Shown one piece after another: positions 1 through 24,952 of a DNA stretch of 24,952 nt (position 1 is the stretch's first letter; every line of letters starts with the position of its first letter). The position numbers were made by a program, and so were the translations under genes. The stretch spans positions 1-24,952 of the IMG/VR virus record IMGVR_UViG_3300025000_000398; one strand, 5' to 3'. The notes under the pieces were generated by a model that did no database searches, had not been told where the DNA came from, and saw only the letters and a program-made list of their open reading frames with translations. Origin of the DNA: a virus.

Positions 1-1
1 C

Positions 2-382
2 TGCCTCTACGCCCCGGAAAGCTACACCCGCGCCACTCCCGAGGTGCGCGCCGCCGTGGTCAACGGCTGCGGCCCTGGCGGCTGGAAGCTCGACCTGGTT
101 CCGGACACGATCTGGTTCCTCGATATCTCCCTCTGCTGCGACATCCACGATTGGATGTATGTGGAAGGCGAAACCATAGAAGCCAAGGAAGAGGCTGACC
201 GGGTATTTCTGAACAACATGTTGCGCGCTATCGACGCCGCCGGCGGGCCTAAAATTTTGCAAGCCCTCCGCCGCCACCGCGCCGCCAAATATTACAACAT
301 GGTCCACCTGTTCGGCGGTCCCGCCTACTGGCTGGGCAAAAACAGCAGTCAAAATCTAACCCCCTCAATCCCCCTTACCTAA
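2..382 (+). CDS. Phospholipase A2-like protein, 5' end outside window
   Basis: The frame is open from the left edge, so the true start lies upstream; 126 residues are visible. The segment NGCGPGGW, then CCDIHDWMY, then EEADRVFLNNM matches the layout of the secreted phospholipase A2 family: a glycine-rich calcium loop, the CCxxHD catalytic helix (His49-Asp50 of the visible part) and a following helix with an Asp (Asp66) about 17 residues later, as in short prokaryotic PLA2s. If active it would hydrolyse the sn-2 ester of phospholipids using calcium. Its place beside a small membrane-associated protein at the edge of the morphogenesis block would suit a lysis or membrane role, which is inference. 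No signal peptide can be judged because the N-terminus is missing. The last nine or so residues are encoded by a dispersed palindromic repeat, so the C-terminus has been replaced or extended. Confidence 0.6.
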   Translation, partial: CLYAPESYTRATPEVRAAVVNGCGPGGWKLDLVPDTIWFLDISLCCDIHDWMYVEGETIEAKEEADRVFLNNMLRAIDAAGGPKILQALRRHRAAKYYNMVHLFGGPAYWLGKNSSQNLTPSIPLT

Positions 383-437
383 GGGGGAGGCTTAAAAGGC
401 CCCTCCCCTTAGATAAGGGGAGGCGGGGGAGGGGTTA
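357..437. repeat. Paired palindromic (REP-like) repeat, copy 1
   Basis: It begins TAACCCC and ends GGGGTTA. Inside are two hairpins in series, CCCCCTTA/TAAGGGGG and CCCCTTA/TAAGGGG, joined by a short A-rich linker. It overlaps the end of the phospholipase-like gene and supplies its stop codon. Four related copies occur at 2417, 4245, 5874 and 15670. Confidence 0.85.
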
Positions 438-465
438 AGAACACAACAACGTAAAGGAGCCCCAC

Positions 466-885
466 ATGTTCGCAAAATTCATCGCATTCTTCACAGGTTT
501 CTTCGGCAACGTCAAAGCAGATCCCATGTCCTCCGCCAAAGGTCTTGTACAGCTGGCATCTGCGGGCGCGGTCGGCTACGGCATGGCCACCGGCATCGTG
601 CCGATCAACGTCGGCGCACCCATGGCCGCCGGTTTCGCTGCCTCCGGCATCCACGCCCTGGGCACTAACACCGCCACCGGAGTGGAGGCCCCGGCCGCGA
701 TCAAGGCAGAGGCCGCCATCACCCAGGCCGCAGCCCTCACCCCCACGGTGCTCTCGGTAGTGGATCAGATCAACGCCATCAAGGCCGAGGCCGATGAAGG
801 GCAGAAAAAGGTGGATACCTACCAGACTATCATGGGCATCCTGACTGCTGCAGCCCCAGCGAACAGTGAAAGGCAACAGCAGTGA
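466..885 (+). CDS. Small phage membrane-associated protein, holin-like position
   Basis: This 139-residue protein starts after a clear AAAGGAG site 7 bases upstream of the ATG. The N-terminus is strongly hydrophobic and aromatic (MFAKFIAFFTGFFG), followed by a Gly/Ala-rich moderately hydrophobic stretch at about residues 28-65 and an acidic/basic helical C-terminal part. I do not recognise the family. Its location between the phospholipase-like gene and the TraR-like gene is where Mu-type phages keep lysis functions, so a holin or membrane accessory role is possible but unproven. The final residues (NSERQQQ) are encoded by the start of a heptad-repeat array, suggesting that the repeat has rewritten the C-terminus. 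Confidence 0.6.
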   Translation: MFAKFIAFFTGFFGNVKADPMSSAKGLVQLASAGAVGYGMATGIVPINVGAPMAAGFAASGIHALGTNTATGVEAPAAIKAEAAITQAAALTPTVLSVVDQINAIKAEADEGQKKVDTYQTIMGILTAAAPANSERQQQ

Positions 886-1011
886 ACAGCGTACAGCGAA
901 AAAAGCAGCGAACAGTAAAAGACAAAAGCAGCGTACAGCGTACAGCAAAAGCCTTTCTGTCCACTGTCCTCTGTCCTCTGTCCTCTGAATTTTTGTCCAC
1001 TGTCCTCTGCT
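862..1011. repeat. Heptad tandem-repeat array 1 (inverted arms)
   Basis: Degenerate 7-base units of the types CAGTGAA, ACAGCGT and GAACAGT fill the left part. The right part holds the complementary type in tandem, CTGTCCA, CTGTCCT, CTGTCCT. The arms can pair, for example AACAGTAAAAG with CTTTCTGTCC allowing mismatches, giving a long imperfect hairpin between two genes. Confidence 0.8.
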
Positions 1012-1012
1012 G

Positions 1013-1228
1013 ATGGATGACATGGACCGCGCCCAGGATCGCCAGGCCGAATTTACCGCCGACGCCCTCCGTGACCACTGGCGCAAACAGACCTTCGGCA
1101 TCGGCCTCAGCCATTGCCGCAAATGCGGGGAGCAGATCCCCGAACAACGGCGCAAGGCAGTACCGACCGCCACCCATTGCATAGACTGTCAAACTGGCAT
1201 TGAATTCAACTCCCGGAGGCCACTGTAA
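1013..1228 (+). CDS. TraR/DksA family C4 zinc-finger protein
   Basis: This is a 71-residue protein with an N-terminal helix (residues 1-25) and a four-cysteine zinc finger formed by Cys35, Cys38, Cys56 and Cys59 (CRKCG, then a 17-residue loop, then CIDC). It matches the short TraR-type members of the DksA family found in Mu-like and P2-like phages. TraR and DksA bind the RNA polymerase secondary channel and alter initiation at ribosomal and biosynthetic promoters, so a role in steering host transcription is expected. The ATG follows directly on a heptad-repeat array and has no recognisable Shine-Dalgarno sequence. The stop codon overlaps the next start (TAATG), indicating translational coupling downstream. 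Confidence 0.85.
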   Translation: MDDMDRAQDRQAEFTADALRDHWRKQTFGIGLSHCRKCGEQIPEQRRKAVPTATHCIDCQTGIEFNSRRPL

Positions 1229-1590
1229 TGGAAGCCATCTCTCTCCCCTTCGCCACCCTGGTCATGCAGGTGCTGGGCCTGCCCGGCCTGATCTTCGTTA
1301 TCTGGCACTTTGACGCCAAGCGCTTCGAGAAGCAGCGCGAGGAATACAAGGACCACATCGCCGAGATCCTCTCCCAGTACAAAGACGACGTCAGCGGCAT
1401 CAAAAAGCTCTACGAAAACAACGTCGAGCTGGTCCGCAACTATGAATACGGCGTCAAGCAATGGGAAAAGCTGGACGGCGACCTGGCCGGGATCATCACC
1501 CTCAACACGCGCATCCTCTCGACCCTGGTGGAAAAGGTAGAGAGTAACCAGTTTTGCCCGACAGTACGGGGAGCGGGGCCACACCGATGA
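1228..1590 (+). CDS. Phage protein with one TM segment and coiled coil
   Basis: This 120-residue protein has one hydrophobic segment at about residues 5-26 (FATLVMQVLGLPGLIFVIW) followed by a long charged helix, roughly residues 30-105, predicted by eye as coiled coil. The start overlaps the TraR-like stop by one base and has GGAGG nine bases upstream. In Mu-like phages this slot, between the TraR/DksA gene and the small terminase, holds small membrane/coiled-coil proteins such as the DUF2730 type. I cannot confirm that family from sequence alone. The topology (short N-terminus, one anchor, long cytoplasmic or periplasmic helix) would also fit a spanin-like part. It ends in an ATGA overlap with the next gene. 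Confidence 0.7.
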   Translation: MEAISLPFATLVMQVLGLPGLIFVIWHFDAKRFEKQREEYKDHIAEILSQYKDDVSGIKKLYENNVELVRNYEYGVKQWEKLDGDLAGIITLNTRILSTLVEKVESNQFCPTVRGAGPHR

Positions 1591-1832
1591 GCATCGAAAG
1601 AGCCGCCATGCGCGGGAAACTGGCCGAGGCCGAGGACCAACAGCGCCGCCTGAACCTCAAAGGGGAAGGGCTTTGCAGTGCCGTCCGCCAGGGGCTCAAC
1701 ACCGCCCTGACGCCATTCAGCGACATGGAGATCCCCCAGGTTGCGCAGCAGATGGATGACCTGGTCATGACCTGGGCCGAGCTGGCCAAGATCCAGGGCG
1801 ATATTGCCCGCCTGCAGAGGGAACTTCGATGA
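1587..1832 (+). CDS. Small coiled-coil phage protein upstream of terminase
   Basis: This is an 81-residue, almost wholly helical and charged protein (MSIERAAMRGKLAEAEDQQR...). The start at 1587 is preferred over one at 1554 because it forms an ATGA overlap with the preceding stop and has GGGGAG upstream. Its place matches Mu gp26, an uncharacterised protein just upstream of the small terminase. The C-terminal part has regular heptad spacing of Leu, Ile and Met (QVAQQMDDLVMTWAELAKI), suggesting self-association. No catalytic or metal-binding motif is visible, and I do not assign a function. Confidence 0.65.
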   Translation: MSIERAAMRGKLAEAEDQQRRLNLKGEGLCSAVRQGLNTALTPFSDMEIPQVAQQMDDLVMTWAELAKIQGDIARLQRELR

Positions 1833-1845
1833 ATGGCCTTTTATC

Positions 1846-1908
1846 CTCCCGACGGGAGAACAGAATCCTTTCCCCCTTTGGGGGAGAGATAGAGAGAGGG
1901 CGCTTCTG
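1846..1908. repeat. Intergenic palindrome pair before small terminase
   Basis: The short spacer contains CTCCC-GAC-GGGAG (1846-1858) and CCCCC-TTT-GGGGG (1872-1884), followed by a purine-rich stretch (AGAGAGAGGG) that serves as the ribosome binding site of the small terminase. It resembles a degraded member of a dispersed CCCCCTTTGGGGG repeat family. Confidence 0.4.
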
Positions 1909-2412
1909 ATGGCTGAAAAGGGAGCACGCGCACAACTGGAGCCGGTGGCCCGGCAGATGTATGTCGAAGGGCAGAGCCTCACGGCGATCGCCGAGACCCT
2001 GGACGTCTCCCGCAACACCCTGACCGACTGGAAGGCCCGCACCAAGGCCCCGGCAGACGACCGTGACGAATGGGACAAGGCCCGCGAGATGAAGCGTGGT
2101 TTTGAACAACGCCTGGAGGCGATCCGCGAAAGCATCATGGGAGAGATCGAGGAGACCACCTCCGTCTCGATCAAGAACGTCTCCCCGGCCCTGTTCGATT
2201 CGCTCTCCAAGGTGGACGCCCTGCTCGACCGCAACCGCAAGGCCGCCCGCGAAGCCACCGACGCGATCGCCCGCCAGCGTGGCGAGATGTTCCTGCAGTT
2301 CATCAAGGATCTGATCGAGTATGGCGGCAAGCATGACGAGATGATTACGGCGGTTATTCAAGACAATTTTGACGACCTGATTCAGTGGGGCCGGGAGAAA
2401 TATGCAGCGTAA
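1909..2412 (+). CDS. Phage terminase small subunit, DUF1804-like
   Basis: This is 167 residues from the ATG at 1909, chosen over an upstream start at 1804 because AGAGAGGG sits just before it and the protein then begins like the family. Residues about 12-45 form a helix-turn-helix (YVEGQSLTAIAETLDVSRNT, then LTDWK), followed by the DEWDKAR segment typical of DUF1804 proteins of D3112/B3-type phages. The rest is helical (DSLSKVDALLDRNRKAAREA). Small terminases bind the packaging site and load the large subunit. The gene is separated from the large terminase by a 104-base palindromic repeat, unusual for a pair normally translated together. Confidence 0.8.
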   Translation: MAEKGARAQLEPVARQMYVEGQSLTAIAETLDVSRNTLTDWKARTKAPADDRDEWDKAREMKRGFEQRLEAIRESIMGEIEETTSVSIKNVSPALFDSLSKVDALLDRNRKAAREATDAIARQRGEMFLQFIKDLIEYGGKHDEMITAVIQDNFDDLIQWGREKYAA

Positions 2413-2416
2413 GACT

Positions 2417-2520
2417 TAACCCCACCCCCGCCTCCCTTTAGGCCCGCTGTTGGGTCCTTACCTAAGGGGAGGGGCCTGAAAGCCTCCCCCCTTAAGTTAA
2501 GGGGGGATTGAGGGGGGTTA
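2417..2520. repeat. Paired palindromic repeat, copy 2 (inverted orientation)
   Basis: It begins TAACCCCACCCCC and ends GGGGGGTTA. Compared with the copies at 357, 4245 and 5874 it lies in the opposite orientation. The first hairpin is interrupted by about 20 extra bases around 2440-2460. The second hairpin is CCCCCCTTAAG/TTAAGGGGGG. Confidence 0.85.
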
Positions 2521-2546
2521 GCAGTTAAAGGTTAAAAGGGAATTTC

Positions 2547-4247
2547 ATGGCACTAACCCAGGCAAAGCAAAAACTGTTCGACAAGGAAGTGGAAGCGATC
2601 CGCCAGATGATCCAGGCGTCCGCCAAACCTTTCCCTGCTAACAAGGCCGAACAGAAGGCCCGCAAAGCCAAGGCCGAAAAAGACCTGGATTACTTCAACC
2701 GGACTTACTTCCCGCACTACTTCACCAAACCGTCCAGCCGCCTGCACAAGTACTTCGCCGCGCGTTACCCGGCCATGATCAACCGGGCCGTGGCGACCGG
2801 TGAAGGCGACAAGGAAGCCAACGCCGCGCCCCGTGGTAACGCCAAATCCACCACCGGCACCTTTGGCCTGCCGCTCTGGGCAGCCGCCTTCCGCAAGCGC
2901 AAGTTTGCCCTGATCGTCTCCGAGACCCGCGGCCAGGCCGAAAGCTTCCTCTCCTTCATCAAGATCGAGCTGGAGACCAACGAGCGCCTGCAGCAGGATT
3001 TCCCCGAGCTGTGCGGCGAGGGCGCGGTGTGGCGATCGGATCAGATCATCACCCGCAACGGCGTCAAGATCCAGGCCGCCGGGGCCGGACAGAAACTGCG
3101 CGGCCTGCGCCACGGCAACTGCCGCCCTGACCTGGTGATTGTCGATGACCTGGAAAACGACGAATCGGTCGAATCGCCCGACCAGCGCCGCAAGCTGGAA
3201 AACTGGTTTTTCAAGGCGCTGATGAAGATCGGCCAGCCGGACACCGTGTTCATCGTGGTCGGCACCATCCTCCATTACGACTCGCTCCTTGCCAAGCTGT
3301 TGGTCAAGCCAGGCTGGAAAGGGCAGAAGTTCAAGGCGGTCATAAAGTGGAGCCCGGCAGTCAAACGCTGGGAGGAGTGGGAACGGATCTTCGCCGATAT
3401 CTCCATCGGCAAAGAACAGGCCGAGGCTGCCGCCGACAGCTACTTTGCTGCACATGAAGCCGAGATGCTGGCCGGTACCGAAGTGCTCTGGGAGGAGATG
3501 GAGCCGTACTACTACCTGATGAAGATGCGGGTCTCGGATGGCCCGGCCTACTTCGAGAGCGAAAAACAGAACGAACCGCTCAACCCCGAGGACCAGGTGT
3601 TTTCGGAGGAATGGTTCCAGGATTGGACTGACGGCGACATCGATCTGGAAGGGGTGCTGCACGCCGGATCATGCGACCCGTCCCTGGGCAAGCAGAACAA
3701 ACGCTCCGACCCGTCGGTCATCATGGGCGGCCGCATGAAAGAGCGCATCCTCTATCTGGATATCGCCGATATCGCCAAGCGCCAGCCGGACCAGATCCTG
3801 GTCGATATCCTCGCCTATCACGAGCGCGATCCGTTCGACAAGTTCCGTTTTGAGACCATCCAGTTTCAGGAGTTTTTCGCCCGTACCGTTGAGCAGACCG
3901 CCCACGACAAGGGCATCACCCTCAACATCGATGAGTTCAAACCGAACACCGACAAGGATCTGCGCATCATCCGGCTGCAGCCCTGGATCAAAAACGGCTG
4001 GATCAGGTTCCGGGCGGAGCATGCAGAACTGAAACGCCAGCTGATCTACTACCGCCCCAAAGGCCGGGGCGGTCACGATGACGGCCCGGATGCCCTGGAG
4101 ATGCTGTTGGGATTATGCGAAGGCGCGCTGATCACCGCCGCCTGCGCCCCACCCCAGGAAACCACCCCCGACAATTACCACGCCGAGCGCAAAGGCATAT
4201 TTGCCGGAATCAAAGGCCGCCAAAAATACGGGAGACGAAGAATTTAA
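2547..4247 (+). CDS. terL: Phage terminase large subunit
   Basis: A 566-residue packaging motor that cuts concatemeric or host-joined phage DNA and pumps it into proheads. The N-terminal ATPase has a Walker A-like APRGNAKST at residues 94-102 and a Walker B LVIVDDLEND at 196-205. The C-terminal RNase H-like nuclease shows a metal-binding Asp377 in CDPSLG and the late acidic motif HDDGPDALEM with Asp515. Length and motif order fit Mu/D3112-type large terminases. The ATG follows an AAAAGGGA stretch. The stop codon TAA forms the first bases of the next palindromic repeat, so the repeat joins the coding end exactly. Confidence 0.93.
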   Translation: MALTQAKQKLFDKEVEAIRQMIQASAKPFPANKAEQKARKAKAEKDLDYFNRTYFPHYFTKPSSRLHKYFAARYPAMINRAVATGEGDKEANAAPRGNAKSTTGTFGLPLWAAAFRKRKFALIVSETRGQAESFLSFIKIELETNERLQQDFPELCGEGAVWRSDQIITRNGVKIQAAGAGQKLRGLRHGNCRPDLVIVDDLENDESVESPDQRRKLENWFFKALMKIGQPDTVFIVVGTILHYDSLLAKLLVKPGWKGQKFKAVIKWSPAVKRWEEWERIFADISIGKEQAEAAADSYFAAHEAEMLAGTEVLWEEMEPYYYLMKMRVSDGPAYFESEKQNEPLNPEDQVFSEEWFQDWTDGDIDLEGVLHAGSCDPSLGKQNKRSDPSVIMGGRMKERILYLDIADIAKRQPDQILVDILAYHERDPFDKFRFETIQFQEFFARTVEQTAHDKGITLNIDEFKPNTDKDLRIIRLQPWIKNGWIRFRAEHAELKRQLIYYRPKGRGGHDDGPDALEMLLGLCEGALITAACAPPQETTPDNYHAERKGIFAGIKGRQKYGRRRI

Positions 4248-4325
4248 CCCCCCCAGCCCCCCTTAAACTAAGGGGGGAGCTTCCAGCCCCTCCCCTTAAG
4301 TTAAGGGGAGGCGGGGGAGGGGTTA
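4245..4325. repeat. Paired palindromic repeat, copy 3
   Basis: Same orientation as copy 1: TAACCCCC, hairpin CCCCCCTTAAACTAAGGGGGG, linker, hairpin CCCCTTAAGTTAAGGGG, ending GGGGTTA. Its first three bases are the terL stop codon. Confidence 0.88.
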
Positions 4326-4358
4326 AGGTTTTAAAGGGTTAGCCTCTAGGAGAACAAC

Positions 4359-5840
4359 ATGAAACTGCTCGACCGCCTGTTCAACATAGACAAAAAAGTC
4401 GAAGAAAAGCTCTCCGCTGCCGTGGACCAGCGCCTCAAGGCCGCGCTCCCCGCAGCCGTGGCCGGACGCCTCCAGGCCGCCTCCATCTCGCTCGATAACG
4501 ACTACGGCTGGCGGCTGCTCAACGGCACCTCCACCCGCGAGCTGCTCATCGCCCCCTACGAGCAGCAGATCATCATGGCGTACTGGCTCTACAAGACCAA
4601 CCCCCTGGCCGCCTTCCTCATCGACGTCCCGGCCGCCTTCGTTGCCGCCGACGCCATGCCGTTCACCTGCGACAACGAGGACGTAGAAAAAACGCTTAAA
4701 GCATTCTGGGACCGCAACCGGCTGGAACTGCGCTGGGGTAACTACATCAAGGAATGCGCCGTATTCGGCAACCTGGTGCTTACCGCCCATGTGGCCGAAC
4801 AGACCGGCCGGGTCAAGCTGGGCTATCTCGACCCCGGCCTGATCTCCACCACCCTCTGCGATCCCGAGGATGTCCAGACCAAGATCGGCGTCCGGATCAA
4901 GGCCACCGAACACCGTGGCGAACGGACCCTGAAGGTTATCCTGGACAGCGACACCGAGGAGGATCTCTCCCCGATCGCCAAGGAGCTGCGCGACCAGATG
5001 ACCGACGGCCAGTGCTTCCTGATCCAGATCAACTGCATGAGCTCCGAAATGATGGGCACCTCCGACCTGTTCAACATCGGCGAGCACCTGGACGCCTACG
5101 AGCAGACCATGCTCGATGCCGGAGAGAAGCACAGCCAGTTCAACGCCTTCTACTACGACATCACGGTCAGCGGCGCCGACGCCAAACAGCTGGAGGCGGA
5201 GCGCGCCCTCTACACGCCACCCCGCACCGGTGGTGCCTTCATCCATAACGAAAAGGTCACATGCGAGGCCGTAGCCCCGGACCTCAAGGCGCTCGATGCC
5301 GAAACCGCCACCCGCTTCCAGCGCCGGCACATCCTGGGGGCCAAGTGCGTGCCCAACCACTGGTATGCCGATCCCGACGGCAGCAACCGCGCCACCGCCG
5401 ACGCCATGGACCGCCCGACCCTGATGAACTTCACCCGGCGGCAGAACGAAGCCAAAGCGGTTTTGAAAACCATCGCCGACTTTGTCATCAGCTCCGCCAT
5501 TGATGCCTCCTACCTCAACGTCCCGGAGGAGGAGGCCTACCAATACGAGATCTCCACCCCGCCGCTCACCGACAAGGACGTGGCCAAGATCTCCACCATG
5601 CTGCGCGATGTCTCCAGCGCGCTGGTAACCGCCGAGGGTCAGGGATGGATCGACCAGGAAAAAGCCGCCCGCATGTTCGCCTTCTGCACCGCCATGCTCG
5701 GCTTCGAATACGACCCGGATGAATGCAGCGACGTACCCCCCGAGGGGAAGGATTACAAAAACGCCAAATTTGCCCCAGAAAGGCCGAACGCCACCCAGGT
5801 AGCTACCGATGGTCGCGATGAGGACGAAAAAGGGCCTTAA
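4359..5840 (+). CDS. Phage portal protein
   Basis: This 493-residue protein lies directly after the large terminase, the standard portal position. The mid-region YWLYKTNPLAAFLIDVPAAF matches portal proteins of siphophages and Mu-like phages, where a helix of this kind precedes the stem-forming region. The C-terminal helical part and charged tail (GRDEDEKGP) also fit. The portal forms the dodecameric DNA channel at one head vertex and contacts TerL. The start has AGGAG eight bases upstream. It does not look like the DUF935 portal of Mu itself, so the head module may come from a different lineage. Function is inferred from position and general resemblance, as portals have no short catalytic motif. 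Confidence 0.82.
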   Translation: MKLLDRLFNIDKKVEEKLSAAVDQRLKAALPAAVAGRLQAASISLDNDYGWRLLNGTSTRELLIAPYEQQIIMAYWLYKTNPLAAFLIDVPAAFVAADAMPFTCDNEDVEKTLKAFWDRNRLELRWGNYIKECAVFGNLVLTAHVAEQTGRVKLGYLDPGLISTTLCDPEDVQTKIGVRIKATEHRGERTLKVILDSDTEEDLSPIAKELRDQMTDGQCFLIQINCMSSEMMGTSDLFNIGEHLDAYEQTMLDAGEKHSQFNAFYYDITVSGADAKQLEAERALYTPPRTGGAFIHNEKVTCEAVAPDLKALDAETATRFQRRHILGAKCVPNHWYADPDGSNRATADAMDRPTLMNFTRRQNEAKAVLKTIADFVISSAIDASYLNVPEEEAYQYEISTPPLTDKDVAKISTMLRDVSSALVTAEGQGWIDQEKAARMFAFCTAMLGFEYDPDECSDVPPEGKDYKNAKFAPERPNATQVATDGRDEDEKGP

Positions 5841-5873
5841 CACGTGTCATAAAGCGAACCAGGGCCAAACCCG

Positions 5874-5952
5874 TAACCCCCTCAGTCCCCCTTTGACAAA
5901 GGGGGAGGTTTAAAACCCCTCCCCTTAGGTAAGGGGAGGCGGGGAGGGGTTA
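5874..5952. repeat. Paired palindromic repeat, copy 4
   Basis: Same orientation as copies 1 and 3: TAACCCCCTCAG, hairpin CCCCCTTTGACAAAGGGGG, linker, hairpin CCCCTTAGGTAAGGGG, ending GGGGTTA. It lies between portal and minor head protein genes. Confidence 0.87.
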
Positions 5953-5977
5953 AGGTTTAAAGCAGCAAAGGACAATC

Positions 5978-6850
5978 ATGGCGACACCAGCAACCGACAT
6001 ACTCCAGCAGATCCTCACCGCCCAGGGCCTCCGCACCATCGCCGGGGCCGAGGCCGTGCGCCGGATACTGGAGGAGGTGCGCAAACAGGTCATTGGTGAA
6101 ATCGCCTCCGCCGCGCCGGAATCCTTCACCGCCTTTCGGCAAACGCAGATGCTGGCACAGCTGGACCGCCTGCTCTACGACGCCGAGGCCGGCATGCGGG
6201 TGGAGCTGGGCCGGGGCATCAACGCCGCCTGGGAGGCAGGCCGCGATCTGCTGCCGCAGATGGCCAGCGCCGCCGGCACGGTCCTCTCTCCGGTCGGCAT
6301 CTCCAGCCACCTGGTGGACCAGCTCAAGGAATTCACCTGGGGCCGGATCAGCGCCATCACCAACGATGCCCAGGCCAAGATCCGGGCGGAGCTCACCCTG
6401 GGTGTCCTGGGACAGAAAACCCCGCACGAGATCTCCGGGACCATTGCCGGCACCCTGGAGCGCCCCGGCTTTTTCAAAAGCATTGAGGAGCGCGCCATGG
6501 TCATCACCAAAACCGAGCTGGGCCGCACCTTCACCATGGCCCACCAGGCCAGCATGGAAGCCGCCGTGCCAACCCTGCCCGGTCTGGAAAAGATGTGGCT
6601 GCACGCCGGTCACCCCAAGCGCGCCCGGATCTATCACCTGTACAACAACGGCCAGACCAAACCGGTGGCCGAGCCGTTCCTTATCGGCAATATCATCATG
6701 ATGTATCCGCGCGATCCCAAAGCCCCGGCCAGCGAGGTCGTCAACTGCGGCTGCATGCATGTGGCCTACATGCCGGGGTGGGGATCGAAAAAAGAGTATT
6801 TAACGAGCTGGGAAAAGGCCCAAGCGGCCGCAAACAAACCAAGGAGGTAA
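5978..6850 (+). CDS. Mu F-like minor head / head morphogenesis protein
   Basis: A 290-residue protein following the portal gene, where Mu gpF and SPP1 gp7-type proteins are encoded. The C-terminal third carries the family signature: WLHAGHPKRARIYHLYNNGQ (about residues 208-227), then FLIGNIIMMYPRDPKAPASE, then the cysteine pair VVNCGCM. The preceding helix ERAMVITKTELGRTFTMAHQ is also typical. These proteins bind the portal and are packaged in small numbers; some members have a fused toxin or hydrolase domain, but none is seen here. The start has AAAGGA upstream. The stop is followed within five bases by the next ATG. Confidence 0.88.
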   Translation: MATPATDILQQILTAQGLRTIAGAEAVRRILEEVRKQVIGEIASAAPESFTAFRQTQMLAQLDRLLYDAEAGMRVELGRGINAAWEAGRDLLPQMASAAGTVLSPVGISSHLVDQLKEFTWGRISAITNDAQAKIRAELTLGVLGQKTPHEISGTIAGTLERPGFFKSIEERAMVITKTELGRTFTMAHQASMEAAVPTLPGLEKMWLHAGHPKRARIYHLYNNGQTKPVAEPFLIGNIIMMYPRDPKAPASEVVNCGCMHVAYMPGWGSKKEYLTSWEKAQAAANKPRR

Positions 6851-6854
6851 CACA

Positions 6855-7073
6855 ATGGCAGAAGCGATCGACAAGAAGTACCTGGAGGGGCTGGTGTTCA
6901 AAAGCTCCAAACCGAAGAAAACCGACAGCGGCAACGTCCATGTCCCGGTGGAGCGCGCGCTGACCCCGGCTGATGTGCTGGACTGGAAGGACAGCGGCAA
7001 GGACCTGGTCATCGTTACCGCAGACGGCCAGAAATACCGCGTAGCCAAGGATGCAAAAAAAGGCAAGGAGTAA
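6855..7073 (+). CDS. Small hypothetical phage head-region protein
   Basis: A 72-residue protein with a strong AAGGAGG site nine bases before the ATG, closely packed between the F-like gene and the capsid polyprotein gene (gap of three bases to the next start). It is rich in Lys, Asp and Val. The C-terminal half (DWKDSGKDLVIVTADGQKYR) looks like a small beta-barrel with a turn at DGQKY, and the tail is basic (KDAKKGKE). I do not recognise a family. Co-translation with the capsid suggests a head assembly role, for instance a minor scaffold or chaperone. Confidence 0.7.
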   Translation: MAEAIDKKYLEGLVFKSSKPKKTDSGNVHVPVERALTPADVLDWKDSGKDLVIVTADGQKYRVAKDAKKGKE

Positions 7074-7076
7074 CCC

Positions 7077-9170
7077 ATGGTTTTTGAACTGATCCAGACA
7101 TCATGCCGTATCATGGCCGCTGTCGGTGAGTCTGACTCTGCTGATTACGGTTATACATGGAGGGTACAGGTCAATGAATACGGCCCCGGCAAGGATGGCC
7201 GGATCAACTGGACCCGCGAGCCCCTGGTTGCCGCTATTTCGAGTCTAATCGAGGGCGCCCGTGTTTTCGCACTGAATGAGAGCCAGCATCAAGCGGCCAA
7301 CAAGCAATTTGGAAAATCAGTCAAGGAAATAATCGGCTGGCTGAAAAACGTTACCGACACCGGTACGGCCATTGAGGCGGATCTGTGCATCCTCAAAAGC
7401 GCTCAATGGTTGCGTGACGGATTGGTTGACAGTTTTGAACGGGGCAAACCGGACCTGTTTGGCCTTTCGTTTGACGCTGTTGGCCGGGCTATCAACAAAA
7501 TGGTAGCTGGAAAAATGATGAAAGAACCTGTTGAAATCAAATCCGTGGAAGTCGATGTGGTTTACAACCCCACTAACAATGGGAAATTTTTACGATTGGC
7601 CGCAGCCGAAGAGGCAGGCCAGAAAGGGGACACAGATATGTTTGAAAAACTGTTGGCCGCCCTGCAGAGCAAGCGGCCCGAGTTGCACACCCAGATCCAG
7701 GCGGGAATCACCGCCGGAACCATGACCCAGGATCAGGCCCTGGAGCAGATTGCCGCCGCGACGGTGACAGCATCAGATGCCGCGCCGTTGGTCTCAGCAC
7801 TTGTCGCTGCCATGAAAGAGTCGGCTGCTGGATTGCCGTCGTCACAGTCGCCGCAGTTGGAACAGATGCAGCTCATCGCCTGCAACATGACCCTCACCAG
7901 CACCCTGGCCGCCAGCAAACTGCCCGAACCGGTGCAGGACAAACTCCGCGCCAGCTTCAAGGATGTCGTGTTCAAGGATGAATCCCTCCAGGCCGCTATC
8001 AAGGCGGAAAAAGAGATGCTCGACAAGTTGAGCGCCTCCGGAGCTGTCAGCGGCGCGGGTGATGTCCGGGTAACTGTCGGCCGGGAATCCACCGACAAAC
8101 TTCAAGCCGCCTTTGACGGCATGTTCGGCGTCAAATTGCCCGACACCATGAAGGATGTCCAGATCTTCACCAGCATCCGCGCCGCCTATGTGGAGATGAC
8201 CGGCGACGTGGACATCAGCGGCGTACTCAACCCACAGCAGCTCCGCCGCATGCAGGCTGCCTACGGCGACACCACCTTCACCTATGCCCTGGGCAACACC
8301 CTCTACCGCAGGTTGACCCAGGATTACCGCGAAATGAGCGATTACGGCGTCTCGCGCCTGGTCGGCAACAACATCCGCCGCGCCGTGGACTTCCGTACCC
8401 TGGAAAACATCCGCATCGGCTACTACGGTGATCTGCCGGATGTGGACACCGACGTGGCCGATTACCCGGATCTGGGGGAATTGTCCGACGAAAAGGTCGA
8501 ATACGCGTTGAACGAAAAGGGCGGCATCATCACCATCAACCGCCGCATGATCATCAACGACGATGTCCGGCTGATCCAGAAGATCATCACCCGCCTGCCC
8601 CGCGCTGCCCGCCGCACCCTGGCCAAGCGCGTCTGGAACCCGTTCATCACCAATGCCACCTATGGCGGCGATGCCAAGGCGATCTTCCATGCCGATCACG
8701 GCAACCTCGGCTCCACGGCCTACGACATTACCCCGGCCGAAGCGGCCCGCACCGCCATGTTCAAACAGGCGGAACCGGGCAGCGCCGAAGTGCTCGGCCT
8801 CCGTCCGGTCACGGTGGCCTTCCCGTCGGATCTGCGCGCCCAGGTCACCAACGTCAACAACTTCAACCCCCAGGCGGTCACGATTGCCAACGGCAACTCC
8901 ATGTTCCAGTATTTCCAGCCTGCCGGACTGTTCGAGAACCCGTTCATGACCGACGCCACCGACTGGATGATGTTCGCCGATCCCAACGAGGTGGAGATCG
9001 TGGAGCTGGCCTTCCTCAACGGCCAACAGGAACCGCAGATGCTGGTGGCCGACAACCCCGCCAACGGTCAGATGTTCGTGGGCGGCCGCATCCAGTACCG
9101 CATCACCCACGATTACGAATGCGCGGTGGTTGATTACCGTGGCGCGTATAAGGCGGTCGTAGCAGCGTAA
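7077..9170 (+). CDS. Prohead protease-scaffold-major capsid fusion protein
   Basis: A single 697-residue frame combines parts usually made separately. Residues about 25-175 resemble phage prohead proteases: a beta start (WRVQVNEYGP), a His in ESQHQ (His71) and a Ser in FGLSFDAVG (Ser131), then SVEVDVVYNPTNNGKFLRL, typical of the protease C-terminus. Residues about 180-325 are Ala/Gln/Lys-rich and helical, like scaffold. Residues about 327-697 look like a HK97-fold/Mu T-like capsid subunit (LNEKGGIITINRRMIINDD, then RLPRAARRTLAKRVW). The protease would cleave itself and the scaffold away during maturation. GGAGTAACCC gives the ribosome binding site. No separate capsid or protease gene exists in the window. 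The catalytic residues are assigned by eye. Confidence 0.8.
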   Translation: MVFELIQTSCRIMAAVGESDSADYGYTWRVQVNEYGPGKDGRINWTREPLVAAISSLIEGARVFALNESQHQAANKQFGKSVKEIIGWLKNVTDTGTAIEADLCILKSAQWLRDGLVDSFERGKPDLFGLSFDAVGRAINKMVAGKMMKEPVEIKSVEVDVVYNPTNNGKFLRLAAAEEAGQKGDTDMFEKLLAALQSKRPELHTQIQAGITAGTMTQDQALEQIAAATVTASDAAPLVSALVAAMKESAAGLPSSQSPQLEQMQLIACNMTLTSTLAASKLPEPVQDKLRASFKDVVFKDESLQAAIKAEKEMLDKLSASGAVSGAGDVRVTVGRESTDKLQAAFDGMFGVKLPDTMKDVQIFTSIRAAYVEMTGDVDISGVLNPQQLRRMQAAYGDTTFTYALGNTLYRRLTQDYREMSDYGVSRLVGNNIRRAVDFRTLENIRIGYYGDLPDVDTDVADYPDLGELSDEKVEYALNEKGGIITINRRMIINDDVRLIQKIITRLPRAARRTLAKRVWNPFITNATYGGDAKAIFHADHGNLGSTAYDITPAEAARTAMFKQAEPGSAEVLGLRPVTVAFPSDLRAQVTNVNNFNPQAVTIANGNSMFQYFQPAGLFENPFMTDATDWMMFADPNEVEIVELAFLNGQQEPQMLVADNPANGQMFVGGRIQYRITHDYECAVVDYRGAYKAVVAA
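7621..7640 (+). promoter_or_regulatory. Internal ribosome binding site and start inside capsid polyprotein
   Basis: AGAAAGGGGA ends seven bases before an in-frame ATG at 7638 (residue 188), exactly between the protease-like and scaffold-like parts. It could direct a shorter 510-residue protease-free product, comparable to the nested scaffold starts in lambda-type head genes. This is a prediction from spacing only. Confidence 0.45.
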
Positions 9171-9176
9171 CCACCC

Positions 9177-9288
9177 GTTCAATGTTCAATGTTAGAGGCA
9201 GTTCAATGTTTAAAACCTCGAACCTTGAACATTGGACTTTGAACAGTTTTTTAAACCTCGAACGTTGAACGTTGAACGTTGAACAAAA
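9177..9288. repeat. Heptad tandem-repeat array 2 (TTGAACG type)
   Basis: The left part has TTCAATG units (GTTCAATGTTCAATGTT) and the right part the complementary type, ending in three perfect TTGAACG copies. The phrase AAACCTCGAAC occurs twice, near 9215 and 9256. It separates the capsid gene from the exported-protein cluster, just before a GGAGG site. Confidence 0.85.
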
Positions 9289-9304
9289 AAAACCGGAGGA
9301 ACCA

Positions 9305-9745
9305 ATGAAATTTAAAAGCATTTTGATGGCAATCATGCTGATCGTCGCGACGACCGTGGCCGGCCTTGCCCTGGCAGCCACTTCCAACCCGTCCCCGGCC
9401 TCGCCCGGCTACACCCCGGTAGTGCTGCCGATCATGGGCACTTATTCCGGCGCCCGCACCGGCCTGGTCAAATTCACCGCCCCGGCGAAATACTCGATCG
9501 TCTCGGCCAGCGTCAACGCCCGTGGCGTGACCGGCACCAACCCCACCCTCAAGGTTTATTTGAAATCCGGGGCATTCACGAACTACACCGGCACGGTCAC
9601 GGCCGCCGGCACGGTCAAGGTGTTGACCGCCGGCACCACCACGCTCATTGCCGATGAGGCCACCGTAGCTGTGGATCTGGTAACAGGAGGGACCTCGCCG
9701 CAATGGCGGGATCTGACGTTGTTTATCTTGCTAAAGAGATTGTGA
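9305..9745 (+). CDS. Exported beta-rich protein resembling a head decoration protein
   Basis: A 146-residue protein from the ATG at 9305, chosen over an upstream frame opening at 9272 because GGAGG precedes it and the sequence then begins with a textbook signal peptide: MKFK, a hydrophobic core (ILMAIMLIVATTVAGLA) and a likely cleavage after ALA. The mature part is Gly/Thr/Val-rich beta structure (GLVKFTAPAKYSIVSASVNA; LIADEATVAVDLV; WRDLTLFILLKRL). It recalls jelly-roll decoration or fibre domains encoded next to capsid genes in other phages, but those have no signal peptide. It may be a repurposed decoration protein sent to the periplasm or surface. No enzyme motif is visible. A terminator hairpin follows. 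Confidence 0.65.
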   Translation: MKFKSILMAIMLIVATTVAGLALAATSNPSPASPGYTPVVLPIMGTYSGARTGLVKFTAPAKYSIVSASVNARGVTGTNPTLKVYLKSGAFTNYTGTVTAAGTVKVLTAGTTTLIADEATVAVDLVTGGTSPQWRDLTLFILLKRL

Positions 9746-9775
9746 CCGGATCGATCCATTGATACCAGACGAAGC

Positions 9776-9806
9776 AAAAAGGGCGGCTCAAGCAGCCGCC
9801 CTTTTC
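9776..9806. terminator. Rho-independent terminator, probably bidirectional
   Basis: A perfect 12-bp stem, AAAAGGGCGGCT paired with AGCCGCCCTTTT, has a five-base loop. A-run and T-run flank the GC core, so it can stop transcription in both directions. It ends the transcript after the decoration-like gene, separating it from the lipoprotein gene 16 bases on. Confidence 0.88.
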
Positions 9807-9821
9807 TGAAAGGAGCAAAAA

Positions 9822-10034
9822 ATGAAATTACTGCCCGCTGTCCTCATACTGTCCACTGCCCTCTGCCTTCTGGCCGGTTGTGGCGACACAACCAAAACTA
9901 CAACTATTGTACCGCCTCCTGTGAATAACACGACCACCAACAACACCAATACGACCACAACCACCACAACCACAACAACCGACAGCAACAACCCGGTAAA
10001 CATCGTTCTGCCGACACCCACGGGCGTTATGTAG
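9822..10034 (+). CDS. Thr/Asn-rich small lipoprotein
   Basis: A 70-residue protein with AAAGGAG eight bases before the ATG. The signal peptide ends in a lipobox, LLAG-Cys at residues 17-21, predicting lipid attachment and anchoring in the inner or outer membrane; the residue after Cys is Gly, not the Asp of the inner-membrane retention rule. The mature part is low-complexity, with runs of Asn and Thr (TTTTTTTTTT), likely an unstructured or O-glycosylatable stalk. Prophage lipoproteins of this size are often exclusion factors that block superinfecting phages, but no homology is claimed here. The DNA encoding the signal peptide closely resembles the local CTGTCC heptad repeat. Confidence 0.65.
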   Translation: MKLLPAVLILSTALCLLAGCGDTTKTTTIVPPPVNNTTTNNTNTTTTTTTTTTDSNNPVNIVLPTPTGVM

Positions 10035-10058
10035 GGGCGGGGTCTCCCCACCCTTATT

Positions 10059-10103
10059 TTGAATCTTGAACCTTGAACGTTGAACCTTGAACGTTGAACA
10101 AAA
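10059..10103. repeat. Heptad tandem-repeat array 3 (TTGAACG/TTGAACC)
   Basis: Six consecutive 7-base units, TTGAATC, TTGAACC, TTGAACG, TTGAACC, TTGAACG and TTGAAC, run on the plus strand only, directly before the AAAAGGAG site of the next exported-protein gene. The phase and flank match the right end of array 2, so the pair could recombine and delete the genes between. Confidence 0.88.
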
Positions 10104-10116
10104 AAAAGGAGCAACC

Positions 10117-10515
10117 ATGAAAACCCTGTTCACTGCCTTTCTACTGTCCGCTGTCCTCTGCCTCTCACTGTCCACTGCCTCTCACGCCATCAACGTCACC
10201 CCCGGCAAACTGGCCAACGACGGCACCTCCAGCATTCAGGCATTTATCCCCGACCCGGCCAAGGCCCAGGTGCCGATCAACCTGGCCACCACCAAGGTTT
10301 TCAAAAAGGGTACCGGCGCCGATTACAACATCACCGACTGGACAGCCATCAACATCATCCCCAGCACCACCAACATCACCCGCTATTTCAACAGCGACAG
10401 CACCAAAACCCGCACGATCTACGCCGACCAGGACAACATCATCATCATCCACCCCGACGTCACGCAGATCACCATCAGCGGTGTGGATGCCAGTGTTGAG
10501 GTTGAGGGGATGTAG
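10117..10515 (+). CDS. Small exported protein with repeat-like signal peptide
   Basis: 132 residues from the ATG at 10117; the upstream in-frame opening at 10087 lies inside the heptad array and lacks a ribosome site, whereas AAAAGGAG precedes this one. Residues 1-24 form a signal peptide (MKTLFTAFLLSAVLCLSLST, then ASHA). The mature part is beta-rich (TRTIYADQDNIIIIHPDVTQ, then ITISGVDASVEVEGM). I do not recognise the family. The DNA of the signal peptide core reads CTGTCCGCTGTCCTCTGCC and CTGTCCACTGCC, matching heptad arrays elsewhere in the window. It ends in an amber codon followed by a further open, Cys-rich stretch in the same frame. Confidence 0.65.
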   Translation: MKTLFTAFLLSAVLCLSLSTASHAINVTPGKLANDGTSSIQAFIPDPAKAQVPINLATTKVFKKGTGADYNITDWTAINIIPSTTNITRYFNSDSTKTRTIYADQDNIIIIHPDVTQITISGVDASVEVEGM

Positions 10516-10668
10516 ATTGTCATAGCAGAAAAGCCGCACAAGCCGTGGAAGGCGTTTTATATCTGTGCATATTGCCACTTTCGGCGCAGAGGGTGGCCAA
10601 TCTGCCTGTTGAAAAAAGCGCCGTGTGAATATCCCTTTTTAGCGGAGAAGTGCAAGGACGCAAAGTAA
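10516..10668 (+). CDS. Possible Cys-rich small ORF with no standard start
   Basis: Directly after the amber stop of the previous gene, the same frame stays open for 50 codons to TAA at 10666. The translation contains KPWKAFYICAYCHF and KKAPCEYPFLAEKCKD, with five cysteines (CxxC, then three single Cys), protein-like and possibly metal-binding. There is no ATG or GTG; a TTG comes only at about codon 34. An ATT at 10516 is six bases after GAGGGG and might act as a rare start, or the stop may be read through, or this is a remnant that lost its start. It is not supported by any recognised family. Confidence 0.3.
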   Translation: MVIAEKPHKPWKAFYICAYCHFRRRGWPICLLKKAPCEYPFLAEKCKDAK

Positions 10669-10703
10669 TCCACTTGCGGGAGAACACCCGCCCTGGAGAT
10701 TTT

Positions 10704-12686
10704 ATGAAAAGATTTTTGATGGTGCTGATGATATTAGCGGTGGCGGGAAACTGTTGGGCAGGCTGGCTAGATGGTTGGACTAAACGGCAGTCGCTAACTG
10801 TGGCGGGCGTAGCAACATCTCAAACAAACTATGCCGTTAAACTAACAGCGCATTTTGGCGCTGGCGAAGATACCGTAACGGATATTTATTGTAATTCGGC
10901 TGTCAAGACAGATTTTTCCGACCTTCGTTTTACCGCAGCGGACGGGACCACATTATTGTCTCACTGGATCGAGACAAAAACTGACAGCGACAACGCCGTA
11001 GTATGGATAAAAATACCATCTATACCCGCATCACCAGATACAGTTGATATCGTCATATATTATGGTAATGCTGCCGCCTCCTCAACCAGTAATATCAACA
11101 CCACATTTCTTCTGGCCGAGGATTTTGAAGCTGTAAAGGGTCAAGTGCTGGACAATACCAGCGCCCTCGATATCCCGTGCTATTACAGCACCCCCTCAAA
11201 TCAACCGGTTCATCCATCGGTTCTGTATTTCCCGTCTGGCTGGCATGGGCACACCTACTGGATGGCGTTTACTCCATATCCGAACTCGGTGAGCAGCTAT
11301 GAAAACCCCTCAATTGTGGTTTCTGCGGACAAAACCACATGGAGCGTGCCGACAGGTCTGACCAATCCCGTAGTACCAAAATCACCCACTGGCTACAACT
11401 CCGATACTGAATTGGTCTACAACGACACAACCGACGAACTCTGGATGTATTTCAAGGCCACCGAGGACAGCTCTGCCACCTGGAAACTATATGCTATTAA
11501 AAGCGCCGATGGAATAGCCTGGACTGACTTGGATGGTGGCGCTATTACAAACGTCCATCTGGGCACCGTGGTACTGGATGTCGGGGCCGCTGAGGAGGTG
11601 TCACCTGCGGTTCGTAAAATATCAGCGGATTCCTGGGTAATGTGGACAGTTACTCAAGCGGGCGCGCCTCGCGTAATCAAGAAATACACATCGACTGATG
11701 GGAGAAGTTGGGGTACTGGCACAAACGCGACTGTTACGCATTTGGGGGGTATAACCACATCATTTTCCCCCTGGCATATCCAGGTTAAATATCTCGTCTC
11801 AAAATCCAAATATCTAATGATGGCGAATAATTCGGCCACCGTCCCAGGGTCTCTGTTTTTACTTGAAAGCACAGACGGGGCAGCGTGGACACTATACCCA
11901 GTTCCGCTCCTCGATCCGTCAACTGCCGGGTGGGACAATGGCTTGATTTACCGCGCAACTTTCCTGTTGGATGCCTCAGACGTTGTAAATGTTTGGTATT
12001 CCGGGCGCGCAACAGCAACAGTATGGGGCACTGCATATACGGAGATTGGCTATGATGCCCTGATTGCCGCTGCTACGACCCCAATCCCAGGCTGGACTGT
12101 TGATTACAACCCGGTCATGACTTTGCGGGTGAAGCGGGACACAACAAATGTGGTCCAAGGCGTAGCATCTGCCGTGGTGACAGGCAAGGGAACGTTGAAC
12201 CGAAGTTTTGGCACAAACAACCACGTCCGTGCGGCGTTAAATATCTATGACACCAACTCAACATCGTTGCAGATGCTGTTACAGGTGACAAATGCGGCGA
12301 ATACCAGCAGAGACGCAGTTGGTGTATCAACTGGCAACAGCGCCGGGTATATCGTTTACTCCGGACAAAGCAGCGATTGGGTAGTAACGGAAGTCCCTCG
12401 CGCTTTAGGTTACAAAAAAGTAGAGGCCGCGGCCAATGTCAACGCGTTTACGTTTTATTCCGACGGAACATCGTTAGGTACTAAAACCGGCCAATTCAGT
12501 GATGCCACAAGAGTCAGACTGACAAAAGACCTGAATAATGCAACCTATCTGGATGCCCTAACGGTCAGGCCTTATGTTTCACCAGAACCGGCAATTAGTG
12601 GTATTGGCGCAGAAGAAACGGCAGTATCCTCCCCCAAACACAACACCCGCCGCTTCGGCCCTCTCCGTTCCGGATTCAGATTTTAA
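10704..12686 (+). CDS. Secreted DUF2341 / beta-propeller protein
   Basis: 660 residues from the ATG at 10704, preferred to a start at 10650 because it has GGAG upstream and opens with a signal peptide (MKRFLMVLMILAVAGNCWAG). Residues about 20-130 match DUF2341: GWTKRQSLTV, then FSDLRFTAADGTTLLSHWIE, then VWIKIPSIP and IVIYYGNAAAS. Residues about 150-460 look like a five-bladed glycoside-hydrolase or sialidase-like propeller with recurring S-x-DG-x-x-W motifs (SADGIAWT, STDGRSWG, STDGAAWT). Residues about 470-640 look like a LamG/concanavalin-type beta sandwich. It may bind or trim surface glycans after export. Base composition is more AT-rich than the flanking head genes, suggesting separate acquisition. 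Catalytic residues were not identified. Confidence 0.7.
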   Translation: MKRFLMVLMILAVAGNCWAGWLDGWTKRQSLTVAGVATSQTNYAVKLTAHFGAGEDTVTDIYCNSAVKTDFSDLRFTAADGTTLLSHWIETKTDSDNAVVWIKIPSIPASPDTVDIVIYYGNAAASSTSNINTTFLLAEDFEAVKGQVLDNTSALDIPCYYSTPSNQPVHPSVLYFPSGWHGHTYWMAFTPYPNSVSSYENPSIVVSADKTTWSVPTGLTNPVVPKSPTGYNSDTELVYNDTTDELWMYFKATEDSSATWKLYAIKSADGIAWTDLDGGAITNVHLGTVVLDVGAAEEVSPAVRKISADSWVMWTVTQAGAPRVIKKYTSTDGRSWGTGTNATVTHLGGITTSFSPWHIQVKYLVSKSKYLMMANNSATVPGSLFLLESTDGAAWTLYPVPLLDPSTAGWDNGLIYRATFLLDASDVVNVWYSGRATATVWGTAYTEIGYDALIAAATTPIPGWTVDYNPVMTLRVKRDTTNVVQGVASAVVTGKGTLNRSFGTNNHVRAALNIYDTNSTSLQMLLQVTNAANTSRDAVGVSTGNSAGYIVYSGQSSDWVVTEVPRALGYKKVEAAANVNAFTFYSDGTSLGTKTGQFSDATRVRLTKDLNNATYLDALTVRPYVSPEPAISGIGAEETAVSSPKHNTRRFGPLRSGFRF

Positions 12687-12737
12687 AATGACCATTGACA
12701 ACCACCTTCGATAAGAGTACAAAGCCCAAAACACCAC

Positions 12738-12778
12738 AAAAGCCCCTGCCCTTAACCGGACCGGGGCTTTTCTTTTTT
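12738..12778 (+). terminator. Rho-independent terminator after exported-protein cluster
   Basis: AAAAGCCCC (12738-12746) pairs with GGGGCTTTT (12763-12771), with a further CCGG/CCGG pairing possible inside the loop, followed by TCTTTTTT. It closes the inserted cluster before the connector gene, so that gene needs read-through, antitermination or its own promoter. Confidence 0.82.
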
Positions 12779-12825
12779 GCCTGCAAAAAATACTTACACC
12801 CACCCCCTCCTGTAATCTCCCATCC

Positions 12826-13482
12826 ATGGCAACCCTCATCGACATGATCCGCCCCAAGATCAAGGACGACTCCGGCAAGATCACCGATCCGGACGATCTG
12901 ATCCTGGCCGCCACCGAAGCGCTCAACCGCTACAGCAAAGCGCGGCCCCTGGAGGTCGTTGTTGATATCCCCGGTGCCGGCACCTACGACGTGGCCCTGC
13001 CCATCGACTGGATCGACGGCTTTTCCAACATCCTCCAGGTCGAGTACCCCACGGACCGCGTCCCGGCCAATATCATCGACCGCCGTGATTACTCCATTTA
13101 TGCCACGCCCACCGGCAAGGTGCTCCGCATCCTCATCGCCCAGCCCGACACGGACGAAAACGTCCGCCAGACCTATACCATCCTGCATTCCGAGGACAGC
13201 GTGCCCGCCTGCGACCTGGAAGCGGTTGCCAATCTGGCCGCCTCCATCTGCCTGCGCCAGCTTGCCGCCGCCTTCGGCCAGACCAGTGACAGCACCATCC
13301 AGGCCGACACCGTAAATTACCGCTCCAAGGCCGATGAATTCCGCCGCCTGGCTGATTCGTTTGAGAAACTTTACAAGACGCACCTGGGCATCAAGGACAA
13401 CGACACCGTAGCCGCCGCGTCAGTGGTCGCCCCGCCTCCGGACAACACGAGAATGCGGCTGATCAGTGGGGTAAGACGGTGA
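12826..13482 (+). CDS. Head-tail connector (gp6-like adaptor) protein
   Basis: This 218-residue protein sits where connector/adaptor proteins lie in siphophage head-tail modules, after the capsid and before a gp10-like gene. Its N-terminal helical half (DLILAATEALNRYSKARPLE), a middle beta segment with YDVALPIDWIDGF, and a late helical part (LRQLAAAFGQTSDS) agree with phage neck/adaptor proteins that attach to the portal. The ATG is preceded by a pyrimidine-rich stretch with no Shine-Dalgarno sequence. The stop abuts heptad array 4, which occupies the gap to the next gene. Confidence 0.65.
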   Translation: MATLIDMIRPKIKDDSGKITDPDDLILAATEALNRYSKARPLEVVVDIPGAGTYDVALPIDWIDGFSNILQVEYPTDRVPANIIDRRDYSIYATPTGKVLRILIAQPDTDENVRQTYTILHSEDSVPACDLEAVANLAASICLRQLAAAFGQTSDSTIQADTVNYRSKADEFRRLADSFEKLYKTHLGIKDNDTVAAASVVAPPPDNTRMRLISGVRR

Positions 13483-13573
13483 ACAGGGAAACCAGAGGCC
13501 AGGGAACAGAGGACAGTGGACAGAAAGGCTTTTACTGTTCGCTGCACGCTGCTTTTCACTGTTCGCTGCCTTT
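13483..13573. repeat. Heptad tandem-repeat array 4 (inverted arms)
   Basis: The left arm contains AACAGAGGACAGTGGACAG units and the right arm ACTGTTCGCTGCACGCTG and CACTGTTCGCTGCC units, which are roughly complementary. The array runs right up to the ATG of the next gene, leaving no room for a normal ribosome binding site. Confidence 0.8.
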
Positions 13574-14089
13574 ATGAACTTCCATATCAATATCACCAGG
13601 TCCGGCAATCTGCTCTCAGGCAAGGCCCCGCAGATCGTTCAAAGCCACCTGGACCAGGCCATCACCGAGGCCACCCTGTTTCTGGATGCCAAGGTCAAGG
13701 CAAATACCCCCCAGGGGGTTTACGGCGGCCTGCTCGGCTCGATCCAACACGATATACCGGGCAAGGGCACCCCGCTGGTCAAAGGTATGATCATGACCGC
13801 CCACAAATACGCCGAGGTGATCGAAAAGGGGCGCAAACCGGGCAAAGGTATTGCCTCAGCAGACCCAGGAGGCAAATACGTTTCTCCACTCCTCCCTTGG
13901 ATTAGAGTCAAGTTGGGATTATCCGGCAAAGACGCGGAAAGTGCCGCCTATTTAATTGGCCGCAAGATCAAACTCAAGGGTTTCAAAGGCGCGCACATGT
14001 TCGAAAAGGCGTTAACCGACAACTGGCCCCAGGTGGAAAAAATATTTGACTGCCACGGCCTCAGCATTGCCAAGGAACTAAGCGAATGA
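13574..14089 (+). CDS. HK97 gp10-like tail completion / neck protein
   Basis: A 171-residue protein with the layout of the HK97-gp10 or minor tail Z family: an N-terminal helix with VKANTPQGVYGGLLGSIQHD (about residues 41-60), corresponding to the common VKxxTPxxTGxLRxSI pattern, followed by a segment with YAEVIEKGRKPGK, where the family has YAxxxExGt, and a C-terminal helix. Such proteins join the tail to the completed head. The start lies directly after a heptad array with no Shine-Dalgarno sequence, so initiation may depend on RNA structure or coupling. The stop overlaps the next start (ATGA). Confidence 0.75.
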   Translation: MNFHINITRSGNLLSGKAPQIVQSHLDQAITEATLFLDAKVKANTPQGVYGGLLGSIQHDIPGKGTPLVKGMIMTAHKYAEVIEKGRKPGKGIASADPGGKYVSPLLPWIRVKLGLSGKDAESAAYLIGRKIKLKGFKGAHMFEKALTDNWPQVEKIFDCHGLSIAKELSE

Positions 14090-14553
14090 CCGTCCGCTAC
14101 AGCACCATCGCCGCCGATATCAAGGCCAAACTGGAGAGCATCCCCGGTACCGGGCTGGTCCACGCCTACGAGCGCCAGGTCATTGATCCGGAGAAGTTCA
14201 TCAACCTGTTCAAGGATTCCCGAGGCAAGGTCTGCGGCTGGGAGATAACCCGCAGTGCAGCGCCGGAGAGTTATACCGGCCCGGTCAACCGCCACCACCA
14301 GATGCTGATAAAGGGCTATCTCGGTCTCCAGGACGCCGTTGCCAGCGCCAGCGCCTTTCAGGATCTCTGCGACGATATCTGCGACCTTTTCCGCGAGGCC
14401 TCACCTGCCGTGCCAGGGGGATGGGAATACCGCAACGGCCTGGAACCGGACAAAACCCCGGTGCAGCTGGCACTCATCGATGACCGCTTCTTCGGCAAAG
14501 TACTCTGCCATCACGCTGTAATCAGCATCACCATCACGGAACGCATTTTTTAG
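14086..14553 (+). CDS. Putative tail terminator / tail completion protein
   Basis: This 155-residue protein overlaps the gp10-like gene by four bases and precedes the tail tube gene, the position of tail terminator proteins (lambda gpU type). It begins with a helix (TIAADIKAKLESIPGTGLVH) and ends in a beta segment (HHAVISITITERIF), matching the alpha/beta form of the terminator family, which caps the tail tube and sets its end. No diagnostic short motif is available. An alternative reading is a minor neck protein. Confidence 0.6.
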   Translation: MTVRYSTIAADIKAKLESIPGTGLVHAYERQVIDPEKFINLFKDSRGKVCGWEITRSAAPESYTGPVNRHHQMLIKGYLGLQDAVASASAFQDLCDDICDLFREASPAVPGGWEYRNGLEPDKTPVQLALIDDRFFGKVLCHHAVISITITERIF

Positions 14554-14565
14554 AAAGGAGCAGCC

Positions 14566-14724
14566 ATGCAGATCACAGTCAACGACGCGTCGGTACTCAG
14601 GATCGTGGAGATCGTGGACGGCAAAGAGGTGGATGTCACCCCCCAGCCCAAACCGGTCAAAACGCCCCCGGCACCACCGGCCAAGCAAAAGGAGGTAGCA
14701 AAAGATGATCAAAACAAGGCGTAA
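14566..14724 (+). CDS. Small Pro/Lys-rich protein before tail tube
   Basis: A 52-residue frame with a good AAAGGAG seven bases upstream of the ATG. The first half is a beta-like VNDASVLRIVEIVDGKEVDV; the second half is Pro/Lys-rich (PQPKPVKTPPAPPAKQKE) and probably unfolded. It overlaps the start of the tail tube gene by 20 bases in another frame, so the two are likely translationally coupled, and its 3' end carries the tail tube ribosome binding site (AAGGAGG). I do not recognise a family. Confidence 0.6.
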   Translation: MQITVNDASVLRIVEIVDGKEVDVTPQPKPVKTPPAPPAKQKEVAKDDQNKA

Positions 14725-15649
14725 AGTTCTGGCCGGTAAAATCGAGGCCGTGGAGGGTGTTGCCGAAGCCCTGCTGGCCGCCGATGGCGGTATCATCGCC
14801 CTCGATGTCAAGTGGACCCCGGACATCAAGATGCTGCAGCGCAATGCGGCCCTGCCGTCGCTCTCCAAGATGAAGCAGATCCCCGGCCTCTCCCTGGCCC
14901 ATGTCTCGTTCAAGGCCGAGCTGATGGGCTGCGCCGCCGCCTTTGCCGCCGGCGTCCTGCCGCCGGTCGATCCCTACCTGCGCTGCTGCGGCTTTGCCGC
15001 CACCCTGGTGGTCACCCCAGGGGTGGAAACCGTCACCTACAAACCGGCCTCCACCGGTGTCCCCTCCATGACCATCGGCGTTTATACCGACGGCATCCTG
15101 AAAAAGCTCACCGGTGCCCGTGGCGCGGTCAAATTCTCCACCGAAGTGGGCGGGCAAATTTTCGCCGAGTTCGACTTCATGGGTGCCTATAACGCCGTGA
15201 CCGACGTGGCCATCCTGGCCCCGACCTTCCCGACCCTGATTCCGCCCAGATCCACCGGCGCCACCTTCACCATCGGCGGCTACACCCCGGTATTGCGCAG
15301 CCTCAGCATCGACATGGGCAACACCCTGGCCCCCCGCGAGGACATGAACGCCACCAGCGGCTACAAGTCATTCGGCATCACCGACCGCAACCCCACCGGC
15401 CAGTTTGACCCGGAAATGGAGCTGGTTGCCACCCATGACTGGTACGGCATCTGGAAAGCAGGCACATCCGGCGCGCTCAACATGGGGCCGATCGGCGCGG
15501 ACCAGTACAACAAGGTCCAGATCACCGCACCCACCGTGGTTCCCACCAAGGTCAGCGAAGGCGACCGCGAAGGCCTGGAGATCGCCGACACCGCCTTCCA
15601 GCTCGCCATCGGTACCGGCGATGATGAAGTGGTGATTGTGTTTTTGTAA
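14705..15649 (+). CDS. Phage major tail tube protein
   Basis: A 314-residue protein with AAGGAGG before the ATG. The N-terminal part (KIEAVEGVAEALLAADGGII) matches siphophage tube proteins of Mu-like phages such as D3112/B3, where the first strand is followed by a Glu-Gly-rich loop. The rest is repeated beta structure: VKFSTEVGGQIFAEFDFMGA, FTIGGYTPVLRSLSIDMGNT and MELVATHDWYGIWKAG. The tube forms the stacked hexameric channel of the non-contractile tail. No sheath gene is seen before the chaperone genes, in agreement with a siphovirus. It is followed by a palindromic repeat. Confidence 0.78.
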   Translation: MIKTRRKVLAGKIEAVEGVAEALLAADGGIIALDVKWTPDIKMLQRNAALPSLSKMKQIPGLSLAHVSFKAELMGCAAAFAAGVLPPVDPYLRCCGFAATLVVTPGVETVTYKPASTGVPSMTIGVYTDGILKKLTGARGAVKFSTEVGGQIFAEFDFMGAYNAVTDVAILAPTFPTLIPPRSTGATFTIGGYTPVLRSLSIDMGNTLAPREDMNATSGYKSFGITDRNPTGQFDPEMELVATHDWYGIWKAGTSGALNMGPIGADQYNKVQITAPTVVPTKVSEGDREGLEIADTAFQLAIGTGDDEVVIVFL

Positions 15650-15669
15650 GTTTTTAAACCGTAAAACCT

Positions 15670-15753
15670 TAACTCCCCCCAGCCCCCTCTTAACTTAAGA
15701 GGGGGAGCCTAAAAGCCTCCCCCCTTAAGTTAAGGGGGGATTGAGGGGGGTTA
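15670..15753. repeat. Paired palindromic repeat, copy 5 (hybrid arms)
   Basis: TAACTCCCCCC, hairpin CCCTCTTAACTTAAGAGGG, linker, hairpin CCCCCCTTAAGTTAAGGGGGG, ending GGGGGGTTA. The left half resembles copy 3, while the right half matches the inverted copy 2, so both arms are of the same subtype. Confidence 0.88.
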
Positions 15754-15791
15754 GCCTTCAAAGCCACATCACAAAAAAAAGGAGCTACACC

Positions 15792-16202
15792 ATGTCAGAA
15801 TTTTTCGATCTCTCCACCCTCGACACCGCCAAACTCGCCGACGAAGGCGTGGTCATGCATTTCCGCCACCCCGAAAGCAACGAGAAACTGCCCCTCTGGG
15901 TCCGCCTCAAGGGTGCTGATTCCGAGGCCTACCAGCGCGTCGCCGATGCCTCGCTCAATGAGGTTTTCAAACAGATCGCCAAGGCGGGCAAGGTCAACCG
16001 CACCGCCGCCGACACCCGCGAGGAGCAGCTGAATTCCGTTTGCGCCATGATCACCGAATGGGGCGGTTTCAGCAAAAACGGCGCAGCCCTGGAGCTGTCC
16101 GATGACAACAAAAAAGAGATCTTCGGCTGGCGCGGCTATGGCTGGGCGCTGGCCCAGGCCAATACGTTCATCCTGGATCGCGCCAATTTTTTGCCCAAAT
16201 AA
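15792..16202 (+). CDS. Tail assembly chaperone, short (G-like) form
   Basis: 136 residues from the ATG at 15792, chosen over an opening at 15741 because AAAAGGAG lies eight bases upstream. It precedes the tape measure gene and follows the tail tube, the invariant position of the siphophage G gene. It is an acidic alpha/beta protein (FDLSTLDTAKLADEGVVMHF; LWVRLKGADSEAYQRVADAS). The chaperone coats the tape measure and recruits tube subunits. The last codons include a T TTT TTG slippery heptamer, from which ribosomes can slip to frame -1 and make the longer form. Confidence 0.75.
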   Translation: MSEFFDLSTLDTAKLADEGVVMHFRHPESNEKLPLWVRLKGADSEAYQRVADASLNEVFKQIAKAGKVNRTAADTREEQLNSVCAMITEWGGFSKNGAALELSDDNKKEIFGWRGYGWALAQANTFILDRANFLPK

Positions 16203-16624
16203 GCGCCTCGCTCTGCGAGTGCGCCGAACGTCTGGGCCTGCATCGGCAGGATGACAGCGTGCACACCTGCCATCCTGCCGGCCGCCACATCTGGCAATAT
16301 TTTCAGGAGCTGTCCCGCACCAGGGGCAAACACACCATCATGATCGCGGGCATGGGCGGCAGCCAGATCATGCACGAACCGGCCGCCATCACACATGTCG
16401 AGATAGCAGCCTGGCTAACCGTAACCAAACGCTCTTTGAACCGCTTTGAAAACCGCTGCCTGGCGCTGATGGACAACATCTATCTGGCCGCCGTCAATGG
16501 CGGCAAACAAAAGGCCCGCACCGATCAGGAGATCGGTGAATACTGCCGGAATAAGCAGCTGGAAAAATGCAAGAAGGAATTTGGTGAAGGGTTGGCAAGG
16601 GTTTGCAGCACGTGTCCGGAGTAA
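15792..16624 (+). CDS. Tail assembly chaperone, -1 frameshifted (GT-like) form
   Basis: A -1 slip on T TTT TTG (16187-16193) joins the G-like frame to a frame open from there to TAA at 16622, giving a predicted 277-residue protein. After the slip it reads FFAQISASLCECAERLGLHR and on without a stop. The downstream part has no convincing start of its own: the first candidate is a GTG at 16259 with no ribosome site. A hairpin, nine bases beyond the slippery site, has the spacing usual for a stimulator. In lambda and most siphophages such G/GT fusions are needed for tail assembly. The T domain here has several cysteines (CEC, CSTC), possibly metal-binding. Confidence 0.78.
16187..16224 (+). promoter_or_regulatory. 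Programmed -1 ribosomal frameshift signal
   Basis: The slippery heptamer T TTT TTG is in the correct zero-frame phase (X XXY YYZ). It is followed by a nine-base spacer and a hairpin: GCGCCTCGC (16203-16211), loop TCT, GCGAGTGCGC (16215-16224) with one bulged T. The zero-frame stop at 16200-16202 sits in the spacer. Confidence 0.8.
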
Positions 16625-16745
16625 AACAGTGGACAGTGAAAGGCGGAAAACAGTGAAATGCAAGCGTACAGCGTACAGTAAAAGCCTTTCTGTTCACTGT
16701 CCTCTGTCCACTGTTCGCTGGTCTTTGCCTTTCACTGTTCGCTGA
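16625..16745. repeat. Heptad tandem-repeat array 5 (inverted arms)
   Basis: Left arm units: ACAGTGG, ACAGTGA, ACAGCGT, ACAGCGT. Right arm units: CTGTTCA, CTGTCCT, CTGTCCA, CTGTTCG. The sequence CAGTGAAAGGC near the left end is the complement of GCCTTTCACTG near the right end, so the whole intergenic gap can form one long imperfect hairpin just before the tape measure start. Confidence 0.85.
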
Positions 16746-16757
16746 CAAGGATTGTCA

Positions 16758-19700
16758 ATGGCCAAGTACATGATTGAAATGACCGTAGGTCTGGATGGTG
16801 TCCCCCAGGTGACCGGGGGGCTCCAACAGATCGACTCCGCCGCCGATCGCATGGGCACCCGCACCCAGACCGCCACCGGGCGTATGGCCTCGGGCATGGG
16901 CGATATCGAAAACGCCGCCGGGCGCATGGCCGGCAGCATGGACACCGCCACCGGTCGCATGGCCGGGTCGCTGGGCGTGTTGCATACTTCCATGATGGGC
17001 CTGGCCGCCGGGTTCAGCCTGGGTGCGGTAATCAGCCAGCTCCATTCCGCCGGCATGGCGATCGAGCGTCTGAACAATTCCTTTGCGGCCGCTACCGGCA
17101 GTGTTGCCGGTGGCGCGGCCTCCATGTCGTTTGTCCGGGCCGAGGCGCAGCGCCTGGGCCTTGATCTGCTTTCCACCGCCGACAGCTACATGAAACTGGC
17201 CGCCGCTGCCAGAGGCACCGCCCTGGAAGGAAACAAAACCCAGCAGATATTCAGTTCCGTGGCCGGTGCTTCCCGCGCGTTGGGCCTCTCTGCAGAGCAA
17301 ACCAACGGCGCGTTGATGGCCATCTCTCAGATGATGAGCAAAGGCAGCGTCATGGCCGAGGAATTACGCGGCCAGTTGGGCGAGCGTCTCCCTGGCGCTT
17401 TCCAGATCGCCGCGCGGGCCATGGGTGTCAGTACCGCCGAACTCGGCAAGATGCTGGAAGCCGGGAGCGTTATTTCTGATGAATTTCTGCCCAAATTTGC
17501 CGCCGAACTGCAAAAAACCTTCCCCCCTGGTGAAAAGGCCATGTCCGGCATGACCGCTGAAACCATGCGCCTGAAAACAGCCTGGTTTGACCTGAAAACC
17601 ACGGTGATGGAAAACGGCGGCGACAGCATGTTTACCGGCACAATCCGGGGGATAAAAACACTTATTAAAGAGTTTGAGTATTTTATAACCAATACCCGCA
17701 AAAACGGTGTTATTACGACAGGCTTCGCGGCACTAAACCCGAATGGAGTTTCCGGCAGCAACTGGGTTGATTACCGGCCAAAAGAGCCCCTTAGTAAATT
17801 TGATGAAAACTTTCTTGTTTCCGATACAAATGTAGTCGGCGTTGAAGGCGGTGCCAGCTACCTATTGGGCGATCGTGACGAAATAATCGCCAAGGCGGTT
17901 GAAATCAGTGCCGGTGTTGTTGAAAAGGTTAAAACGGAAACAAAAAAAGGTCTCACCGCCCAGCAAAAGGAATACCAGGCCCAAATCAAGGATTTTTTCA
18001 AATCCTCCTGGGACAATGCCGCGCGGGACCTGGCCGCCGAAGATTTCAGCTCTGACGCAATCAAGAAAATGGGCCTCTTCACCGCCCAGCCCACCGGCTT
18101 TACCAAAAACCCGACCCTCTCCCTGGGCACCGGTCAGTTGCAATCCCTGGAACAACAGGCCGATGCCGCCAAAGCCCTGACCGCCGCCGAAGCCGAACGC
18201 CTCAAAACCATCCGGGACCAAACCCGCGAATACGAGCGCCAGCAGGCCATTATTAAGTACATAGCCGACCTGGAAGCCACCAACGCCGCCACCGCCGCCT
18301 CCATGGTCGGCATGAACAGCAATGGCGGTTTTGACTCCATAGCCGATCAGACCGCCAACCAACTGGCCATCCAAAAGGCAGCCCACGAAGAACGCCTGCG
18401 CATGATCGATGTCGAGCGGAAGGCCACCATCGGCAAGGGTTTAAGCGAAGAACAAACCATTAAGGCCATGGCGGCCCTGGACGAAGCTGCGGCCCTGGAG
18501 CGCCAGAAGAACACCATTGCCACCGGCAAGATCGCCGCTGATTCGTATAAATCTCAGCTTGGAACCGCCGCATTCTACGTTGATTCGGCCTCGCAGCTCT
18601 TTGGTTCTCTGGCCGAAGCACAGGATCAGTCCAGCCGCAAGGGTTTCGAGAGCGCCAAGGCTTACAGCATGGCCGCTGCCATTATGAACACCGCTGCCGG
18701 GATCATGAACGCCTTTGCAACATCCAACAACATCTATGTCGGTATGGCAATGGCCGCGGTAGTTGCGGCAGCCGGTGCGGTGCAGGTGGCAAAGATTGCG
18801 GCAACGTCATTCGGTGGGGGTGGGTCTATTGCCGCCCCCGGTGGTGCATATATGTCGGCTGGTGGCGGCCCTACCGGGTCCGGTGCGGGAGGTTCTATCA
18901 CCAACCCTTATTCATCGGTACGAGACTCACAGACCGGTGCTGACATGGACAGCATCGTTGACAGCATGGACAACGCCGCCATCGCCATGAACAAAACCGC
19001 TGACAGTCTGTTGAGCATCGGGGAAATGTTCAAAACAGAAGTTGTAACAATGTTGATGAACGTTGTGCCAAATCGTTTTGCTCAACTTGATAAAGAACCA
19101 ATTGGTATGGCAGGTAATTTTTGGAAAGCTACTGGAGTGAACCAATCCGTTGCCTCATTAAAAGACGCATTAACACTTAATGTGATGGGAGCAATGGAAC
19201 ACTTCGCCAAAATTTGGAAGGATATGATCACAGGTACTGTGGGTTTGCTTGTAGGTGGCCCATCATATACGCAAGGAGCGGGAGTAACATCACAGTTAGT
19301 GAATGGTGAATTCCAAACAGGTGCGTATCTCAAAAAACACAAAGATGGCGGCATATTTACTGACGATAAGACATGGTATGTTCCTTCCGCTGTAGACCAA
19401 CAATTTCAAGAGGGCATGACTAAGTTCTTCTCCGGCATCAAGACCGACATCCTCACCGCCTCCAAACTGTTCGGCATGAGTGCTGCTGATGTAGAAGCTG
19501 GCTTCTCAGGTGCCAACACCAAGCTGGCACGTGTCGCAACTGCTGGTAGAACTCCGGAAGACATCCAGAAGGATTGGGAAGTACAGATAACAGCCGCAGC
19601 CAACGCCCTGGCAAACACCATCCCCGGTCTCAAGGATTTCCAGCTTGGCGGTGAGGAGCTGTTTGCCACGTACTCCCGGCTTTCCAACGCTATGCTTGAG

Positions 19701-21512
19701 GTCAATGACTCCATGCTGTTGATCGGCGCCAGTACCCTTCCGGCGACAGGCTCAATAAATGATTTAGCGTATACTCTGCAAAACTTGATGGGCGGCTCAG
19801 AGGCATTTGCGGAAAGTATCGACACATATTTCACCTCAATATTTACAGACAGCGAACAAGAAGCTGCAAAGCTGGCGCAAGCGCAACGAGCGGTAAATTA
19901 CGCATTTGCTGAGATGCACAATACATCCATTCCGCAAACCCGTGAAGAGTTCCGCAGCTTGGTCAATGGCTTGGATCTTACCACAGAATCTGGAGCCCAG
20001 ACTTTTGCGACGCTAATGGGCGTGGCAGAATCGTTTGGAATGATAGAGGATGCGGCTGAGGAGTTGATGAAAACCAATAGCAACCTCATGGTTACGCTGT
20101 ATGATATGCAAGGCAAAACTGTTGAATCAATCATGCTTCAAAGACAACTTGAAACCGAAGGCATGGACCCCACCACGCTGGCCATCCAGAACCAGATATA
20201 CGCCCTGGAGGATCTGAACCGGATCACCGAAGCCCAGACAGCGCTGGAACAACTGAAAACCCAGGCCATCCAGGACAGCACCCAGGCCCAGATAAAGATG
20301 CTCCAGGACTCCTCCGCGGCCTTTACCGCCACCGCAGAAAAGCTGAAGGCCAACCTGCTCCAGATCCTGGATATCAAGATCTCCGCCAACCAGGCGCTGC
20401 TCGACATCATGGGCGGCAACCAAACCGTGCTTTCACCCGAAGCCCTGTATCAGCAGAAAAAAGCGGCCTTCGAGGCCACCAAAGGCTTGGCCCTCGGCGG
20501 CAATGCCGCAGCCCTGACCAGCCTGCCCGAACTGGCAAAATCCTTCCTGGCCGCCTCCCAGGGCTACAATGCATCCGGCGCCGGATACCAGTCCGATTTC
20601 GCCAACGTTACCGGAGCCCTGGCCACCATCGCCGGGCTGCCCAGTACCGCCACCCTCACCCTGGATATTGCTCAACAACAGTTGTTTGAGTTGAAAAAGA
20701 TTCAGGAAGCCACCACCAAGGGCACCTCACAGCAAAACGTGCTGCTGACCGGCGTCAATGGCGGTATCTCCGGGATGCAGTCCATGCTGCAATCCTACCT
20801 CCAGGCCGCATCCTCAGCACAGGCCGCTGCCGCCGCCGCAGCCACAGCACAGGCCAAGGCCGCAGCGGATACCCAGGCCGCTTCCCAGGCCGCGAACACT
20901 GCCGCCATTGCCGCCGCCCAGGCCATTCTGGACCAGGCCAAGGCGATCGCATCGGCACAGGCCCAGCTCGATGCCGCCAAAGCCGCCGCAGCCGCAGCAC
21001 TGGCACTGGCCCAGGCCAAAGCGGCCGAAGATGCAGCAGCTGCCGCAGCCGCCAGGGCGATTTACAGCACCGTGCCCCAGGACCCCCTGGTGCGGGCCGC
21101 CAATGCCATCCTCCATCCGGGACAGGAATACTGGCTGAACAACGTGACCGGTGTGAAAAAGTGGCTGCCATATGGGGAAACGCCATCTTTCGCCGTGGGC
21201 ACCCCCTATGTCCCTTACGACATGAACGCCAACATCCACCAGGGAGAGCGTATTTTTACAGCTCCCGACAACTATGCCATTACAAAGGCCTTCGTGGAGG
21301 GTCAATCGGGCAGTGGAGCGATTGTAGAGGCGATCGGCAGGCTGGAAAAGAGACTGGAACGCATAGAAAAGTCAGCTGATGCAAATGTAAGGGTAAACCA
21401 GGCGGGCTTCATCGGGGTCATTGAAATCAACCAAAAACAGGAAAAACGTCTGGCCGGAGTTGAGGCCAAAACAAAACTACAAGAACAGACACCAAGGAGG
21501 AAAGCGGCATGA
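16758..21512 (+). CDS. Phage tail tape measure protein
   Basis: 1584 residues from the ATG at 16758, six bases after AAGGA. Residues about 75-270 match the tape-measure domain of siphophages (SFVRAEAQRLGLDLLSTADS; KGSVMAEELRGQLGERLPGA). Residues about 38-75 hold three GRMA-containing short repeats. A hydrophobic stretch at about 637-684 (AAIMNTAAGIMNAF, MAMAAVVAAAGAVQVA) may cross the host inner membrane during DNA entry, followed by a Gly-rich linker. An Ala-rich coiled coil lies at about 1352-1434, and a C-terminal FAVGTPYVPYDMNANIHQGE segment is typical of the family. By the usual 0.15 nm per residue it would specify a tail of roughly 240 nm. Two AT-richer blocks (near 17640-17940 and 19020-20150) suggest mosaic exchange. 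It ends in an ATGA overlap with the hub gene. Confidence 0.92.
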   Translation: MAKYMIEMTVGLDGVPQVTGGLQQIDSAADRMGTRTQTATGRMASGMGDIENAAGRMAGSMDTATGRMAGSLGVLHTSMMGLAAGFSLGAVISQLHSAGMAIERLNNSFAAATGSVAGGAASMSFVRAEAQRLGLDLLSTADSYMKLAAAARGTALEGNKTQQIFSSVAGASRALGLSAEQTNGALMAISQMMSKGSVMAEELRGQLGERLPGAFQIAARAMGVSTAELGKMLEAGSVISDEFLPKFAAELQKTFPPGEKAMSGMTAETMRLKTAWFDLKTTVMENGGDSMFTGTIRGIKTLIKEFEYFITNTRKNGVITTGFAALNPNGVSGSNWVDYRPKEPLSKFDENFLVSDTNVVGVEGGASYLLGDRDEIIAKAVEISAGVVEKVKTETKKGLTAQQKEYQAQIKDFFKSSWDNAARDLAAEDFSSDAIKKMGLFTAQPTGFTKNPTLSLGTGQLQSLEQQADAAKALTAAEAERLKTIRDQTREYERQQAIIKYIADLEATNAATAASMVGMNSNGGFDSIADQTANQLAIQKAAHEERLRMIDVERKATIGKGLSEEQTIKAMAALDEAAALERQKNTIATGKIAADSYKSQLGTAAFYVDSASQLFGSLAEAQDQSSRKGFESAKAYSMAAAIMNTAAGIMNAFATSNNIYVGMAMAAVVAAAGAVQVAKIAATSFGGGGSIAAPGGAYMSAGGGPTGSGAGGSITNPYSSVRDSQTGADMDSIVDSMDNAAIAMNKTADSLLSIGEMFKTEVVTMLMNVVPNRFAQLDKEPIGMAGNFWKATGVNQSVASLKDALTLNVMGAMEHFAKIWKDMITGTVGLLVGGPSYTQGAGVTSQLVNGEFQTGAYLKKHKDGGIFTDDKTWYVPSAVDQQFQEGMTKFFSGIKTDILTASKLFGMSAADVEAGFSGANTKLARVATAGRTPEDIQKDWEVQITAAANALANTIPGLKDFQLGGEELFATYSRLSNAMLEVNDSMLLIGASTLPATGSINDLAYTLQNLMGGSEAFAESIDTYFTSIFTDSEQEAAKLAQAQRAVNYAFAEMHNTSIPQTREEFRSLVNGLDLTTESGAQTFATLMGVAESFGMIEDAAEELMKTNSNLMVTLYDMQGKTVESIMLQRQLETEGMDPTTLAIQNQIYALEDLNRITEAQTALEQLKTQAIQDSTQAQIKMLQDSSAAFTATAEKLKANLLQILDIKISANQALLDIMGGNQTVLSPEALYQQKKAAFEATKGLALGGNAAALTSLPELAKSFLAASQGYNASGAGYQSDFANVTGALATIAGLPSTATLTLDIAQQQLFELKKIQEATTKGTSQQNVLLTGVNGGISGMQSMLQSYLQAASSAQAAAAAAATAQAKAAADTQAASQAANTAAIAAAQAILDQAKAIASAQAQLDAAKAAAAAALALAQAKAAEDAAAAAAARAIYSTVPQDPLVRAANAILHPGQEYWLNNVTGVKKWLPYGETPSFAVGTPYVPYDMNANIHQGERIFTAPDNYAITKAFVEGQSGSGAIVEAIGRLEKRLERIEKSADANVRVNQAGFIGVIEINQKQEKRLAGVEAKTKLQEQTPRRKAA

Positions 21513-23989
21513 TTGAACATATCCAACTGATGATCCTCACCGGCTGGAATCCCCTGAAACCAGGCGGCGCTGGTATAGACACCCGCTATTTCGGCACCAA
21601 GGGATTTATTACTAAACCAACCGACACCCCGGCAAACACCTATTTTGCGCCGTACCTCAGTAATCCGGGGATGTTCAGCCAATCCATGTATTCTCCCGGA
21701 GCAACCGGCGGGGAATCATCTGGAGGTTTTGGAGTAGTTGAACTATTGAACAACGATGGTAGTCTGGATTACCTGATTGATTGGGGCTTCGACGGCTTCG
21801 CCTGCACCGTCCTGGATGTTCCGGTTAATGGCTCTTTTGCTGATGCCTCAACCCTTATCGCCGGTACAATCGAGCAGCCTGAACACGGTTGGTCCTCCAT
21901 TTCATTTAATTTCCGAGACAACACCATCATCCTGGATAAACCAGCAGCCCTGCACTATTACGCCGGAACCAACGCCCTGCCCGCCGGTCTGGAGGGTGTG
22001 GACGACCTGAAGGGCAAGCCCAAACCCAGATTATTTGGCAACGGTGTGGCCTACAACATCGAGCCGGTCCTGGTCAACAGCGCCAAACTCACCTACCAGT
22101 GCAACGATGGAGCTATCTCCAGCATCGCCGCTGTCCGGGATAGCGGCGTTGTCCTCACAGTCGGCACTGCCCATGCCAACAGCACGGCACTCCAGGCCGC
22201 CACTGTTACCGCTGGCACCTACGATACATGCCTGTCAGAGGGTTATATCCGCCTCGGCAGCTCACCCGCCGGACAGGTCACCATGGATGCCACCGCCTCC
22301 GCATCATCCGTAGGCCAAACCATCAAAGCCCTGGCAATTGAAAAGCTCGGAGCTACCGGCATTGTAGAACAGTCCATCATTGATCTGGATGCGGCGATTC
22401 CAGCCACGGTATTGTACCAGCATTACACCGGCACCAACGACCCCAGCACCAAAGAGATTCTGGATAGCCTTTGCCGGATGGGGATCTGGTGGGGTTTCGA
22501 TAATAATGGTAAATTTTGGGCAAAGCAGTTTACGGCTCCTGTATCCACTAATCCTATAGCAACTTTGACAAATGCAAATATATCCAATATTGAACGAACC
22601 GCCACAGAGGACTCCGACCGGGGCGTGCCGGTCTGGCGGGTGGTTTGTCGATATAAAAAGAATAATACAATTCAAACTACTCTGGCGGGTTCTGTGTCGT
22701 TGGGGGTCTATGATAAGGGATGGTTGGAAGCGGTCTACGAGGATGCCAGTATTAAAACAGTCCATCCCCTGGCAGCGGAACTCATCATAGATACCGCATT
22801 TACTGTATATGCCGATGCTCTAGCAGAAGCCACTAGGCAGTTCAACCTCCGCTCTGTGCGCCGGGATCGGTTGCGGACGGAATTACCCATGGCTGGTGCA
22901 GCGCTTACCTACCCCGCTGGGGGTTATTGGGACGATGAGGCAATCAGTGAGCTGGCCGCAACTCGTACAGGCTGCGCCTATATAGTTCATAATAATTATT
23001 TGTACCTTTTTGGAGGGACTGTTGGCGGGGTTGTTTCAGCATCAGTCATCCGCCTGGATTTATCAAACCCCACTGGTGCCTGGGATGATGCCGGTGTTAC
23101 CAATATGCCTTGGGCGGCCCGCAATCTCAGCGCCGCACTGAACGGCAATTATGTGTACATCTCAGGCGGATATTCCACCGCCGCACATACCAAGGTGCTC
23201 CGCCTGGATGTACAAAACCCCACCGGCGCCTGGGATGATGCCGGTGTTACCGATCTGCCCGCCGCCCGCTATCTGCACGGTTCTATTGTTTATAATAATT
23301 ATTTGTATGTATTAGGTGGTTATACAACCGCTTACACTGCCAGCGTTATCAGGCTCAACCTTGCCAGCCCCACTGGTGCCTGGGATGATGCCGGTGTTAC
23401 CGATATGCCTTCTGCCCGCGCCGATTTTGGACAGCCCGTTATATATAATAATTATCTATATGTTGCCGGGGGCTATTCCGGCGTTGGCGCTGCTCTTAAA
23501 ACAGTTATCCGGCTTCCTGTTATATACCCGTGGCTCGCTTGGGATGACTCCGGCGTTACGGATTTGCCGGAAATACGAAGAAGTCAGGGCGTTACATTGC
23601 AAGGATCATACATGTATGTCGCCGGAGGTAAATATGGTGGTGGTGTCACGGATATGTATGCGTCCGTGTCCCGGTTGAATTTAGCTGTGCCCACTGGGGT
23701 TTGGGAAAATGTGGCCAGTTTCAAATCCGCCCGTGCCAACCTTATTTTAACCAGTTATGACAACGCAATATATTCCGTGGGCGGTTCGTCTGGCTATGTG
23801 GATACAAGCAACACCTGGCGTCTTCGCAACAATGATAATCCAGATGATTTGGCGGAATTGAAAAGCCTGGGAAAAACTATACTTGTTGCTATACCTCGCT
23901 ATGGTTACACGCCAGGCCGGCCCATGAGAATAATTGGCGCGGAATCCAATTACCAAAGCCGAAAAACTATATTGGAGTTATGGGGTTGA
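21509..23989 (+). CDS. Tail hub protein with inserted Kelch-like propeller
   Basis: 826 residues, with AAGGAGG before the ATG and a four-base overlap with the tape measure stop. Residues 1-465 look like a tail-tip or hub protein (YLIDWGFDGFACTVLDVPVN; LYQHYTGTNDPSTKEILDSL), ending in ATRQFNLRSVRRDRLRTELP. Residues 474-772 are six Trp-led repeats of 50-54 residues (W474, W525, W575, W625, W678, W732), each with an NNYLYVLGG-type strand and a VIRLNL strand: the Kelch pattern of a six-bladed propeller. From about 775 the hub-like ending resumes (LAELKSLGKTILVAIPRYGY, then a WG end). The propeller probably displays a binding surface at the tail tip. Host receptor recognition is inference. Confidence 0.8.
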   Translation: MIEHIQLMILTGWNPLKPGGAGIDTRYFGTKGFITKPTDTPANTYFAPYLSNPGMFSQSMYSPGATGGESSGGFGVVELLNNDGSLDYLIDWGFDGFACTVLDVPVNGSFADASTLIAGTIEQPEHGWSSISFNFRDNTIILDKPAALHYYAGTNALPAGLEGVDDLKGKPKPRLFGNGVAYNIEPVLVNSAKLTYQCNDGAISSIAAVRDSGVVLTVGTAHANSTALQAATVTAGTYDTCLSEGYIRLGSSPAGQVTMDATASASSVGQTIKALAIEKLGATGIVEQSIIDLDAAIPATVLYQHYTGTNDPSTKEILDSLCRMGIWWGFDNNGKFWAKQFTAPVSTNPIATLTNANISNIERTATEDSDRGVPVWRVVCRYKKNNTIQTTLAGSVSLGVYDKGWLEAVYEDASIKTVHPLAAELIIDTAFTVYADALAEATRQFNLRSVRRDRLRTELPMAGAALTYPAGGYWDDEAISELAATRTGCAYIVHNNYLYLFGGTVGGVVSASVIRLDLSNPTGAWDDAGVTNMPWAARNLSAALNGNYVYISGGYSTAAHTKVLRLDVQNPTGAWDDAGVTDLPAARYLHGSIVYNNYLYVLGGYTTAYTASVIRLNLASPTGAWDDAGVTDMPSARADFGQPVIYNNYLYVAGGYSGVGAALKTVIRLPVIYPWLAWDDSGVTDLPEIRRSQGVTLQGSYMYVAGGKYGGGVTDMYASVSRLNLAVPTGVWENVASFKSARANLILTSYDNAIYSVGGSSGYVDTSNTWRLRNNDNPDDLAELKSLGKTILVAIPRYGYTPGRPMRIIGAESNYQSRKTILELWG
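22928..23830 (+). repeat. Six Kelch-like coding repeats, about 150-162 bp each
   Basis: Trp codons fall at 22928, 23081, 23231, 23381, 23540 and 23702, so repeat lengths are 153, 150, 150, 159 and 162 bases. The stretch TGGGATGATGCCGGTGTTAC is identical in the three copies at 23081, 23231 and 23381, showing recent duplication or gene conversion. Confidence 0.85.
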
Positions 23990-23990
23990 C

Positions 23991-24806
23991 ATGGCAACCT
24001 CTCTCATCTCATATCCTGATTTAACTCTGACCGCTGGATTGTCTGGGGGTGACTGGCTAACAGCCCTGCCTCTTACTAATTTGCAAGATGAGGACTTGGC
24101 AAACAAGTGCCGCTCCACTAATGATGCCGCCGCCTCCAGCATCATCCTGGTGGATCTGGGCGCAGCCCAGGCCATCCGCCTCATCAGCCTGTGCGCCCAC
24201 AACATCAGCGAGGCCGGGACCATCCAGGTGCGCGGCTATTCCGATGCAGGTTACACCACCCTGGTCACAGGTGCCGACACCACCGCCCTGGATGCCTGGC
24301 CAACCGCCTTCACTGCTGCGACCGTTGCCAAATACCCAAAAAACTGGACCTACTGTTTCACCAGCGACAAGACCGCCAGGTACTGGAAAGTCGAGATCAC
24401 CGACACCACCAACCCGGACGGTTACATCGAGCTGGGGAGGTTATGGCTGGGAGCTGCTACGTTTGAGCCCCAATTCGGGATCGCCGCAGGGAGCGGCATG
24501 GGGTACATATCAAGAGATGTAATTGAAGAGAGTTTGGGCGGTATCCGCTGGGGTGAAAAGCGCACACCTAAACGGGAGCTGACTGGGGTCTTTCAGGTAT
24601 TAACCCCGGCTGAAAAGCGCCTGGCCCTGATCATGCAGAAGGAACTGACCACAACGGATGAAGCGTTCTGGGTTCGCTATGCCGGGGCCAGTGCCGATGA
24701 TCTGTTGTTGGAAGCCTTCCCCTGCTATTTCAAAACCACGTCGCTGCTGACATATCCATATTTAAACAACAATGAGATGCCCATCGATATAGAGGAGAGA
24801 ATCTGA
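23991..24806 (+). CDS. Tail protein with discoidin-like domain
   Basis: 271 residues from the ATG at 23991, one base after the hub stop; an in-frame upstream opening at 23934 overlaps the hub gene and is less likely. Residues about 40-155 have the pattern of a galactose-binding or discoidin jelly roll: SSIILVDLGAAQAIRLISLC, then IQVRGYSDAGYTTLV, then RYWKVEITDTTNPDGYIELG. The C-terminal part (WGEKRTPKRELTGVFQVLTP, then LTTTDEAFWVRYAG) is typical of phage tail-tip proteins following the hub in Mu-like siphophages. A carbohydrate-binding or structural role at the tail tip is likely; no catalytic motif is visible. Confidence 0.65.
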   Translation: MATSLISYPDLTLTAGLSGGDWLTALPLTNLQDEDLANKCRSTNDAAASSIILVDLGAAQAIRLISLCAHNISEAGTIQVRGYSDAGYTTLVTGADTTALDAWPTAFTAATVAKYPKNWTYCFTSDKTARYWKVEITDTTNPDGYIELGRLWLGAATFEPQFGIAAGSGMGYISRDVIEESLGGIRWGEKRTPKRELTGVFQVLTPAEKRLALIMQKELTTTDEAFWVRYAGASADDLLLEAFPCYFKTTSLLTYPYLNNNEMPIDIEERI

Positions 24807-24952
24807 ATGAAGAGGCAGCGGCCGGGCCATGTTGGAGCATGACCCGGCCGCCAGCACACTGAAACAGGCAGTGAGCCGACCGAAGGCTGCCCCGCCGCGA
24901 TCGCAGCGAGGGGAGTCTATCAAATCAACCTTGAAAATACAAGGAGGCTCAC
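24807..24952 (+). other. Non-coding right end with hairpin and a final Shine-Dalgarno
   Basis: No frame of useful length is seen. CGGCCGGGCCATG (24819-24831) pairs with CATGACCCGGCCG (24838-24850) with one mismatch, a strong hairpin without a T-run. Further on is a GC-rich stretch with the GCGATCGC palindrome near 24897. AAGGAGG at about 24941-24947 indicates that another plus-strand gene begins just beyond the window. Confidence 0.55.

Follow-up and report, generated by a model that had tools for sequence, protein, structure and literature searches.

The STRR of cyanobacteria are among the heptameric repeats of bacterial genomes. Other heptameric simple repeats are GGGAATC in Xanthomonas and Nostoc (PMC4692102) and TAACTGA in Beggiatoaceae (PMC4679880), and the available portions of these two papers describe such repeats as common and little studied. 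The repeats described here resemble them, as far as these portions go, in their tandem 7-base units, their mainly intergenic location, often just before start codons, and their occurrence in unrelated lineages. However, these portions treat the repeats as intergenic or regulatory and make no mention of signal peptides. Extensive turnover of signal peptide sequence is described for the GDF/BMP family (PMC2717928). Similarity is lost there and function kept, as is probably so in our case, although the proteins are eukaryotic and the accessible part of that paper names no repeat as the source of new sequence.

Repeats inside signal peptides have precedents. The leader peptide of Neisseria opa contains coding repeats of the pentamer CTCTT (PMC3960869). 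The unit length of this short tandem repeat is not divisible by 3, and the repeat contributes to the signal peptide of a protein that is exported; both points also hold for the 7-base units in the signal peptide coding regions found here. However, opa is one gene family in which the repeat is a phase switch, whereas here many unrelated genes are involved, and the heptads are dispersed, mostly degenerate, of several families and also intergenic. The near-perfect, fast-slipping tract of the opa type is lacking in the window, where both tracts are imperfect, although some bacterial tracts are perfect over at least 4 units. The enterobacterial RU-2 repeat forms part of the predicted signal peptide of Yersinia YPO1552 (Delihas 2007, PMC2759123). 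There too, a dispersed intergenic repeat supplies a signal peptide and homologues carry unrelated signal peptides at the same place, which is the same logic of replacement. RU-2 is a single MITE-like element of 168 bp with few cases, whereas the units here have 7 bp, n-region and core may stem from different repeats, and the genes are those of phages and of core envelope proteins of two phyla. In the open-licence literature, we found no account in which heptads recurrently give rise to signal peptides across genes, heptad families and phyla; papers on heptameric repeats together with signal peptides concerned only phase variation or unrelated subjects. The first-pass annotation knew of no description of its proposed mechanism. 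The recurrent, multi-family, cross-phylum form of repeat-built signal peptides appears undescribed.

The window analysed is the complete virus record IMGVR_UViG_3300025000_000398, with a length of 24,952 bases. It encodes a terminase, portal and capsid of the tailed-phage type, and the terminase has up to 80% identity to proteins in Geobacteraceae and related assemblies. Few start-proximal heptad-pair matches were identified in 141 genomes of Geobacterales, the taxon suggested by the terminase, so this group is probably not the repeat-rich source. Directly after the capsid gene are four genes for predicted exported proteins (to our knowledge, an exported protein inside a phage head gene block is unusual). 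A small signal peptide-bearing protein is conserved immediately after the capsid gene among five related phages (9305-9745 in the window, L033:2293, L034:9160, L035:9132 and L036:9071). For each of the four genes, 5000 synonymous versions of the signal peptide DNA, encoding the same residues at the local codon usage, were generated and their heptad scores compared with that of the original; p values from these synonymous shuffles are given with the genes:

9305 to 9745, + strand: exported protein, gene adjoining the capsid gene; ordinary, non-repeat signal peptide at 9305-9376 (p=0.78, negative control)
9822 to 10034, + strand: small Thr-rich lipoprotein, 70 aa; signal peptide at 9822-9881 (MKLLPAVLILSTALCLLAGC) made of CTGYCCN heptads (p=0.0006)
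10117 to 10515, + strand: exported protein, 132 aa; signal peptide at 10117-10188 (MKTLFTAFLLSAVLCLSLSTASHA) from heptads (p=0.0002)
10704 to 12686, + strand: exported DUF2341 protein; ordinary signal peptide (p=0.995, negative control)

The heptads of the second and third genes recur in the intergenic gaps, in the three inverted arrays of the following list:

857 to 1010, + strand: inverted heptad array with a CAGYGNA arm, AAAAGCCTTT centre and CTGTCCN arm (fold z=-0.4)
9177 to 9285, + strand: TTGAACN heptads, a second family, in the gap from the capsid gene to the 9305 gene
10059 to 10099, + strand: TTGAACN heptad array immediately 5' of the ribosome-binding site of the 10117 gene
13483 to 13574, + strand: inverted heptad array, GGACAG arm first and CTGTTCG arm second (fold z=-2.4)
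16620 to 16740, + strand: inverted heptad array before the tape-measure gene, forming a strong hairpin (-45 kcal/mol, z=-4.85)

The three inverted arrays share a layout of CAGYGNA-type arm, centre AAAAGCCTTT or its reverse complement, and CTGTYCN arm. The TTGAACN heptad has a stop in one frame, and no signal peptide core is possible on that strand. In the window and in the genomes considered below, tandem 7-base units are present in several copies at many dispersed intergenic sites, as in heptameric simple sequence repeats of the STRR kind.

The first-pass annotation had proposed an origin of the 9822 and 10117 signal peptides in the dispersed heptad, and this is borne out. Both N-termini are plausible predicted signal peptides on inspection, with a positive n-region and hydrophobic core, and with a lipobox LAGC in the 9822 protein (MKLLPAVLILSTALCLLAGC|GD) and an AXA-type site in the 10117 protein (MKTLFTAFLLSAVLCLSLSTASHA|IN). 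The string CTGTCCACTGCCCTCTGCC lies at 9849-9867 within the former, and CTGTCCGCTGTCCTCTGCC (10144-10162) and CACTGTCCACTGCC (10166-10179) lie within the latter. The same heptads make up the intergenic arrays: CTGTCCACTGTCCTCTGTCC is located at 957-976, and CTGTCCNCTGNCC, allowing at most one mismatch, occurs 15 times in the window compared to 0.56 expected (dinucleotide shuffles, of which the largest count was 3). Five of these matches are in the two signal peptides and the others in the three inverted arrays, at about 957-1005, 13497-13523 and 16690-16716. Heptad scores of the two signal peptides (52-54) exceed nearly all of their shuffled versions (34-36), and 7-base autocorrelation is likewise in excess (p=0.0014 for 9822 and p=0.0018 for 10117), whereas the neighbouring signal peptides of 9305 and 10704 have no excess of heptad score. 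As the shuffle test is positive for two of four signal peptides, the resemblance is at the DNA level and specific to these two. The heptads are not perfect, with short interruptions (CATA, TCTA, TCA) and C-for-T changes that remove the in-frame proline of the perfect repeat. Here, as in bacterial signal peptides described below, the match to the dispersed repeat goes beyond chance, and we conclude that the signal peptides of 9822 and 10117 very likely derive from it.

The suitability of these heptads follows from arithmetic. Because 7 leaves a remainder of 1 on division by 3, an array yields the same cyclic heptapeptide whichever of a strand's three frames is read. The computed products, LSSVLCP for a CTGTCCT array and LFTVHCS for a CTGTTCA array, are stop-free and hydrophobic, whereas the reverse strands are hydrophilic or contain stops. 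The sense strand of such an array is a ready-made hydrophobic stretch. Lys-bearing heptads encode peptides resembling an n-region (AAGTCAC gives KSQVTSH and AAATTTC gives KFQISNF).

Related phages provide cases in which the signal peptide differs between orthologues. Phage L033 has a capsid 79% identical to that of the window and shares the gene block. In its 9305 orthologue (L033:2293), DNA identity is 89% over the mature part (329/369 columns), whereas only 48/103 columns of the signal peptide DNA alignment are identical; the L033 signal peptide is heptad-built and reads MKNLSSLLCTLFTVLCLTFLCLTVLWPLSTVSA, encoded by a stretch containing CTGTTCACTGTCCTCTGTCTCACG. The outgroup phages L034, L035 and L036 carry three further ordinary signal peptides, unrelated but at the same place, so the heptad signal peptide of the L033 orthologue is probably the derived state, judging from this comparison. 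Two further L033 proteins have heptad signal peptides, and synonymous shuffles of the L033 signal peptides give p=0.0002. Upstream of the L033 gene at 3178, a CTGTCC array in the intergenic gap (3120-3178) adjoins the ribosome-binding site and runs on into the signal peptide, broken only by that site and ATGAAAACC. Near relatives of this protein (L421, L422, L423) have unrelated signal peptides at the same place. Thus, both the 9305 family and the L033:3178 protein have orthologues with unrelated signal peptides in the same position. For the 9822 protein no homologue lacking a signal peptide was found, nor an orthologue outside L033, and for the 10117 protein identical copies were the only homologues found. 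Separately, arrays also extend gene ends, since the C-terminal SEKQRTEDSVQ of the L033 lipoprotein comes from the antisense arm of an array (L033:3090-3178). Apparent reverse-transcriptase genes, from reading of open reading frames, are present near a possible variable protein in L034 (12803-13909) and L036 (11550-12560), which is suggestive of candidate diversity-generating retroelements.

Heptad-built signal peptides recur well beyond these phages. An unrelated phage, L070, has the signal peptide MKKLSGPLPSVLCPLSSVLCLLLLPSVLCLLSSC (synonymous shuffle p=0.0002); it came from a pattern scan of viral contigs (ATGAAR plus a heptad pair) in which most of the matches listed were unrelated chance matches. 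In viral contigs, strict arrays that closely follow ATGAA showed no sense-strand bias (3 sense, 15 antisense, with 7 of the 15 belonging to one phage family). In the viral family of L202-L205, L209, L211 and L213, an antisense heptad array extends the N-terminus by a hydrophilic segment (MKNRGQGTGNREQ), which precedes a hydrophobic one. Among bacteria, strict arrays were identified in 16/395 Desulfobacterota genomes and, using a slightly shorter pattern, in 27/198 Nitrospirota genomes. Seven of 55 distinct strict array clusters of the two phyla (open-ended frames) lie in sense within signal peptides, compared to 0.44 expected (P=4e-7, both values assuming uniform, random placement of arrays). 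These are L175, L187 (HlyD), L195 (FlgH), L455 (FlgI), L458, L460 (TolB) and L463 (M16 peptidase), and the arrays of FlgH, FlgI and TolB are perfect over at least 4 units. An eighth cluster (L462, 1417-2682) encodes a prepilin-like protein with an N_methyl motif, in which the leader before KKGFTLVE holds two heptad families. Looser sites add the heptad signal peptides of a TolC-type protein (L254) and a YfiO lipoprotein (L261). In 30 array-poor genomes, 0/50 sites of the same kind were in signal peptides versus 5 in the array-rich set, a difference that is not significant alone.

Periodicity of 7 bases beyond synonymous shuffles (p 0.0002-0.005) was detected in signal peptides of TolC-type, SBP, LolA-like, BamB-like, YfiO, PilP, PilQ, LptE and Slp proteins. 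Core envelope proteins with heptad signal peptides in repeat-rich Desulfobacterota and Nitrospirota thus include FlgH, FlgI, TolB, TolC-type, YfiO/BamD, PilP, PilQ and others, and most relatives compared are metagenome assemblies. In several signal peptides, two or three heptad families are present as clean tandem units. For example, the L409 solute-binding protein begins with ATGATTTACGAATTACGAATTACGAATTACGAATTAAAAAATCATAAATCTAAAATCGTAAATCTAAAATC and continues to CTGCTTACTGCCTACTGCCTACTGCC, with units of GAATTAC, AAATCTA and CTGCCTA in this order. The heptad chain spans the entire signal peptide in the clearest cases, with Lys-bearing heptads as n-region and CTG-type heptads as core.

Tracts with a 7-base period, whatever their sequence, were sought in three repeat-rich genomes (G234, ~515 kb; G315, 244 kb; G365, 400 kb) and an array-poor control (G232, 400 kb), with signal peptides called by a home-made hydrophobicity rule and starts taken from the longest open reading frame. 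In G315, tracts are present in 8/44 signal peptides and 1/162 other N-termini (p=1.9e-5), with 1/206 for C-termini and 1/206 for gene middles. The values for G234 are 6/101 and 5/341 (p=0.02), with 4/442 C-termini and 2/442 gene middles. G365 (3/57 signal peptides, 4/289 other N-termini, 3/346 C-termini, 2/346 gene middles) is a weak replicate that does not replicate the result alone, and at least 2 of its 3 signal peptide calls look false. The control has none (0/64, 0/259, 0/323 and 0/323, respectively). Pooled over the repeat-rich genomes, tracts are commoner in signal peptides (17/202) than in other N-termini (10/792; Fisher p=1.2e-6), a contrast weakened by upstream-extended starts, which some tract-bearing N-termini without a signal peptide appear to have (e.g., a PyrD-like protein). 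Repeat density in signal peptides versus intergenic DNA is 10.9% versus 2.8% in G315, 3.4% versus 2.2% in G234 and 2.8% versus 1.4% in G365, and is low inside genes (0.2-0.7%). From two of the genomes and the array-anchored cases in two phyla, heptad-built signal peptides are likely to be general in repeat-rich genomes.

A core rich in Leu, Ser, Val and Cys might resemble the heptad unaided in this codon usage. Signal peptide cores are indeed Leu/Ser/Ala-rich, and even the shuffled versions have appreciable heptad scores, but coincidence of this kind is rejected by the synonymous shuffles for the 9822, 10117, L033, L070 and bacterial signal peptides, by the repeat-poor control genome, and by the several signal peptides, such as that of L409, in which two or three heptad families form clean tandem runs. 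We consider it very improbable, and chance as the source of the match is excluded for practical purposes. Location close to the start codon could instead be what matters, if the heptads bind a protein or RNA there and their place in signal peptides is a by-product. Arrays do lie directly before ribosome-binding sites in the window and L033, the array before the tape-measure gene folds strongly, and PMC4679880 proposes a role in translation for TAACTGA heptads upstream of starts. But N-termini that are not exported are equally near the start and have fewer tracts, the signal peptide segments are predicted by folding to be unstructured (z=+1.9 for 10117-10190), and quite different heptads fill the same role. 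A regulatory role is possible for the intergenic arrays, and is improbable as the explanation of those in signal peptides.

Gain or loss of 7-base units would shift the frame and could toggle export, as CTCTT does in Neisseria Opa. Flagella, pili and similar surface structures are typical phase-variable targets. The unit length of 7 does not divide by 3, some signal peptide arrays are perfect over at least 4 units, and flagellar and pilus proteins are among the targets, but most signal peptide arrays are degenerate, the two of the window among them, and for this reason would slip more slowly, and YfiO/BamD, LptE and TolB are poor candidates for switching off. We therefore regard contingency loci as an unlikely general explanation, with a phase switch possible for the few perfect arrays (e.g., FlgH and FlgI). 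About as doubtful is the suggestion, made in the first-pass annotation, that insertion of arrays gave signal peptides to formerly cytoplasmic proteins and brought phage proteins to export. In L034-L036, the capsid gene is followed by neither a 9822 nor a 10117 gene, and the relatives L217 and L218 of the L033:3178 protein lack a signal peptide. However, these two are distant, the nearer L421, L422 and L423 are exported, every close orthologue found already has an unrelated signal peptide at the same place, and the bacterial examples belong to normally exported families. Gained export was found in no case; since close orthologues already bear signal peptides, the comparisons point to replacement of existing signals rather than creation of export.

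We favour, with a probability of roughly 0.77, a process in which expanding or invading arrays overwrite existing signal peptides and are tolerated because a signal peptide is constrained only in composition. This reading draws on the DNA-level repeat origin, the replacement in L033, the recurrence in envelope proteins and the higher frequency of tracts in signal peptides than in other N-termini. The signal peptides at 9822 and 10117 would be coding remnants of the heptad repeat that fills the intergenic gaps. Arrays would spread and expand around genes, probably via slippage or template switching. Those entering 5' coding ends would be purged from cytoplasmic proteins and kept in exported ones, where they may survive because charge, hydrophobicity and a cleavage site are all that a signal peptide requires. 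Point changes and small insertions or deletions would then delete prolines and stops and restore the frame, and the outcome would be turnover of existing signal peptides. The heptad-built versions probably work as export signals, given their sequence and the kind of protein that carries them. Much less probable is a broader role, in which heptad arrays would serve generally as modular building material for export signals. Different dispersed heptads would then provide charged n-regions and hydrophobic cores that are the same in every frame, allowing the genomes with such arrays to build or exchange signal peptides fast, and the arrays would perhaps be selected (including for frame switching) and not merely tolerated.

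The origin and fast turnover of signal peptides are rarely visible in sequence, and here the source DNA is still recognisable. As it can be traced in phage genes and also in conserved envelope genes of bacteria from two phyla, the birth and replacement of signal peptides become testable. Annotation tools may take repeat-built signal peptides for wrong starts or junk. Short dispersed repeats of 7 bases would be an unexpected source of new export signals.
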